From the NCBI RefSeq assembly GCF_000521785.1, contig NZ_JALZ01000008.1, forward strand, positions 1 through 64,000: a stretch of 64,000 nt of DNA, in the 5' to 3' direction. Origin of the DNA: Roseivivax halodurans JCM 10272 (lineage in GTDB: Bacteria > Pseudomonadota > Alphaproteobacteria > Rhodobacterales > Rhodobacteraceae). The stretch's first letter is position 1. Each line of letters opens with the position of its first letter. Of this stretch, positions 1 to 64,000 are shown in pieces. Both the position numbers and the translations under genes were made by a program. The notes below the pieces were generated by a model that did not search any database, was not told where the DNA came from, and worked only from the letters and a program-made list of their open reading frames with translations.

Positions 1-113
1 TCCTCCTCCCTGGCGTCGCCGCATCCTCCGCTTTTCCTTCCCGCCCCGCTTCGCTAGACGGTCCCGGACCAATGACGCGCGCCCTGCGGCGCGCCAGCGA
101 CGGGACGACAGAC

Positions 114-3100
114 ATGGCCATGGACAAGACCTTCGACGCGGCCGAGGCCGAGGCACGGCTCTACGACGCATGGGACAAGGCGGGCAGCTTTGCCGCCGGC
201 GCGAACGCGCAGCCGGGAGCCGAGACCTTCTCAATCATGATCCCGCCGCCGAACGTGACGGGCTCGCTGCATATGGGTCACGCGTTCAACAACACGCTGC
301 AGGACATTCTCGTGCGCTGGCACCGGATGCAGGGGCACGACACCCTCTGGCAGCCGGGTCAGGACCATGCCGGCATCGCCACGCAGATGGTCGTCGAGCG
401 CAAGCTCGCGCAGGAGGGTAACCAGGGCCGCCGCGAGATGGGCCGCGAGGCGTTCCTCGAAAAGGTCTGGGACTGGAAGCAGGAATCCGGCGGAACGATC
501 ATCAATCAGCTGAAACGGCTCGGCGCCTCGTGCGACTGGTCGCGCAACGCCTTCACCATGTCCGGCGCCCCGCAGGCGCCCGAGGGCGAGGACGGCAACT
601 TCCACGACGCGGTGATCCGTGTCTTTGTCGATCTCTACGACAAGGGATACATCTACCGCGGCAAGCGACTGGTGAACTGGGACCCTCATTTCGAGACGGC
701 GATCTCGGATCTGGAGGTCGAGAACGTCGAGACGCCCGGTCACATGTGGCACTTCAAATACCCGCTCGCGGGCGGTGCGACATACACCTATGTCGAAAAG
801 GACGAGGACGGAAACGTGCTCTTCGAGGAGGAGCGCGACTACATCTCGATCGCGACAACCCGGCCCGAGACGATGCTGGGCGACGGCGCGGTGGCGGTGC
901 ATCCCTCGGACGAGCGCTACGCACCCATCGTCGGCCAGCTCTGCGAGATCCCGGTCGGGCCGAAGGAGCATCGCCGGCTCATCCCGATCATCACTGACGA
1001 ATACCCCGACCCCGATTTCGGCTCCGGCGCGGTGAAGATCACCGGCGCGCACGATTTCAACGACTATGCGGTCGCCAAGCGCGGCGACATTCCCTGCTAC
1101 CGCCTGATGGATACGGCGGCGCGGATGCGGGACGACGGCGCCTCCTATGCCGAGGCCGCGGAGACCGCGATGGCCGTCGCGAAGGGTGAGCGCACCCTGA
1201 CCGAGGCCGAAGCCGACGCAGTCAATCTCGTGCCCGACGATCTGCGCGGCCTCGACCGGTTCGAGGCGCGCAAAGCGGTTGTCGAGCAGATCACCGGTGA
1301 AGGCCTCGCCGTCATGGTTCCGCCAACCGACCCGCGGCTCGGCACCAAGCCCCCCGCCGCGCCCGAGGAAGGCGGCGAGCCGCGCGACGAACAACTCGTG
1401 CCGCTCGTCGAGACCAAGCCGATCATGCAGCCCTTCGGCGACCGCTCCAAGGTGGTGATCGAGCCGATGCTGACCGACCAGTGGTTCGTGGACACCACCC
1501 AGATCGTCGGCCCGGCACTCGACGCGGTGCGCGACGGTACCGTCGAGATCCTGCCAGAGCGCGACAAGAAGGTGTATTTCCACTGGCTCGAGAACATCGA
1601 GCCCTGGTGCATCTCGCGCCAGCTCTGGTGGGGCCACCAGATCCCGGTCTGGTACGCGCCGAACCCCGCGGGCGGCAGCGAGTGGCATCACGTCTGCGCC
1701 GCGTCCGAAGCAGAAGCCCTTAAGAAGCTGCGCGCCATGTGGGGCGACGATGCCGAGTTCCGCGTGACTGCCGACGAGACCGAGGCGCTGGAGCTGTTCC
1801 GAGCCTACCTAGACAACTGGACTGACGAGGGCGCCATACGGCAGGCGCAGGGCGTCAAGGCGATCCCGGTCTTCCGCGATCCCGACGTACTCGACACGTG
1901 GTTCTCGTCGGGACTCTGGCCGATCGGCACGCTCGGCTGGCCCGAGGAGACCGACGCGCTGAAGCGCTACTTCCCGACCTCCGTGCTGATCACCGGCTTC
2001 GACATCATCTTCTTCTGGGTCGCCCGGATGATGATGATGCAATACGCCGTGGTCGGCGAGCGGCCCTTCGACACGGTCTACGTCCATGCCCTCGTTCGCG
2101 ACGAGAAGGGCAAGAAGATGTCGAAGTCGCTCGGCAACGTGCTCGACCCGCTGGATCTGATCGACGAATACGGCGCGGATGCGGTGCGTTTCACCCTTGC
2201 CGCGATGGCGGCGATGGGGCGCGACCTCAAGCTCTCCAAGGACCGCATTGCGGGCTATCGGAACTTCGGCACCAAGCTCTGGAACGCCTGCCGCTTCGCC
2301 GAGATGAACGGCGTCTTCGAGGGCCACCAGGGCCCGAGCGAAGCGCCGAAGGCGACTGCGACGGCGAATGCCTGGATCATCGGAGAGACGGCGCGCGTGC
2401 GCGAAGAGGTGGATGCCGCCATCGGCGCCTTCCGCTTCAACGACGCGGCCAACACGCTCTACGCCTTCGTCTGGGGGATCGTCTGCGACTGGTATGTCGA
2501 ATTCTCGAAACCGCTGCTGGCAGGCGACCATGAAGCGGTCGTGGCCGAGACCAAGGCGACCACCGCTTGGGTGCTCGACCGGTGCCTGCTGATGCTGCAC
2601 CCGTTCATGCCCTTCATCACCGAGGAGCTCTGGGGCACGCTCGGAAGCCGCGACAAGATGCTGGTTCATGGCGACTGGCCGCAGGAGAGCGCGGCCGATC
2701 TCGTCGACGCGGATGCGCAGCGCGAGATGACCTGGGTCATCGCGCTGATCGAAGGCGTGCGCTCGGCCCGGGCGCAGATGCGTGTGCCGGCCTCCCTGAA
2801 GGTGAAGCTGCTGGTCTCCGGGCTCGACGAGAACGGTCGCCGGGCCTGGCAGGCGAACGAGGCCCTCATCACGCGCCTCGCGCGGATCGATACGCTCGAA
2901 GAGACCGACGGCTTCCCCAAGGGAACGGTCACGATCCCGGTGGGCGCGGCGACCTTCGGGATGCCTCTCGACGGCGTCGTCGATGTCGCGGCCGAGATGG
3001 GACGTCTCGAGAAGCAGCTCGCCAAGCTTCAGAAGGAGATCGGTGGCCTCGACAAGCGCCTGTCAAACCCGAAATTCGTCGACAGCGCGCCCGAAGACGT

Positions 3101-3191
3101 GATCGAGGAGACCCGGGGCAACCTCTCCGCCCGGCGCGAGGAGGAGCATACGCTGGAGACGGCGCTCGCCCGACTGCGTGAGATCGGATGA
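114..3191 (+). CDS. valS: Valine--tRNA ligase (ValRS)
   Basis: Class I aminoacyl-tRNA synthetase that charges tRNA-Val in the cytoplasm. The HIGH-type motif reads HMGH, about residues 53-56, after PPPNVTGSL. The KMSKS loop is KKMSKSLGN near residue 668. Between them lies a long editing (CP1) region, and the C-terminal end is a Lys/Glu-rich coiled coil (about 955-1020), as in bacterial ValRS. At about 1025 residues it is slightly longer than the usual 880-950, because of acidic inserts in the editing region. An in-frame ATG at 72 exists, but the residues between 72 and 114 look non-coding, so the ATG at 114 (MAMDKTF) is preferred; 120 is also possible. The next ORF that could overlap its stop is not used here. 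Confidence 0.96.
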
Positions 3192-3403
3192 GACCAATTC
3201 CTGCAATCCCGACCTCCGGCCTGGATTGTCAGCCAAATAGGACACAGTCGAATGTCACGGCTTTAATACCTCGGGCAGGCAATATACGTTCGGCTTCGTT
3301 GACAGCCACGAGATCAGGTTTGCTGGACACGTTCACTCACTCCGGGCCGGGTACCGCGACGGTACCGGGCCCGAACGCACTCGGACCGGAGGGCGCGCGA
3401 TCT
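3192..3403 (+). other. AT-richer leader between valS and bphO
   Basis: This 212-base stretch is visibly less GC-rich than its flanks, especially 3225-3320. An open frame runs through it from an ATG overlapping the valS stop, but its translation is low-complexity and unlike any heme oxygenase. It is therefore read as intergenic and probably holds the promoter of the phytochrome operon. A TTGACA lies at 3299-3304 without a convincing -10 partner. An inverted GGTACCG repeat lies around 3350-3366. Confidence 0.4.
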
Positions 3404-3970
3404 TTGCGCGCCAGTCTTCGGTGCGCCACGTCTGACGCGCATTTGGCGACCGAAGAAGCCTTTTCGGGCGTTCTGGAGGATCCTGCACGGCACTTGCAGT
3501 GGTTTCTTGCCGCTCAACTCATCGCCTGCCGGGCGATGGACGCGGCCAGAGCCGGTGATCCGACCCCGGAAGAGGGCGAGGCGCTGGCCGAGATGATCGC
3601 AGCGCTGGACGCCGATTGCAGATCACGCGGGCAAGCCCCTCTGCCCGATCTGCCGGCCTCTCGCCCGCTCGACACTCTTGCAGTGGGATATCTCACCCTT
3701 GGCTCACGGGCCGGCACGACCCTTCTCGCGCGCAGAGCGACCGAGGCGGGCTGTCCGTTGCCCCGGGCCTTCGAACTTCCCCCGGCCGGACGGGCTTGGC
3801 GCGACTTCCGCGCCCGGCTTGACCGGGTGGACCCGACTTCTCACCGGGCGCAGCGCATCGTGCAGGATGCGCGCGCCGGTTTCGACCTTCACCGGGCGGC
3901 GGCGGCGCTCGCGTGGACAATGACGAGAGACGACGCACATGACGACTTCCTCCGCCAATCCGAAGGATAA
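3404..3970 (+). CDS. bphO: Heme oxygenase-like protein, biliverdin supply for bacteriophytochrome
   Basis: Predicted to open heme to biliverdin IXalpha, the chromophore of the phytochrome encoded next. The N-terminus carries an LR-x-x-T-x-x-x-H pattern (LRCATSDAH) typical of the proximal-heme-histidine helix of bacterial heme oxygenases. A glycine-containing segment (YLTLGSRAGTTLL) resembles the distal helix. The upstream frame is open to an ATG at 3188, but TTG at 3404 preceded by GGAGG about 10 bases away gives 188 residues, close to the normal size, and puts the histidine near residue 13. The 3' end overlaps bphP by 32 bases, implying translational coupling. Family assignment rests on weak motifs plus the neighbour; the start is uncertain. 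Confidence 0.68.
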   Translation: MRASLRCATSDAHLATEEAFSGVLEDPARHLQWFLAAQLIACRAMDAARAGDPTPEEGEALAEMIAALDADCRSRGQAPLPDLPASRPLDTLAVGYLTLGSRAGTTLLARRATEAGCPLPRAFELPPAGRAWRDFRARLDRVDPTSHRAQRIVQDARAGFDLHRAAAALAWTMTRDDAHDDFLRQSEG

Positions 3971-6509
3971 TCACCTCGTCACCGAGGTCGATCTCGAGAA
4001 TTGCGCCCGCGAGCCCATTCATCTTCTGGGCCGCGTCCAGAGCTATGGCGCTCTGGTCGCGGTGTCCTTTGACTGGATGGTGCAGCACGCCTCAGGCAAT
4101 CTTGCCGAGGTGCTCGGACTGGAGGAGGCGCGCGACCCGCTCGGCCGTCCGCTCACCGACATCCTTCCGGGCGACGCGATCCGGCACGTTCGGCACAGGT
4201 TGCGCACTCTGGAGACCGGAGTTCGCTCGACGCGCATCTTCGGCTTTGCTCTGGGTGAGCGGAGCTTCGATCTGTCCGTGCATCAGAGCGGCCGTCACCT
4301 GATCCTCGAATTCGAGCCGCAGCAGGGCGGCAGCGATCGGGACGCGCTCGCCGAGACCTACCCGCTGCTGCAGAAGGTTCGGGACGCGGGCGATCTCGCA
4401 AGCGTCGCGCACGAGGGTGCCCGGGCGGTCCAGGCCCTTTCGGGCTTCGACTCCGTGATGGTCTACCAGTTCCAGCCCGACCAGTCTGGCAAGGTCATCG
4501 CGGAATCCAAGATCGGGGCGGCCGCGAGCTACAACGGACTGCGCTTTCCGGCGTCTGACATCCCCGCCCAGGCGCGCGCACTCTACAAGCGAAACCTCCT
4601 GCGCCTGATCGCGGATGTCGACGATCCGGGCGTCGAGATCGTGCCGCAGCGCTCGCCCGAAGGCGAGCCTCTCGATCTCTCGCTCGCGGTCACGCGGGCC
4701 GTGTCGCCGATCCATATCGAATATCTCAAGAACATGGGCGTCGAAGCCTCGATGTCGGTGTCGATCGTCAAGGATGGCGAGCTCTGGGGGCTTTTCGCCT
4801 GCCACCACCGCTCCCCCCGCTACGTGCCTTTCGAAAAGCGCACCGCCATCGAGCTTTTCGCGCATCTCTTCAGCTACGAGCTGACCCGCCTGCAGGAGAC
4901 CACGCGCACGGCAACCGAGTCGCGCATCCGCGACATGCAGGCGCGGCTGATGCGCAAGCTGGCCGACGGCAGCGATCTGCCTTCGAGCCTTCTGTCGGTC
5001 TCCGAGACGCTGAACCAGACCATCCCGCATGACGGGCTCGTCCTGGTGTCGAACGGCGAGGTCACCCGCACCGGCGCGGCACCGTCCGACGCGGAGCTGA
5101 AATCCCTGACCCGGTTCCTCAACACGGCGGCATCTTCCACCGTCTATGCGACCGACAATCTCTCGCAGGAGCACGCACCTGCCGAGGATTACGCCGGACG
5201 GTGTGCCGGGATTCTCGCGATTCCGATTTCGCGCACGCCCCGGGACTACCTGCTGCTGTGCCGCCGGGAAGAGGCGCGCACCGTCGAATGGGCGGGCGCA
5301 CCCCAGAAATCCGTGAGCCAGGGCCCACACGGGCCGCGGCTCAATCCACGTAAGAGTTTCGAGGCCTGGCAGGAGATCGTGCGCGGGCAGTCCGCGCCCT
5401 GGATCGAGGAGGAACTCCGTGCGGGCGAGCTTCTGCGCGCGCTGCTGCTCGAGGTGTTTCTCCGCATCGCCGATGACACCGCGACCGAGCGCAAGCGGGC
5501 GCACGACCGGCAGGAACTGCTCATCGCCGAGCTCAACCACCGGGTCCGCAACATCCTCAACCTGATGCGCGGGCTGATCTCTCAGTCGCGGCGGGAGGAC
5601 ACGACGCTCGACCGCTTCGCGGGCAGTCTCGACGGCCGGATCCAGGCACTGGCCCGTGCCCATGACCAGCTCACGCGCAAGAACTGGTCGCCGACATCCC
5701 TCACCGATCTCGTGAAGCTCGAGATCAGCGCCTATGCCGAAGAGGTCTCGCGTGTCACGATCACCGGCGAGGACGTGCTTCTCGCTCCCGAAGCCTACAG
5801 CGCCATGGCGCTGGTGCTGCATGAAATGGTCACCAATTCGGTGAAGTACGGCGCGCTCAGCGACCGCAACGGGCGGGTCGCCATAGACCTCGCGCGCGAC
5901 GACGCCGGAGGGATCGATATCCACTGGCGCGAAACCGGGGGGCCGGTTGTCCGCCCGCCGGAACGAAGAGGCTTCGGAAGCGCGATCATCGACCGCTCGA
6001 TCCCGTTCGAGCTGAACGGCGAAGCCGAAATCGACTACAGGATGACCGGCGTAACCGCGAGGTTCCGCCTGCCCCCGCGCTATCTCTCGGAACCCGAGAA
6101 CGTCGTCCGGCTGCAGCGGGTCGACAAGAGCACGCCGGAATCCAAACCGCAGCTCTCCGGTCCGGCGCTCGTCGTCGAGGACGCAATGATCATCGCGATG
6201 GACGCCGCCGACATCCTCCGCGACTTCGGCGCAAGCGACGTTCGCATTGCCGGCAACGTCAGGGACGGCCTGCGCGAGGTCGAACGCGAGCGTTACGAGG
6301 TGGCGATCCTCGACGTGAACCTCGGCGGAGAGCAATCGGTGGCGGTGGCCGAAGCGCTGGCCAAGGCGGGCGTGCCTCTCCTGCTCGCCACCGGGTACGG
6401 CGAACAGGATGACCTGCGGGCGATCTATCCGCCCTGTCGGATCGTCCAGAAACCGTTCTCGAACGACACGATCGGAGCCGCCCTCGTCGAGCTCGGGTTC
6501 TTCGGCTGA
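3939..6509 (+). CDS. bphP: Bacteriophytochrome HWE-family histidine kinase with C-terminal receiver
   Basis: Red/far-red photoreceptor kinase of 856 residues. Order: an N-terminal extension with Cys22 (ENCAREPIHLLG), the position that binds biliverdin in BphPs; PAS; GAF with the PASDIP motif (about 205-210); PHY (about 330-510). Then comes an HWE/HisKA_2 kinase with the H-box AELNHRVRNIL (His534) and a WRE motif in its ATPase part. The last 110 residues are a receiver domain with an intact acidic pair (VVED), Asp792 (AILDVNLGG), a Thr (LLATGYG) and a Lys (VQKPF). HWE kinases commonly feed the general stress response or single-domain regulators. No separate response regulator is adjacent, so output may run through the fused receiver. 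It lies in one operon with bphO. Confidence 0.93.
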   Translation: MTTSSANPKDNHLVTEVDLENCAREPIHLLGRVQSYGALVAVSFDWMVQHASGNLAEVLGLEEARDPLGRPLTDILPGDAIRHVRHRLRTLETGVRSTRIFGFALGERSFDLSVHQSGRHLILEFEPQQGGSDRDALAETYPLLQKVRDAGDLASVAHEGARAVQALSGFDSVMVYQFQPDQSGKVIAESKIGAAASYNGLRFPASDIPAQARALYKRNLLRLIADVDDPGVEIVPQRSPEGEPLDLSLAVTRAVSPIHIEYLKNMGVEASMSVSIVKDGELWGLFACHHRSPRYVPFEKRTAIELFAHLFSYELTRLQETTRTATESRIRDMQARLMRKLADGSDLPSSLLSVSETLNQTIPHDGLVLVSNGEVTRTGAAPSDAELKSLTRFLNTAASSTVYATDNLSQEHAPAEDYAGRCAGILAIPISRTPRDYLLLCRREEARTVEWAGAPQKSVSQGPHGPRLNPRKSFEAWQEIVRGQSAPWIEEELRAGELLRALLLEVFLRIADDTATERKRAHDRQELLIAELNHRVRNILNLMRGLISQSRREDTTLDRFAGSLDGRIQALARAHDQLTRKNWSPTSLTDLVKLEISAYAEEVSRVTITGEDVLLAPEAYSAMALVLHEMVTNSVKYGALSDRNGRVAIDLARDDAGGIDIHWRETGGPVVRPPERRGFGSAIIDRSIPFELNGEAEIDYRMTGVTARFRLPPRYLSEPENVVRLQRVDKSTPESKPQLSGPALVVEDAMIIAMDAADILRDFGASDVRIAGNVRDGLREVERERYEVAILDVNLGGEQSVAVAEALAKAGVPLLLATGYGEQDDLRAIYPPCRIVQKPFSNDTIGAALVELGFFG

Positions 6510-6606
6510 CCAGGTCCTGCGGGTGGCAATGGCCTGCCCGTCGGCTATCCTGAGGGTCGAGGGTCCGGATGCGGCCCCAGCACTTGCGGCATAGGCAGGA
6601 GAGATC

Positions 6607-6966
6607 ATGGCTGACGTCGAGAATTGGAGCCCCGAGCGGGTCAAAGCCGCTCTGGATGCAGGCGAGATCGTCCTCATCGACGTGCGCACGCCGCCCGAAT
6701 ACATGATGGAGCACATCCACGGCGCGCTCCTCATGCCGATGGCCTTCTTTCGCCCCGACGCCCTGCCGGCACAGGATACCAAGCGCATCGTGCTGCATTG
6801 CGGATCGGGACTGCGGTCGGGCAAGGTCGCCGAGATGGCGAGTGCAGCCGGTATCTCGCCTCTCGCGCATCTCGAGGGTGGCTTTGGTGCCTGGAAGCAG
6901 GCAGGCCTTCCCTATACCGGCATTGACATGGCGAGCGGCGCTCCGAAGGCCATGAACGCGGGCTGA
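6607..6966 (+). CDS. Single-domain rhodanese-like protein
   Basis: 119-residue single rhodanese domain. It has the CDC25/rhodanese signature IDVRTPPEY near the N-terminus and an active-site cysteine, Cys65, in LHCGSGLRSGKVA. Such proteins carry a persulfide and act in sulfur transfer; the substrate cannot be told from sequence. No signal peptide is seen, so it is probably cytoplasmic. AGGAGAG precedes the ATG at about 8 bases. It follows bphP after 97 bases and may have its own promoter. The facing cytochrome gene ends 8 bases downstream, so the two are convergent. Confidence 0.88.
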   Translation: MADVENWSPERVKAALDAGEIVLIDVRTPPEYMMEHIHGALLMPMAFFRPDALPAQDTKRIVLHCGSGLRSGKVAEMASAAGISPLAHLEGGFGAWKQAGLPYTGIDMASGAPKAMNAG

Positions 6967-6973
6967 CGGGCGC

Positions 6974-7384
6974 TCACTCCTCCTGGATGCTCTCAATAAA
7001 CGCGGCAAGATCGGCGATCGAACGGCTTGTCACAATGGGCTGGCCGCTGTCGGCCTTGGTGATCGCAACCTCCAGATCGAAGAGCGGCCCGAAGACCGGC
7101 ATGATGACGCCGTGCCCCTCGACACGTGCACGCCCATCGATCTGCCGCATGACCTCGACCTGGGGAAATTCTCCACCGTTGCGTGCGGCGAGCTGTGTCA
7201 GATCCGCTGGCTGGACTGACAGAAGATCGGCGAAATCGCCGTCTCCGCGCCCCGCCGCGCCGTGGCAGCTTTGGCAGAAGACCGAATACACATCTTCTCC
7301 GGCTTCCGGCGAGCCTGGATCCGTGACCTCCTGAGCCAGGGCGGACGTGCCTGCAAAGGCAAGGGCGAGGCAGAGCGAGCGCAT
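6974..7384 (-). CDS. Periplasmic c-type cytochrome (class I, monoheme)
   Basis: Exported electron carrier of 136 residues. The signal peptide (MRSLCLALAFAGTSALA) is followed by one CQSCH heme site (Cys37, Cys40, His41). A later IMPVFGP segment supplies the probable Met axial ligand. The domain matches the cytochrome c cbb3-type/class I fold. The frame stays open upstream to 7426, but the ATG at 7384 begins the signal peptide directly and is chosen. The upstream hypothetical gene ends 34 bases away on the same strand, so the pair may be co-transcribed. Partner oxidase or dehydrogenase is not visible in the window. Confidence 0.88.
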   Translation of the reverse strand: MRSLCLALAFAGTSALAQEVTDPGSPEAGEDVYSVFCQSCHGAAGRGDGDFADLLSVQPADLTQLAARNGGEFPQVEVMRQIDGRARVEGHGVIMPVFGPLFDLEVAITKADSGQPIVTSRSIADLAAFIESIQEE

Positions 7385-7418
7385 CGGTGACGATCCTCGA
7401 GAGATGGGCTGGTGAAGA

Positions 7419-7703
7419 TCAGCCACGGCGGGGTGATGGCAGTGACAGGACGATCAGTCGGGATCTGGGGCGGTGCTGCGCGAGATAGGCGGCGCGGGCC
7501 TGATGCAGTACCTCGATCGCGCGGGTACGCGCCTCCCATGCGTGCCGAACGCGGGAATTGGACTGGCCGAGCTGCCACGCGATGCGCCGCTCGGCATCCG
7601 GCACGAGCCGCTTCGCCTCGGTGATGGTCAGCTGCCAGGTCCGGTCCGCCTCGAGCCAGGCGCGATAGGTTCGGAGGTAGAAACGTCGCGCGGTATGGGA
7701 CAT
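7419..7703 (-). CDS. Small conserved hypothetical protein
   Basis: 94-residue, Arg/Ala/Trp-rich, strongly basic protein with no signal peptide or membrane segment (starts MSHTARRFYLRTYRAWLEA). It is mostly helical in appearance. I do not recognise a named domain, though proteins of this size and style occur in Rhodobacterales. The ATG at 7703 is preceded by GGGAGG, which decides the start over the longer frame to 7814. It lies upstream of the cytochrome c gene. Function unknown. Confidence 0.55.
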   Translation of the reverse strand: MSHTARRFYLRTYRAWLEADRTWQLTITEAKRLVPDAERRIAWQLGQSNSRVRHAWEARTRAIEVLHQARAAYLAQHRPRSRLIVLSLPSPRRG

Positions 7704-7811
7704 TCGCCGGGCCTCCCTAGTGATCCGTGACCAGCATCGGAGGTCTCGAGGCGCGGATCCTTGATCGGGGTCAATATCCGAGCAGATTATCCGCGCAGCC
7801 GTGCCCAGCCA

Positions 7812-7843
7812 CAAAAAAACGCGCCGGGAGATCTCCCGGCGCG
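7812..7843 (-). terminator. Rho-independent terminator of the glycerol operon
   Basis: A perfect 24-base inverted repeat (7820-7843, GC-rich, centred on AGATCT) is followed on the minus strand by a run of seven T (7813-7819). It lies 18 bases past the glpV stop and is the strongest intrinsic terminator in the window. It marks the end of the glpD-to-glpV transcript. Confidence 0.92.
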
Positions 7844-7861
7844 CCTCGACATTTCAGAAGA

Positions 7862-9583
7862 TTACTCCTGCCAGGACTGCACGAGCTCGTCGTAGGAGAC
7901 GGTCTGCGGCTCTTCGTCCTCGTTTTCGATCGCGGGCTTCGGTGCACCCGGCTGGTCGAGCCAGTACTGCGGGTCCTGCTCCTCGTTCAGGACCGGGCCG
8001 AGATCGCCCTGCACGCCGGCACGCTCGAGACGCGACATCACGTCCTCCATGTCCTCGCAGAGCTGGTCGAGCGCGGCTTTGGTGTCCTTGGCGCCCGACA
8101 TGGCGTCACCGATGTTCTGCCACCAGAGCTGCGCGAGCTTGGGGTAGTCCGGCACGTTGGTACCCGTGGGCGACCATTGCGTGCGGGCCGGCGAGCGGTA
8201 GAACTCGACAAGGCCACCGAGGCGCGGTGCGCGTTCGGTGAAATGGTCGGAGTTGATGGTGCTGTCGCGGATGAAGGTGAGACCCACGTCGGCCTTCTTC
8301 ACGTCCACGGTCTTGGAGGTGACGAACTGCGCATAGAGCCAGGCGGCCTTGGCGCGGTCGGTCGGCGTCGAGTCGAGGATCGTCCAGCTTCCCACGTCCT
8401 GGTAGCCGACCTTCATGCCCTCTTCCCAGTAGACGCCGTGCGGGCTCGGAGCAAGACGCCACTTGGGCGTGCCGTCCTCGTTCATCACCTCGGGGCTGTC
8501 GACGAGCGGCGCCACGAATGTGGTGTACATGAACATCTGCTGGGCGATGTTGCCCTGCCCCGGAACCGGACCGGCCTCGGAGAAGGTCATGCCCATCGCG
8601 GACGGCGGCGAGTAGTTCTGGAGCCACTGGATCGCCTTGTCGACCGCGTAGACGGCCGCGGGAGAGTTGGTCGCGCCGCCCCGATCGACGCAGGCGCCGA
8701 CGGGCTGCGAGTTCTCGTTGACCCGGATGCCCCACTCGTCGACCGGCAGACCGTTCGGCTCGCCCTTGTCGCCCATGCCGGCCATCGACATCCACGCGTC
8801 GGTGTAGCGCCAGCCGAGGCTCGGGTCCTTCTTGCCGTAATCCATGTTGCCGTAGATCTCCTGATCCACGCCCATGTGGCTCAGGTCGCGGCCGGTGAAG
8901 AACTCGGCGATGTCCTCGTAGGCCGACCAGTTGACCGGAACGCCCAGCTCGTAGCCGTACTCGTTCTGGAAGTCGGTGCGGTTCTTTTCGTCGTTGAACC
9001 AGTCGTAGCGGAACCAGTAGAGGTTCGCGAATTGCTGGTCGGGCAGCTGGTAGAGGTTGCCGTCCGGCCCGGTGGTGAACTGGGTGCCGATGAAGTCGTC
9101 GAGGTCGAGCGTCGGCGACGTCACGTCCGCGCCCTCGCCTTCCATCCACTCGGTCAGGTTGCGGGCCTGGCCGTAGCGCCAGTGGGTGCCGATCAGGTCG
9201 CTGTCGTTGACGTAGGCGTCATAGACGTTGTTGCCCGACTGCATCTGCACCTGGAGCCGCTCGACCACGTCACCCTCGCCGATGAGGTCGTGGTTCACGG
9301 TGATCCCGGTGATCGCCGTGAAGGCCGGTGCGAGCACCTGACTTTCGTATTCGTGCGTGGTGATCGTCTCGGAGACGACGTTGATCTCCATCCCCTGCAT
9401 CGGCTCGGCAGCGTCGATGAACCACTGCATCTCGGCTTCCTGCTCCTCGCGGGTGAGCGTGGAGACATCGCCGATCTCTTCGTCGAGGAAGCTTCGCGCC
9501 GCCTCCATGTCCGCGAAGGCTGGCCCGCCGACCAGCCCCAGCGCCACCGCCATCGCGGTGGTCGATTTCAACGTCAGGTTCAT
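7862..9583 (-). CDS. glpV: Glycerol ABC transporter, periplasmic substrate-binding protein
   Basis: 573-residue extracytoplasmic solute-binding protein of the sugar (family 1) type. A Sec signal peptide (MNLTLKSTTAMAVALGLVGG, cut near AFA-D at about residue 24) leads into a large periplasmic binding fold rich in Trp and Tyr. It is the last gene of an operon whose order glpD-S-T-P-Q-U-V matches the glycerol transporter described in Rhizobium leguminosarum, so glycerol is the likely ligand. It begins with GGGAGG about 8 bases before the ATG. The C-terminal tail is acidic and low in structure (ENEDEEPQ). Confidence 0.93.
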   Translation of the reverse strand: MNLTLKSTTAMAVALGLVGGPAFADMEAARSFLDEEIGDVSTLTREEQEAEMQWFIDAAEPMQGMEINVVSETITTHEYESQVLAPAFTAITGITVNHDLIGEGDVVERLQVQMQSGNNVYDAYVNDSDLIGTHWRYGQARNLTEWMEGEGADVTSPTLDLDDFIGTQFTTGPDGNLYQLPDQQFANLYWFRYDWFNDEKNRTDFQNEYGYELGVPVNWSAYEDIAEFFTGRDLSHMGVDQEIYGNMDYGKKDPSLGWRYTDAWMSMAGMGDKGEPNGLPVDEWGIRVNENSQPVGACVDRGGATNSPAAVYAVDKAIQWLQNYSPPSAMGMTFSEAGPVPGQGNIAQQMFMYTTFVAPLVDSPEVMNEDGTPKWRLAPSPHGVYWEEGMKVGYQDVGSWTILDSTPTDRAKAAWLYAQFVTSKTVDVKKADVGLTFIRDSTINSDHFTERAPRLGGLVEFYRSPARTQWSPTGTNVPDYPKLAQLWWQNIGDAMSGAKDTKAALDQLCEDMEDVMSRLERAGVQGDLGPVLNEEQDPQYWLDQPGAPKPAIENEDEEPQTVSYDELVQSWQE

Positions 9584-9620
9584 GAGGTTCCTCCCTTGAT
9601 CGAACCGTTGATGATGCGCG

Positions 9621-9893
9621 TCACACGAAGCGGAAGACCGCCGCCGCGTAGACGAGACATGCGAGAAGCGCGTAGGGCTGAGGAGCGACCTCGAAGCCGA
9701 GCCACGCGAGATTGAGAAACGCCGAGCCGAGCAGCGTGATGAAGAGCCTGTCGCCGCGCGTCGTCTCGATCCCGAGCACCCCGCGCCGCGGGGTCTCGGG
9801 GAACTTCACCGCAAGCACGGTGAAGACGATCAGCAGGCTCGCGATGACCGCGAAGAAGGCCGCGGTGGGCCAGGTCCATGCCATCCATGCCAT
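9621..9893 (-). CDS. glpU: Small membrane protein of the glycerol transporter (DUF2160)
   Basis: 90-residue protein with two or three hydrophobic segments (about 8-28, 50-66, 72-88) and a short basic loop containing PETPRRGVLG. Size and position between the permease genes and glpV match GlpU/DUF2160, an accessory membrane protein found with GlpSTPQ transporters. Its molecular role is not known. A GGAGG lies upstream of the ATG at 9893. Confidence 0.85.
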   Translation of the reverse strand: MAWMAWTWPTAAFFAVIASLLIVFTVLAVKFPETPRRGVLGIETTRGDRLFITLLGSAFLNLAWLGFEVAPQPYALLACLVYAAAVFRFV

Positions 9894-9954
9894 CAGTCAT
9901 CCTCCCTGATCGTGACGGGGCCAATTCGGTTACTTGCAGGCGCCGTGTAATCCA

Positions 9955-10287
9955 TCAGGGAATCATCTCGCACCAGCCGGTATGGAACCAGCCGGTTTGG
10001 TTCAGACGCTGCCCGTCCTTGTTGATGCTCTCGGCGTAACACCAGTCGCCCTGGCACTTGCGCGTGTCGATCGGCATCGAGTCACCGTTGCGGACGCGGA
10101 GGATCTCGCGATGCTGCGAGCCCGGACCGGCGCGGACGGACAGGAAACCGTCCCCGTTCGGATCGAGATGCCGCATGATGCACGCGGCCTCCCAGGGCTC
10201 CGCAGCCTGCGCCTGGGCCGCATCGGCTCCGAGCGTGGCGAGCCCAAGCGCTGCGATACCTGCGAGCGTGACAGATGTGTTCGGCAT
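9955..10287 (-). CDS. Secreted SH3-domain protein inserted in the glycerol operon
   Basis: 110-residue exported protein. A signal peptide (MPNTSVTLAGIAALGLATLG, cut near residue 27) precedes one bacterial SH3-like domain with the usual LSVRAGPGS core and a GWFHTGWC end. Four cysteines suggest disulfides in the periplasm. The segment DPNGDGFLS resembles an EF-hand calcium loop but lies inside the SH3 start. Its ATG overlaps the glpQ stop by one base (TGATG), so it is translated with the transporter. SH3 domains of this type usually bind cell-wall peptides or proteins. A role in glycerol uptake is only implied by position. Confidence 0.85.
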   Translation of the reverse strand: MPNTSVTLAGIAALGLATLGADAAQAQAAEPWEAACIMRHLDPNGDGFLSVRAGPGSQHREILRVRNGDSMPIDTRKCQGDWCYAESINKDGQRLNQTGWFHTGWCEMIP

Positions 10288-11176
10288 CAAACCCTCCCGA
10301 GGGCAAAGCCCTTCGCGATGTAGTTGCGGACGAAGTAGATCACGAGCGCGCCCGGAATGATCGTCAGCACCCCGGCGGCGGCGAGGACGCCCCAGTCGAT
10401 GCCCGCCGCGCCGACCGTGCGGGTCATGGTGGCGGCGATGGGCTTTGCGTCGACCGATGTGAGCGTGCGCGAGAGCAGCAGCTCGACCCAGGAGAACATG
10501 AAGCAGAAGAAGGCGGCGACCCCGATGCCGCTCGCGATCAGCGGCATGAAGATCTTCACGAAGAACCGCCCGAAGGAATAGCCGTCGATATAGGCGGTCT
10601 CGTCGATCTCCTTCGGCACGCCGCGCATGAAGCCCTCGAGGATCCAGACCGCCAGCGGCACGTTGAAGAGGCAATGCGCCAACGCCACAGCGATATGCGT
10701 GTCGAAGAGCCCGACCGACGAGTAGAGCTGGAAGAACGGCAGGGCGAAGACCGCCGGAGGCGCCATCCGGTTCGTCAGAAGCCAGAAGAACAGGTGCTTG
10801 TCCCCGACGAAGCTGTAGCGCGAGAACGCGTAGGCCGCCGGCAGGGCCACGGCGAGAGAAATCACCGTGTTCATCAGCACGTAGATGAGCGAATTGACGT
10901 AGCCCATGTACCACGAGGCGTCGGTCAGGATCGTCACGTAGTTCTCGAAGGTCAGGTTCCGCGGCCAGAGCGAGAAGGTGCCAAGGATCTCGGTGTTGGT
11001 CTTGAGGCTCATGTTGATGAGCCAGTAGATCGGCAGCATCAGGAAGAGCAGATAGAGGCCCATGACGATGGCCGACCCGTTCGGGCGGAAGCGGCGCGCA
11101 GTGGTGGCGCGGTTGCGCGCCGCGCTGACGTCTCCGGGGATCGACGCGGCGCCGGGGGCTGCGGTCGTGTCGGCCA

Positions 11177-11177
<1 letters not shown>
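10287..11177 (-). CDS. glpQ: Glycerol ABC transporter, permease subunit GlpQ
   Basis: 296-residue inner-membrane permease of the MalG type. It has six predicted membrane segments, the first near residues 35-55. The EAA loop near residues 180-200 reads VPKEIDETAYIDGYS, the site that contacts the ATPase. It follows a charged, Ala/Arg-rich cytoplasmic N-terminus. Start ATG overlaps the glpP stop (TGATG at 11177), indicating coupled translation. It forms the membrane pore with GlpP. Confidence 0.93.
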
Positions 11178-13137
<1,960 letters not shown>

Positions 13138-13138
13138 G

Positions 13139-14227
13139 TCAGGCAGCCTCCGCATAGGGCGCAGCCTGGGCCAGCGCGCCACTCTCGTCGAAGAGATAGA
13201 CGTGGGACGGATCGAGATGCACCGTCAGCACCTCCCCGGCCTTCAGATCGCGGATGCCGTGGATCAGACCGACCCACCTCTCGCCGTGGTGGTCGAGATG
13301 GATGAAAGTTTCGGAGCCGGTGATCTCGGTCACGCTCAGGGTGGCCTTGAAGGTCATGCCCGTCCCGTACGGCGCTTCGAGAGCGAGATGATTGGGCCGG
13401 AATCCGGCCGTGTAGACCCCGTCCGGAACGCCTCCGGCGATGGTCGCGGCGGGTACGGACTGACCGTCGGGGAAAGAGAAGCTGTCGCCCCGTTTCTCGA
13501 CGCGCAGGAAGTTCATCGGCGGGTCCGAGAAGACGCGCGCCGTCGTGACGTCGGAGGGCTTGCGGTAGACAATCGGCGTCGGGCCGAACTGAGTCACCCG
13601 TCCCTCCCAGAGGGTCGCGCAGCGTCCGCCAAGCAGCAGCGCCTCCTCCGGCTCGGTCGTGGCGTAGACGAAGATCGAGCCCGATTCCTCGAAGATGCGC
13701 GGGATCTCGGCCCGCAGCTCCTCGCGGAGCTTGTAGTCGAGGTTCGCGAGGGGCTCGTCGAGCAGCACGAGGCCCGCGTTCTTCACCAGAGCCCGCGCGA
13801 GCGCGCAACGCTGCTGCTGGCCGCCGGACAATTCCAAAGGCTTGCGGTCCAGCATCGGCGTGAGCTGCATCAGAGCCGCCGCCTCCCGCACCTTGGCGTC
13901 GATCTCGTCGCGCTTGAGCCCAAGGAGGCGCATGGGAGAGGCGATGTTCTCGTAGACGGTCATCGACGGGTAGTTGATGAACTGCTGGTAGACCATGGCG
14001 ACCTTGCGGTCCTGGACCCGCATCCCGGTCACGTCCTGACCCTGCCAGAGAATGCGGCCCGTGGCGGGCTGGTCGAGGCCCGCCATGAGGCGCATGAGCG
14101 ACGTCTTTCCCGACAATGTGGGCCCCAGCAGGACGTTCATCGTGCCGGGCTCCAGCACCATGTCCGTCGGATGGATATGCGTGTCGCTTCCGACGACCTT
14201 CGAGACGTTCTCGAGCGTCAGCGTCAT
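13139..14227 (-). CDS. glpS: Glycerol ABC transporter, ATP-binding subunit GlpS
   Basis: 362-residue MalK-like ATPase. Walker A is GPTLSGKT (about 35-42), the signature LSGGQ is intact (133-137) and Walker B is VLLDEP. The H-switch position reads YATTEPEEA, with Thr191 where His is expected. The C-terminal part is a MalK-like TOBE region. It partners GlpT, which has the His but a changed signature. The gene follows glpD after 22 bases and starts with a GGGGAGG just upstream. Confidence 0.93.
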   Translation of the reverse strand: MTLTLENVSKVVGSDTHIHPTDMVLEPGTMNVLLGPTLSGKTSLMRLMAGLDQPATGRILWQGQDVTGMRVQDRKVAMVYQQFINYPSMTVYENIASPMRLLGLKRDEIDAKVREAAALMQLTPMLDRKPLELSGGQQQRCALARALVKNAGLVLLDEPLANLDYKLREELRAEIPRIFEESGSIFVYATTEPEEALLLGGRCATLWEGRVTQFGPTPIVYRKPSDVTTARVFSDPPMNFLRVEKRGDSFSFPDGQSVPAATIAGGVPDGVYTAGFRPNHLALEAPYGTGMTFKATLSVTEITGSETFIHLDHHGERWVGLIHGIRDLKAGEVLTVHLDPSHVYLFDESGALAQAAPYAEAA

Positions 14228-14249
14228 GTTGTCCTCCCCTTGGGCACGG

Positions 14250-15839
14250 CTACTGGGCCGCGACCCGCAGCGCGTTTGTGCGCGCCGTCATGTATTCGTC
14301 GAGCGCCGCGATCGCGGCCGCATCAAGCCTCAATCCGATCTTTGTCCGGCGCCAGACCACATCCTCCGCCCGACGGGCCCATTCGCGGTCCATCAGCCAG
14401 ATCACCTCCGACTCGGTTAGCGTAGCACCGAAGTCCCGCCCGAGGGCAGACCCGTCCTGCGCCCCGGACATGATGTCCCAGGCCTCGGTCCCGTAGGCGC
14501 GGACGAGACGCCCCGCCCATGCCTTTGTCAGGAACGGATGGTCCGCGCGGAGCCTCTCGATCAGGGTCTCGACCCCGTCCACCGGGAAATCGCCACCCGG
14601 AAGCGGGACACCCGCAGTCCATGCGCCCGGCAGACCCGGGAAATGCGCGCCGATCCTGGCCAATGCGCTCTCGGCGAGCCGGCGGTAGGTCGTGATCTTC
14701 CCGCCGAAGACATGCAGCACCGGCGCGCCGCCGGCCTCGTCCACCTTCAGCGTGTAGTCCCGCGTCGCGGCCGTCGCCGAGGATGCGCCGTCGTCGTAGA
14801 GCGGGCGCACGCCCGAATAGGTCCAGACCACATCCTCGGGACCGATCGGGTCCTTCAGGTACGCATTGACGAAGGAGATCATGTAGTCGCGCTCGGCATC
14901 GGTGCAGACGGGACGGCTGTCCGCCTCGTGGTGTTCCTGATCGGTCGTACCGATGAGCGTGAAATCCCGCTCATAGGGGATGGCGAACATGATCCGTCCG
15001 TCCGTGCCCTGAAAGAAGTAGCACTTGTCGTGGTCGAAGAGCCGCCGCGTCACGATGTGGCTGCCCCGGACGAGCCGAACACCCTCGCGGCTGTTCGACC
15101 GGATCGTGCCTCGGATGACGTCGCCCACCCAGGGGCCCGCGGCATTCACCAGCATGCGCGCGTGTATCTCCTGACGTCCGCTATCTCCGTCGAGCGTGAC
15201 GCGCCAGAGATCGCCGTCGCGCTCGGCCGACAGCACGCGGGTACGGGTCATGATCCGGGCACCTTTCGCCTCGGCATCGCGGGCGTTCAGGACGACGAGC
15301 CGGGAATCCTCCACCCAACAGTCGGAATACTCGAAGGCGGTCTCGAAGCGGGTGTCGAGTGGAGCACCCTCGGGAGAGTGGCGCAGATCGAGCGTCGCCG
15401 TCGGCGGCAGGATCTTCCGCCCGCCAAGATGGTCGTACATGAAAAGGCCCGTCCGGATCAGCCAGCGCGGCCGCCGCCCCTTCATCCAGGGCATCACGGC
15501 CGACAGTAGCTTTGAGACCGGAGTCGCGCCCTCGAACCGCATGTCGCGATGTATCGGCAGGACGAAACGGAGCGGCCAAGAGATGTGCGGCATCGCCCGC
15601 AGGAGCGTTTCGCGCTCTTCGAGCGCCTCCCGCACCAGCCGGACCTCGAAATATTCGAGATACCGCAGGCCGCCGTGAAAGAGCTTTGTCGAAGCCGAGG
15701 AGGTCGCCGAGGCGAGATCGTTCATCTCGGCAAGTGCGACCGACAGACCGCGCCCTGCAGCGTCGCGGGCGATGCCGCATCCGTTGATGCCGCCCCCGAT
15801 CACGAACAGGTCGAATGTGTCGTCGCTCCCCACGGACAT
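14250..15839 (-). CDS. glpD: Aerobic glycerol-3-phosphate dehydrogenase
   Basis: FAD-dependent, membrane-associated enzyme that oxidises sn-glycerol 3-phosphate to dihydroxyacetone phosphate and passes electrons to quinone. The dinucleotide-binding motif VIGGGINGCGIARDAAGRG sits near residue 13. STKLFHGGLRYLE and VNAAGPWVGD are typical of GlpD. At 529 residues it has normal length. An in-frame TTG lies 12 bases upstream, but the ATG at 15839 has a clean GGGAGG and is preferred. First gene of the glycerol operon, divergent from glpR. No glycerol kinase gene is present in the window, so GlpK must be encoded elsewhere. Confidence 0.95.
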   Translation of the reverse strand: MSVGSDDTFDLFVIGGGINGCGIARDAAGRGLSVALAEMNDLASATSSASTKLFHGGLRYLEYFEVRLVREALEERETLLRAMPHISWPLRFVLPIHRDMRFEGATPVSKLLSAVMPWMKGRRPRWLIRTGLFMYDHLGGRKILPPTATLDLRHSPEGAPLDTRFETAFEYSDCWVEDSRLVVLNARDAEAKGARIMTRTRVLSAERDGDLWRVTLDGDSGRQEIHARMLVNAAGPWVGDVIRGTIRSNSREGVRLVRGSHIVTRRLFDHDKCYFFQGTDGRIMFAIPYERDFTLIGTTDQEHHEADSRPVCTDAERDYMISFVNAYLKDPIGPEDVVWTYSGVRPLYDDGASSATAATRDYTLKVDEAGGAPVLHVFGGKITTYRRLAESALARIGAHFPGLPGAWTAGVPLPGGDFPVDGVETLIERLRADHPFLTKAWAGRLVRAYGTEAWDIMSGAQDGSALGRDFGATLTESEVIWLMDREWARRAEDVVWRRTKIGLRLDAAAIAALDEYMTARTNALRVAAQ

Positions 15840-15910
15840 CGAGCCTCCCAACTCGTGACGTCGCCAGCCATAGTGTTAGCGACGCAGGCCGCGCTTGGGA
15901 AGCGTTTACT

Positions 15911-15930
15911 TTCGTTTTTCTTCGCTTTTC
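15911..15930. promoter_or_regulatory. Candidate GlpR operator, tandem repeat
   Basis: Two adjacent 10-base copies, TTCGTTTTTC then TTCGCTTTTC, differ at one base. They lie in the AT-rich spacer between glpD and glpR, where a DeoR-type repressor would act. Repeats of this type are typical for DeoR-family sites. Assignment to GlpR is inference from position. Confidence 0.5.
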
Positions 15931-16026
15931 TCGATCGCTGCACATTCTCTTTTCATAACATGTTGACCTCGAATGTATTTTCCCTCTTCGGTTGAGTGAA
16001 CTCAGGCCCGCACCTGAGGCATTGAC

Positions 16027-16035
16027 AAAAACGAA
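16027..16035. promoter_or_regulatory. Candidate GlpR operator, inverted half-site
   Basis: AAAAACGAA is the exact reverse complement of the TTCGTTTTT at 15911-15919. It lies just ahead of the glpR coding start. Together with the tandem pair it could allow looping and autoregulation. Confidence 0.42.
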
Positions 16036-16069
16036 CATAATGGAACACTGGCGCGAAAAGGAACGCGCG

Positions 16070-16834
16070 TTGTCTCAATCCATCCGCTATCCCGAGATCC
16101 TCGAGATCGCCCGGCGCGAGGGAAAGGTGACTGTCGAAGGGCTGGCGGAGCACTTCGGGGTGACCCTGCAGACGATCCGCCGCGATCTGAGCGATCTCGC
16201 CGATGCGGGGCGGCTGGAGCGCGTACATGGCGGTGCAGTCCTGCCCTCCGGCACGACCAACATCGGCTACGAGGACCGCCGGGGTCTCAACGCGGATGGC
16301 AAGGCGGCCATGGCGAGCGCCTGCGCCGCCGAGATCCCCCACGATTGTTCGGTGTTCCTCAACATCGGGACGAGCACGGAGGCGGTTGCGGATCGCCTTC
16401 TCGCGCACCGGAACATCCTTGCGGTCACCAACAACCTGAACGTCGCCGCGACGCTCGCGCGCAATCCCGATTGCGAGGTCGTCGTGACCGCGGGCGCCCT
16501 GCGCCGGTCGGATGGCGGCCTCACCGGCGACCTGACCGAACGGACCATAAGGCAGTTCAAGTTCGACATCGCGGTTATCGGCTGTTCGGCGATCGACGAG
16601 GAGGGCGACATCCTCGACTTCGACATGCAGGAGGTCGGCGTGACCCGCACGATCATCGAACAGTCGCGGAAGGTCTTCCTCGTCGCCGACCACACCAAAT
16701 TCCGCCGCAAGGCGCCGGTCCGGGTGGCGGCGCTCTCCGAGCTCGCTGCGCTTTTCACAGACGCCCCGCCGCCCAGGGCGATCGTGACCCGCTGCAGGGA
16801 GCTCGGTGTCCGGCTCGACGTCGCCAAGGGGTAG
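16070..16834 (+). CDS. glpR: DeoR-family transcriptional repressor of glycerol genes
   Basis: About 254 residues. An N-terminal DeoR helix-turn-helix (VEGLAEHFGVTLQTIRRDLS) is followed by the family signature GRLERVHGGAVLPSG and a C-terminal sugar-phosphate sensor domain (FLNIGTSTEAVA, VTNNLN, CSAIDEEGDILDFD). In this family the effector is glycerol 3-phosphate. It is divergent from glpD and should repress that operon. Start is uncertain: TTG at 16070 has AAGGAA seven bases ahead and gives the usual length. An ATG at 16040 in the same frame lacks a nearby ribosome site. Confidence 0.92.
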   Translation: MSQSIRYPEILEIARREGKVTVEGLAEHFGVTLQTIRRDLSDLADAGRLERVHGGAVLPSGTTNIGYEDRRGLNADGKAAMASACAAEIPHDCSVFLNIGTSTEAVADRLLAHRNILAVTNNLNVAATLARNPDCEVVVTAGALRRSDGGLTGDLTERTIRQFKFDIAVIGCSAIDEEGDILDFDMQEVGVTRTIIEQSRKVFLVADHTKFRRKAPVRVAALSELAALFTDAPPPRAIVTRCRELGVRLDVAKG

Positions 16835-16850
16835 GCCTGCCCCCCTGCCC

Positions 16851-17405
16851 TCATCCCGGAGTGATCACCTCGGCTTCGGTCACGATGAGGTCAAGTGGCT
16901 CGTCGGTCGCGTCGGTCGGAAGCGCATCGTCTTCCTGCGCGGCAAAGGCGAAACCGATTGCAAGCGTCGCGCGCCGGGCCCGGAGTCGCGCAAGTGTCCG
17001 GTCGTAGAAGCCGCCGCCATAACCAAGCCGGGCGCCGCTGCGGCTGAAGGCGACGAGGGGAACGATCAGGATCTCGGGCTCGATCAGCTCGATCTCGGCA
17101 GGGATCGAGGCGCCGAACGGCCCATCGACCATCTCCGTCCCGGGCACCCATCGCGCGAAATCGAGAGGCTCGCCACGCGCACGGATGACCGGGACCGCAA
17201 CGGGTCCGTACGCGCTCGCCTCCTCCATCGCCGGGAGCGGATCGATCTCGGTACGGATCGGCATGTACCCCGACAGCGGAACGCCGCGATGCCCCGCGAG
17301 CACCTCGGAAAGCTTGCCCGCGGCGCCGGGTGCCTGCGCCTCATAGGCGGCGCGGCGGCGGGCGAAGGCGGTGCGGCGCGCGGCGGCCTTTGCGTCGCCC
17401 GTCAC
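16851..17405 (-). CDS. 5-formyltetrahydrofolate cyclo-ligase
   Basis: 184-residue MTHFS-family enzyme that turns 5-formyl-THF into 5,10-methenyl-THF using ATP. The N-terminal Arg/Lys-rich helix (AARRTAFARRRAAYE) and the C-terminal LGYGGGFYDRTLARL motif are diagnostic. The GTG start at 17405 overlaps the mgtE stop (GTGA), so it is translated directly after mgtE. A longer open frame upstream lies inside mgtE and is not used. Confidence 0.92.
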   Translation of the reverse strand: MTGDAKAAARRTAFARRRAAYEAQAPGAAGKLSEVLAGHRGVPLSGYMPIRTEIDPLPAMEEASAYGPVAVPVIRARGEPLDFARWVPGTEMVDGPFGASIPAEIELIEPEILIVPLVAFSRSGARLGYGGGFYDRTLARLRARRATLAIGFAFAAQEDDALPTDATDEPLDLIVTEAEVITPG

Positions 17406-18799
17406 AGCAGCACGATCACGGCAAGGCCGAGGAAGGCGAAGAACCCGACCACGTCGGTCACGGTCGTCACGAAGGCGCCCGAGGCGAGCGCCGGATCGAC
17501 GCCGATCTTCTCGAGCACGATCGGAATGCCGATGCCCGCCAGACCCGCGACGACGAGGTTGATGACCATGGCTGCCGCGATCACCAGACCAAGCTCGGGA
17601 GAGCCGAACCAGACGAGCCCGACGATGCCCATGATCACCGCGAAGGCCGCGCCGTTGACGAGCCCGACCGTAATCTCGCGCCGGATGACCCGCACCGCGT
17701 TCGATCCGGTGAGGTCGCGTGTCGCAAGGGCCCGGACCGCAACGGTCAGCGCCTGCGTTCCGGCATTGCCGCCCATCGAGGCAACGATCGGCATGAGGAC
17801 CGCCAGCGCCGTGACCTGCGCGATGGCGCTTTCGAACTGGGCGATGACGAGCGAGGCAAGCACGGCGGTGACGAGATTCACCGCAAGCCACGGGAAGCGC
17901 TGTTTCGTCGTCTCGAAGACGGTGTCCGAGAGCGAGCTCTCCTCGCCCACGCCGGCGAGGCGCAGGATGTCCTCCTCGTTCTCCTCGTCGAGGGCCGCCA
18001 TGGCATCGTCGATGGTGATGACGCCGACGAGCCGGTCGGTCTCGTCCACGACGGGCGCCGAGATCAGGTGATACTGGTTGAAGGCGTAGGCCACGTCACC
18101 TTGGTAGCGGGTTACCGGGATGACGTGGAAGCTCTCGTCGGTGATCGACTTGAGCATCACCTCCCGCCGCGAGCCCATGAGCTTGCCGAGTGCGACCTTC
18201 CCCACGGGGTGCAGGCGCGGATCGACAAGGATGATGTGGTAGAACTGGTCCGGCAGGTCGTCCGAGTTGCGCAGATAGTCGATCGCCTCACCCACGTTCC
18301 AGTGCTCGGGCGCCATCACCACCTCGCGCTGCATGAGGCGGCCGGCGGAATATTCCGGGTAGGTCAGCGACTGCTCGACCGCGATCCTGTCGGGATCGTC
18401 GAGGACCTCGAGGATCGCGTCCTTCTGCGGCTGCTCGAGATCCTCGAGCAGGTCCACGACGTCGTCCGAATCGAGGTCCCGCACCGCGTCGGCGAGGACG
18501 CGCGGGTTGAGGATGCCGATGACCTCTTCGCGGATGCTCTCGTCGAGCTCGGTCAGGATGTCGCCATCGAACTCCGAACCGTAGAGCTTGATGAGCCGCA
18601 TCCGGTCGAACGCGTTCATCTGCTCGAGCATGTCGGCGATGTCGGCGGGGTGGAGAGGCTCCAGAAGCTCGACCAGCTTTGCCTGATCGCTGACATCGAC
18701 CGCATAGACGATCGCCGCGATGGTCTTGGGGTCGAGCGAGTAGGCGTCCTCCTCCTCGCTCTCGGGCTCGGGGGCGATATCCACCTGATCTTCTGCCAT
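17402..18799 (-). CDS. mgtE: Magnesium transporter MgtE
   Basis: 465-residue Mg2+ channel. It has an N-terminal superhelical domain (about 20-140), two CBS domains (about 145-270; one ends in RLVGVITIDDAMAALDEE) and five C-terminal membrane helices (about 300-465). The last region includes PIVASMGGNAGTQALTV, a motif characteristic of the MgtE pore. Length is normal. The cyclo-ligase gene overlaps its stop. Confidence 0.95.
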   Translation of the reverse strand: MAEDQVDIAPEPESEEEDAYSLDPKTIAAIVYAVDVSDQAKLVELLEPLHPADIADMLEQMNAFDRMRLIKLYGSEFDGDILTELDESIREEVIGILNPRVLADAVRDLDSDDVVDLLEDLEQPQKDAILEVLDDPDRIAVEQSLTYPEYSAGRLMQREVVMAPEHWNVGEAIDYLRNSDDLPDQFYHIILVDPRLHPVGKVALGKLMGSRREVMLKSITDESFHVIPVTRYQGDVAYAFNQYHLISAPVVDETDRLVGVITIDDAMAALDEENEEDILRLAGVGEESSLSDTVFETTKQRFPWLAVNLVTAVLASLVIAQFESAIAQVTALAVLMPIVASMGGNAGTQALTVAVRALATRDLTGSNAVRVIRREITVGLVNGAAFAVIMGIVGLVWFGSPELGLVIAAAMVINLVVAGLAGIGIPIVLEKIGVDPALASGAFVTTVTDVVGFFAFLGLAVIVLL

Positions 18800-19110
18800 G
18801 GGCCTGCTCCCTTACCTGTGGGCGAGTCTTTTTTTGCCGTTCGGCAGGACCTTACGGCACGGCTCGCGCGAGTGACAGACCTCTGCCCCGCCGCGGAACC
18901 GATGGGTGGCTGCCCACTCGCCAGCGGCTTCGAAACCGGCGCCGCGACCGCGAATTAGCGCGGCCCGGGACACTTGCGAGCGCTTTTCGGCGTTCCATCG
19001 GCGTCGTCTCAGATCGACCCCGCTGCGCCACGCAGGTGCTCGATTTACCTCTGCGTGGCGCGCGGATAGGCTGCGCCGCGGCGCGGCAGAAGAACGGAGT
19101 GCACCACCCC
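18800..19110. other. Intergenic region between mgtE and guaD
   Basis: 311 bases without a credible gene between two divergently read genes. It should hold the promoters of both. The half nearer guaD contains an inverted repeat, listed separately. Short open frames here are Arg/Pro-rich shadows. Confidence 0.6.
19025..19061. promoter_or_regulatory. Inverted repeat upstream of guaD
   Basis: GCGCCACGCAG (19025-19035) and its exact complement CTGCGTGGCGC (19051-19061) flank 15 AT-richer bases. It lies 50 bases ahead of the guanine deaminase start and has no T-run. An operator for a purine-responsive repressor, or an RNA hairpin in the leader, are both possible. Confidence 0.4.
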
Positions 19111-20403
19111 ATGACCCAAGCGGACCTCCTGATCGGCCGGGTGCTGCGCATCGATGGCAACCCGTTCGTCGACGGCACCGATGCCGTGGGGATAGAGACC
19201 GGCGCTGCGGTGCTGCTCAGGGGCGGATTGGTCGCCGAGGTCGGTCCCGCCGACCACCTGCGCGCGGCACATCCCGATGCAAGGCGGCACGAATACGGCG
19301 ACGCCCTCATCTGTCCGGGTTTCGTCGATGCTCACGTGCATTATCCGCAGACCGCGATCATCGCGAGCTGGGGCAAGCGGCTGATTGACTGGCTCGACAC
19401 CTACACGTTCCCCGAGGAGATGCGGTTCGGCGATCCCGACTATGCGCGCGCGCAGGCCGATCGGTATCTCGATCTGACCGCCGCGAACGGCACGACAACC
19501 GTCGCGAGCTACTGCACGATCCATCCCGAAAGCGTCGAGGCATTCTTCGCCGCTGCCGAGGCCCGCGGCCAACGCGTGCTTGCGGGCAAGACCTGCATGG
19601 ACCGCAACGCGCCGGACGGGCTGCGCGACGATCCCGTTGCGGCCTACGACGACTCGAAGGCGCTTCTCGAGCGCTGGCACGGGCGGGGCCGCCTGTCTTA
19701 CGTGATCACGCCGCGCTTCTCGCCGACCTCGACGCGGGAGCAGCTCGAAGCTCTCGGGGCGCTCTGGGCCGAGAATCCCGATTGCCTGATGCAGACGCAT
19801 CTGAGCGAGCAGACCGACGAGATCGCCTGGGTGAGAGAGCTCTTCCCCGAAGCACGCGACTATCTCGACACCTACGAGGCCACCGGACTTCTGGGGGCAA
19901 ACGGCGTCTACGGCCATGCGATCCATCTCGAGGACCGCGAACGAGACCGGCTGCGGGACACGGGCGCGGCATTGGTTCACTGCCCGACGTCGAACACATT
20001 CATCGGGTCGGGGCTCTTCGACATGGACGGGCTCACGCAGTCTGGCATCAGGGTCGGTCTCGCGACGGATACCGGCGGGGGATCGTCCTTCTCGATGCTG
20101 CGGACGATGGCTGCGGCCTACGAGATCGGCCAGCTGCGGGACCGGCCGCTGCATCCCGCCGAACTCATGTGGCTTGCCACGGCAGGTTCGGCCGATGCGC
20201 TTCGGATCGGGGACAGGGTCGGGCGTGTGGCGCTCGGCATGGAGGCCGATCTCTGCGTGCTCGACCTGTCCTCGACCGATGCGATTTCGCAGCGGGCCGA
20301 ACGGGCGCGCGACCCGTGGGAGGAAGTATTCCCCACCATCATGATGGGCGACGACCGCGCCGTCCGTCAGACCTGGATCGCAGGTCGGCCGATCAAGGTC
20401 TGA
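19111..20403 (+). CDS. guaD: Guanine deaminase
   Basis: 430-residue amidohydrolase converting guanine to xanthine plus ammonia with a bound metal. Metal-binding and family motifs are present: PGFVDAHVHYPQ near the N-terminus, QTHLSEQTDEI, YGHAIHL and ATDTGGGSSFSMLRTM. The last is characteristic of GuaD rather than other amidohydrolases. The open frame extends 25 codons upstream into the hairpin region; the ATG at 19111 (MTQADLL) is preferred. It is convergent with a second, frameshifted purine deaminase, suggesting a purine-salvage or purine-catabolism locus. Confidence 0.93.
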   Translation: MTQADLLIGRVLRIDGNPFVDGTDAVGIETGAAVLLRGGLVAEVGPADHLRAAHPDARRHEYGDALICPGFVDAHVHYPQTAIIASWGKRLIDWLDTYTFPEEMRFGDPDYARAQADRYLDLTAANGTTTVASYCTIHPESVEAFFAAAEARGQRVLAGKTCMDRNAPDGLRDDPVAAYDDSKALLERWHGRGRLSYVITPRFSPTSTREQLEALGALWAENPDCLMQTHLSEQTDEIAWVRELFPEARDYLDTYEATGLLGANGVYGHAIHLEDRERDRLRDTGAALVHCPTSNTFIGSGLFDMDGLTQSGIRVGLATDTGGGSSFSMLRTMAAAYEIGQLRDRPLHPAELMWLATAGSADALRIGDRVGRVALGMEADLCVLDLSSTDAISQRAERARDPWEEVFPTIMMGDDRAVRQTWIAGRPIKV

Positions 20404-20429
20404 CCATAGCCCGGTCGGACCGATCGACC

Positions 20430-20906
20430 TCAGCAGTTACGCCCGACCACGAGAACCCAATACCTATTGTCCAGAGCTGCGAGGCCATACTCGCGGACTT
20501 GCCGCTTCAGCATGTTCTCCCGATGCCGTGGCGATTCCGACCACGAGGTGATCACCTGCGATCGGGTCATCTCTCCCATGGCCAGGTTTTCGGCGACGGT
20601 ACAATATCCGTAGCCTTGTTGCTTCGCGCGATCCCCGATGTTTCCACCCCTCGGTCCTCTATGCGAAAGCTCACCGGTGTTCTTAATGTGCTGGGCTTGG
20701 GCCTCTGCAACCGCCTGCAGGCGCGGCGACTGGGACAGGGTGTTCAAGCCGTTCTGGGATCGGAACGCGTTGAGCGACGGAACCGTCGAAGTGAGCGACG
20801 CGACGGAGCGGCGTACCGGTGGCTCACTTGAACTGCTCACGGTCGAGATTGTGCAGGAGGCCAGAAGAAGTCCTGCGAGAACGGCAACAGCAGTAGACCT
20901 TGACAT
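20430..20906 (-). CDS. CAP (SCP/PR1-like) domain lipoprotein
   Basis: 158-residue exported protein. A lipoprotein signal ends in LLLASC, so it is probably lipid-anchored. The CAP domain follows, with HRGPRGGNIGDRAKQQGY, a VAENLAMG segment, WSESPRHRENML and a C-terminal YWVLVVGRNC. Bacterial CAP proteins are extracellular and of mostly unknown function. DNA here is visibly AT-richer than neighbouring genes, which may indicate transfer. The frame is open to 20939, but the ATG at 20906 begins the signal. Confidence 0.85.
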   Translation of the reverse strand: MSRSTAVAVLAGLLLASCTISTVSSSSEPPVRRSVASLTSTVPSLNAFRSQNGLNTLSQSPRLQAVAEAQAQHIKNTGELSHRGPRGGNIGDRAKQQGYGYCTVAENLAMGEMTRSQVITSWSESPRHRENMLKRQVREYGLAALDNRYWVLVVGRNC

Positions 20907-20939
20907 GAATGCACCTCTAGAGACTTGGACTTGGCACAA

Positions 20940-22285
20940 TCAACTATCACCCATCAGTTGTATGGCCAGCTTTTGTTGTCTCAAAATGATTGAATTCAGA
21001 TCCACGGACGTGAGTTTGCCGTCCCTGACGATCTGCCGTCCCTCGACGATCAGATGCCGAACGCGCGAGGGGCCCCCGCCAGCAGGAACGCGGCCGGATC
21101 CCAGCTTCCGGCGCTCTCGATGCCGGAGATGTCCCAGAGCGCAATGTCGGCGCGGTAGCCGGGCTCGACGCGTCCCGTATCGTCCCGGCCGAGGACCTCC
21201 GCCCCGCCGCGGGTCGCGATGAAGAGCGCCTCGCGCGCACTCATGGCATCCGCGCCCTGCGCCACCCGCTGGAGCAGCATCGCGGTGCGCGCCTCGCCGG
21301 CGACATTGCCGCTGTCGTTCGAGGCCGAGCCGTCGACCCCCAGCCCCACCGGCACGCCCGCATCGCGCATCGCGCGCACCGGTGCGATGCCGGACCCAAG
21401 TCGACAGTTCGAGCAGGGGCAATGCGCAACACCGGTCCGCGTGCGCGCGAAAAGGTCGATTTCGTCGCGCTGCAGCTTCACGCAATGGGCGTGCCAGACA
21501 TCCGGACCGGTCCAGCCGAGCTCCTCGGCATATTGTCCGGGCCGGCATCCGAAGGTCTCGAGCGAATAGCTGACGTCCTCGTCATTCTCCGCAAGATGCG
21601 TGTGCAACATCACGCCCTTGTCACGCGCGAGGAGCGCTGCGTCCCGCATCAGCTCCCGGCTGACGGAGAAGGGCGAGCACGGCGCGACCCCGATCCGGAC
21701 CATCGCGCCCGGCAGAGGATCGTGGAACGCGTCGATCACCCGGATGCAATCGCTCAAGATGACGTCCTCGCTCTCGACGAGCGTGTCCGGAGGGAGCCCG
21801 CCGTCGCTCTCTCCGATCGACATCGCGCCCCGCGTCGCATGGAACCGCAGGCCGATCTCCCGCGCCGCCGCGATACTGTCGTCGAGACGCGATCCGTTCG
21901 GGAAGAGATAGCAATGGTCCGACGTGAGGCTGCACCCCGAAAGCGCGAGCTCGGCGAGCCCGGTCAACGCGGAGACATACATCTCTTCCGGACCGAAACG
22001 GGCCCAGATCGGATAGAGCGTCTTCAGCCAGCCGAACAGGAGCGCGTCCTGCGCGGCCGGCACGGCTCGGGTCAGGCTCTGGTAGAGATGGTGATGGGTG
22101 TTCACGAAGCCCGGCGTCACCACGCAGGTCGACGCGTCGATCACCTCTGCCCCTGGCGCCTCGAGCCCCTGCCCGATCCCGGCGATGACGCCATCGCGGA
22201 TCAGGATGTCGGCACCCTCGGGCTCGCTGCCCGCATCGTCCATGGTGAGGATTGTTCGGGCGTTGCGAATGATGAGGTCGGTCAT
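20940..22285 (-). pseudogene. 8-oxoguanine deaminase-like amidohydrolase, frameshifted near its C-terminus
   Basis: Amidohydrolase of the 8-oxoguanine deaminase/hydroxyatrazine hydrolase group. Motifs: TPGFVNTHHHLYQS (metal site), MLHTHLAEND, WHAHCVKL, HCPCSNCRLGSG and GVDGSASNDSGN. The main frame ends prematurely at 21050 after residue 411 (LLAGAPRAFGI, stop). From about 21066 another frame continues the family C-terminus (SRVRHLIVEGRQIVRDG...) to a stop at 20940. The shift lies in a G/C run at 21069-21077. An intact product would be about 450 residues, normal for the family. Either a real mutation or a sequencing error. Confidence 0.82.
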
Positions 22286-22389
22286 GTCCCCTCCGCTATC
22301 GCCCTTTCGGAATGAGGATACCGCGGGCGACAGAAAGGGGAAGGACTCGTCCGGGGCCGCTCACGGGATAGCGGAGCGCCCCGCGCCTG

Positions 22390-23193
22390 TCAGCCCTTCA
22401 GGCGCTCAAGAGCGGCGGCATGCAGCTCGGGCGTCGCCGCCGCGACCGCGCGACCGCCGTGAAGGACCGGACCGCCCTCCCAATCGGTCACGACCCCGCC
22501 CGCGGCCTCGATCACGCCGATCGGCGCCTGGATGTCGTAGGCATGCAAGCCCGCTTCGATCACGAGATCGATCTGACCGGCCGCAAGCAGCGCATAGGCA
22601 TAGCAGTCGAGGCCATACCGCACCAGCCGGACGCCATGTGCCACGCGGGTGAACGCGGCCCGGTCCTCGGTTGTGCCGACTTCTGGAAAGGTGGTCATGA
22701 GCGTTGCCAGCCCAAGCGAGGTTGTCTTCCTTGTCCGGAGCGCTCCGCCGCCATGCGGACCGGTCCACTCCGCGCATCCGAGACCACCGAGAAACCTCTC
22801 GCCGATATAGGGCTGGTCGATCACGCCCAGATGCACGTTGCGCGCATCCGAAAGCGCGATCAGAACACCCCATGTGGGCGCGCCAGCCATGAAGCCGCGC
22901 GTGCCGTCGATCGGATCGAGCACCCAGGTCAGCCCGGACGTGCCGGGAGTCGCGTCCTGTTCCTCGCCGAGAATTGCGTCCTGCGGCCTGCGCGCGGCCA
23001 GAACCTCGCGCATCGCCGCCTCGGCTGCGCGATCGGCATCGGTGACCGGATCGAACCCGGAGGGTTCCTTGTTGTCGATGGCGAGGGCTGCGGTGCGAAA
23101 ATGCGGAAGCACGGCCGCACGCGCTGCGTCGGCGAGCGCGTGGGCCGTGGTCACGATGTCGTCGCGTTGGGTCGTAGAGAATGTAGCCGCCAT
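22390..23193 (-). CDS. hisN: Inositol-monophosphatase-family phosphatase, probably histidinol-phosphatase
   Basis: 267-residue Mg2+-dependent phosphatase. The fold's metal-binding motifs are present: DPVTDADRAAE, LGEEQD and WVLDPIDGTRGFMAGAPTWG. Near the C-terminus, AYDIQAPIGVIEAAGG replaces the usual WD-x-A motif. Closest in style to HisN-type histidinol-phosphatases, which dephosphorylate histidinol phosphate in histidine synthesis; inositol or sugar phosphates are alternatives. The ATG at 23193 (MAATFS) is chosen over an open frame to 23247. Confidence 0.85.
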   Translation of the reverse strand: MAATFSTTQRDDIVTTAHALADAARAAVLPHFRTAALAIDNKEPSGFDPVTDADRAAEAAMREVLAARRPQDAILGEEQDATPGTSGLTWVLDPIDGTRGFMAGAPTWGVLIALSDARNVHLGVIDQPYIGERFLGGLGCAEWTGPHGGGALRTRKTTSLGLATLMTTFPEVGTTEDRAAFTRVAHGVRLVRYGLDCYAYALLAAGQIDLVIEAGLHAYDIQAPIGVIEAAGGVVTDWEGGPVLHGGRAVAAATPELHAAALERLKG

Positions 23194-23271
23194 GCCGCCT
23201 CCGTCCGTATCCGCCACTCGGCTAGACCTGACGGGGCCCCGGGGCAAGTCAGCCCCGGGTCAATCCTTCTT

Positions 23272-23634
23272 TCAAGCGACGTCCGACAGGACCCGCGCCA
23301 GCTCGAACAGGCGGCGGCGCTGATGTTCGGGAATCGAGTAATATGACCGAACCAGGTCGAGCGCTTCCTTGTCACCGAGGATGTCGGAGGGTACCGCCTC
23401 CTTGGGACGCGCCTCGGTTTCGAGGCCCTCGAAGAAGAAGCTCACCGCGACGTCAAGTGCGTCGGCAATGTCCCAAAGTCGGGATGCGCTGACACGGTTT
23501 GCGCCGGTTTCGTATTTCTGGATCTGTTGAAATTTGATTCCAACTTTCTCGGCCAGTTGCTGCTGCGTCATTCCGACGAGCCACCGCCGATGCCGGATAC
23601 GTTTTCCGACATGCACGTCAACAGGATGCGTCAT
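23272..23634 (-). CDS. XRE-family transcriptional regulator (PraR-like)
   Basis: 120-residue DNA-binding protein. The N-terminus PVDVHVGKRIRHRRWLVG leads into a Cro/CI helix-turn-helix (QQLAEKVGIKFQQIQKYETG, about 24-43) and the conserved NRVSASRLWDIADAL. This layout is shared by the PraR family of alphaproteobacteria, which affects biofilm and symbiosis or growth genes. The C-terminal half ends in an arginine-rich helix. The target genes are not known. Confidence 0.88.
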   Translation of the reverse strand: MTHPVDVHVGKRIRHRRWLVGMTQQQLAEKVGIKFQQIQKYETGANRVSASRLWDIADALDVAVSFFFEGLETEARPKEAVPSDILGDKEALDLVRSYYSIPEHQRRRLFELARVLSDVA

Positions 23635-23937
23635 TCAGATCTTTCCTTGCGCCACTTAAAACTGGTTCTCACAGCCTTGCCAGCGCTGAACATGCGCAAG
23701 CAAAACCAACTCTTCTACATGGCGTCGTGCACCCCTACGACGTGCCGTAAAGATACGAGAGAAATGACCACCGGGCAAGTACAACCCTCACGGCGGCAAC
23801 ACTCTAGAGTTGTCGGAGGCGTCGGGGGCGACAACAGGCGAGCGCTTACGCGCCAAAGGGGAACGTTGCCGCTCGCAAAGCCTTTGTCCGTATGAACAAA
23901 GTGCAGTTTGACGATAGCTACAACGGGGACAGCTTTC
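23635..23937. other. Intergenic region between praR-like gene and quinone oxidoreductase
   Basis: 303 AT-richer bases between divergent genes. No credible gene is seen. An inverted repeat, CTTTGT (23882-23887) and ACAAAG (23896-23901), lies about 40 bases ahead of the oxidoreductase start and is a candidate operator or promoter element. The rest shows no clear structure. Confidence 0.45.
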
Positions 23938-24918
23938 ATGGAAAATTCGATCGCTCGCGCGCTGCGTGTCACCTCCCACAGCGCTGCTCCCGTCCTGAGT
24001 GACGTTGCGTTACCAGACCCCGCCGAGGGCGAGATCCGGGTCAGAATCGAAGCCTGCGGTCTCAATTTCGCGGACTTGTTGATGGTGAAAGGCAGTTACC
24101 AGGATACCCCAGAACTGCCGTTCACCCTCGGAATGGAGGTTGCGGGTGTCGTCGAATCCTGTGGTCCCGGCGCGGACCGGTTCGCGCCGGGGACGCGGGT
24201 TGCGGTCTACGGCGGTCGCGGCGGCCTGGCCGAAGCGGGCAATTTCGACGCGTCGCGGGCCGTGGCCCTGCCTGACGACATGGATGCGGTCGATGCCGCG
24301 GCATTCCAGATCGCCTATGGGACCAGTCACGTCGCGCTCGACCACCGTGCTCGCTTGAAGGAGGGCGAGACCCTTCTCGTGCTCGGCGCCTCGGGCGGCG
24401 TCGGCCTCACTGCGGTCGAGATCGGCGCGCAGATGGGCGCGACCGTGATCGCCTGCGCGCGCGGCCCCGAAAAGCTCGAGATCGCGAAGGTCGCCGGGGC
24501 CCATCACCTCATCGATGCCGGCACCGCCGACATCCGGGCCGAGGTCAAGGCGCTCGGCGGCGCGGATGTCGTCTACGACCCGGTCGGAGGAGAGCAGTTC
24601 GAAGCCGCGTTCCGGGCCTGCAATCCCGAGGCACGGATCCTCACGATCGGTTTCGCCAGCGGTGACGTGCCCCGGATCAAGGCGAACCACCTCCTCGTGA
24701 AGAACATCTCGGTAATCGGTCTCTACTGGGGCGGCTATCTGTCGTTCAGACCCGAGGTCGTGACCGAGAGCCTCACCACCCTGCTCGATTGGTACGAGGC
24801 CGGCCGAATTAAGCCACATGTAAGCCACGTGCTTCCGCTAGACCGCGCCGCTGAGGGGCTTGAGCTGCTGCGCACGCGGCAGGCCACCGGCAAGGTCGTC
24901 ATCCGGATCGCGGACTAG
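23938..24918 (+). CDS. NADPH:quinone oxidoreductase family protein (zinc-independent MDR)
   Basis: 326-residue medium-chain dehydrogenase/reductase. The N-terminal GroES-like domain carries CGLNFADLLMVKGSY and LGMEVAGVV. The NADPH-binding segment is LVLGASGGVGLTAVEIG (about 145-160). It lacks the structural zinc cysteines, as in the quinone oxidoreductase group. Substrate unknown. ATG at 23938 is preferred to a TTG ten codons upstream. The LysR gene is convergent, ending 3 bases beyond its stop. Confidence 0.9.
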   Translation: MENSIARALRVTSHSAAPVLSDVALPDPAEGEIRVRIEACGLNFADLLMVKGSYQDTPELPFTLGMEVAGVVESCGPGADRFAPGTRVAVYGGRGGLAEAGNFDASRAVALPDDMDAVDAAAFQIAYGTSHVALDHRARLKEGETLLVLGASGGVGLTAVEIGAQMGATVIACARGPEKLEIAKVAGAHHLIDAGTADIRAEVKALGGADVVYDPVGGEQFEAAFRACNPEARILTIGFASGDVPRIKANHLLVKNISVIGLYWGGYLSFRPEVVTESLTTLLDWYEAGRIKPHVSHVLPLDRAAEGLELLRTRQATGKVVIRIAD

Positions 24919-24921
24919 GCG

Positions 24922-25782
24922 TCATGCGGCGCGGGCAGGCCGCAAAGCGCTGAACCCCTGGCGCACCATCTCGGCGAGACCGTCCGCCGGAGCGCCGCGG
25001 GCCTGACCACGGTGAAGATTGATCTTGAACGTCCCGAGGTCGGGAAGCGCATCGCCCACATCGATCGGCGCAAGTTGCGGCGCGCCATGTCCCTCGAGGA
25101 AGGCCACGACACCCAGGTCCGCTGCGACCGTGGCATGGCTCGAATGATCGCTGTCGGTATCGATGACCTGCGTCCACGGGATGCCCGCGGCGTCAAGCCG
25201 GCGCAGCACCGCGGGCCGGAACGCACATCTGAGCGACAGGGCGAACGGCAGCGGCCGCTGCTTCCACGCGGTCCCCCCGGGCGCGCCGTGCCAGAGAAGC
25301 GGCGCTTCGAGCAATGTCTCGCCACTCGACCCCTCCTCGGTCGTCAGCGCAAGATCGAGCTCGCCGGCTGTCAGTTTCTCGAGAAGGTCGAAGGTGCGCG
25401 CGGTGACGAGCTGCACCCGCATGCGCGGATAGGCGGCATGGAACCGCTGCAGCACCTTGGGCACGACCGGATAGAGGATGTCCTCGGGCACCCCGAGAAC
25501 CAGTTCCCCCTCGAAACCCTCGGCGGTGAGGCGGGCGTAGATCTCGTCGTTCAGCGCGACCATGCGGCGCGCGTAATGGAGAAGCTGTTCGCCCGCGGGC
25601 GTGAGTGCGACAGTCCGTCCGGACCGCTCGAGCAGGTGCAGCCCGAGCATCTCCTCGAGGCGCTTCAGCTGCATCGAGACCGCCGATTGCGTGAGGTTCA
25701 GCATGCGGGCGGCCCGCGTGACGCCGCCGGTCTCGGCGACGGCTGCGAAAGAGCGCAGAGTTGTCAGGTCCAGGTTCCGCAT
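24922..25782 (-). CDS. LysR-family transcriptional regulator
   Basis: 286-residue regulator. The N-terminal winged helix-turn-helix has the standard AETGGVTRAARMLNLTQSAV and QLKRLEEMLG. The C-terminal ligand domain begins near residue 90 (ELVLGVPEDILYPV). Effector unknown. It is divergent from a DUF1127 gene, and the spacer contains repeated CGAAT-type elements where it may act. A GTG three codons upstream is an alternative start. Confidence 0.92.
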   Translation of the reverse strand: MRNLDLTTLRSFAAVAETGGVTRAARMLNLTQSAVSMQLKRLEEMLGLHLLERSGRTVALTPAGEQLLHYARRMVALNDEIYARLTAEGFEGELVLGVPEDILYPVVPKVLQRFHAAYPRMRVQLVTARTFDLLEKLTAGELDLALTTEEGSSGETLLEAPLLWHGAPGGTAWKQRPLPFALSLRCAFRPAVLRRLDAAGIPWTQVIDTDSDHSSHATVAADLGVVAFLEGHGAPQLAPIDVGDALPDLGTFKINLHRGQARGAPADGLAEMVRQGFSALRPARAA

Positions 25783-25812
25783 GTCGATCACACCTAGTGA
25801 TGGAAAGGTCCA

Positions 25813-25877
25813 CGAACATTCGTTTCACAATATGGGAATGATGGCAATAATCATCATCACGACGAATGGAACGAATG
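25813..25877. promoter_or_regulatory. Repeat elements between lysR-type gene and DUF1127 gene
   Basis: The spacer holds a CGAACATTCG palindrome (25813-25822) and a direct pair of CGAAT in 25863-25877. LysR proteins usually bind such dyads in front of divergent targets. The match to a specific LysR site is not proven. Confidence 0.35.
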
Positions 25878-25908
25878 CCTTTCATCACAGACAGTGACGG
25901 AGACCATC

Positions 25909-26118
25909 ATGAAACGCGATCTGGCCCTCGGAGCGGGCCGCCCTGCCCGCCGCTCTCTTCTGTCCCGGTTTCGGGCCTACACCGCGATGCGACGGCAGCG
26001 CACGGCGCTTGGCGACCTCGACGATCACGCACTTCGGGACATCGGGCTGAGCCGAGCGGAAGCCCGGCGGGAGGCACGGCGTCCATTCTGGGACGTGCCG
26101 GACCACTGGACCCGCTGA
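25909..26118 (+). CDS. Small DUF1127-domain protein
   Basis: 69-residue, Arg-rich protein. The DUF1127 core is LGDLDDHALRDIGLSRAEARREA, followed by PFWDVPDHW. Such short proteins in alphaproteobacteria are linked to phosphate, carbon and RNA metabolism and are often stress-regulated. The ATG at 25909 follows a GGAG about 6 bases away. Divergent from the LysR gene. Confidence 0.88.
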   Translation: MKRDLALGAGRPARRSLLSRFRAYTAMRRQRTALGDLDDHALRDIGLSRAEARREARRPFWDVPDHWTR

Positions 26119-26155
26119 ACACTTCGTTATTGATGCCGAACGCCGGGGTAACAAT

Positions 26156-26186
26156 CTTGAAAACCCGGGCGTACATCCCGATATTA
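26156..26186 (+). promoter_or_regulatory. Sigma-32 (RpoH)-type heat-shock promoter
   Basis: CTTGAAA (26156-26162) and CCCGATATTA (26177-26186) are separated by 14 bases. This matches the known heat-shock consensus CTTGAAA and CCCCATNT with a 13-15 base gap. It lies 60 bases before the BI-1 gene. Confidence 0.68.
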
Positions 26187-26246
26187 CGATGCAGAAGATC
26201 CCGGGCGGTGTCGTTCCGGGGCCAGGGGTTCAATTCGGAGGCATCA

Positions 26247-27029
26247 ATGGCAGACTACAACACGATCCGGACCGGTGCAGCGTCCGGCACGCGCACGGCC
26301 CAGATCGATTCGGGGCTGCGCGCCCACATGAACAAGGTCTACGGGACCATGTCGGTCGGGACGTTCATCACGTTCCTTGCCGCGTGGGCCATCTCGGGCC
26401 TCGCGACCACTGCCGATCCGTCGGCTGGTGTCGCGCAGATCAATAGTGACACCTACCTGACCGGCCTTGGCCAGGCACTCTACGCCTCGCCGCTGAAATG
26501 GCTCATCATGTTCGCGCCGCTGATCTTCGTGTTCGCGTTCTCCGCTGGCATCAACCGGATGTCGGCAGCGACTGCGCAGACCGTGTTCTACGTCTTTGCC
26601 GCGGTGATGGGCCTCTCGATCAGCTCGATCTTCCTCGTCTTCACGGGCTACTCGATCATCCAGGTCTTCCTCGTGACCTCGATCGCCTTCGCGGGCCTCT
26701 CGCTCTGGGGGTACACCACCAAGAAGGACATCTCTGCTTGGGGATCGTTCCTCATCATGGGTGTGATCGGCCTCATCGTGGCGTCGATCATCAACATCTT
26801 CCTCGGCTCGCCTGCGATCGCCTTCGCCGTGTCGGTGCTCGGGGTGCTGATCTTCGCAGGCCTCACCGCCTACGACACGCAGCAGATCAAGAACGAGTAC
26901 ATCGAGCATTCGCGCCACGGCGACAGCGAGTGGCTCGGAAAGTCGGCGATCATGGGCGCACTGCGTCTCTATCTCGACTTCATCAACATGTTCATGTTCC
27001 TGCTGCAGCTGCTCGGCAATCGCGAGTAA
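26247..27029 (+). CDS. Bax inhibitor-1/YccA family membrane protein
   Basis: 260-residue inner-membrane protein with seven hydrophobic segments (from about residue 34) and the family ending LRLYLDFINMFMFLLQLLG. The bacterial member YccA interacts with the FtsH protease; relatives act as pH-dependent calcium leak channels. ATG at 26247 follows GGAGG by six bases. The frame is open far upstream but covers the DUF1127 gene and the promoter. Its sigma-32-like promoter agrees with a membrane-stress role. Confidence 0.93.
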   Translation: MADYNTIRTGAASGTRTAQIDSGLRAHMNKVYGTMSVGTFITFLAAWAISGLATTADPSAGVAQINSDTYLTGLGQALYASPLKWLIMFAPLIFVFAFSAGINRMSAATAQTVFYVFAAVMGLSISSIFLVFTGYSIIQVFLVTSIAFAGLSLWGYTTKKDISAWGSFLIMGVIGLIVASIINIFLGSPAIAFAVSVLGVLIFAGLTAYDTQQIKNEYIEHSRHGDSEWLGKSAIMGALRLYLDFINMFMFLLQLLGNRE

Positions 27030-27057
27030 CGCGCGAGGCGACGATGGAAATGAACAG

Positions 27058-27083
27058 GGCCGGTCCTTCGGGGCCGGCCTTTC
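27058..27083 (+). terminator. Intrinsic terminator of the BI-1 gene
   Basis: A nine-pair GC stem (27058-27066 with 27071-27079, one G-T pair) closes a TTCG tetraloop and is followed by TTTCTC. It lies 28 bases past the stop and 12 bases before the convergent GNAT gene ends. Confidence 0.8.
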
Positions 27084-27094
27084 TCATGTGGGGT

Positions 27095-27607
27095 TCAGAG
27101 AATTCGCCGCATGAGCATCGCCGGAAAACCGATCCCGCGGGGAAGCTCGACCGTGATCGGACCGACCTCGGAGAATCCCAGGGCACGATAGAACGGCACC
27201 GCGGTGAGCGTCGACTGGCAGCGCATCTCGGCCATGCCCGCCCCCGCGGCGGCCATCATCACATGACCGAGCAGGGTCCGCCCGATCCCCTGCCGCGTGA
27301 GGCGGTGATCGGTCACGACGTGTCGGACATGGGCGACGCCCCTGCGGCCTTGGCGGCCCCCGCCGGGCCCGGCTTCGCTCCATCCCCCCGCGCCGACGAC
27401 CTCGCCGTTTCGTTCGGCGAGATAGAACGTACCTGACGCAAGCAGCGCCGGCTGGGCACGTGAGATGATCGGGATCGAGGTCACCAGGACCGAGGGCGGG
27501 TAATCCCCGCGCAAGAGCCGCGGATACGAGCGCTGGAAGAGCGCATCGACCTCTGCAAGGTCGTCCGGCGTTGCCGCCCGGATGCTGAGGGCGTCGATCA
27601 GGTCCAT
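27095..27607 (-). CDS. GNAT-family N-acetyltransferase
   Basis: 170-residue acetyltransferase fold. The acetyl-CoA loop is RHVVTDHRLTRQGIGRTLL (about 95-113), followed by a VPFYRALGFSEVG motif. The substrate is unknown. The ATG at 27607 (MDLIDAL) is preferred over a longer frame. Stands alone on the minus strand, convergent with the BI-1 gene. Confidence 0.88.
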   Translation of the reverse strand: MDLIDALSIRAATPDDLAEVDALFQRSYPRLLRGDYPPSVLVTSIPIISRAQPALLASGTFYLAERNGEVVGAGGWSEAGPGGGRQGRRGVAHVRHVVTDHRLTRQGIGRTLLGHVMMAAAGAGMAEMRCQSTLTAVPFYRALGFSEVGPITVELPRGIGFPAMLMRRIL

Positions 27608-27679
27608 TCTCGGCCTCCTGATCGCAAGGTAGCGCGTGCATAAGAGCGCCGCCACATTCCATACGCCCCCGAAACGAGA

Positions 27680-27713
27680 AACCGCCGCGTCCTGCGGTCC
27701 GGACGCGGCGGTT
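27680..27713 (-). terminator. Hairpin downstream of rpmG
   Basis: A 13-pair perfect stem (27680-27692 with 27701-27713) closes an eight-base loop, 33 bases past the rpmG stop. The following T-run is short (TTTCTC), so termination is likely but not strong by sequence alone. Confidence 0.68.
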
Positions 27714-27745
27714 CTCTGTCCCTCGAAGTACGAGGTGCGAAAGGC

Positions 27746-27913
27746 TTACTTGATCTTGCCTTCCTTGTATTCGACGTGCTTCCGCGCGACCGGATCGAAT
27801 TTCCGGATGGTCATCTTCTCGGTCATCGTGCGCGCGTTCTTCTTGGTCACGTAGAAGTGGCCGGTGCCTGCGGTCGAGTTCAGGCGGATTTTGATCGTGG
27901 TCGGCTTCGCCAT
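27746..27913 (-). CDS. rpmG: 50S ribosomal protein L33
   Basis: 55-residue ribosomal protein of the large subunit (starts [18 protein letters not shown], then [14 protein letters not shown] and [17 protein letters not shown]). It is the cysteine-free type of L33 without a zinc site. ATG at 27913 is preceded by GGAG. It has its own promoter region and hairpin. Confidence 0.97.
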
Positions 27914-28082
27914 CGTGTCGTCTCCTTCGGGCGGGCGCAGGTCGGGCGGCACCCGTGAAATCTCTCGAAGCCCGCCTTTTATCCATGAAAGCGCGCGAGT
28001 CAACCTCCCCGCCCCGGGAATTTCCGACCGGCCGCCTGTGGTCCCGGCGCCCCGGCGGCGCAGGCCGAGGGGACGGGAAAGC

Positions 28083-28472
28083 TAGCGCGGAGGGCCTGTA
28101 AGCCGGATTCTGTCTGCGTCCTCCGAAAAGGACGGAGATGACCATTCCTCTTGGCCGCCGGTTGCCCGGCGGCTCGAGCTGCCAACCCGGATCTCTCGGG
28201 CTGAAGCGGCCCTGCGGGTTGCCCCGCGCGAGATCCCTATGCGGCATTGCTCCCGGTGGGGCTTGCCATGCGGGCGCCGTTGCCGGCCCCCCGGTGGGCT
28301 CTTACCCCACCGTTTCACCCTGACCCCGGGACGGGCCCGGGGCGGTCTCATCTCTGTGGCGCTTTCCGTCAGGTTGCCCTGCCCGGGCGTTACCCGGCAC
28401 CGTTGCTTCAGGGAGTCCGGACTTTCCTCGAGCGGCTTGACGCCGCCCGCGGCCATCCGGCCCTCCGCGCAT
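28083..28472 (-). ncRNA. rnpB: RNase P RNA, bacterial type A
   Basis: Catalytic RNA that trims the 5' end of tRNA precursors. The conserved block GAGGAAAGTCCGGACT lies at about 28415-28430 on the minus strand. Also present are ACAGAGATGAGACCGCC, GGTGAAAC followed by a stem with GTAAGAG, and the 3' GGCTTACAG. The ends pair: GCGCGGAGGGCC at the 5' end complements GGCCCTCCGCGC at 28085-28096, giving a 12-pair P1. Length about 390 bases is normal. Exact ends are estimated from P1. Confidence 0.95.
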
Positions 28473-28497
28473 CGCGGCACATAAGCGGATGCCGCGA

Positions 28498-29208
28498 TCA
28501 GCGCAAGGAGAGCGGGGCGTTGAGCCAGTCTGTCAGCGCATCCGTCACCGCATCGGGCGCCTCGAGGCTCGGCAGATGTCCGGCCTCCTCAATCACCGAC
28601 AGATCCGCCTGCGCGATGAGGTCGGAGAGGAAGGCGTGCCGCTTCACCGGCAGGATCGTGTCGTGCTCCCCGCAGAGCACCAGCACCGGCACCTTGCACT
28701 TGCGCAGAACGCCTTGCTGGTCCCGGCGCCTCTGCAGCGCCCGCGCCTGACGAACATAGGCCTCCGGCCCGAGATCCCGCGCCATCTGTTTCAGGAGCTT
28801 GAGATGCACCGCCCGCTCCGGAACCTGGGCAAGAGCGCTGGCCGGCACCTCCTCGGCGATCGCCTCGTCGAGCCGGCCCGCCTTCGCCGCAACGATCCGC
28901 GGCTCCCGCGCCGTCGCCTCGCCCGCCGTATCCGCCAGAGGCGTGGTCGAGATCAGCGCCACCCGCAGCACCCGGTCCGGCGCGCGGCGCAGGATCTCCA
29001 TGGCGATCATTCCGCCGAGCCCGTGCCCCGCGAGCGCGAATTTTGCTGGAAGATGCGGCAGCGCGGTCGAAGCCATCTCCTCGATCCTCTCGCCGACGCT
29101 CGAGGGCATCACCGTCACCGGCGTCCAGCGCGACAGCGCCTCCACCTGCGCCGAAAAGAGCCGCGCATCGCATCCCAGCCCGGGGATCATCACCAGCGGT
29201 TCGCTCAT
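28498..29208 (-). CDS. Alpha/beta-hydrolase-fold protein lacking the nucleophile serine
   Basis: 236-residue alpha/beta-hydrolase. The oxyanion-loop start MIPGLGCDARLF and the C-terminal GEHDTILPVKRH (Asp) and EEAGHLPSLEAP (His) are intact. At the nucleophile elbow the sequence is AGHGLGGM, so position 63 is Gly where G-H-S-x-G is usual. Without Ser, Asp or Cys there, ordinary hydrolysis is unlikely unless this subfamily uses another chemistry. It ends 26 bases from the RNase P RNA gene. Substrate unknown. Confidence 0.85.
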   Translation of the reverse strand: MSEPLVMIPGLGCDARLFSAQVEALSRWTPVTVMPSSVGERIEEMASTALPHLPAKFALAGHGLGGMIAMEILRRAPDRVLRVALISTTPLADTAGEATAREPRIVAAKAGRLDEAIAEEVPASALAQVPERAVHLKLLKQMARDLGPEAYVRQARALQRRRDQQGVLRKCKVPVLVLCGEHDTILPVKRHAFLSDLIAQADLSVIEEAGHLPSLEAPDAVTDALTDWLNAPLSLR

Positions 29209-29374
29209 CTTCCGCCCGCCTCGGCCCGTTTCGTCATCAAATCTTTGTCCCGCTCGCCCCGCCCGCTCCGTTCCGGGCCATCACCGCAAAGCCTATCAGA
29301 GCGGCGTGCGAGGGAAAGGGCGCGCGGATCCTGCCCCCTTGCCGCCGCCCCGAACCCATGGTCAAGGACGGCTC

Positions 29375-30544
29375 ATGAAGGTCCAGACCCTGATCCTCGG
29401 CGCCGGCGCGGCCGGCATGATGTGCGCGGCCCATGCCGGACCCGGGGTGCTCGTGGTCGATCATGCCAAGGCCCCGGGCGAGAAGATCCGGATCTCGGGT
29501 GGCGGCCGCTGCAACTTCACCAATCTCGACATCCGGTTCGAGCGCTTCCTGGGGCAGAACCCGCATTTCCACAAATCCGCCCTCTCTCGCTACACCCAGT
29601 GGGACTTCATCGAGATGGTCTCGCGCCACGGGATCGCCTGGCACGAGAAGACCCTCGGCCAGCTTTTCTGCGACGAGAGCGCGCGCGACATTATCGGGAT
29701 GCTTCGGGCCGAGATGGGCCGCGCCGAGCTCTGGCTGCGAACGGAGCTGCGGGATCTGCGCCACGACGGCGCCTTCATCGCGACGCTCGAGCGTGAGGGC
29801 GAGCGCACGGAGGTCCATGCCGACCGGCTCGTCGTCGCCACGGGCGGCAAGTCGATCCCCAAGATGGGCGCGACGGGGCTCGCCTACGACATCGCCCGCC
29901 AGTTCGGTCATGCGGTGACCGAGACCCGACCGGCGCTTGTGCCGTTCACTTTTCCCGACAAGCGCTTCGCCGCGCTCGCGGGTGTGTCGGCCCGCGCCAC
30001 CGTCCGGGCAGGAGATGCCGCCTTCGACGAAGGGATGCTTTTCACCCATCGCGGCCTCTCCGGCCCCGCGATTCTCCAGGCGTCCAGCTACTGGCGCGAG
30101 GGCGAGGCGATCGAGATCGACCTCGTCCCCGACACGCCTCTAGCGGACATCCTGAAGGATCTGCGCCGGCGGGAGGGCAAACGCGCCCTCGCGAGCGAGC
30201 TCGCCCGACACCTGCCGCAGCGCCTCGTCGATCATCTCGGCGCCGAGCTCGACCTCTCGGGCCGCCTCGGCGATCTGTCCGACGCGCGGGCCGACACGCT
30301 CGAGGCAGCTCTGCGCTCCTGGCGGCAGGTGCCGAACGGCTCCGAAGGGTATCGCACCGCCGAAGTCACGCTCGGCGGCATCGACACTGCCGGCATCTCG
30401 TCGAAGACCATGATGTCGAAGACGGTGCCGGGCCTCCACTTCGTCGGGGAGGCGGTGGACGTGACCGGATGGCTCGGCGGTTACAATTTCCAGTGGGCCT
30501 GGTCGTCCGGCTGGGCAGCCGGCACGGCCATCGCAGGGTCATGA
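29375..30544 (+). CDS. HI0933/BaiN-type NAD(P)/FAD-dependent oxidoreductase
   Basis: 389-residue flavoprotein. The N-terminal FAD site is LILGAGAAGMMCA. The family signature GEKIRISGGGRCNFTN follows at about 37-52, with VVATGGKSIPKMGATG and the C-terminal EAVDVTGWLGGYNFQWAWSS. Members reduce or oxidise small substrates that are mostly unknown; some have been called aminoacetone oxidases. ATG at 29375 is chosen although the frame is open far upstream. Confidence 0.92.
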   Translation: MKVQTLILGAGAAGMMCAAHAGPGVLVVDHAKAPGEKIRISGGGRCNFTNLDIRFERFLGQNPHFHKSALSRYTQWDFIEMVSRHGIAWHEKTLGQLFCDESARDIIGMLRAEMGRAELWLRTELRDLRHDGAFIATLEREGERTEVHADRLVVATGGKSIPKMGATGLAYDIARQFGHAVTETRPALVPFTFPDKRFAALAGVSARATVRAGDAAFDEGMLFTHRGLSGPAILQASSYWREGEAIEIDLVPDTPLADILKDLRRREGKRALASELARHLPQRLVDHLGAELDLSGRLGDLSDARADTLEAALRSWRQVPNGSEGYRTAEVTLGGIDTAGISSKTMMSKTVPGLHFVGEAVDVTGWLGGYNFQWAWSSGWAAGTAIAGS

Positions 30545-30631
30545 CACCGAGCCGTGGCGGGCCGATCACCGACCTGACACGTCGTCGCGACACCGTCTGG
30601 CGCGCTGACACATCACTGTTACAATTCGTCC

Positions 30632-31315
30632 ATGAACGACGAATCCATCTCTGCGCGCCCCCGCCTTCTGCGCATGATCGAAGCTGGCGTCCCGGTGAAG
30701 GCGCTGCGCGATCTCGGCAACCGTATCCGCTTCGGCCCCAACGCTCCACGCTCGGACGAACTGATCTGGATCGACCCGATGCAGGTCACGCATGTCTATT
30801 CGCGCAAAGGCCCCGTCGCCTATCGGCGGCGCCACAGCGGCATCGTCGCAGGAGGCGACTGGGACCGTCGGGGCACCCCGATAGATGACGCGACGAAGGT
30901 GAGCGCGTGCAACCGGCATTTCGTAGACGGCGAGAGCTGGGAAGAGACGGGCATCGTCGAGGAGATGATGTCCCGGATCGACCGCTGCGGCATCTTCGAC
31001 GGATGTCGCACCCGTGAGGATGTCCTGGCGCGCTACGAGCGCATCGACCGGATGTACGACGAGGTCGCGCGGACCCGCAGGCTCGAGCCAATGATGGACC
31101 GGCCGGAACGGTTCCGCCGCGAGCATGGCGGGATCCTGATCCATATCGATCATGACGGGCGGCCGCTACTGGCCGGCAACGGCAACCATCGGCTCGCCAT
31201 CGGGCGCATTCTCAAGCTGGACCGAGTTCCGGCCCAGCTTGGCGCGATTCACATCGATGCCTGGAGTGCCGGCATCATGCCGCTCCTGAGGCAGGAAACG
31301 TCGAGGGCGACCTGA
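30632..31315 (+). CDS. Hypothetical protein with ParB/sulfiredoxin-like C-terminal motif
   Basis: 227 residues, no signal peptide or membrane segment. The first half is unfamiliar. The C-terminal third, ILIHIDHDGRPLLAGNGNHR followed by LAIGRILKLDRVPAQLG, resembles the ParB N-terminal/sulfiredoxin fold, in which a G-x-x-R pocket binds nucleotide. The middle has a W-x-E-T-G-I segment and a DGCRTREDVLARY segment. Preceding DNA is AT-richer than usual. It is not obviously linked to either neighbour. Function unknown; a nucleotide-binding or CTPase-like role would be speculative. Confidence 0.7.
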   Translation: MNDESISARPRLLRMIEAGVPVKALRDLGNRIRFGPNAPRSDELIWIDPMQVTHVYSRKGPVAYRRRHSGIVAGGDWDRRGTPIDDATKVSACNRHFVDGESWEETGIVEEMMSRIDRCGIFDGCRTREDVLARYERIDRMYDEVARTRRLEPMMDRPERFRREHGGILIHIDHDGRPLLAGNGNHRLAIGRILKLDRVPAQLGAIHIDAWSAGIMPLLRQETSRAT

Positions 31316-31326
31316 CCAAGCGGCGG

Positions 31327-32727
31327 TTATCCGAGCGCAGCGTGCACGTTCTCGACGAAATCCTCGCCGCGTTTTTCGAAATTGTCGTATTGGTCGAAGG
31401 ACGCCGCGGCAGGCGCCAGTAGCACGGTCTCTCCCGGCTCGGCTTCGGCGACGGCACGCGCCACAGCCGTCGCCATGTCGGTGCAGATCTCCGCCTCGAC
31501 GCCCGATAGGCCGAGGGCGAAGCCAGCCGCTTCGCGCCCGATCACATAGGCCTTGCTGACATGAGCGAGCCCCGGAGCGAGGCCGGCGAGCCCGCCCTCT
31601 TTCTGCAGGCCGCCGCAGATCCAGCGAATGCGGTCGAAGGCCAACAGCGCCTTGAGCGCCGAATCGACGTTGGTCGCCTTGCTGTCGTTGACGAAGGTCA
31701 CGCCGCCGCACTCGGCCACGATCTGGGAGCGATGCGGCAGGCCGGCATAGCTCTCGAATCCCGACTGGATCTGCCTCGGTCCGAGACCGAGAGCGCGGCA
31801 CGCCGCGTAGGCCGCGCAGGCATTCTGGTGATTGTGCGCACCAGGTAGTCCGCGAATCGTGCGAAGGTCGATCGCCCCGACCTGTCGCCCCTTTCGCCAT
31901 TCCGAAAGGAACCCCTTGCGGGCGAAGACCTGCCAGCCCGGCCCCGAGAGCTTGGCTCCCGACGAGACCCGGATGACTCGGTCGTCCGAGGGCGCGGTCG
32001 AGAGCTGGTTGGCGAGGAACCGCCCCTCGTTCTCGTCCACACCGATCACGGCGCGGTCCGGTCCGCCTTCGGCAAAGAGACGACGCTTGGCTGCGAAATA
32101 GCCGCCGTGCCCGCCATGCCGGTCGAGGTGATCGGGCGTCAGATTGGTGAAGACGGCGATGTCCGGCGTCAGCGCGCGCGCCAGCTCGGTCTGGTAGGAC
32201 GACAGCTCCAGCACGATCACGCCGGCTTCTCCCGGTGCCTCGATGTCGAGAACGCCGCGTCCGATATTGCCCGCGAGCTGCGCCGGCCGCCCCGCCCTTT
32301 CCAGCACGTGATGGATCAGGGCCGACGTGGTGGACTTGCCGTTCGATCCGGTGACCGCCACCACCCTCGGAGGCGTGTCCAGCGCATCCCAAGCCCCCTG
32401 CCCCAACGCGCGGAAGAACAGACCGATGTCGTTGTCGACCGGCACGCCCGCCGCCCAGGCGGCGGCAATGACCGGGTTCGGCGCCGGATAGAGATGCGGG
32501 ATGCCCGGAGATGTCACCAGAAGCGTGACATCCTCGAAGGCGCCCGCTCGCGTCAGGTCGCGGATCTGAAACCCATCCTCTTCAGCCTGCTCGCGCGCCG
32601 CGGGCTGGTCGTCCCAGAGAACCGGGATGGCACCACCCGCCCGCAGCGATCTGGCCGCGGAGAGACCCGACCTCCCGAGCCCCAGAACCGCGACCCGCTC
32701 GCCCTCGTGACCATGTATCGCGATCAT
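31327..32727 (-). CDS. murD: UDP-N-acetylmuramoyl-L-alanine--D-glutamate ligase
   Basis: 466-residue Mur ligase that adds D-glutamate to the peptidoglycan precursor in the cytoplasm. The N-terminal Rossmann region has [16 protein letters not shown]. The ATP site is [16 protein letters not shown] (about 113-128), with [19 protein letters not shown] and NDSKATN as further family motifs. No other dcw genes adjoin it in this window. Confidence 0.96.
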
Positions 32728-32803
32728 ACGGTTCTCGCCTCCACGCTGCCTTTCCCTATCCGCTAGCGCACGAGCGCGGCGGGGGAAAGACAGCGCCGCG
32801 CGC

Positions 32804-32831
32804 CTGCTTCGTCTTGAGGAGAATATCCCGG
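32804..32831 (+). repeat. Candidate copy of a Rhodobacterales intergenic repeat
   Basis: The sequence CCTGCTTC followed by a TTGAGGAGAATATCCC-type segment resembles a short motif (CTTC...AATA-TCC) that I recall as frequent between genes of Rhodobacterales. A related copy is at 57499-57530 in the other orientation. The shared exact part is short (eight bases plus an AATA...TCC core). Confidence 0.35.
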
Positions 32832-32871
32832 CAGCACGCGGGCAGAGCCCGGGCCGCAGGGCGCACGGTCA

Positions 32872-34074
32872 TTAGGGTCCGGCGCTCGCCACCACCTCGG
32901 CCGCCGCCGCGACTCCGCCGCGGCCATGGGGGATGCCGAGCGCGGAGAGCCCCGCCTCGACCGTCCCGAGCAGCCCAAGCACCATATGCGCGTTGACATG
33001 TCCCATATGACCGAAGCGGAAGAAGCCGCGCCCTTCGGGATCGCCCTCCTCGCTCATGCCGAGGCCGATCCCGAGCGTCACGCCCGCCTGCCGCGCCGTC
33101 CACTCGCGCAGCCGCGCCCCGTGCGGCGCGCCGAGCCTGAGGGCGGTGACGGCGTGGCTGCGGTGGCCGGGCTCGGCCACGTTGAGGGTGAGCGGGCCGC
33201 CCTCGCCCCAGGTCTCCGCCGCCGCCCAGATGGCCCGGGCGAGCGTGGCGTGCCGCGCCCAGATCGCCTCCATCCCCTCGGCGTGGATGATGTCGAGCGC
33301 CGTGCGCAGACCGAAAAGGTGATGGGTCGGCGCGGTGCCGCCGAAATACTGGTAGAACATCTCCGGATCGGCGCGCGGGGCCCAGTCCCAGTAGCGCGGC
33401 ACCCGCGGCATCGCCCGCCGCACTTCGGCCGCCCGCTCAGAAAAGAAGACGAAGCCGAGCCCCGGCGGCACCATCAGGCCCTTCTGAGAGCCCGTGACGG
33501 TCACGTCGGCGCCCCAGAGATCCATCTCGAACGGATCGCAGCCGAGCGAGGCGATGCAATCGACCATCAGAAGCGCCGGATGCCCCACTTCTCCGAGCGC
33601 GCGGCGGATCTCGGCGATGTCGGACCGGAGCGAGGTCGATGTATCCACATGCACCGCCAGCACCGCCTTGATGCGCCCGCCCGCGTCGTCCTCGAGTGCC
33701 TTCCTCACGCGGCCCGCGTCGATCGGGGTCTTCAGGCCGAATTCGAGGATCTCGACCTCGATCCCGAGGCCCTCGGCCATCTCGGCCCAGCCGTGCCCGA
33801 ACCGCCCCGTCGCGCAGACCAGCACCTTCTCGCCAGGGGCCACGGTGTTGGCGAGCGCCGCCTCCCACGCGCCGTGGCCGTTGGCGATGTAGATCGCCAC
33901 ATGGCCCTCGGTGCGGGCCACACGCCGCAGGTCGGGGATCATGCCCGCGACCATGTCGACAAGATCGCCCTCGTAGATGTTCGGAGACGCCCGGTGCATC
34001 GCCTGCAGCACCGCGTCGGGAATGACCGAGGGGCCGGGAATGGCAAGGTAAGGGCGGCCGTGGGCGAGCGACAT
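32872..34074 (-). CDS. Class V aminotransferase, alanine/serine--glyoxylate type
   Basis: 400-residue PLP enzyme. It starts MSLAHGRPYLAIPGPSVIPD, has ANGHGAWEAALAN, and the PLP lysine is Lys198 in VTGSQKGLMVPPG. The sequence follows the alanine--glyoxylate/serine--glyoxylate aminotransferase family. Such enzymes move the amino group from serine or alanine to glyoxylate in C1 or photorespiratory-type metabolism; the exact donor cannot be told. An upstream open frame is ignored because it lies in a promoter region divergent from the phosphatase gene. Confidence 0.9.
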   Translation of the reverse strand: MSLAHGRPYLAIPGPSVIPDAVLQAMHRASPNIYEGDLVDMVAGMIPDLRRVARTEGHVAIYIANGHGAWEAALANTVAPGEKVLVCATGRFGHGWAEMAEGLGIEVEILEFGLKTPIDAGRVRKALEDDAGGRIKAVLAVHVDTSTSLRSDIAEIRRALGEVGHPALLMVDCIASLGCDPFEMDLWGADVTVTGSQKGLMVPPGLGFVFFSERAAEVRRAMPRVPRYWDWAPRADPEMFYQYFGGTAPTHHLFGLRTALDIIHAEGMEAIWARHATLARAIWAAAETWGEGGPLTLNVAEPGHRSHAVTALRLGAPHGARLREWTARQAGVTLGIGLGMSEEGDPEGRGFFRFGHMGHVNAHMVLGLLGTVEAGLSALGIPHGRGGVAAAAEVVASAGP

Positions 34075-34238
34075 GGCGGATCTCCGGGAAAGGCGCGCCC
34101 TTGAAGCGGGTCGCGCGGGCGCCACCCTATCGGCCGAAACCTTGCGGTCAATGGTGCCGCACCGTCCGGGAAAACCGGTTTTCCCCGGCCCGCGCGCATT
34201 GTAGACCCCTGCGGAACCTAAACGGACGCACCCCTGCC

Positions 34239-34943
34239 ATGCTCGCCAAATTCTGGGACCGGATCGAGACCGCCGAACGCCGCTTCCGGCGCTCCTTCGG
34301 CAAGGACATCGCGAGCCCCCGCGGGCGGCTTGGCGCGTGGCTGCACTACCACCTTTTCGATCACGCCTTCCTGCGCTCGTTCTGGACCAATTTCCACGAG
34401 GTCGCGCCGGGCGTCTACCGCTCGAACCAGCCGACTCACCGGCGCTTCCGGACCTACGCGCGGATGGGCATCAAGACCGTCATCAACCTGCGCGGCGAGG
34501 ACAAGTACTCCTACTACCTCTTCGAGAAGGAGGCCTGCGACCGGCTCGGCCTGACCCTCGTCGACGCCAAACTCATGGCGCGCCAGGCCGTCCGGGCAGA
34601 CCGCATCATCGCCGTGATCGACGCGATCCGTGCCGCCGAGCGCCCCCTCGTCTTCCACTGCAAGTCGGGGGCGGACCGGACCGGCTTCGTCGGCGCGCTC
34701 TATCTTCTGATATTCGAAGGGGCGAGCATCCAGTACGCCAAGAAGCAGCTCGGCATCCGATACATCCATCTCGACTGGACCAAGACTGGCGTGCAGGACT
34801 ACATCATCGACGTCTTCGCGGCACGTCAGGGCTATGGCGAGATCGGGTTCGAAGACTGGATCCGCACCGAGTACGACCACAAGCGGCTCCAGAAGAGTTT
34901 CGACGCCCGCCTGCCTCCGAACGACGCGGCCAAGCCGACATGA
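34239..34943 (+). CDS. Dual-specificity/tyrosine phosphatase-like protein
   Basis: 234-residue phosphatase fold. The catalytic CX5R loop is FHCKSGADRTGFVG with Cys141 and Arg147, preceded by VINLRGEDKYSYY. The N-terminal 50 residues are basic and aromatic (RGRLGAWLHYHLFDHAFLRS) and may sit at the membrane. Its stop overlaps the start of the ABC exporter gene (ATGA at 34940), so the two are translated together. A role in removing phosphate from a lipid or envelope sugar is suggested by context only. Confidence 0.88.
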   Translation: MLAKFWDRIETAERRFRRSFGKDIASPRGRLGAWLHYHLFDHAFLRSFWTNFHEVAPGVYRSNQPTHRRFRTYARMGIKTVINLRGEDKYSYYLFEKEACDRLGLTLVDAKLMARQAVRADRIIAVIDAIRAAERPLVFHCKSGADRTGFVGALYLLIFEGASIQYAKKQLGIRYIHLDWTKTGVQDYIIDVFAARQGYGEIGFEDWIRTEYDHKRLQKSFDARLPPNDAAKPT

Positions 34944-36715
34944 AGACCTTCGCCGACCGCCCCGATTCCACCGCCGCCGAACGCCGGCATCTCATGATCT
35001 GGCTCTGGCGGAACTATCTCGCACGCCACTGGCCGCTCCTCCTCGTTGCGGTCCTGTTCATGTCTCTCGAGGGCGCGATGTTCGGCGCGCTCAGCTACAC
35101 GATGAAGCCGATGTTCGACACGGTGTTCGTCGGCGGCCAGTCGGAATACCTGCCGCTGGTGGGGCTCGCCTTCTTCGGCATCTTCACGGTGCGTGCCGTC
35201 GCGGGCATCATCCAGAAGGTGGTCCTCTCGAAGGTCAGCCAGGAAAGCGTTTCGGAGGTTCGCTCGGACCTCGTCGGGCATCTCATGACGCTCGACGGCG
35301 GGTTTCACCAGACCTACTCGCCCGGATACCTCATGCAGCGCATCGAGGGGGATGTGGAGAGCGTCAACAAGGTCTGGCGGTCCCTGATCACCGGTGCCGG
35401 CCGCGACGTGGTGGCGCTCTTCTCGCTCTTCGGGGTGGCGTTCTTTATCGACTGGCGCTGGACGCTGATCGCGCTCGTCGGCGCGCCGCTGCTGATCGCC
35501 CCAGCGCTCTTCGCTCAGCGCTTCGTACGCGGCAACGCCCGCCACGCACGAGACGTGGCAGCAAGCCTGTCGACGCGCGTGAACGAGATCCTGCACGGCA
35601 TCGTGCCGGTGAAGCTGAACACCCTCGAGCGCTATCAGGCCAAGCGCTATCGGCGGCTCACCCGCGAGCGCATCCGCACGGAGATCCGCTCCTCCGCAGG
35701 CCAGGCGGCGATCCCCGGGCTCATCGACATCATGTCGGGCCTCGGCTTTGCGGGGGTCCTGTTCTACGGCGGCGGCGAGATCATCTCGGGCGAGAAGACG
35801 GTGGGCGACTTCATGGCCTTCTTCACCGCCATAGGTCTCGCCTTCGAACCTCTGCGCCGCCTCGGGGCCGTCTCGGGGATCCTGCAGGTCGCTGCGGCAG
35901 GGCTCGAACGGATCAAAGAACTGCTCGACATGCGCCCCGAGATCGCCGACCCGGCGACGCCGCGCGCGATACCGGATGGCGTGCCAGAGGTGCGGCTCGA
36001 GAACGTGCACGCCGCCTATGGCGACACGGCGGTCCTCTCGGGCGCGAGCTTCACCGCCCGGGCCGGAGAGGTCACGGCGCTGGTCGGCCCCTCGGGCGCA
36101 GGCAAATCGACCGTCTTCAACCTGCTCACCCGGCTGGTCGACCCCGTCTCCGGCGCCGTGACCATCGGCGGCGTTCCCGTATCGGAGATGAAGCTCGGCG
36201 AGCTGCGCCGGCTCTTTTCCGTCGTCAGCCAGGACGCCCTCCTCTTCGACGAGACGCTGCGCGAGAACATCGTGCTCGGGCAGGACGACATTCCCGATGA
36301 CCGCCTTCAGGCGGCCCTCGAGGCGGCGCATGTCACCGATTTCCTGCCGAGGCTGCCGGACGGGCTCGACAGCCCGTGCGGCCCGCGCGGATCGAACCTT
36401 TCCGGGGGGCAGCGCCAGCGGGTCGCCATCGCGCGGGCGATTCTCCGCGACACGCCGCTGCTCCTGCTCGACGAGGCGACCTCGGCCCTCGATGCGCAGT
36501 CCGAGGCCGTGGTGCAGGAGGCGCTCGACCGTCTTTCCAAGGGACGCACCACGCTCGTTATCGCGCACCGCCTCTCGACCGTGCGCAATGCCGACAGCAT
36601 CGTGGTGATGGAGTCCGGCCGGGTCGTCGATCAGGGCACCCACGACGAGCTCATCGGCAGGGCCGGGGTCTATGCGGATCTCTACCGCCTCCAGTTCGAC
36701 ACTGCCGACAGCTGA
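34940..36715 (+). CDS. MsbA-like ABC exporter (fused permease-ATPase)
   Basis: 591-residue half-transporter. Six membrane helices (about 27-330) precede the ATPase domain: Walker A GPSGAGKSTVFN (about 385-396), signature LSGGQRQRVAIARAI, Walker B LLLDEATSALDAQ and an AHRLSTV H-switch. The membrane domain includes SPGYLMQRIEGDVESVNKVW. It belongs to the lipid A/lipid exporter group. Translation is coupled to the upstream phosphatase gene. Substrate is probably a lipid or lipid-linked sugar, which the sequence alone does not settle. Confidence 0.9.
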   Translation: MKTFADRPDSTAAERRHLMIWLWRNYLARHWPLLLVAVLFMSLEGAMFGALSYTMKPMFDTVFVGGQSEYLPLVGLAFFGIFTVRAVAGIIQKVVLSKVSQESVSEVRSDLVGHLMTLDGGFHQTYSPGYLMQRIEGDVESVNKVWRSLITGAGRDVVALFSLFGVAFFIDWRWTLIALVGAPLLIAPALFAQRFVRGNARHARDVAASLSTRVNEILHGIVPVKLNTLERYQAKRYRRLTRERIRTEIRSSAGQAAIPGLIDIMSGLGFAGVLFYGGGEIISGEKTVGDFMAFFTAIGLAFEPLRRLGAVSGILQVAAAGLERIKELLDMRPEIADPATPRAIPDGVPEVRLENVHAAYGDTAVLSGASFTARAGEVTALVGPSGAGKSTVFNLLTRLVDPVSGAVTIGGVPVSEMKLGELRRLFSVVSQDALLFDETLRENIVLGQDDIPDDRLQAALEAAHVTDFLPRLPDGLDSPCGPRGSNLSGGQRQRVAIARAILRDTPLLLLDEATSALDAQSEAVVQEALDRLSKGRTTLVIAHRLSTVRNADSIVVMESGRVVDQGTHDELIGRAGVYADLYRLQFDTADS

Positions 36716-36818
36716 CCACCGCGAACCCGACCTTTCCGCGCCTGTTTTCGCTGCCCCCTGTCGTCGCGGCTCAGTCGTGGTATAGACGGGGCCCCGAGCG
36801 ACAGAGGACAGGCCCGAA

Positions 36819-37559
36819 ATGACCGATCCCGACCGCACCGTCCTTCGCGTCTCCGGCGCGGACGCCGCGGACTTTCTCCAGAACCTCGTGACGAACGACG
36901 TCGAGCGCCTCGATGCCGGGCTGGTCTACGCGGCCCTTCTGACCCCGCAGGGCAAGTACCGGGCGGATTTCTTTCTCGTGCCCGACGGCCACGACATCCT
37001 GATCGATGTCGCAGAGCCCCTGGCCGCGGACCTCAAGAAGGCGCTCACGCTCTACAAGCTGCGCGCCAAGGTCTCGATCGAGGAGACCGGCATCGTGCCC
37101 GCCCGAGGTCTTGGCACTGCGCCGCCGGGTGCCTTCGCGGATCCGCGCGATGCCCGCCTCGGCTGGCGGGCCTATGACGGTCGCCCGTCCGAAGAGGGCG
37201 TCGATTGGCCCGCAATGCGAGTCGCGGCGCTCGTTCCCGAGAGCGGGATCGAGCTGACATCCGATACGTTCATTCTCGAGGCCGGATTCGAGCGGCTCGG
37301 CGGCGTCGATTTCAGGAAGGGTTGCTATGTCGGCCAGGAAGTGACTGCCCGTATGAAGCACAAGACCGAGCTCAAGAAAGGTCTCGCCCGCGTCGATGTG
37401 GAAGGCGCTGCTCCCGTCGGCACTGCGGTCGAGGCGGACGGAAAGAGCGTCGGCACGCTCTACACGCAAGCGGAGGGCACCGGCATCGCCCATCTGCGCT
37501 ACGCTCAGGCCCGGCCCGAGATGCGGGCGGGCGAGGCCATAGTGAGGTACGAGGCATGA
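36819..37559 (+). CDS. ygfZ: Folate-binding protein YgfZ, iron-sulfur cluster maintenance
   Basis: 246-residue GcvT-like protein. The start RTVLRVSGADAADFLQNLVTNDV and the central signature KGCYVGQEVTARMKHKTELKKG contain the functional cysteine (KGCYxGQE). YgfZ supports certain Fe-S enzymes with tetrahydrofolate. The downstream kinase-like gene starts inside its stop codon (ATGA). Confidence 0.93.
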   Translation: MTDPDRTVLRVSGADAADFLQNLVTNDVERLDAGLVYAALLTPQGKYRADFFLVPDGHDILIDVAEPLAADLKKALTLYKLRAKVSIEETGIVPARGLGTAPPGAFADPRDARLGWRAYDGRPSEEGVDWPAMRVAALVPESGIELTSDTFILEAGFERLGGVDFRKGCYVGQEVTARMKHKTELKKGLARVDVEGAAPVGTAVEADGKSVGTLYTQAEGTGIAHLRYAQARPEMRAGEAIVRYEA

Positions 37560-38376
37560 CCACGCGCGACGATATGGACACCCTGCCCCAGCCCCTGCTG
37601 GACGCGTTCGATGCAAATGTCGCCGAGACGCGGCGGCTCGCGGGCGGCGATCTCTCCGACGTCACCTACGTGAAGCTCGACACCGGTCGTGAGATGGTCG
37701 TGAAGTCCGGCCCGCTCGTGCATGTCGAAGCCCGGATGCTCGCGGCGATGGCGATGGTGCATGCCCCCGTTCCGGAGGTCATCCATACCGAGCACCGTCT
37801 GATCTGCCTCGAATACCTGCCCGAAGCACCGGCGAGCCGCGAGACCTGGCGCAGTTTCGGCGAGGCACTGGCGCAGATGCATTCCTGGGATGGCGGGCAA
37901 TACGGCTGGCAGGAGGACTACGCCTTCGGGTCGGTCCCGATCCCGAACGCCACCACAGCGAGCTGGCCCGAGTTCTGGGCCGAGCGCCGGCTGCGCGCAG
38001 ATCTTTCGGCGCTGCCGCCCGAGCTCGCGGCGCGTGTCGACCGGCTCGCCGCGCGCCTGCCCGAGATGCTGCCCGAGAGCCCGCGCGCGTCGCTTCTGCA
38101 TGGCGATCTCTGGGCGGGAACCTGCATTTCACAGAAGACCGTGCGGTGATGATCGATCCGGCGTCCTATCACGGCCACGCGGAAGTCGATCTCGCCATGC
38201 TGACGCTCTTCGGCAAGCCCGACGACGTCTTCTGGCGCGGCTACGGCAAGCCCGAGCACGGGTGGGAAGAGCGCCGCCCCATCTACCAGCTCTGGCCCGC
38301 GCTGGTGCATCTGCGTCTCTTCGGCGGCGGCTACCACGCCATGGTGACGGGCCTTCTGGACGAGATCGGGGTCTGA
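37556..38376 (+). pseudogene. Fructosamine kinase-family gene with a frameshift
   Basis: Fructosamine-3-kinase/ketosamine kinase-like fold: ATP region RRLAGGDLSDVTYVKL and VVKSGP, catalytic loop LLHGDLWAG. The frame breaks at about 38119: it runs into a stop after GTCISQKTVR. The next frame reads NLHFTEDRAVMIDPASYHGHAE up to 38376. One missing A in the run at 38119-38120 explains both. Restored length is about 273 residues, typical for the family. Such kinases reverse protein glycation. It follows ygfZ with overlapping ATGA. Confidence 0.83.
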
Positions 38377-38380
38377 CCGA

Positions 38381-38929
38381 CTACCGGGAATGGTCGCCCC
38401 TGCGCCGGTTCGGCCCCTCGCGATGTCCACCGTCTGACCCGCGTCGCAGATAGGGCGGCCCGTAGGGAATTTCGACGTCGATGCCCAGGTCGTACGTGGC
38501 CCCTGAGCGCCTTTGCGGCACGCTACATAGCGTGCCCTCGTCCACGTCACATGCGACAGGCGGCAGAGCGTCGTCGACCGGCAAGAGATATTCCGCGGCG
38601 ACCCAGCCGCGCCGGCCCGCCCCACGCTCCCACCGGACGCCGCACCAGAGCCGCTCGAGCCGCAGCACGCAGCCATCGGTGTCGAGCCGCGTCGCTGCCC
38701 TCGCATGTCCGATGACGGCTGACCGAATACTCGGCTCGGCCCGGATGTTGACCCGCCCAGAGATGCCGATCACCGCCACCTGCGCCGCGTCCTGCAGACC
38801 CACGCGTGCCGAACTCGCCACCATGGTGTTGCGCTCCGGCTCCTGCGCCGGCGCGGGACTCGCGCAAAATGCTCCGATCCCGGCGCAAAAAGCCGCCCGA
38901 CGGAGCCATGAAGATATCTGGTGAAACAT
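38381..38929 (-). CDS. Exported SH3-domain protein
   Basis: 182-residue protein with a signal peptide (MFHQISSWLRRAAFCAGIGA, cut near residue 29) and an SH3-like domain (GISGRVNIRAEPSIRSAVIG through RRGWVAAEYLLPV). The C-terminal part is basic and contains GPPYLRRG. Cysteines in the mature part could form disulfides. Likely periplasmic or cell-wall associated; ligand unknown. ATG at 38929 is chosen over an open frame to 38989. Confidence 0.8.
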   Translation of the reverse strand: MFHQISSWLRRAAFCAGIGAFCASPAPAQEPERNTMVASSARVGLQDAAQVAVIGISGRVNIRAEPSIRSAVIGHARAATRLDTDGCVLRLERLWCGVRWERGAGRRGWVAAEYLLPVDDALPPVACDVDEGTLCSVPQRRSGATYDLGIDVEIPYGPPYLRRGSDGGHREGPNRRRGDHSR

Positions 38930-39027
38930 TGTGCAGCCCGTACGCCGGATCGAGATCCGAGGCTGCGTTCCACACCGCCGGTCCGTCAAAGCAAACCGGC
39001 GGGCGTGGTTAATGGCCCGAGACCGCC

Positions 39028-39591
39028 TCAGGCGCGCTCGGAATATTCCATCGTCTCGGTGTTCACGATGATGTCCTCGTCCTGCCCGACGAAGGGCGGA
39101 ACCTGGACCTTGATGCCGTTGTCGAGAATCGCGGGCTTGAACGAGTTCGCCGCCGTCTGCCCCTTCACCACCGGCTCGGTCTCGGCGATGCGGCAGGTCA
39201 CCTTCTGCGGCAGGGTCGCGTTCAGCGCCTCGTTCTCGTAGAATTCGACGACAATGGTCATGCCGTCCTGCAGGAAGGCGCGGCGCTCACCGAGAAGCTC
39301 GGCATCCACGGTGACCTGATCAAAGGTCTCGGCGTCCATGAATGTGAGCTGGCCATCAGCCTCGAACAGGAACTGCATGTCCCGCTGCTCGAGCCGCACC
39401 TTCTCGACCTTGTCGGCCGAGCGGAAGCGCTCGTTCAGCTTGGAGCCGTTGCGGAGGTTCCTCAGTTCGCATTGCGCGAAGGCCCCACCCTTGCCGGGTT
39501 TGACATGGTCCACCTTGACCGCGGCCCAGAGGCCGCCGTTGTGCTCGAGGACGTTGCCGGGGCGGATTTCGTTACCGTTGATCTTGGGCAT
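39028..39591 (-). CDS. efp: Elongation factor P
   Basis: 187-residue EF-P that helps ribosomes through polyproline stretches. The loop that is modified in many bacteria reads [12 protein letters not shown], with Lys34 at the modification position. The C-terminal OB domain ends in the YLP-type region ([20 protein letters not shown]). ATG at 39591 ([10 protein letters not shown]) is the standard start. No dedicated modification gene (epmA/epmB) is nearby. Confidence 0.97.
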
Positions 39592-39635
39592 GTGTCGAAA
39601 AGGTGGCCATGTGTTGATCCGAATACGAGACCGCC

Positions 39636-39662
39636 TATATATCCTGCTCAGTGGCCCTGCAA
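39636..39662 (-). promoter_or_regulatory. Possible sigma-70 promoter of efp
   Basis: On the minus strand a TATATA (39641 down to 39636) lies 15 bases after TTGCAG (39662 down to 39657), about 45 bases before the efp ATG. The gap is slightly short, so this is tentative. Confidence 0.3.
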
Positions 39663-39810
39663 GCTTACCAGATATCGTGTCGGTTCGGCGTTAAGCCATG
39701 CGTTCGACGCAGGGGAGCCATGCACCTCCGGGCTATGCGAATCGAACTGAATACACCATAACGCCCCTCACGCCCGGAATTACAAGACCAATAAAGCAAG
39801 GACGCACTTC

Positions 39811-40140
39811 ATGCGAGATTTCGTGGATGGGACGGCGTTCAACGCCGAACAAGGCAATCGTGCCCGCAAGCTGTTCGCTGCCGTTGTTCTCGCCGCTCTC
39901 GACGACGCCATTGCCGACGACAAGAAGTACGGCAACGGCCCTGACCAGATCGCTCGCTGGGCGCGCTCGCGCGACGGTCGCGAAGTCCTGACCTGTGCCG
40001 GCATCGACCCCACCGAGCGGGTCGTGGAAGGCCTGATGGAATTCGTCTCCAAAGGCGTCCGCACCTCCGTCGCGCTGTCGCGCGAGGAGAGCGAGCGTCG
40101 CAGCGCAGCACTCCTGGCAGAGGCGGCCGAGGCCGCCTGA
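39811..40140 (+). CDS. Small conserved protein (DUF6280-like)
   Basis: 109-residue acidic cytoplasmic protein (starts MRDFVDGTAFNAEQGNRARK). It is mostly helical, with AALDDAIADDKKYG and EVLTCAGIDPTERVVEG. I associate it with a small Rhodobacterales family (DUF6280), on memory of similar sequences only. Clear intrinsic terminator follows. Function unknown. Confidence 0.68.
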   Translation: MRDFVDGTAFNAEQGNRARKLFAAVVLAALDDAIADDKKYGNGPDQIARWARSRDGREVLTCAGIDPTERVVEGLMEFVSKGVRTSVALSREESERRSAALLAEAAEAA

Positions 40141-40173
40141 GCCGATCAATCCGGTATGTCCCGGTAGGAAATG

Positions 40174-40199
40174 GCGCGCTCTCTGGGGCGCGCTTTTTT
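40174..40199 (+). terminator. Intrinsic terminator after the small conserved gene
   Basis: GCGCGC (40174-40179) pairs with GCGCGC (40188-40193) across an eight-base loop and is followed by six T. It lies 34 bases past the stop. Confidence 0.85.
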
Positions 40200-40242
40200 C
40201 TTGTCTCTTCAGTGTGTCAGCAGGCGGCCTTGAACCAAGGCC

Positions 40243-41049
40243 TCAATCGACGTCCCGTGTCGCCAGAGCGCGCTCGATCTCGCGCCGGACAAGCTTGCGG
40301 AGATTGCGCGTGACGCGCTCTCCAAGAGCGCCCTGCAGTTCCTCACGTACGACCTCGGCTATCAGTTGGCGCAGCGCCTCCTCGTCGAGCGTCGCCCCGG
40401 CATGGGTGCCTCCGGTGGTGCCCCCCGTACTGACTTGGTTCGGGGCAGGCTCAGGGACGGCATCCCGGCCATCGTCTGCCTGCAAGACAATCGCCTCCAG
40501 TTCGGCGAGCTTGTCCTCGAGCGCGTGCGAAACACGCGCCTCTTCGACATCTTCACGGGTTTCGTGACCGTGCAATGCATGCAGAGCGACCGCGGTCATC
40601 TCGGCCTCGCTCTCCTGCGGACTGGTGCCCACCCCCTCTTCGGGCGTATTGCCGAAGCCGCCGGGCGCGGGGGACCGGCCGTCGTCACTTGCCCCACCGG
40701 TGGCGGGCGTGACGACGGGCCGCTCGCTTGGGTCGCTTCGAGGAGTTGTCGCCGCAGCTTCGTCAGGTTGCCCCTCCCCCCGGTCTGTACCCGTGTCCAG
40801 GGGCTCACGAGCGGAGCCGGCGGTCTCGTCCCCGGGCAGGATCAGAGGGTTATCGAGCATCATGGGTTTGGGTTCCGACCGCGCCGCATCGTCCCCGATG
40901 CGCTGCTGAGGGGTCAGCACAAGCGCAGGTACCTCTGACGCGCTGGCATCCCCACCTTCACCTGCAGGATCGCGTGTGCCTTCGGAGATCAATCGGCGGA
41001 TCGAGGACAGGACGTCCTCGATCTCCGAGGCTGGTGTATGCTTCTTCAT
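40243..41049 (-). CDS. PopZ-like protein (DUF2497-type ends, disordered middle)
   Basis: 268-residue acidic protein. The N-terminus EIEDVLSSIRRLISEG and the C-terminus LRQLIAEVVREELQGAL with a following RNLRKLVRREIERAL match the two conserved ends of PopZ/DUF2497. Between them lie about 180 Pro/Asp/Glu/Thr-rich residues without predicted fold. In Caulobacter PopZ builds a polar scaffold that anchors the chromosome origin and partners. Orthology here is inferred from the end motifs. It is upstream of nothing on the same strand and downstream of tolC's opposite neighbour, so it appears to be transcribed alone. Confidence 0.7.
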   Translation of the reverse strand: MKKHTPASEIEDVLSSIRRLISEGTRDPAGEGGDASASEVPALVLTPQQRIGDDAARSEPKPMMLDNPLILPGDETAGSAREPLDTGTDRGEGQPDEAAATTPRSDPSERPVVTPATGGASDDGRSPAPGGFGNTPEEGVGTSPQESEAEMTAVALHALHGHETREDVEEARVSHALEDKLAELEAIVLQADDGRDAVPEPAPNQVSTGGTTGGTHAGATLDEEALRQLIAEVVREELQGALGERVTRNLRKLVRREIERALATRDVD

Positions 41050-41120
41050 GTCGGCACCCCGATCAATTCGCGGCGAGCCTAGCTCCGGCAATACATCGGC
41101 ACAACTGGCGCCCGGATAAG

Positions 41121-42554
41121 TTACTGTTTTCCGAGCGCCCTCAGCACGCGGTCGAGCTGCTCGCCCTGCTGGCTACGGACCGGCGCGTCTTTGACCATGT
41201 TGTAGTAGACCGAGGGATCGTAACGCTGCACGGGAAGGTCGAGCTGTTCGACGGTCAGAAGACCCATGGACGAGATCACGTTGTAGGCGGCGATGTACTG
41301 GTCCACCTGCGCCGAGATCAGCAGCGTGCGCGCGTCGAGCAGGTCCTGCTCGGCATCGAGGACGTCGAGCGTGGTCCGCGCGCCGAGCGTCGCCTCCTCG
41401 CGGATTCCCTCGAACGCGATCTGCGCGGCGCGGACCTGATTGTCGCCCGCGGTGATCGAGGATCGCGCCGTTTCGAGCGAGATATAGGCGTTCGCCACGC
41501 CCTGCCGGATCTGACGGGTGACCTGCAGAAGCTGGGCGCGCTGCTGGTCGCGCTGCGCCATCGCCTGACGCACGAGGGAGGACAATTCGCCGCCCTGGTA
41601 GATCGGCCCCGACGCGCCGAGCGAAATCGAGCCTTGCCGGCTGTAGTCGGTGCTGTCGAGGTCGGACTGGTAGCCGACCTGCCCCGACAGATTGACCGTC
41701 GGCTTCATCGCGGCTTCGGCCACGAGGATCTGGAGCTCGGCCACGGTGACGCGGTGCTGCTGCGCGACGATCTCGGGGTGGAGGCGAAGCGCCGTCTGCG
41801 TCGCGGATTGCACATTGGCCGGCACCGTCGGGAGAGATCCCGGAGGCGTCAGATCGCCGGGCCGGCGTCCGACAACCGCGAAGTATTCCTCCTGCGCGCT
41901 CGTCAGGTTCCCCTCTGCGACGGCGAGCTGGCTGCGTGCTTCGGCGAGCCGGGCCTCGGCCAGCGCAACGTCGGTCCGGGTCACTTCGCCAACCTCGAAG
42001 CGGTCCTCGGCGGCCTGAAGCTCCTCCTCGATGAGACGAAGGTTATTGCGCCGAAGGCTCACGGTCTGCCCCGCACGCCGCACTTCCCAGAAGGCGGTGA
42101 CGGCGCGGAGAAGGACCTGCTGCTCGACCGACACGAGACCCTGTCGCGCGGCAAGCACGGACTCCTTCGCAAGGTCGATGCCGGTCCTCGTGCGACCGAA
42201 ATCATAGACCAGGAGCTGGGCCGAAAGTCCTATGGATGCCGTGTTCGAAACCGTCGGATTGGTTGATTGCGTCGTGCCGCCCCCGGGGAGCGGGCTCGTG
42301 GTGGTGGAGCGGGACACCCCGAAATTTCGCGTGACGTCGGCGGTCCAGCTCAGCACCGGCCGCAATTGCGAGATCGCCTGAGCCACGTCCTCGTCCGCAG
42401 CGCGCAGCACCGCACGGTTCTGCTCGAGCAATCCGCTGGTCTCGTACGCTCCAACCATTGCGTCGGCGAGCGTGTCCGCGCTGACGGAACCCGCCAAGAG
42501 CACGGATGCGGCGCATGTCGTGGCGACGAGCCGCTTCAGTCCGGTGAAGGCCAT
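41121..42554 (-). CDS. tolC: TolC-family outer-membrane efflux protein
   Basis: 477-residue type I secretion/efflux channel. A signal peptide (MAFTGLKRLVATTCAASVLL, cut after VSA at residue 26) is followed by two outer-membrane efflux repeats (about 30-240 and 250-460), each with a long helical hairpin. It forms the outer channel for efflux pumps or type I secretion. The methyltransferase gene lies immediately upstream on the same strand with a 42-base gap, so the two are likely co-transcribed. Confidence 0.93.
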   Translation of the reverse strand: MAFTGLKRLVATTCAASVLLAGSVSADTLADAMVGAYETSGLLEQNRAVLRAADEDVAQAISQLRPVLSWTADVTRNFGVSRSTTTSPLPGGGTTQSTNPTVSNTASIGLSAQLLVYDFGRTRTGIDLAKESVLAARQGLVSVEQQVLLRAVTAFWEVRRAGQTVSLRRNNLRLIEEELQAAEDRFEVGEVTRTDVALAEARLAEARSQLAVAEGNLTSAQEEYFAVVGRRPGDLTPPGSLPTVPANVQSATQTALRLHPEIVAQQHRVTVAELQILVAEAAMKPTVNLSGQVGYQSDLDSTDYSRQGSISLGASGPIYQGGELSSLVRQAMAQRDQQRAQLLQVTRQIRQGVANAYISLETARSSITAGDNQVRAAQIAFEGIREEATLGARTTLDVLDAEQDLLDARTLLISAQVDQYIAAYNVISSMGLLTVEQLDLPVQRYDPSVYYNMVKDAPVRSQQGEQLDRVLRALGKQ

Positions 42555-42596
42555 GATGATGTTCCCTGCCCTGTTGGTCGTTCCGCCCGGCTCGGG

Positions 42597-43250
42597 TCAG
42601 AGTGCGAACGACTTCTTTTTCTCGAATCCCGGCAGTACCGGGGCGCCGGCATTGAAGCCGAACCGCCATGTGACGTGGCCATCGAGCTTGTAGCCGATTC
42701 GCGCGACGCCCAGACGATCCTCCTCGAAGACGCAGGCGATGCGGCCGCCGTCCTTGAGCTGATCGATCAATGTCTGCGGCACCTGCTCGACCGCGCCTTC
42801 GACGACGATCGCGTCATAGGGCCCGTGCTCGGGCGCCCCTTCGGCAAGCGGACCGCGATGCAGCACGACGTTGTCGACGCCCTGCTCGGACAGCAGCGTC
42901 TCGGCCTCGGAAGCGAGCGCGTCGTCCTCCTCTACGGCAACGACGGCCTCTGCGATCTCGGCGATGACCGCGGCCGAGTAGCCGTAGCCGCAGCCGATAT
43001 CGAGAACGAGCATATCGCTCGACATTCCCATCCAGTCCAGCATCTTGGAGAAGGTCCGCGGCTCCAGCATGACCCGGCCCGGACCGATCGCCACGTTCTC
43101 GCTGATATAGGCGGCCTCGCTGCGGTCGGACGGAAGATACACTTCCCGTGGGATCTTCAGCATCGCCGCGATGATCGGATACTTCGTGACATCCGCCGGG
43201 CGGACCTGCGTGTCGATCATGTTCTTGCGGCGTTGGGCGTAGTCAGCCAT
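42597..43250 (-). CDS. PCMT-like methyltransferase
   Basis: 217-residue SAM-dependent methyltransferase of the protein-L-isoaspartate methyltransferase type. The SAM motif is VLDIGCGYGYSAAVIAE (about 83-99). Where repair enzymes usually have IGHGQTISQP, this protein has IGPGRVMLEP, so the acceptor loop differs and isoaspartate repair activity is doubtful. ATG at 43250 (MADYAQRRKN). It lies directly upstream of tolC. Confidence 0.85.
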   Translation of the reverse strand: MADYAQRRKNMIDTQVRPADVTKYPIIAAMLKIPREVYLPSDRSEAAYISENVAIGPGRVMLEPRTFSKMLDWMGMSSDMLVLDIGCGYGYSAAVIAEIAEAVVAVEEDDALASEAETLLSEQGVDNVVLHRGPLAEGAPEHGPYDAIVVEGAVEQVPQTLIDQLKDGGRIACVFEEDRLGVARIGYKLDGHVTWRFGFNAGAPVLPGFEKKKSFAL

Positions 43251-43384
43251 CTGCGGAGCCTGTCCAATCGTTCCATTCCCGACACCGCTTCTGCCACATG
43301 GAGACAGTCCCGGCAATGTAGGAGCCGACCGGTGCCGCACCATAGATGTGCGCGGCTGACGCATTTGTGCGCGGCGGGAAACGG

Positions 43385-44500
43385 CTATTCGGGCGTGGAC
43401 AGCTTCCGATCCTGCACCCCGTGGGACCGGCTGGCCGGATCGTCGACCAGCGTCATCACGACCACGATCACGGGAATGGCGACGATCCCGCCGATCGGCC
43501 CCCAGAACCAGATCCCGAAGCAAAGCACAGTGAAGACGAGCAAGGGGTTCAGCGATACGTGCTTGCCGACAAGTGTCGGCGTCACGAATTGCGCCTCGAT
43601 CATGTTTAGGCAGATGAAGCCGAGCGCCGGTGCAAAGCTCATCACACCGTCGAAATTGATGAGACCGGACAGGAGCAGGCCGCAGATCACCGCGGTCGGG
43701 CCGACATAGAGCACGAAGTTCAGGATAGCCGCGCCGGCGCCCCAGACTATCGGGAGCGGCAAGCCGATTGCGACGAGATATGCCGCGAGCGCAGCCCCGA
43801 GCGTGACGTTGATGATCGAAATCGTCACGAAATAACGCGACACCAGATACTCCGCCCGGTGGAAGCGCGCTTTCAGCACACCCGACTCACCGACAGCACT
43901 CAGGCGACGCGCCAGAGCGGCGTAGACCCGGATCCGGGTGACCAGAAAGAAGTAGAGTGTGCCCGCGAAGATCAGGAATTGCCCCAGGATGATCGGAGCG
44001 AGAAAGAGCGCGTCGCTCAGCGTCGGTATCTGGGCAACGCCGTCGCCGCCCTCCTCCGATCCACCACCACCGCCGCCTCCGGCCGCAGCTTCCTGAGCCG
44101 CCCCGAGCGCCTCCTTCATCTCTTCCTGAGCGTTGTCGATCCCCTGAAAGACCCCCTGAAACTGGTAGACAAGAGACCGCAATTCGAGCCGGATCGACGG
44201 CAACTCATCGACGATCCGCCACAGCAGGGGCTCGAGCGCGAAGCCGAGGGCGGCCAGTCCTCCGACAGTGGCGATGAGGATGAGCGTCGCCGCGAAACCG
44301 CCCGGCACGCCCACGCGCTCGAGCGCGTCCATGAGCGGTGCCACGATGATTCCGATGACGATGGCGAGGGTCATGGGCGCAACGAGATCGTGCGCAAGAT
44401 AGAGGACGAAACCGGATGCGATCGTCGCCAAAATGATGAGCGGCACCCGGAGACTGTCCGGGGCCGCCTGAGAATCGGGTCCGCGTCCTCGAAGGGCCAA
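43385..44500 (-). CDS. AI-2E family transporter
   Basis: 371-residue membrane protein with about eight hydrophobic segments and the family end VGKHVSLNPLLVFTVLCFG. The middle cytoplasmic/periplasmic loop has a low-complexity run of glycines around residues 145-152. Family members (YdiK/YhhT/TqsA type) move small molecules or cations, and the substrate is not defined. Start is a TTG at 44500, two bases past the stop of the upstream membrane gene. Confidence 0.87.
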   Translation of the reverse strand: MALRGRGPDSQAAPDSLRVPLIILATIASGFVLYLAHDLVAPMTLAIVIGIIVAPLMDALERVGVPGGFAATLILIATVGGLAALGFALEPLLWRIVDELPSIRLELRSLVYQFQGVFQGIDNAQEEMKEALGAAQEAAAGGGGGGGSEEGGDGVAQIPTLSDALFLAPIILGQFLIFAGTLYFFLVTRIRVYAALARRLSAVGESGVLKARFHRAEYLVSRYFVTISIINVTLGAALAAYLVAIGLPLPIVWGAGAAILNFVLYVGPTAVICGLLLSGLINFDGVMSFAPALGFICLNMIEAQFVTPTLVGKHVSLNPLLVFTVLCFGIWFWGPIGGIVAIPVIVVVMTLVDDPASRSHGVQDRKLSTPE

Positions 44501-44502
44501 GC

Positions 44503-44844
44503 CTATTTGCGCCTTGTCGTGCGGCCAGCACTCACACCAACGAGAAAGCCCTCGATGAGCTGGACCAGAGCCGGCGCTGTCGCCGCTCTAGGCGCTGCGA
44601 CCGGCGCGACGTGCAACCGAGACACAAGCTTTCCGATGCCCATCGCGATGAGCCCTACCGCCACGAAACCGCAGCCCAGCACGGTCGCGGCGAACCGCGG
44701 GTCGCGAAGCTCGGACAGCACCATCCAGAGTGCGGCGGCGAGAAAGCACATGCCGATCAGCACAAATATGAGCCCGGCCATCGAATAAACGGCTCCCCGC
44801 ACCTTCCGGCGCATGAGAGCCTCGTAATACGCAAAAATGGCCAT
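44503..44844 (-). CDS. Small holin-like membrane protein
   Basis: 113-residue protein with two hydrophobic segments (about 21-43 and 52-74) and a basic C-terminus (ending AGRTTRRK). The layout resembles the phage holin/YqjE-type family that sits beside YqjD proteins. There is no phage context, so it is a host envelope protein. It lies between the YqjD-like gene (two-base gap) and the AI-2E gene. Confidence 0.7.
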   Translation of the reverse strand: MAIFAYYEALMRRKVRGAVYSMAGLIFVLIGMCFLAAALWMVLSELRDPRFAATVLGCGFVAVGLIAMGIGKLVSRLHVAPVAAPRAATAPALVQLIEGFLVGVSAGRTTRRK

Positions 44845-44845
44845 C

Positions 44846-45193
44846 TTACTTGCGGCTGGTCAGCAGTCCCGCGAGGAACCCCGCTGCGACGGCAATGCCA
44901 AGCGCCGTGCCCGGCTGGCGGCGGATCGCCTCCAGAAGCTCGTCCTGGGTCTCGTGCGCCTTCGTCTGCACGTCGTGCCAGCGCGCCTCACCTTCCTGCC
45001 GGACCTTGCCCATGCGCTCGCGCGCGGCGGCCAAGGTTTCGTCCTTACGACGGACTCCGATCTCGCCGAGCAGTTCGGTGATGTTCGCAAGGTCCTGACG
45101 CAGGACGGAAACCTGATCCGCCAGCGCGTCGCTGTCGCGTCCTGCGGCCTTGTTCGCCTGCGCTTCGATGTCTTTTAGCTGTGTCTCGGCCAT
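44846..45193 (-). CDS. YqjD/ElaB-like (DUF883) protein
   Basis: 115-residue protein. A long charged amphipathic helix (residues 5-88) is followed by a C-terminal hydrophobic segment (LGIAVAAGFLAGLLTS), the DUF883/YqjD layout. In E. coli YqjD binds ribosomes and the inner membrane in stationary phase. ATG at 45193 (MAETQLKD). First gene of a three-gene operon with the holin-like and AI-2E genes. Confidence 0.82.
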   Translation of the reverse strand: MAETQLKDIEAQANKAAGRDSDALADQVSVLRQDLANITELLGEIGVRRKDETLAAARERMGKVRQEGEARWHDVQTKAHETQDELLEAIRRQPGTALGIAVAAGFLAGLLTSRK

Positions 45194-45315
45194 GATGATC
45201 CCCGGAAGCTTGATGTTCAGGAAGAAACTGCACCGCGGCGACAAAGTTCCCCTTCGCAGCGAGACGAAATCGGCTTGACCAGCCCGGCCCGAAGTCCTAA
45301 CCCCTTCCGCACTTC

Positions 45316-45389
45316 GGCGAGTTGGCGGAGTGGTTACGCAGCGGATTGCAAATCCGTGTACACCGGTTCGATTCCGGTACTCGCCTCCA
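45316..45389 (+). tRNA. tRNA-Cys (GCA)
   Basis: 74-base cloverleaf including CCA. Acceptor arm GGCGAGT pairs with ACTCGCC, discriminator T, encoded CCA. The anticodon loop is TTGCAAA (GCA), the T arm CCGGTTCGATTCCGG. All arms are complete. Confidence 0.96.
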
Positions 45390-45628
45390 AACTCATCTGT
45401 GGCCCTATTTTACTGATTTTGTTAGCCATTTCAGCCAGAGCGGCCCTGCGACGTACATTACGGCTGACACTATGGACCATGTCCCCGCCACCAAGTGAAC
45501 TAAACTGGCACCCAGCGAACATCAGCCTCCGAGTTGGCAGGTACTAAGTTGTGATAACGGTACCGAAACCGGCGAATAGCCCCGTGTCCTGTGGCCGCCT
45601 TCTCCGCTAATTTTGAAGCGAGGAGGCC
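45390..45628. other. Gene-poor AT-rich stretch between tRNA-Cys and the IS remnant
   Basis: 239 bases without a credible gene. The first 60 bases are AT-rich. The stretch probably holds the left end of the IS remnant, but I could not identify an inverted repeat. A short minus-strand frame here looks like noise. Confidence 0.4.
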
Positions 45629-46070
45629 ATGATGAGCAGCAGCAGGTTCAGCGACGCGTTCAAGGGAGACGCCGTCGCGCAGATCACCGAGCGGGGCTAC
45701 CCGGTCAGGGAAGTGTCGGGCCGACTCCAGGTCAGCCCGCATTCGCTCTACGCTTGGAAGAAGAAGTTCGCGACGGCTTCGCCGGGAGAGGCTGAGAAGG
45801 GCTCCGAGATCCGGCGCCTGAAGAGGGAGCGGGCGCGGGTCTCGGAGGTGCGTGACATCCTAAACCGGGGAGGATCGGGAAACGGTCCGGGGGAACCGTT
45901 TCCTCGACGAAGGGCTCCACCGTTGTCCGCCATCGGTCCGAGGACAATGGCGAGCGCGTATTTCGTCAGGGATGCAAAGTGAGATAGGCGTTCGTGGCCG
46001 AGCATCGCGGGCAGTTCTCCGTCCGGGAGATGTGCCGGTGTCTGCGCATCCACCCCGCGCGACCTGAACC
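45629..46070 (+). mobile_element. Remnant of an IS3-family insertion sequence
   Basis: The frame begins with an IS3-type OrfA: RFSDAFKGDAVAQITERG, PVREVSGRLQVSPHSLYAWK and SEIRRLKRERARVSEVRDIL (leucine-zipper part). After about 80 foreign bases the usual continuation AYFVRDAK returns in frame and stops at 45980. One base later in another frame a piece of OrfB follows (AFVAEHRGQFSVREMCRCLR) to about 46050, including a TAG at the Tyr position. The catalytic DDE part is absent. It is therefore dead. The remnant lies between tRNA-Cys and tRNA-Gln. Confidence 0.82.
45866..45946. repeat. Hairpin-rich insert within the IS remnant
   Basis: About 80 bases interrupt the transposase reading frame without shifting it. 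Two hairpins fill it: GGAAACGGT (45878-45886) with ACCGTTTCC (45895-45903), and TTGTCC (45923-45928) with GGACAA (45942-45947), the second extended to nine pairs by one wobble. No terminal repeats are evident. Confidence 0.5.
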
Positions 46071-46147
46071 ACCAAGACGTGGGGACCGGAGACTGAACGC
46101 CTAATAAACGAATATCCCATTGGAAGGGATGTATCTTTTCGGGATCA

Positions 46148-46222
46148 TGGCTGGGGTGGTAGGATTCGAACCTACGGTACACGGTACCAAAAACCGCTGC
46201 CTTACCGCTTGGCTACACCCCA
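46148..46222 (-). tRNA. tRNA-Gln (TTG)
   Basis: 75 bases including encoded CCA (46148-46150). Acceptor arm TGGGGTG pairs with ACCCCAG-type 3' arm; the anticodon loop is TTTTGGT (TTG). The T arm is GGTTCGAATCC. All arms are complete. Confidence 0.95.
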
Positions 46223-46288
46223 ACTGGCGGGCTATCTACGCTGGTCGTCGGAAGGGATCAAGAGGGCGGATGGGAAAAATGAGGCACC

Positions 46289-47284
46289 TTACGAGGCGTC
46301 GCGCTTCGTCCCGATGAAGGCATTACCCGGCGCGAGAGCGACGCGCGCGCGGCCGTCTCCCTTCGCCGCGTAGAGCGCAGCGTCTGCGGCGTCGACGACC
46401 GAGCGGCTTTCCGCACCCGGCACGCCGCCCCCATAAGCGATGCCCAAACTTGCGGAAACGGAGAGAGATGTGCCGCGGAACTGAATGGGGGTCTCGATCT
46501 GCCGGATGAGCCGCTTGCCGGCCGCGATAAGCTCGTCGGGCCCAGGCGGATCGGGAAGGATCAGCAGAAACTCGTCGCCGCCGAGACGCGCGGCCGTGTC
46601 CCCGAGCCGCGTGCACCGACCGAGGTGACCGGCAACGATGCGAAGCACACGGTCTCCGGCGGCATGCCCCTCGCCGTCGTTCACGAGCTTGAACCGGTCG
46701 AGGTCGATCTGGATCACGGCAAAGGGCACCCCGGTCGCGGAGAGACGGTCGAGCTCCTCCTCCGCGCCGCGGCGGTTCAGCAGGTTGGTGAGCGGATCGG
46801 TCTTGGCACGCGCCTCGGCAGCCAGCCGCGCCGATTGGAACCGGTTGTTGAGGCGGATCGCCGATTCCATCGCAGCCGACTTCGATTCAATCAGAAAGAG
46901 AAGCTCCACCGTCTGGTCGGTCGGGGGAAAATCGGCCCCGGTGAGCGTGTGATGCCGCAATGCCTCGGCCACGGAGATGCCGAACGACAGATCAAGTACC
47001 CCGCCTCCCGCGCCATCGGGAACGGCGTGGCCCACAAAGATTGTTCCCGGGCGATGGCGAAGGCGAAGACGCAATCCCCGCGAGGAGTGCCTGATGAGGT
47101 CCGCGACGCTGCCGATCCCCCGCGGACGCAGCGGCTCGAAGAGCTCAAGGAGCTGATGCTCCTGCGGATCACGCGGCGCGAGCAGTTTTCTGAGCGTCGG
47201 ACCTGACCTTCGGATCGCGCCGTCCCTGTCGAACCACAGATGCATCGGACGCAGCGCATCGAGCATCTCGGGGGTGAGCGTCAT
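46289..47284 (-). CDS. Diguanylate cyclase partner of H-NOX (HNOBA-GGDEF)
   Basis: 331-residue protein. The N-terminal 165 residues are an H-NOX-associated (HNOBA) PAS-like domain, with a coiled linker (SAAMESAIRLNNRFQSARLA). A GGDEF domain follows (from about 170, DPLTNLLNRRG), with active site RLGGDEFLLIL intact and an RLGD inhibitory site five residues before it. It should make cyclic di-GMP. Its ATG overlaps the H-NOX stop by four bases; a second ATG three codons upstream is possible. No EAL domain is present. Confidence 0.9.
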   Translation of the reverse strand: MTLTPEMLDALRPMHLWFDRDGAIRRSGPTLRKLLAPRDPQEHQLLELFEPLRPRGIGSVADLIRHSSRGLRLRLRHRPGTIFVGHAVPDGAGGGVLDLSFGISVAEALRHHTLTGADFPPTDQTVELLFLIESKSAAMESAIRLNNRFQSARLAAEARAKTDPLTNLLNRRGAEEELDRLSATGVPFAVIQIDLDRFKLVNDGEGHAAGDRVLRIVAGHLGRCTRLGDTAARLGGDEFLLILPDPPGPDELIAAGKRLIRQIETPIQFRGTSLSVSASLGIAYGGGVPGAESRSVVDAADAALYAAKGDGRARVALAPGNAFIGTKRDAS

Positions 47285-47883
47285 TGCGTACATCTCCCCC
47301 CCCTGCCGAGAGAGCCAAGGACAAAGTCCCTCTCCTCGGCATAGTCCGACTGGATGATCGAGACGTGCAGACTGCCACCGCCCGCGACGCGCGCATGTTC
47401 CAGAACCGCGAGCACACCGTAATCGTCCGCCATGGCACGCACGAGGCCAGCCAGCAGATGCGAGAACCAGGGCAGGTCGCCGCGACAGCGGATCACGAAC
47501 CGGTCCTCGCGCTCTTCGGTTACGTCGATCTCGGGCAGATGCACGTCGAGGAGGACAAGCCTCGCACGATCGGGCAGGTCCTCGAGCGAATAGAGAAAAT
47601 CGACGAAATCCGTTCCGCAGAAGCGGAGAAGGCGCCGGATGGCCTGAGCATTGGGATGCGAGACGAGATAGGTGCCGACATCCTCGAGAACAGCATCGAT
47701 GGGTCGGCCGAGCTCGGTCGCGATGGCCTCCATCAGGCGATCCGTCAGTTCCGCATCGTAGCGCAGCAAAGCCTCGAATTCCGGCGGGGCGACTTCGGCC
47801 CGCCGGACCACCACGGCCCAGCATGCCGCGCCATAGGTATCGACGATGAAGACCTGCAACGTCCTGTTGATCAGTCCGTGCAT
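47281..47883 (-). CDS. H-NOX-like (HNOB) sensor protein lacking the proximal heme histidine
   Basis: 200 residues of H-NOX fold: MHGLINRTLQVFIVDTYGAA at the N-terminus, AVLEDVGTYLVSHPNAQAIRR, and a C-terminal AGLVRAMADDYGVLAVLEH. In heme-binding members a His sits near position 102-105 in an L-D-x-L-H pattern; here that place reads YSLEDLPDRAR with Pro104. The Y-x-S-x-R motif is also degraded (VIRCR around 130-134, only Arg kept). It may bind no heme, or use another ligand. Operon partner is the HNOBA-GGDEF gene, which overlaps its stop. Confidence 0.86.
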   Translation of the reverse strand: MHGLINRTLQVFIVDTYGAACWAVVVRRAEVAPPEFEALLRYDAELTDRLMEAIATELGRPIDAVLEDVGTYLVSHPNAQAIRRLLRFCGTDFVDFLYSLEDLPDRARLVLLDVHLPEIDVTEEREDRFVIRCRGDLPWFSHLLAGLVRAMADDYGVLAVLEHARVAGGGSLHVSIIQSDYAEERDFVLGSLGRGGRCTQ

Positions 47884-47985
47884 CAGTTGTGCCCCCGCTC
47901 CAGACGCGGGCATCTTGACCGGTGCACTTGAACGGTCCGTTAAGGCTTCGATTGTATCGAAGCGGCAGAAAGGCGAGAATGCGCC

Positions 47986-48270
47986 TCAGGTCCAGTGGAT
48001 GGTCTCTCCGCCGGGAAGGGCCGCACGGGCCTGCATCGGAACGGAATAATCGGTTCCCGTCTCGTCGCAGAACCGGCCGACCCAGGCATCGTCCATCAGC
48101 AGGAAATCAAGGACGGCGGCCTGGAACGCGGGATCCGCAAGACCGTCACGCAAGGTCGCTTCGTCGGCGCCGGTCGAGCTCATGAAGACCGGCAGAAGAT
48201 CCTCGTTGCCGGCCAGCCAGGCGATAGCCTGAAGGCCCACAATCTCGGCTTCGTTGCGCGACATCGCCAT
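47986..48270 (-). CDS. DUF3572 family protein
   Basis: 94-residue acidic cytoplasmic protein (AEIVGLQAIAWLAGNEDLLP, then MSSTGADEATLRDGLADPAF). It matches the alphaproteobacterial DUF3572 family, which usually lies beside a pleD-type gene as here. ATG at 48270 or 48264. Function unknown. Confidence 0.85.
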   Translation of the reverse strand: MAMSRNEAEIVGLQAIAWLAGNEDLLPVFMSSTGADEATLRDGLADPAFQAAVLDFLLMDDAWVGRFCDETGTDYSVPMQARAALPGGETIHWT

Positions 48271-48380
48271 TTGTCCGGACCCCCGAAACGGTTTCTTAAC
48301 CAATCCCAATAGAAACTGAGGCAAGCCGGACGGCAAGTGCGCGCGGACGATCGGTCCGGAGCCACGATGAAAGGGAAGGA

Positions 48381-49817
48381 ATGTCTGGACGCATCCTCAT
48401 CTGCGACGGGACTGCGACCCACCGCATCGTGTTGCGCGTGAAGCTCGGCACGGCCTGCTACGAGGTGGTCCAGGCCGATAGCGGCGCATCGGCGCTCGAC
48501 GCGGCTCTGCGCGAGAGACCCGACCTCGTCATCGTCGCCGATACTCTGCCCGACATGACTGCACGGGAGCTCTGTCGAAGACTGCGGCCGCTCGGAGCCG
48601 GCGGCGAACTCCCGGTGCTCGTGATCGAGGATATGCCGAGCCCCGAGATGCGGCTCGAAGCGCTCCGCGCGGGGGCCGAGGACACGCTGTGTCGACCGAT
48701 TTCGGACATGATGCTCTTTGCGCGGTTGCGAAACCTTCTGCGGGCGCGCGAGGCGGAGCGCGAGCTGCGGATGCGGGACGAGAGCGGCGTGGCGTTGGGT
48801 CTTGCAGAGGATGCCGCCGGGTTCACGGCCCGCAGGCGTGTCGCGCTCGTGCATTCGGGAGAGCCGTTTGCGGCCCCTCTGGCGGATGCGATTGCGGCGC
48901 AGGGCGGGGTCGAGATCGTGCCGGCCACGCGGCAGGAGATCCTGCGCGGCGATGCCGGCCGTCCGGACGCTGTGTTCCTGCTCGATCCTTGCGGCGGCCA
49001 GGCCCTCGACCTGGTGAGCGAGCTGCGTGCACGTCCCGAAACGCGCCGTGCCGGCATTCTTTTTGTTACCGCGGCCGATGATGCGCATGCCGCCTCGCGT
49101 GCGCTCGATCTCGGCGCGGATGACGTGGTGATCGGCGATGCCCTGCCCGAGGAGATCGCGTTGCGGCTCGACCGGATCATCCGGCGCCGCGCGGTGGAGG
49201 CGCGGCTCCGCTCAACAATGGAAGAGGGGCTGCGGGCGGCGATGACCGACCCGCTCACCGGCCTGCGGAACCGGCGCTACGCCCTACCCCATCTCGAGCG
49301 CGTGGACATGCGCGCACGGGAGTCCGGGCGGCCCTATGGCGTGCTCCTTGCCGATATAGACCAGTTCAAGGCGATCAACGACACCTGGGGCCACGCGGCG
49401 GGTGATCTGGTTCTGGTCGCAATCGCGCGACGGCTTCGGGAGAACCTCCGCGGCGCAGACCTCGTCTCGAGGCTCGGCGGAGAGGAATTCCTCGTCACCC
49501 TTCCGGACACCGACGCGCCGCAGACCCTTGCCATAGCCGAGCGGCTCTGCGCGCGGATGCGCGAGGCACCGATCGAGATCGCGCCATGTCACCCCCCGAT
49601 CGCGGTCACCGTCAGCATCGGGGCGGCGACCGGGCCCGAAACCGGAAGTCCCGATGCGGAAAGCCTGATCAGGATGGCCGACAGTGCACTTTACACCGCG
49701 AAGACAGCCGGCCGCGATCGCGTGACCGCGATCGGAGCGCTGCCGACACCGGTCGCGGCCGAAGCGCCTCAGCGTTTCGAGATGTCCTCGATCTCGCGCA
49801 GGAGCCGGTCGGCATAA
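48381..49817 (+). CDS. pleD: PleD-like diguanylate cyclase with degenerate receiver domain
   Basis: 478 residues: two receiver-like domains and a C-terminal GGDEF domain. The GGEEF site (SRLGGEEFLV, about 366-370) and the RGAD inhibitory site five residues before it are intact, so cyclic di-GMP synthesis is expected. In receiver 1 every phosphorylation residue differs from the usual: the acidic pair is DG (9-10), the phospho-Asp position is Ala53 with Asp one place on, the Thr position is Glu83, and the Lys is Arg105. Regulation may be by dimerisation rather than phosphate. Divergent from DUF3572. Confidence 0.92.
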   Translation: MSGRILICDGTATHRIVLRVKLGTACYEVVQADSGASALDAALRERPDLVIVADTLPDMTARELCRRLRPLGAGGELPVLVIEDMPSPEMRLEALRAGAEDTLCRPISDMMLFARLRNLLRAREAERELRMRDESGVALGLAEDAAGFTARRRVALVHSGEPFAAPLADAIAAQGGVEIVPATRQEILRGDAGRPDAVFLLDPCGGQALDLVSELRARPETRRAGILFVTAADDAHAASRALDLGADDVVIGDALPEEIALRLDRIIRRRAVEARLRSTMEEGLRAAMTDPLTGLRNRRYALPHLERVDMRARESGRPYGVLLADIDQFKAINDTWGHAAGDLVLVAIARRLRENLRGADLVSRLGGEEFLVTLPDTDAPQTLAIAERLCARMREAPIEIAPCHPPIAVTVSIGAATGPETGSPDAESLIRMADSALYTAKTAGRDRVTAIGALPTPVAAEAPQRFEMSSISRRSRSA

Positions 49818-50260
49818 TCGGCTCGAGCTTCCGGCGACATGTCGGCCAGGTAGTCGAGCAGAACCTGCTGTCCCCGCGCCCTGCCCTCACGGGACCTCAT
49901 CGCCTGCGTGTTGAGCACCTGAGCAAGAGCGTCCCTTTCGAACGGGTCTTGCCGCAAGGTGGTCGCCGCCTGTTCGTAGCCGTCGAGAAACCGTTCCCGG
50001 AAAGCCTGTCGGCGCTCGCCACGATCTTTCTCGTCATGGCCCATTTCCTCGCGAAACGCGCGGCGCAGGTCCTGACGCTGGTCGTCGGTGAAGGCCCGCA
50101 AGTACAGAAAGCCTTCGTGCCCCGGCCCTCGGCCGCCGCGATGAGGGGGGCCGTCCCGCAGCACCATACCCGCGAAAAGGCCGGCGATGGCCAGGTTCAC
50201 CGCCAGCGAAAGATAGAGCCCGACCTTGAGCCAGCGCACCTGCTTCGGCGTGTCATTCAT
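49769..50260 (-). CDS. CpxP/ZraP-like periplasmic heavy-metal-sensor protein
   Basis: 163-residue protein with an N-terminal signal or membrane anchor (LKVGLYLSLAVNLAIAGLFA) and a periplasmic, helical domain rich in Arg, Asp and Gln (LTDDQRQDL-like segment, with LLDYLADMSPEARADYADRL). This is the CpxP/ZraP 'periplasmic heavy-metal sensor' pattern. It sits behind the ECF sigma and a membrane protein, so it may be part of an envelope stress circuit. The 3' end overlaps the facing pleD by 49 bases. Confidence 0.82.
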   Translation of the reverse strand: MNDTPKQVRWLKVGLYLSLAVNLAIAGLFAGMVLRDGPPHRGGRGPGHEGFLYLRAFTDDQRQDLRRAFREEMGHDEKDRGERRQAFRERFLDGYEQAATTLRQDPFERDALAQVLNTQAMRSREGRARGQQVLLDYLADMSPEARADYADRLLREIEDISKR

Positions 50261-50263
50261 CGC

Positions 50264-50638
50264 TCAGTCTCCGAGGAACGCCAGGTCATAGGCGCTGACG
50301 GGATCCACCAGGGCGGCGGACGTCTCCGCCTCGTCCCCCCATAATGCGGCGAGAGGAGCCTCGACGCCGCTCGGCGGCGCTATCCCGATCCACAATCCGG
50401 CAAGGGTCGCCGCCGCAAGCCCCCCCGCTTCGACTCCGTGCCGCCGGAAAGCTCCGAGAAGCCGACCGAGCACGGTGCCGCCCCCGGACGACATGGCCTC
50501 GCGCCGATCGATTTCGGCCCCGGCATCGGCGGCGATGCGCGTCAGGAAGTCGGCGGGCGGTTCGGGCGCGTTGGCGCGCGCGGCCGCGAAGAACTCCTCG
50601 AGGTCGGGGCCGTTGTGGTCAGGTGTCTTCGTCGACAT
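50264..50638 (-). CDS. Putative anti-sigma factor, membrane protein
   Basis: 124-residue protein with one hydrophobic segment (GGLAAATLAGLWIGIAPPSG, about 75-95), a cytoplasmic N-terminal half and a periplasmic tail. The ATG at 50638 lies inside the end of the sigma-factor gene (20-base overlap). Position, size and topology fit an anti-sigma factor, although no ChrR-type zinc motif is seen. Inference from context. Confidence 0.65.
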   Translation of the reverse strand: MSTKTPDHNGPDLEEFFAAARANAPEPPADFLTRIAADAGAEIDRREAMSSGGGTVLGRLLGAFRRHGVEAGGLAAATLAGLWIGIAPPSGVEAPLAALWGDEAETSAALVDPVSAYDLAFLGD

Positions 50639-51188
50639 ATCCAAGCTCCTCGCGTCGGCCCGAGAGAATTGCTTCGAGGGCCCGCTTGCCCCGCGCGGTC
50701 AGACTTTCGACCGCACGCGGACTGATGTCCATGATCCGGGCGATCTCGGGATTGCCGAGGCCCTCGAGATGACGCAGCACGACCGCCTGACGCTGCCTGT
50801 CCGGAAGCGCGGCGAGCGCTTCATCCAGAGCCGCCGAGCGGTCGCGCTCGACCATTCGTGCGGTCACCGAGGGCGCCCCGTCCTCGGGCTCCGGGGCCTC
50901 CTCCAGCCGTCCGGCCTTCCGCCGCCGCATTCGGTCGATGCAGAGGTTCGCCGTCACCCGGAAGAGCCACGTCGTCACCTTCGCCTCTCCTTCGCGCCAC
51001 TCCGGCGCAATACGCCACAGCTTCAGGAGAACCTCCTGCGCGACGTCCTCGGCCTCCGTCCGGTCGCCGAGAAGGCGCGCGGCATGGGCATAGACGCCGG
51101 GCGTCAGGCGGAGGGTCAGCGCGCGCGCCGCCGCACGGTCGCCGGCAGCGTACCGCGCCAGCAGCTCGTCGTCGCCGAGTTCGCTCAT
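50619..51188 (-). CDS. ECF-family RNA polymerase sigma factor
   Basis: 189-residue sigma-70 family protein of ECF type. Region 2 is AEDVAQEVLLKLWRIAPEW and TTWLFRVTANLCIDRMRRRK. Region 4 is ALPDRQRQAVVLRHLEG and IARIMDISPRAVESLTARGK. The ATG at 51188 (MSELGDDELL) is preferred over a start five codons upstream. Followed by a putative anti-sigma gene and a CpxP-like gene, so it probably answers to envelope or metal stress. Confidence 0.9.
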   Translation of the reverse strand: MSELGDDELLARYAAGDRAAARALTLRLTPGVYAHAARLLGDRTEAEDVAQEVLLKLWRIAPEWREGEAKVTTWLFRVTANLCIDRMRRRKAGRLEEAPEPEDGAPSVTARMVERDRSAALDEALAALPDRQRQAVVLRHLEGLGNPEIARIMDISPRAVESLTARGKRALEAILSGRREELGYVDEDT

Positions 51189-51250
51189 CACATCCAGTGG
51201 CACCTGTCCCTGCCTCTAGCGCTTAGACCCGCACCGTTCCGGGCGCAATT

Positions 51251-51273
51251 CCGGGCGGGAGCTTCCCGCCCGG
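51251..51273 (-). terminator. Hairpin downstream of EF-hand gene
   Basis: CCGGGCGGGA (51251-51260) and TCCCGCCCGG (51264-51273) form a perfect ten-pair stem with a three-base loop, 10 bases past the EF-hand gene's stop. No T-run follows, so Rho-independent termination is not certain. Confidence 0.45.
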
Positions 51274-51283
51274 CGAAAAGTGC

Positions 51284-51838
51284 TTACTCGTCGCCCGCCC
51301 CCGTCTCTTCGGGCTCGCCACCGCCGTGACGCATCCGGCGCATGGCCTCTCGTCCTGCCTGCATCTCGCCTTCCGAGAGCGCGCCGTCGCCGTCGGCATC
51401 GAGACGTCCGAAGATGGCGCCGCGGTCCATCGTGTTTCTCATCTCCTCGAGGTTGACGGAGCCGTTGCCGTCACGGTCGAGCCGCTCGATCATGCGCTCC
51501 GCGCGGGCCTGGCGCCGCATCGCCCGGCGCTGCTCGGCATAGGCTGCGGCTTCCTCGACCGTCACCTCTCCGTTTCCATCCGTGTCGATCGCGGCAAAGC
51601 GGGCGGCGGAAGGATCGGTGAATTCCTCCTCGCTCACAACGCCGTCACCGTCCACGTCGAGACCGGCGAACCCATGCTCCCCGTGCGGGCCGTGACCCAT
51701 GCGACGCGCATCGTGGCGCTCGCCGTGGTGCATGCCATGGCCGCCTTCCTTCGGCTGCGCCGACGCGCCGCCCGCGGCGACGGAGACCGTGACGAGCGCC
51801 AAGGCCAGTGCCGAAGAGATCCATTTTGCGGTTGTCAT
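51284..51838 (-). CDS. Exported EF-hand calcium-binding protein
   Basis: 184-residue protein with a signal peptide (MTTAKWISSALALALVTVSV, cut near residue 27). A His-rich stretch (HGMHHGERHDARRMGHGPHG) precedes four EF-hand-type loops: DVDGDGVVSEEE, DTDGNGEVTVEE, DRDGNGSVNLEE and DADGDGALSEGE. The predicted product is a periplasmic calcium-binding protein. The His-rich region could bind other metals. It lies upstream of the ECF sigma gene on the same strand with its own hairpin between. Confidence 0.92.
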   Translation of the reverse strand: MTTAKWISSALALALVTVSVAAGGASAQPKEGGHGMHHGERHDARRMGHGPHGEHGFAGLDVDGDGVVSEEEFTDPSAARFAAIDTDGNGEVTVEEAAAYAEQRRAMRRQARAERMIERLDRDGNGSVNLEEMRNTMDRGAIFGRLDADGDGALSEGEMQAGREAMRRMRHGGGEPEETGAGDE

Positions 51839-52054
51839 TCCAGGGGTCCTTCCCGATAATCCGTAGTGCGAACCGCTGTGTCCGGTGCGGTTCTGAGGGG
51901 TGATACGGCAGCCCGGCAATGTTCCGTCGCCGCAGGCATCACGGGATCGGGAGCCGGGCGGCATTTGCGACATGCCGCCGCAACGACCGGCGGCCTCCTT
52001 TTCAAGCCGGGCCTCCGCAGTCATGGTGCGCCACGTATCAAGAAGGGATCGACG

Positions 52055-52462
52055 ATGTCACGCGACGCAACCGCGCCCGAAGAGCGCGAGACCTGGCCCG
52101 CTTTGCGCCGGGGCTGGCGACGCCGCTGCCCGAGCTGCGGCAGCGGTCCGCTGCTGCGCGGCTACCTCAAGGTCCGCGACACGTGTCCGGCCTGCCGGGA
52201 GGAGCTACACCATCATCGCGCCGATGACGGGCCGGCCTACCTCACGATCCTGATCGTGGGACATCTGATGGCGCCGCTCCTGCTCTTCGTCTTCGAGACG
52301 TGGCGGCCCGAACCTCTCACGCTCTTCACGATCTTCGCGGTTGGCTGCGTCGGGCTTACCCTCTACCTTCTGCCCCGGCTGAAGGGCGCGATCGTCGCGT
52401 TCCAGTGGGCGCGCGGCATGCACGGGTTCGGGTCCCACCCGGAGCCCGATCCCCGCCCCTGA
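52055..52462 (+). CDS. DUF983 zinc-ribbon membrane protein
   Basis: 135-residue protein. It has CPSCGSGPLL and CPACREELHHH (four zinc cysteines) followed by two membrane segments (about 68-88 and 94-114) and ends in a Pro-rich tail. DUF983 proteins are often near heme-copper oxidase genes; none is here. The ATG at 52055 follows AAGGGA. The NUDIX gene follows 11 bases later. Confidence 0.85.
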   Translation: MSRDATAPEERETWPALRRGWRRRCPSCGSGPLLRGYLKVRDTCPACREELHHHRADDGPAYLTILIVGHLMAPLLLFVFETWRPEPLTLFTIFAVGCVGLTLYLLPRLKGAIVAFQWARGMHGFGSHPEPDPRP

Positions 52463-52473
52463 CGGGAGAGACC

Positions 52474-53181
52474 ATGAGCGACAAGACCGGAACGCCGATC
52501 CGCGACGCCGCCACGGTGATCGTCCTGCGCGACCGCGAGTCCCGACCGCGCGTGCTGATGGGTCAACGCGGAGCCGGGGCCGCGTTCATGCCCAACAAGG
52601 TGGTGTTTCCCGGCGGAGCAGCCGATGCGGGTGACGCCGCCGTACCGCTGGCAGCGCCCCTGACACCGCTTTGCGCGGCGCGCATCACAGAGGATGCCGT
52701 GTCCTCCCACCCGAACGTTCTGGCCACGACCGCGATCCGAGAGCTCTTCGAGGAAACCGGGCAAATACTCGGTCGCCCCGGTGACTGGCCCGGCACACCG
52801 CCGTCGGACTGGACCGACTTTGCGGCAACCGGGCACGTGCCGGATGCGAGCGCGCTCCAATTCGTCTTCCGTGCGATCACCCCGCCGGGAAGGCCGCGGC
52901 GCTTCGATGCACGGTTCTTCCTCGTGGATGCGGGTGCTCTTGCCGGCGATCCGGACGATTTCTCTGCCGCCTCGGACGAGCTCTCCCATCTGCAATGGGT
53001 GGCGCTCGACGAGGTGCGGGCGCACGATATGCCGTTCATCACCGAGGTGGTTCTGGCCGAGGTCGCGGCCCGCGCCGCCGATCCCGAGCCGCCGGCGTCG
53101 GTGCCCTTCTTTCGCAACGACGACGAGGAGAGCCTCTTCCTGCGTCTCGGAAAGCGCGCGCCCCTGTCGGGACGCGCCTGA
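52474..53181 (+). CDS. NUDIX hydrolase
   Basis: 235-residue hydrolase. The Nudix motif is present with REL-x-E-E-x-G (TAIRELFEETGQIL), after KVVFPGGAADAGDAAV. The gap between the first Gly and REL is long, so a long loop is present. Substrate could be a nucleotide, CoA ester or a damaged nucleotide. Probably co-transcribed with the DUF983 gene. Convergent with metK. Confidence 0.88.
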   Translation: MSDKTGTPIRDAATVIVLRDRESRPRVLMGQRGAGAAFMPNKVVFPGGAADAGDAAVPLAAPLTPLCAARITEDAVSSHPNVLATTAIRELFEETGQILGRPGDWPGTPPSDWTDFAATGHVPDASALQFVFRAITPPGRPRRFDARFFLVDAGALAGDPDDFSAASDELSHLQWVALDEVRAHDMPFITEVVLAEVAARAADPEPPASVPFFRNDDEESLFLRLGKRAPLSGRA

Positions 53182-53211
53182 GGCGAGGGCGATCGCTCGC
53201 CGCCGACCTGA

Positions 53212-54390
53212 TCAGATTTCCGACTTGAGCGCTTCGGCGAGATCCGTCCGCTCCCACGAAAAGCCGCCGTCGGCTTCGGGTTCGCGCCCGAAATGGCCGT
53301 AGGCCGCCGTGCGCTCGTAGATGGGCTTGTTGAGATCGAGATGCGTGCGAATGCCGCGCGGGGTCAGGTCGATGACCTTCGGGATCGCCGCCTCGATCGC
53401 GGCCGGATCGACCCCGCCGGTCCCGTGCGTGTCGCAATAGATCGACAGGGGTTTCGCCACGCCGATCGCGTAGGAAAGCTGGATCGTGCAGCGCTCGGCA
53501 AGGCCGGCGGCCACGACATTCTTCGCAAGGTACCGTGCGACATAGGCCGCGGAACGGTCCACCTTCGAGGGATCCTTGCCCGAAAATGCCCCACCGCCGT
53601 GGGGAGCGGCGCCGCCATAGGTGTCTACGATGATCTTGCGGCCGGTGAGGCCCGCATCCCCGTCCGGGCCGCCGATCACGAAGGTCCCGGTCGGGTTCAC
53701 CCACCATTCGGTCTCGGGCAGGATCCAGTCGGCGGGCAGCACCTCCCGGATATAGGGCTCGACGATGCGCCGGATGTCCTCCGAGGTCTGTCCCTCGTCG
53801 GTATGCTGCGTCGAGAGCACGATCTGGGTGACACCGACCGGCTTGCCGTTCTCGTAGCGCACGGTGAGCTGCGACTTGGCGTCGGGGCCGAGCATTGGCT
53901 CCGAACCGGATTTGCGCGCCTCGGCCAGCCGCTTGAGGATCTGGTGCGAAAACTGGATCGGCGCGGGCATGAGCGCTTCGGTCTCGTTCGTTGCGTACCC
54001 GAACATGATACCCTGGTCGCCGGCGCCCTCGTCTCCGCGCTCGCCCGTCACGCCTTGAGCGATATGCGCGGACTGCTCATGCAGCAGGTTGGTGATCTCG
54101 CAGGTGGCGTGGTGGAACTTGTCCTGCTCGTAGCCGATGTCCTTGATGCAGGCGCGCGCGATGTCGGGGATGCGCTGCATGTAGTCCTTCAGCTTTGCCT
54201 GGTCGGCAAGACCGACCTCGCCGCCGATGACCACGCGGTCGGTGGTCGCGAAGGTCTCGCAGGCCACACGCGCAAGCGGCTCCTCGGCCAAGAGCGCGTC
54301 AAGAATCGCGTCGGAGATCCGGTCACAGACCTTGTCGGGGTGCCCCTCCGACACGGACTCGGACGTGAAATAGTAGGACTGTCGAGACAT
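53212..54390 (-). CDS. metK: S-adenosylmethionine synthetase
   Basis: 392-residue enzyme making SAM from methionine and ATP. Family motifs: [55 protein letters not shown]. The ATG at 54390 (MSRQSYYF) is nine bases after GGAG, and that GGAG is part of the SAM/SAH riboswitch pseudoknot (see separate entry). This decides the start; a longer open frame overlaps the riboswitch and lnt. Confidence 0.97.
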
Positions 54391-54397
54391 GAATGAT

Positions 54398-54443
54398 CGC
54401 TCCATTGAATGTTCGCTGCCACGCCAGGAAGCCGTTGTGGCAG
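54398..54443 (-). promoter_or_regulatory. SAM/SAH riboswitch upstream of metK
   Basis: On the minus strand CTGCCAC...GTGGCAG forms a seven-pair stem (54416-54443) whose loop reads AACGGCTTCCTGGC. It is followed by CAATGGAGCG (54407-54398). The loop TTCC can pair with GGAG, the metK ribosome-binding site, as in the known pseudoknot. This element is described for Rhodobacterales metK genes, where ligand binding hides the ribosome site. The match was made from memory of the consensus. Confidence 0.88.
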
Positions 54444-54472
54444 GGATGGGCGAGGACGCGACATGCGCCTCG

Positions 54473-55987
54473 TCAGGGTCTATCGCGACCCCGAAGGCGG
54501 TCATGGCACAGAGCGAGAACAAGCGCCAGTGCCAAGGTGATGCCGAGGGCGAGGAGGTCACCGGTTCGGCTGTACAGGGTCGGAGGACCGGCTACCGGAA
54601 TGGCGTGATCGACGTGGCCGTGCACGCCCATCGGCATCTGCGCCAGCACCCGTCCGCCTCGGTCGATCACCGCGGAAACACCGGTATTGGCCGATCGCAG
54701 CAGCGGAAGCCCCTGTTCGATCGCCCGCATCCGCGCCTGGGCAAGATGTTGGTAAGGCCCCGACCACGTGCCGAACCACGCATCGTTGGTGAGCTGCAGC
54801 AGCATTGCGGGCCGCGCGGGGGCACCGCCCACATCCTGCGGAAACACCGCTTCGTAGCAGATCAGCGGCAGCGCCGCCCCAAGCGGCCCCAGATCGAGGA
54901 GACGCGGTCCCGGGCCGGCACTGAATCCGCCTTCCGCGCGCGCGGCGAGTCCCGATACTTCGATATGCTCGAAGAACCAGCGCGCCGGCATGTACTCTCC
55001 GAAGGGGACAAGGTGATGCTTGTCGTAGACGTCGACGACGCCGCCCTCGGGGCCGAGAGTGATGGCGGAATTGTAGTAGCGCCCTGCCTCTTCGCGCTGA
55101 ATGCCGACCACCACTGAAGCGCCGCGCGCTGCTTCCTCGAGGATTGCGAGGGCTTCTCCGGCGTGATTCAGCAGACCGGGGAGCGCCGTTTCCGGCCAGA
55201 CGACGAGGTCCGGGCGCGGTTCGGCGGCTGTAGCCTCGATCTGCCTGTTGAAGAAGACCGGTACGAGGTCGCGGCGCCACTTCTCGTCCTGCGGCGCATT
55301 CGGCTGCACGAGACGGACCAAGGGTCGCTCCGAGAGATCGTCGAGAGCTGGGGTCAGCGCCATACCGCCGCCGAGAAGCAGAGCGCCGAGCGCCAGCGCG
55401 AAGCCGCCGGAATAGAGATTGCGCACGGCCGCGGCATGTGCCGCGAGTGCGGCGAGGCCGAGTGTCGCGACGGTGAGCCCGTGGGGCCCGATCAACGACG
55501 CCCATTGAGCGGCGGGGCTCGGCGTCCAGACATAGCCGACGAGCCCCCAGGGGAACCCCGTCAGGACATAGGCACGGGAAAGCTCCGCAAGCGCCCAGAA
55601 AGGCACGATGAGGGACGGTATCCTCAGCCGCCACGCGGCCCAGGCCGGCGCTGCCCAGAACAGCGCCAGCCCCCCGGCAAGACCGACAAGGGCGAAGGGG
55701 GCCATCCAGCCCGTCACCGCGGCATCGACGAAAAACGGTTCGACGATCCACATCATCGAAAGGCCGAAATATCCGGCGCCGAATGCCCATGCCGTTCCGG
55801 CAGCCTGCTTGGGCGAGACCGCCTGACGCAGGACCAGAAACAGTCCGGCGAGACCGCAGAGCGCCACCGGCCAGAGGTCGAACGGCGCCTGTCCGAGCGC
55901 AAACATGCCCCCCAGGCCCGCCGATGTCGCGACGCGTGCCCAGGGTGTCAAATCGGCAAACGCGGCTCGCGCGCTCGTGTCAGCCAT
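54473..55987 (-). CDS. lnt: Apolipoprotein N-acyltransferase
   Basis: 504-residue inner-membrane enzyme that adds the third acyl chain to lipoproteins. It has about six membrane helices and a C-terminal helix (about 490), with a nitrilase-like periplasmic domain. The catalytic triad is visible: Glu in [10 protein letters not shown], Lys in [13 protein letters not shown] and Cys in [11 protein letters not shown]. Start ATG at 55987 overlaps the corC stop (eight-base overlap), so it is coupled to corC. Confidence 0.94.
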
Positions 55988-56924
55988 TGCTGGCGGCAGC
56001 GCCTCCGGCCCCGCGCGACGCCAGCGAGGCGGCGGTTCCGGGCGCGCCCGGCAGGCGAACACGCAGGCGCTTGATGCGACGCGGATCGGCGTCCACCACC
56101 TCGAATTCGACACCACCCGGATGCAGCACCACCTCGCCGCGCGTCGGTACATGTCCGGCGAGGATGAAGACGAGCCCGCCAAGCGTGTCGATCTCCTCGG
56201 GGTCGATGTCCTGCCCGTCGGTGAGAGCCATCTCGATCTCGGCCTCGAACTCTTCGAGAGGGGTCTTGGCCGTCGCGATGTAGCAGCCCGGCTTCTCCTC
56301 GGAGAAGTTCTTGGCCTCGTCGGTGTCGTGCTCGTCCTCGATCTGGCCGATGACCTGCTCGATGAGGTCCTCGATTGTCACGAGGCCGTCGACGCCGCCA
56401 TATTCGTCGATCACCAGCGCCATGTGCCGGCGTTCGGTCTGCATCTTGGTAAGCAGGACGCCGATCGGCATCGACGGCGGCACGAACAGCAGAGGACGCA
56501 GGAGACGCTTCAGATTGAAACGCGTGTCCGTGCCGTTAAAGCCGTGCTTCAACGCAAAATCCTTGAGATGCGCCATGCCGATGGGCGTGTCGAGCGTTCC
56601 CGAATAGACCGGAAGACGCGTCATCCCGCTTTCGCGGAAGACCTGCACCAGGTCGTCTCGAGTGATCGTGTCCGGCACCGCCACGATGTCGGCCTTCGGG
56701 ATCGAGACATCCTCGACCCGCATGCGGCGAAGGTTGGCGAGCCCGTGCGACCGTTCGCTGCTGTCGCTTCGCTCTTCGCCGTCGTCGCCATCCTCGTCGT
56801 CGCCATTTTGGCCAAAGCCGAAGAAGCGTTTGAAAAAGCCGCCGTCGGCCGCGTCGCCGTTCAGGTCGGCATCCGTCTCACGCGCGCTCTGCGCCGCGTT
56901 AGACGAGTCTTCGTTGTCACCCAT
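55980..56924 (-). CDS. corC: CBS-domain protein of the CorC/HlyC family
   Basis: 314-residue protein with two CBS domains (about 75-195) and a C-terminal CorC_HlyC domain (about 215-295). An acidic, low-complexity N-terminus (FGQNGDDEDGDDGEERSDSS) is unusual. No membrane segment is present, as in the soluble CorC type. It probably acts in magnesium/cobalt efflux or with Lnt; in many bacteria this gene lies in the ybeY-corC-lnt cluster. ATG at 56924 is chosen. Confidence 0.92.
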   Translation of the reverse strand: MGDNEDSSNAAQSARETDADLNGDAADGGFFKRFFGFGQNGDDEDGDDGEERSDSSERSHGLANLRRMRVEDVSIPKADIVAVPDTITRDDLVQVFRESGMTRLPVYSGTLDTPIGMAHLKDFALKHGFNGTDTRFNLKRLLRPLLFVPPSMPIGVLLTKMQTERRHMALVIDEYGGVDGLVTIEDLIEQVIGQIEDEHDTDEAKNFSEEKPGCYIATAKTPLEEFEAEIEMALTDGQDIDPEEIDTLGGLVFILAGHVPTRGEVVLHPGGVEFEVVDADPRRIKRLRVRLPGAPGTAASLASRGAGGAAASNG

Positions 56925-56946
56925 CTCTCTCAGTCTGTCCTCAATC

Positions 56947-57471
56947 CTACGGCCGCGCCGCGCCCGCCTTTTCGGCACATGGGTCGGCGATGCCCAATTT
57001 GCAAAGTATGTCAGTCTCGAGCCGTTCCATCAACGCCGCGTCGCCATCTCGGACATGATCATAGCCCAGAAGGTGCAACGTTCCATGAACGATGAGGTGC
57101 GTGACGTGGTCCGGCAGGCCGATCTGCCCCGCTTCGGCCTCGCGCAGGCAGGTCTCGTAGGCGATCGCGATGTCGCCGAGCTCGGCCGAGCCGAAAACGT
57201 CCGCCTCAGGCGGGGGGAGAGGAGCGTCACCGTCCTCCGCCGCCGCGAGATTTTCTGCCGGCCAGCTCAGCACGTTGGTCGGCACCGGCTTGTCGCGGAA
57301 CTCTGCATTGAGGTCGGCGATGCGGGCGTCGTCGCAACCGAGCACGGCGATCTCGTAATCTTCCGGGCGAAGTCCGAGATGGACGAGTGCAGCTTGCGCC
57401 CCGGTCTCGGCCACCGAGGGCAGATCGAGCGCGTGCCAGCGCTCATCATCGATGATCGTGTCGGTGATCAC
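56947..57471 (-). CDS. ybeY: Endoribonuclease YbeY (16S rRNA maturation)
   Basis: 174-residue zinc-dependent endoribonuclease for rRNA maturation and quality control. The zinc motif HLIVHGTLHLLGYDH is intact. The GTG at 57471 (VITDTIIDDERW) is taken as start; an ATG two bases upstream is in another frame. Gene follows phoH in the usual cluster order. Confidence 0.93.
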   Translation of the reverse strand: MITDTIIDDERWHALDLPSVAETGAQAALVHLGLRPEDYEIAVLGCDDARIADLNAEFRDKPVPTNVLSWPAENLAAAEDGDAPLPPPEADVFGSAELGDIAIAYETCLREAEAGQIGLPDHVTHLIVHGTLHLLGYDHVRDGDAALMERLETDILCKLGIADPCAEKAGAARP

Positions 57472-57498
57472 ATGCTTCGCCGGCGGTCAGCCCCCGGC

Positions 57499-57530
57499 CC
57501 CCTGGAGTATTTTATGCCAAGAAGCAGGAC
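57499..57530 (-). repeat. Candidate copy of a Rhodobacterales intergenic repeat
   Basis: Between phoH and ybeY the minus strand reads CCTGCTTCTTGGCATAAAAT then ACTCC and AGGGGG. This type (CTTCTTGG...AAATACTCC...GGGGG) is one I recall as very frequent between genes in Rhodobacterales. A diverged copy is at 32804-32831. Role unknown. Confidence 0.45.
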
Positions 57531-57537
57531 GCGCATG

Positions 57538-58521
57538 TCAGCCGCCCTGCTCGGCATCCTTGTCGTAGGCGTCGATGATCTTGGCGACGAGCGGGTGCCG
57601 CACCACATCCCTCGCGGTGAAGTAGTTGAACGAGATCCTGTCGATCGATGACAAAAGCCGTTCGGCATCCTTCAGCCCCGATTGCACGCCGCGCGGCAGG
57701 TCGACCTGGCTGCGGTCCCCGGTGACCACCATGCGGCTGCCCTCGCCGAGGCGGGTCAGGAACATCTTCATCTGCATCGAGGTCGCGTTCTGCGCCTCGT
57801 CGAGCACCACGAAGGCGTGGGAGAGCGTGCGTCCCCGCATGAAGGCGAGCGGCGCGATCTCGACCGTCTTCTCCTCCATCATGCGGGCGAGCTGCTTGCC
57901 GGGGAGGAAGTCGTTCAGCGCGTCGTAGAGCGGCTGCATGTAGGGATCGACCTTCTCCTTCATGTCGCCGGGCAGGAAGCCGAGCCGCTCTCCCGCCTCG
58001 ACCGCGGGGCGCGAGAGGATGATCTTGTCCACATGGCCCTGCAGGAACATGTTCACGCCGACCGCCACGGCGAGATAGGTCTTGCCGGTGCCCGCGGGGC
58101 CGATGCCGAAGGCCAGCTCGTTCTCGTAGAGCGCGCGAACGTAATCCTTCTGTGCCTCGGTGCGGGGCTCCACGAGCTTCTTGCGGGTCTTGATCTCGAC
58201 GCGGCCCTCGGCGCCGAACATGTCGAGCTGATCCGCGGGGGCCTCGGCGGGCGCGCTCATGCGGAATTCCCGGTCGATATCGCCGCCCGAGACTGTCTTG
58301 CCCTGCTCCAACCTCTGATAGAGCGCGTGCAGCACGTCCGACGCCTCTTCCTGCGCAGCCGGCTCGCCATGCACGGCGAGCACGTTCCCACGGCGCAGGA
58401 TCTGAACCCCCAATCGGGCTTCTATGTCGGTGAGGTTCTTGTCGAACTCGCCACAGAGCTCGATCAGAAGGCGGTTGTCGGGAAATTCAAGGACGGCGTC
58501 GCTAAGGGTCGCGGTGCTCAC
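57538..58521 (-). CDS. phoH: PhoH-like ATPase
   Basis: 327-residue PhoH protein. Walker A is FGIGPAGTGKTYLAV, Walker B-like FVVLDEAQNAT, and TGDRSQVDLP is the family motif. An N-terminal KH-like region precedes the ATPase domain (about 110-325). Neighbour of ybeY and miaB in a conserved cluster; thought to act in RNA or ribosome metabolism. ATG at 58521. Confidence 0.94.
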   Translation of the reverse strand: MSTATLSDAVLEFPDNRLLIELCGEFDKNLTDIEARLGVQILRRGNVLAVHGEPAAQEEASDVLHALYQRLEQGKTVSGGDIDREFRMSAPAEAPADQLDMFGAEGRVEIKTRKKLVEPRTEAQKDYVRALYENELAFGIGPAGTGKTYLAVAVGVNMFLQGHVDKIILSRPAVEAGERLGFLPGDMKEKVDPYMQPLYDALNDFLPGKQLARMMEEKTVEIAPLAFMRGRTLSHAFVVLDEAQNATSMQMKMFLTRLGEGSRMVVTGDRSQVDLPRGVQSGLKDAERLLSSIDRISFNYFTARDVVRHPLVAKIIDAYDKDAEQGG

Positions 58522-58638
58522 GCAGGTCTCCGGTCTGGGCGGTTGCTCTCAACGTGGCAACGCAGCTCGGACAAAGCAAGCGGCACGCACGCTCGGGGAT
58601 GCGAAATCGCGATGACGGCGCGGAAATGCGCCAGCCAT

Positions 58639-59961
58639 TCACGCAAGCTCGCCCTTGAGAGAATTGGGGCCGCTCTCGGTCACGCGGACGCGGCGCATGT
58701 CCCCCGGCGCGATGCCCTCGCCGGTCACGTGGACAGCGTGCAGGTACTCCGACTTGCCCGTCATCTGCCCCTGCATCCTTCCGGGCTTCTCGAAGAGCAC
58801 GTCGACTTCGCGCCCGACCATCGCGTCCTGCAGCTCGCGCTGCTGACGTGTGAGGAGCGCCTGGAGGCGCTGCAGGCGGTCGGATTTCTCGTCCTCGGGC
58901 ACCTGCGCGCGCTCGGCGGCGGGGGTACCTGGCCGGGTCGAGTACTTGAACGAGAACGCAGAGCCGTAGCGGACCTCTTCGATGAGTCGCATCGTGGCCT
59001 GGAAATCCTCCTCCGTCTCTTCGGGGAAGCCGACGATGAAATCGCCGGAAAGATGCAGGTCGGGACGGGCCTCGCGTAGGCGCTCGATCAAGGCGAGGTA
59101 GCTTTCCGCGGTGTGCTTGCGGTTCATCCGCTTGAGAACCCGGTCGGAGCCCGACTGCACGGGCAGGTGCAGGTAGGGCATGAGCTTCTCGCACTCGCCG
59201 TGGGCGGCGATGAGGTCGTCGTCCATGTCGTTCGGATGCGAGGTGGTGAAGCGGATGCGGGCGAGACCGTCGATCGTTTCGAGCTCGCGGATGAGCCGCG
59301 CAAGCGACCAGTCGCCACCCTGCCCCGCTCCGTGATAGGCATTCACGTTCTGACCGAGGAGCGTGATCTCGCGTACGCCACGCTCGACGAGGTCACGCGC
59401 TTCGCTCATGACCTGCTCCACCGGGCGCGACACCTCGGCACCGCGGGTATAGGGCACGACGCAAAAGGCGCAGAACTTGTCGCAGCCTTCCTGCACGGTG
59501 AGGAAGGCTGTGGGTCCGCGCTTCGCCTTCGGACCTCGGCCCTTGAGCGCGGCGAACTTGTCGTCCTCGGGAAAATCGGTGTCGAGCGCCTTTGCGCCGG
59601 TGCGGGACTTCGCCTCGAGCTCGGGCAGGCGGTGGTAGCTCTGCGGGCCGACGACGAGATCGACCATCGGCTGCCGGCGCATGATCTCCGCGCCCTCGGC
59701 CTGCGCGACGCAGCCCGCAACGCCGATCCGCAGGTCCGGCTTTTCGGCCTTGAGATCCTTGTAACGGCCGAGCTCGGAGTAAACCTTCTCGGCCGCCCTC
59801 TCGCGGATGTGGCAGGTGTTGAGCAGGATCATGTCCGCATCGTCGGGCGTGTCGGTCGCGACATACCCCTGACCCGCCATCGCCTCCGACATGCGCTCGC
59901 TGTCGTAGACGTTCATCTGGCAGCCATAGGTCTTGATGTAGAGCTTCTTGGGGTGCGTCAT
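58639..59961 (-). CDS. miaB: tRNA-2-methylthio-N6-dimethylallyladenosine synthase
   Basis: 440-residue radical-SAM methylthiotransferase for A37 of tRNA. The N-terminal UPF0004 domain ([17 protein letters not shown]) holds the first Fe-S cluster cysteines. The radical-SAM motif [15 protein letters not shown] (CxxxCxxC) and a C-terminal TRAM domain (about 375-440) follow. ATG at 59961 (MTHPKKLY). Confidence 0.95.
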
Positions 59962-60132
59962 CCGGGCCTCCCGCGGGCGGAGTGTCGGGGAAATCAGGCG
60001 CGGCCTATAGCGCGGATTGCCCCGCTCTTGCAATGCGCCCGGGTACCCGCAGAAAGGCCGACCCCTCCCATCTCGCCCCGGAGGAGCCGGCGGTCGCCTC
60101 CCCCATCTGATGCGGACGCCGGGCCTTGCGGG

Positions 60133-60807
60133 TCAGTCGAACTCTTCGGTGATGATATCGCTCTTATCGACGCCGATGTCCCTGAGCGCGGCCGAGACGT
60201 CGTCGAGCATTGCGTCCGGTCCGCAGACATAAGCCTTGCCCTCGCCCGGCGTGACATGCTCGCAGAGCATCGCCTTGCCGATCTCGGTTGCATAGAGTGG
60301 GCTCTCCTCGTCATCTGTGACGACGAATACGCAAGACAGACCATCCATGCCCTCGAACGTGTCGCGCAGGATGATGTCCTTCTCGGTCTTGTTCGAGAAG
60401 ATGAGCGTCGAGCCCTTAAGCGTTCCGTTTTCGTGCAGGCGCTTGCGCAGGATGGCGATGAAAGGCGTCACGCCCGCACCACCGGCGATGAACCAGCCCG
60501 GCCCCTGATCCGAGATCGCGCCCCATGGCTCGTCCACCAGAACCTTGTCGCCCGGTTTCATCTGGCCGATCCGCTCGGTCACGCCGTCATGGTCGGGGTA
60601 CGACTTGATGACAAATTCCAGCGTTTCCTCGCCGGGCAGGCTTGTGAAGGTGAACGGCCGCTTCTCCTCGCGCCACCCGTCGAGATCGAGCGCCATGTCC
60701 GTCGCCTGGCCGGGCACGTATTCGAAGCCCTCGGGCTTGTCGAAGACGAGGTGGTTGGTGTCGTGGGTCACGGGCTCGATCGAGCGAAGCGTGAGCGTCT
60801 GGGTCAT
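60133..60807 (-). CDS. Ferredoxin-NADP reductase-like flavoprotein
   Basis: 224-residue FNR fold. FAD-binding motif REEKRPFTFTS (R-x-F-T-type), NAD(P) motif FIAGGAGVTPFIAILR, and a C-terminal VCGPDAML. It resembles flavodoxin/ferredoxin reductases. The ATG at 60807 (MTQTLTL) follows GGGGAG; an ATG two codons upstream is possible. Electron partner unknown. Confidence 0.88.
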   Translation of the reverse strand: MTQTLTLRSIEPVTHDTNHLVFDKPEGFEYVPGQATDMALDLDGWREEKRPFTFTSLPGEETLEFVIKSYPDHDGVTERIGQMKPGDKVLVDEPWGAISDQGPGWFIAGGAGVTPFIAILRKRLHENGTLKGSTLIFSNKTEKDIILRDTFEGMDGLSCVFVVTDDEESPLYATEIGKAMLCEHVTPGEGKAYVCGPDAMLDDVSAALRDIGVDKSDIITEEFD

Positions 60808-60884
60808 ATTCATCTCCCCTGAACTGTCGTCGGACATCAACAGCCCGGCCGCGGGGAGGTTCCTTGGGCCCGTCGCCTGCCGCG

Positions 60885-61070
60885 TCAGGGAGCGAGGAAA
60901 CTCACCAGAGCAATGGCGATGAGCATCGCGGCCATGAGGGGAAACAGCCGTGCCAGAAGAGGAGAGCGCGAGGGCGCGGCATCCGGCACACGCATGGCGC
61001 TCGCCCCGGTGAAATCCAGGGGGTGATGCTTGCGCCTGCGAGTCGGGTAGGAGTGAGTAGACCGTGCCAT
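60885..61070 (-). CDS. Small single-pass membrane protein
   Basis: 61-residue protein (MARSTHSYPTRRRKHHPLD, later ARLFPLMAAMLIAIALVSFL). It has a basic N-terminus and one membrane helix near the C-terminus. I do not recognise a family. ATG at 61070. Coding status is supported only by topology and its position in an otherwise empty gap. Confidence 0.5.
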   Translation of the reverse strand: MARSTHSYPTRRRKHHPLDFTGASAMRVPDAAPSRSPLLARLFPLMAAMLIAIALVSFLAP

Positions 61071-61121
61071 GCGGATATCTGGGCCGTTAACCAAGACATC
61101 CGTATGGCAAAAGTAAGTCAA

Positions 61122-61910
61122 TCAAAGGTTGTCGAATTGCGGCATCCCGAGGACGTGGAAGCCGCCATCGACGTGGATGACCTCGCCCGTCGTGTATGCG
61201 CCGGCATCCGAGGCGAGCCACACCGCGGTGCCCCCCACCGCCTCGAGCGTCGCGTTCGAGCGGAGCGGTGAGTTGACCTCGGTATGCTTGTAGCTGCGCC
61301 GGGCACCGCCGATGGCCGCGCCTGCGAGGGTCTTCATCGGCCCCGGTGAGATCGCGTTCACGCGAATGCCTTCCGGCCCGAGATCGTTCGCGAGATAGCG
61401 CGTCGTCGATTCGAGTGCGGCCTTGGCGACACCCATGACGTTGTAGTTCGGCACGACCTTGTTGGAGCCCTGGTATGTCAGGGTCAGCATCGTCCCGCCG
61501 TTCTCGGTCATCATGGGATGGGCGCGCCGCGCCACCTCGATGAACGAGTAGCACGAGATCTCGAGCGAGTGCTTGAAGTTCTTGCGCGAGGTGTTGATGA
61601 ACCGGCCCTGCAGCTCCGACTTGTCCGAGAATGCAACGGCATGGACGAGGAAGTCGAGGCTGTCCCAACGCTCCTTCAGCGCCGCGAAGGCCGCATCGAG
61701 GCTCTCGTCGTCGCAGACATCAACGTCGAAGAGCATGTCCGATCCCACGCTCTCGGCCAGAGGCTTCAGCCGCGCGCCGAAGGCGGCACCCTGATGGGTG
61801 AAGGCAAGCTCGGCCCCCGCCTCGTGCATCGCCCTGGCGATCCCCCAGGCGATCGAGCGATCGTTGGCGACGCCCATGACCAGCCCGCGCTTGCCCGTCA
61901 GATTTCCCAT
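61122..61910 (-). CDS. fabI: Enoyl-[acyl-carrier-protein] reductase (NADH)
   Basis: 262-residue short-chain dehydrogenase completing each cycle of fatty acid elongation. NAD motif LVMGVANDRSIAWGIA at the N-terminus, catalytic YNVMGVAK (Tyr-x6-Lys). This is the triclosan-target FabI type. ATG at 61910 (MGNLTGKRG) is chosen. It follows fabB on the same strand. Confidence 0.95.
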   Translation of the reverse strand: MGNLTGKRGLVMGVANDRSIAWGIARAMHEAGAELAFTHQGAAFGARLKPLAESVGSDMLFDVDVCDDESLDAAFAALKERWDSLDFLVHAVAFSDKSELQGRFINTSRKNFKHSLEISCYSFIEVARRAHPMMTENGGTMLTLTYQGSNKVVPNYNVMGVAKAALESTTRYLANDLGPEGIRVNAISPGPMKTLAGAAIGGARRSYKHTEVNSPLRSNATLEAVGGTAVWLASDAGAYTTGEVIHVDGGFHVLGMPQFDNL

Positions 61911-61950
61911 ATTCCTGTCCGTTCTGATTGTCCGGTTTCGTCCCGCGCGA

Positions 61951-63180
61951 TCAGTCCCGATAGCGGGACAGCAGCATCGACCCGTTCGTTCCGCCAAAGC
62001 CGAAGGAATTGGTCATCACCGTGTCGAGGCCCGCGCCATCGACCCGCGCTGTCGCGATCTCTTCCGGACGGATGCCCGGATCGAGGGTGTCGACGTTGAT
62101 CGACGGGCAGATGAAGTCGTTTTCGAGCATCAGGAGACAGTAGATCGCCTCCTGCGCCCCGGTCGCGCCCTGGCTGTGGCCGGTCATCGATTTCGTCGAG
62201 GAGACGGGCGGCGTTTCGCCTTCGCCGAAGACGCGGCGGAGAGCCTCGATCTCGCCGACGTCACCGACGGGCGTCGAGGTGCCGTGCGCGTTGACGTACC
62301 CGACCTTGCGATCCTCAGGCAGCATGTCGAGCGCAAGGCGCATCGCCCGCTCCCCGCCCTCGCCGGACGGCGCGACCATGTCGTGCCCGTCGGAGGTCGC
62401 TCCGTAGCCGGTGATCTCGGCGTATATCTTCGCGCCCCGCGCCTTGGCGTGCTCGAGGTCCTCGAGGACGAGCATGCCTCCGCCCCCGCCGATGACAAAA
62501 CCGTCCCGATCGGCGTCGAAGGCGCGGCTGGCCTTCTCGGGAGTATCGTTGAACTTCGAGGACATCGCCCCCATCGCGTCGAAGAGGCACGAAAGCGTCC
62601 AGTCGAGCTCTTCGCCGCCGCCCGCGAACATCACGTCCTGCTTGCCGAGCATGATCTGCTCGGCCGCGTTGCCGATGCAGTGCAGCGAGGTCGAACAGGC
62701 CGAGGTGATCGAGTAATTGACGCCCTTGATCCGGAACGCGGTCGAGAGGTTGGCCGAGATCGTCGAGGACATGCATTTCGGCACGGCGGTCGGCCCGATG
62801 CGCTTGGGCGAACCGGACTTGAGCACCGTCTGATGCGCGCTGAACATGGCGCTGGTCGACGGCCCGCCCGAGCCCGCGACTAGGCCGGTGCGCGGGTTGA
62901 CGACGTCGCTCTCCTCGAGCCCCGCATCCGCGATCGCCTGGGTCATGGCGATATGGGCATAGGCGGCGCCCGGCCCCATGAAGCGAAGCGTGCGCTTCTC
63001 GACATGATCCTTGACGTCGAGTTTCACGTCTCCCGCGATCTGGCTGCGGAACCCGTGTTCCTTCATCTGCTCGTTGGCGGTGATGCCCGAGCGACCTTCC
63101 TTGAGGGAGGCCAGCACTTCCTCGGCAGTGTTGCCGATGGACGAAACGATCCCGAGCCCGGTGACGACGACGCGGCGCAT
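61951..63180 (-). CDS. fabB: 3-oxoacyl-[ACP] synthase I
   Basis: 409-residue condensing enzyme. The cysteine is in [13 protein letters not shown], the histidines in HGTSTPVGD and [13 protein letters not shown]. The FabB type, rather than FabF, is inferred from sequence style and the fabA partner. Needed for unsaturated fatty acids. ATG at 63180 ([10 protein letters not shown]). Confidence 0.93.
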
Positions 63181-63261
63181 GCATGCTCCCCTCATTGGTG
63201 CATGTCGCTTCCTAAGGGACAGGTCGGAGCGGGGCAAGTGCACTGCGCGGCTGCCCTAGGG

Positions 63262-63283
63262 GCCGGTCAAATGCTGGACCGGC
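63262..63283. promoter_or_regulatory. Hairpin between fabA and fabB
   Basis: GCCGGTC (63262-63268) and GACCGGC (63277-63283) form a seven-pair stem with an eight-base loop in the 219-base gap between fabA and fabB. No T-run follows. It could modulate read-through or be an operator. Confidence 0.3.
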
Positions 63284-63399
63284 GTGATTGGCATGGTCGC
63301 GTGCATCAACGTCCTGCCCTGCAGGAGCCCGAGCAGGCACAGGTCGCAAACCGTACCGGCGTAATGCGCGTCGAAGCAGTACACCCAGTTCGCCGGCGA

Positions 63400-63909
63400 T
63401 CAGCTTTCGGAAAGCGCGACCTTCATGTCCTTGACCTGGTAGATCGTCTCGCCGTCCGCCTCGACGCGGCCGTCTGCGACCCCCATGGTCAGGCGGCGGC
63501 TCTGCACGGCCTTGGTGAAGTCCACGTAATAGGTCAGCATCTTGCGGTCGGGCCGGACCATGCCGGTGAGCTTCACCTCGCCGACGCCGAGCGCATAGCC
63601 CTTGCCCTGCCAGCCGCGCCAGCCGAGGTTGAAGCCGGTGAGCTGCCACAGACCGTCGAGCCCCAGGCAGCCCGGCATGATCGGATTGCCGGGGAAGTGG
63701 CATTCGAAGAACCAGAGGTCGGGCTTGATGTCGAACTCGGCGACCACGTGCCCCTTGCCGTGCGGTCCGCCGTCACCCGAAATGTCGGTGATGCGGTCCA
63801 TCATCAACATCGGCGGCAGCGGCAATTGCGCGTTTCCGGGGCCGAAGAGCTCGCCCCGCGCGCATTTCAGAAGGTCGTCCTTGTCGAAGCTGGTCGGATA
63901 ATCGGCCAT
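63400..63909 (-). CDS. fabA: 3-hydroxydecanoyl-[ACP] dehydratase/isomerase
   Basis: 169-residue FabA that starts unsaturated fatty acid synthesis by isomerising the trans-2 to cis-3 decenoyl chain. Active-site His is in [20 protein letters not shown], with Asp in [11 protein letters not shown] at 63909 ([10 protein letters not shown]). First gene before fabB and fabI on the minus strand. Confidence 0.94.
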
Positions 63910-64000
63910 GTGCGGCGGGCGCCCTCTTCCCTGTAGGTCCATTGATCGGCGTCCGTCTATCACCGCCGCGCGAACGGGCGCAAGTCTGCCGCACCTTTGG

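Follow-up and report, generated by a model that had tools for sequence, protein, structure and literature searches.

An H-NOX-like gene overlapping a diguanylate cyclase gene in Roseivivax halodurans

The window analysed here, that is, the whole stretch of 64,000 nucleotides from Roseivivax halodurans JCM 10272 (contig NZ_JALZ01000008.1, positions 1 to 64,000), carries on its reverse strand the gene of an H-NOX-like (HNOB) protein, which overlaps the gene of a diguanylate cyclase. Both genes lie where a sequence-only reading of this DNA had located them, and the features under study are the following:

47281-47883, reverse strand: coding sequence of the H-NOX-like (HNOB) protein, 200 aa, His-less, of apparent Group 5 type
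47572-47574, reverse strand: codon CCC for Pro104, where sGC beta-1 and Alr2278 have their proximal heme ligand, His105
47473-47487, reverse strand: residues 133-137, C-R-G-D-L, at the YxSxR site of heme-binding H-NOX proteins
47281-47284, reverse strand: ATGA overlap between the H-NOX stop codon and an internal ATG of the cyclase
46289-47293, reverse strand: partner diguanylate cyclase with an HNOBA-like N-terminal half and a GGDEF domain, 334 aa from the ATG at 47293
46568-46609, reverse strand: cyclase motifs, I-site RLGD and active-site GGDEF (RLGD-x5-GGDEF), intact

The in-frame ATG at 47284, 9 nt downstream of the ATG at 47293, is an alternative start for the cyclase. HNOB is the single Pfam family found on the H-NOX-like protein (76.1 bits, cut-off 25.5), and the GGDEF domain of the cyclase scores 129.2 bits. 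Both the GGDEF active site and the RxxD I-site of the cyclase can be read in its sequence, bearing out the earlier claim that they are intact. The description of this partner as an HNOBA protein holds for the relatives, as 7 of 9 of their cyclases pass the HNOBA cut-off, whereas the window cyclase itself falls just short of it (22.9 against 23.4 bits).

A gene for a PleD-like receiver-GGDEF response regulator (48381-49817, forward strand) runs divergently and adjoins the DUF3572 gene upstream of the H-NOX gene, making two diguanylate cyclases, the PleD-like and the HNOBA-GGDEF one, near neighbours in the window. Of 194 loci that span 5 kb or more, 70 have DUF3572 within reach of the H-NOX-like gene, which fits a common chromosomal position. 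Near the 3' end of the module lie a tRNA-Gln gene (46148-46222) and an ORF (45629-45982, forward strand) that, by resemblance, may be the start of an IS3-type transposase.

Proline at the place of the proximal heme ligand in a retained H-NOX fold

The sequence-only reading had proposed that this protein keeps the H-NOX fold and lacks the proximal heme histidine, and both parts withstood closer analysis. In phmmer alignments, Pro104 of the stretch LEDLPDRAR aligns with His105 in both moth sGC beta-1 and Nostoc Alr2278, without gaps nearby, and a MAFFT alignment with other HNOB proteins from Rhodobacteraceae confirmed this placement. A histidine at the heme-facing position was looked for by alignment and none was found, since the three template alignments and the family alignments all place proline there. 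An AlphaFold2 model built with 75 relatives (mean pLDDT 92.8) matches known structures over the whole domain, both Nostoc H-NOX (4iae_A; Foldseek E 6e-13, TM 0.78 by query) and sGC beta-1 (8hbf_B; residues 1-177, Z 21.6, rmsd 2.0, 176 aligned), so that Pfam, model and fold matches agree on an HNOB/H-NOX fold. The YxSxR site, which had been described as mostly lost, reads C-x-G-x-L (Cys133, Gly135, Leu137); the loss was correctly recognised but its extent understated, for in the window protein it is total.

The model is slightly nearer to NO-activated sGC beta (8hbf_B, Z 21.6; 8hbh_B, 21.4) than to the inactive state (8hbe_B, 20.1). This hint about conformation was dropped because the model of the His-bearing protein from D. 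shibae, used as a control, ranks the three chains alike (20.7, 20.6 and 19.3), and similarity to either sGC state is therefore uninformative on the loss of the histidine.

The ligand histidine is absent from most of the family

To place the window protein in its family, 394 genomes across Rhodobacteraceae, nearly one per genus, were surveyed, 296 of which contain HNOB proteins. The ligand column could be read in 282 orthologues and holds Pro in 204, His in 22, Gln in 13, Arg in 12, Asn in 8, Ala in 6, Ser in 5, Gly in 4, Glu in 3, Thr in 2 and Asp, Tyr and Lys in 1 each, and Leu, Ile, Val, Met, Phe and Trp in none of them. The histidine is absent in 260 of these 282 proteins, and several of the residues found in its place are poor heme ligands. 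For the analysis of conservation, 80 named loci were added to the genus sample (362 rows); these had been ranked by similarity to a Pro-type query, so that the lack of His in all 80 is a biased figure and was kept out of the percentage. Four rows belonging to other HNOB types (L003, L004, L007 and L012) and six gene fragments without the ligand column were dropped, and a second Pro-type copy in one genome (L462 in G246) was left out of the counts. Over the 362 rows, the ligand column ranks 91st of 191 in conservation; Trp22, Gly70, Arg87, Pro117 and Gly146 are invariant, Arg83, Arg84, Asp153 and Gly156 are nearly so, and YxSxR occurs in none. All 76 members of alignment A2 match HNOB.

The control consisted of HNOB proteins belonging to other types, taken from these same genomes. 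Among the matches listed, 46 such proteins were read, of which 45 carry the histidine (31 of 31 in a set of mostly best-scoring matches, and 14 of 15 further proteins, the last having Gln), and of the 45 whose sequence extends over the YxSxR stretch, 42 have this motif. The exception, L457 (G086:C4:118741-119217, forward strand), is a canonical-type HNOB protein with Gln at the proximal His (ELQAEVHKLYP) and a YxSxR-type motif that is kept, and from its sequence it appears to be an independent ligand loss outside the window's family. The genome of R. halodurans itself encodes a second, canonical H-NOX with both His and YxSxR (L001, G000:C50:14108-14587, reverse strand), whose gene overlaps one that we recognised by eye as a histidine kinase with a receiver domain; with both heme motifs in place, this organism probably possesses a conventional NO sensor as well.

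A class-wide search of 385 genomes, with at most 8 candidates scored per genome, gave matches in 12. The strong ones (> 270 bits) came from 4 genomes, all of Rhodobacteraceae, and the weaker ones (27 to 110 bits) from 8, one of them of this family; all 7 weak matches from outside Rhodobacteraceae carry the ligand His.

Frequent exchange at the ligand position

A maximum-likelihood phylogeny was calculated for 278 members and 7 outgroups, with the ligand column excluded and rows shorter than 120 aa dropped; on this tree His and non-His must have interchanged at least 17 times. Under parsimony with His-bearing outgroups as root, the data can be explained either by an early loss followed by about 14 re-appearances of His or by about 58 losses without regain, many deep branches being weakly supported and gain indistinguishable from loss. 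A single base change from a Pro codon reaches His, Gln, Arg, Ser, Ala and Thr with the codons observed, so the column is simply accounted for if residues at a loosely constrained site are exchanged frequently.

Two other candidates were rejected. Compensation by a canonical paralogue is not a general cause, as only 28 of 202 Pro-type rows, 3 of 55 rows with other residues and 0 of 21 His-type rows stem from genomes with another HNOB type (43 such genomes, compiled by hand among the matches listed), even though the window's genome does have such a paralogue, with His present. Ser8 seemed to co-vary with the ligand His (raw counts 17 of 21 against 78 of 257), which phylogenetic pairing did not support, the 3 independent pairs on supported branches being too few for it to succeed.

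The partner cyclase and the upkeep of the module

A GGDEF-type ORF follows the H-NOX-like gene in 349 of the 362 loci, and among the 13 exceptions 3 are too short downstream to hold one. The loci with room and no such ORF directly 3' are L042, L044, L125, L160, L175, L205, L262, L332, L368 and L380. The I-site is present in 324 of the 327 ORFs that match the strict GGDEF pattern, at nearly the same rate in each ligand class (20/20 for His members, 246/248 for Pro and 58/59 for the rest), and 190 of the 327 orthologous pairs show the ATGA-type offset. The 22 ORFs outside the strict pattern comprise 20 that show GGDEF, 1 that is incomplete and 1 mis-hit. Many positions are also conserved in the N-terminal half of the 343 aligned cyclases.

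Close non-His pairs show purifying selection, with a median dN/dS of 0.13 and a maximum of 0.29 over 68 pairs, which are mutually non-independent. At least 4 genomes (L305, L371, L380 and L382) have an in-frame stop within the matched stretch and are possible pseudogenes or sequencing errors. CtrA control was considered as a conserved feature and abandoned: TTAA-N7-TTAA lies upstream of 1 of 355 genes (0 of 1045 control windows), and the count of 73 of 355 with one mismatch allowed, which includes the window, had no matching control.

Relation to published H-NOX systems

The absence of the histidine and its prevalence have already been published (PMC5588039, PMC8738867). Kumar & Spiro 2017 reported that the Paracoccus denitrificans H-NOX (Pden_3719), whose gene overlaps dgcA (Pden_3720), lacks the axial His, as does that of R. 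sphaeroides, and that an hnoX mutant is partially deficient in biofilm, with BapA missing from envelope fractions (PMC5588039). These authors suggested that H-NOX inhibits DgcA and still model the protein as NO-responsive, and they describe NirS-derived NO as stimulating biofilm even in the hnoX mutant (PMC5588039). Islam et al. 2025, who likewise treat it as an NO-type H-NOX, found their hnox mutant biofilm-deficient at every density tested; BapA was not differentially abundant at OD 2.0 in their proteomics, against its absence in 2017, and since they report c-di-GMP below detection in P. denitrificans, inhibition of DgcA remains a suggestion (PMC12582929, PMC5588039). Lee-Lopez & Yukl 2022 defined around this protein a very large Group 5, with the proximal His in less than 10%, Pro in most and no conserved Cys (PMC8738867).

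Our count of 22 His in 282 agrees with that figure. The window protein matches P. denitrificans H-NOX (tblastn E 2e-23, 34.9% identity over 96% of the query), has Pro for His and belongs to a family without a strongly conserved Cys (Cys133, 63%), and judged by these sequence features it would be a further member of Group 5, which it also resembles in the overlapping GGDEF gene. It differs from its Group 5 relatives in having the DUF3572 gene and the PleD-like gene directly upstream. In Phaeobacter sp. G2 a trimethylamine methyltransferase gene is annotated upstream of the pair, and at locus L075 one was recognised by eye only; none was seen between the DUF3572 and H-NOX genes in the window. 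The P. denitrificans orthologue of strain HAMBI_2443 (L440, NZ_CP141053.1 351044-351598) has Pro at the ligand site and an intact GGDEF partner; the pair lies on a replicon of 1.7 Mb that is classed as a conjugative plasmid, in a stretch that carries no gene annotation in the PLSDB table. The Pro-type protein of Phaeobacter sp. G2 (L441, CP104104.1, UWS81914.1), whose gene lies on a plasmid of 120 kb, carries the annotation heme NO-binding despite the absent His. The total loss of YxSxR, the comparison with HNOB proteins of other types, the census of partner motifs, the tree and the contrast with D. shibae were not found in the literature searched, which excluded primary papers of 2003, 2013 and 2018.

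This contrast concerns the H-NOX (Dshi_2815)/Dgc1 pair of D. shibae, whose H-NOX is listed as a heme NO sensor inhibiting Dgc1 (PMC8846402, PMC6473078, PMC7232146) and is the family member that we found tabled as such a sensor on experimental evidence. Genome G035 of our sample is D. shibae DFL 12, its contig C2 being 100% identical to NC_009955.1 over the 6 kb tested, and its single HNOB protein among the matches listed belongs to the window's family, with 42% identity to the window protein and the same gene order with an HNOBA-GGDEF cyclase. Unlike the window protein, it has the ligand His and, in a C-x-W-x-R remnant, the Arg of YxSxR, without the Tyr and Ser. D. shibae H-NOX therefore belongs to the His-bearing minority of about 8%. 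A homologue in R. capsulatus has been named alongside it (PMC7232146).

Other systems resemble the window pair in part. Separate H-NOX proteins are paired with c-di-GMP enzymes in Legionella pneumophila (Hnox1/Lpg1057) and Shewanella woodyi (H-NOX/DGC), but these are tabled as heme NO sensors (PMC8846402). The "pseudo-H-NOX" domain of sGC alpha has an H-NOX fold without heme, the human protein lacking the His and the moth protein YxSxR (PMC8196705). In that domain, however, an N-terminal extension enters the pocket and the domain belongs to a fused heterodimer, whereas the window protein is a separate chain without an occluding extension, its first helix beginning at residue 3 in the AlphaFold2 model.

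A heme-free inhibitory partner as the best reading

In the reading that we prefer, the protein is free of heme, inhibits the adjacent cyclase as its partner and has an input other than NO; we regard this as probable, with some reserve. The pair would constitute a heme-independent H-NOX/diguanylate-cyclase module, in which the H-NOX-like protein keeps its fold and acts by contact with its co-translated HNOBA-GGDEF partner. Heme would no longer be held because neither the axial His nor the propionate anchor is left. The H-NOX-like protein would most likely bind the cyclase, hold its activity down and so set the local level of c-di-GMP, as modelled on the proposal for the His-less P. denitrificans orthologue. 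The input would not be NO at a heme iron and may instead be another ligand in the emptied pocket, or there may be no ligand, in which case control would be constitutive and set by the amount of protein. Arg83, Arg84, Arg87, Asp153, Asp154, Tyr155 and His2, which by eye look specific to the family when compared with the outgroups, may contribute to the interface with the cyclase or to a new ligand site.

Two lines of argument lead to this reading. The loss of iron ligand and propionate anchor, together with the charged residues tolerated at the ligand site, makes heme binding unlikely, and the conserved overlapping partner gene, the purifying selection and the published mutant phenotype speak for a working regulator; a heme-free, cyclase-inhibiting partner is therefore favoured. 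The earlier proposal that the protein is heme-free gains good support from the missing ligand and propionate motif, with the H105C variant of sGC beta, reportedly heme-free and resembling the activated state, as a precedent (PMC8196705). As to its being a sensor controlling cyclic di-GMP, the control part can be based on the overlapping intact cyclase and the P. denitrificans mutant data (PMC5588039), and the sensing part stays putative. Heme binding may survive the loss of YxSxR by itself, to judge from D. shibae, whose protein lacks the Tyr and Ser of this motif and is nevertheless tabled as a heme sensor (PMC8846402), so the case rests on the histidine.

Alternative explanations

The protein could still bind heme or another metalloporphyrin through a different residue, for example His2, where the first helix starts, or His76, and remain an NO or redox sensor. 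The invariant Pro117 and His2, present in 93% of members (n=355), would leave room for such ligation; His76 occurs in 70% (n=349), Trp22, Gly70 and Gly146 are invariant as well, and the P. denitrificans orthologue is treated in print as an NO-responsive H-NOX. We nevertheless judge this unlikely: none of the 362 orthologues has YxSxR, His2 has about the same frequency whether the ligand residue is His, Pro or another (86, 93 and 94%) and so does not look like a replacement ligand, and NO acts without hnoX in P. denitrificans (PMC5588039).

It seems to us improbable that the pocket has been re-used for a hydrophobic ligand, a fatty acyl chain or a long-chain acyl-homoserine lactone (AHL), which would turn the protein into a chemoreceptor for c-di-GMP control. 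The idea draws on Bet3-type chains among the weaker fold matches, including 6aq3_A with a covalent palmitate (Z 9.2, rmsd 3.6, 132 aligned), although a Z of about 9 may reflect merely a common arrangement. P. denitrificans uses C16-AHL, and the normalised biofilm of its hnox mutant stays roughly constant with density where that of the wild type falls (PMC12582929), a link that may be indirect; dgc1 and hnox of D. shibae are AHL-induced (PMC6473078), but induction by AHL is not binding. The window's genome contains 2 matches to AHL synthases. Extended to most genera of Rhodobacteraceae, the same thought would have the H-NOX fold turned into a receptor that recognises another small hydrophobic signal and gates the adjacent cyclase, the His-bearing few having kept or re-acquired heme and NO sensing, a conjecture to which we give little credence.

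Non-heme sensing of NO or redox state by cysteine would involve above all Cys133, at the Tyr position of YxSxR and the sole Cys column above 30% in the window's family (63% of 361), and V. cholerae H-NOX offers a parallel with its heme-independent Cys/zinc redox mode in vitro (PMC8738867). As Cys133 is absent in 37% of members, no second Cys column exceeds 30%, which excludes a conserved zinc cluster, and Group 5 is described as having no conserved Cys (PMC8738867), such a mechanism is very doubtful. Finally, a decaying relic, its sensor function gone and its gene persisting by position only, could account for the labile ligand column and the in-frame stops, but is hardly credible given the median dN/dS, the many near-invariant positions outside the old ligand site, the intact partner motifs and the mutant phenotype in P. 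denitrificans (PMC5588039, PMC12582929).

Implications for H-NOX/cyclase pairs in Rhodobacteraceae

The heme ligand is missing from most of the sampled H-NOX/cyclase pairs, but labels or discussions can still present genes of this kind as NO sensors. As D. shibae falls in the His-bearing minority, the ligand residue needs to be checked before its function is transferred to relatives, the R. capsulatus homologue among them. The question of what Group 5 proteins respond to becomes testable by His-to-Pro and Pro-to-His swaps between orthologues and by ligand screens, and the window's protein family offers a natural series in which control of a cyclase by the H-NOX fold may be separated from heme chemistry.
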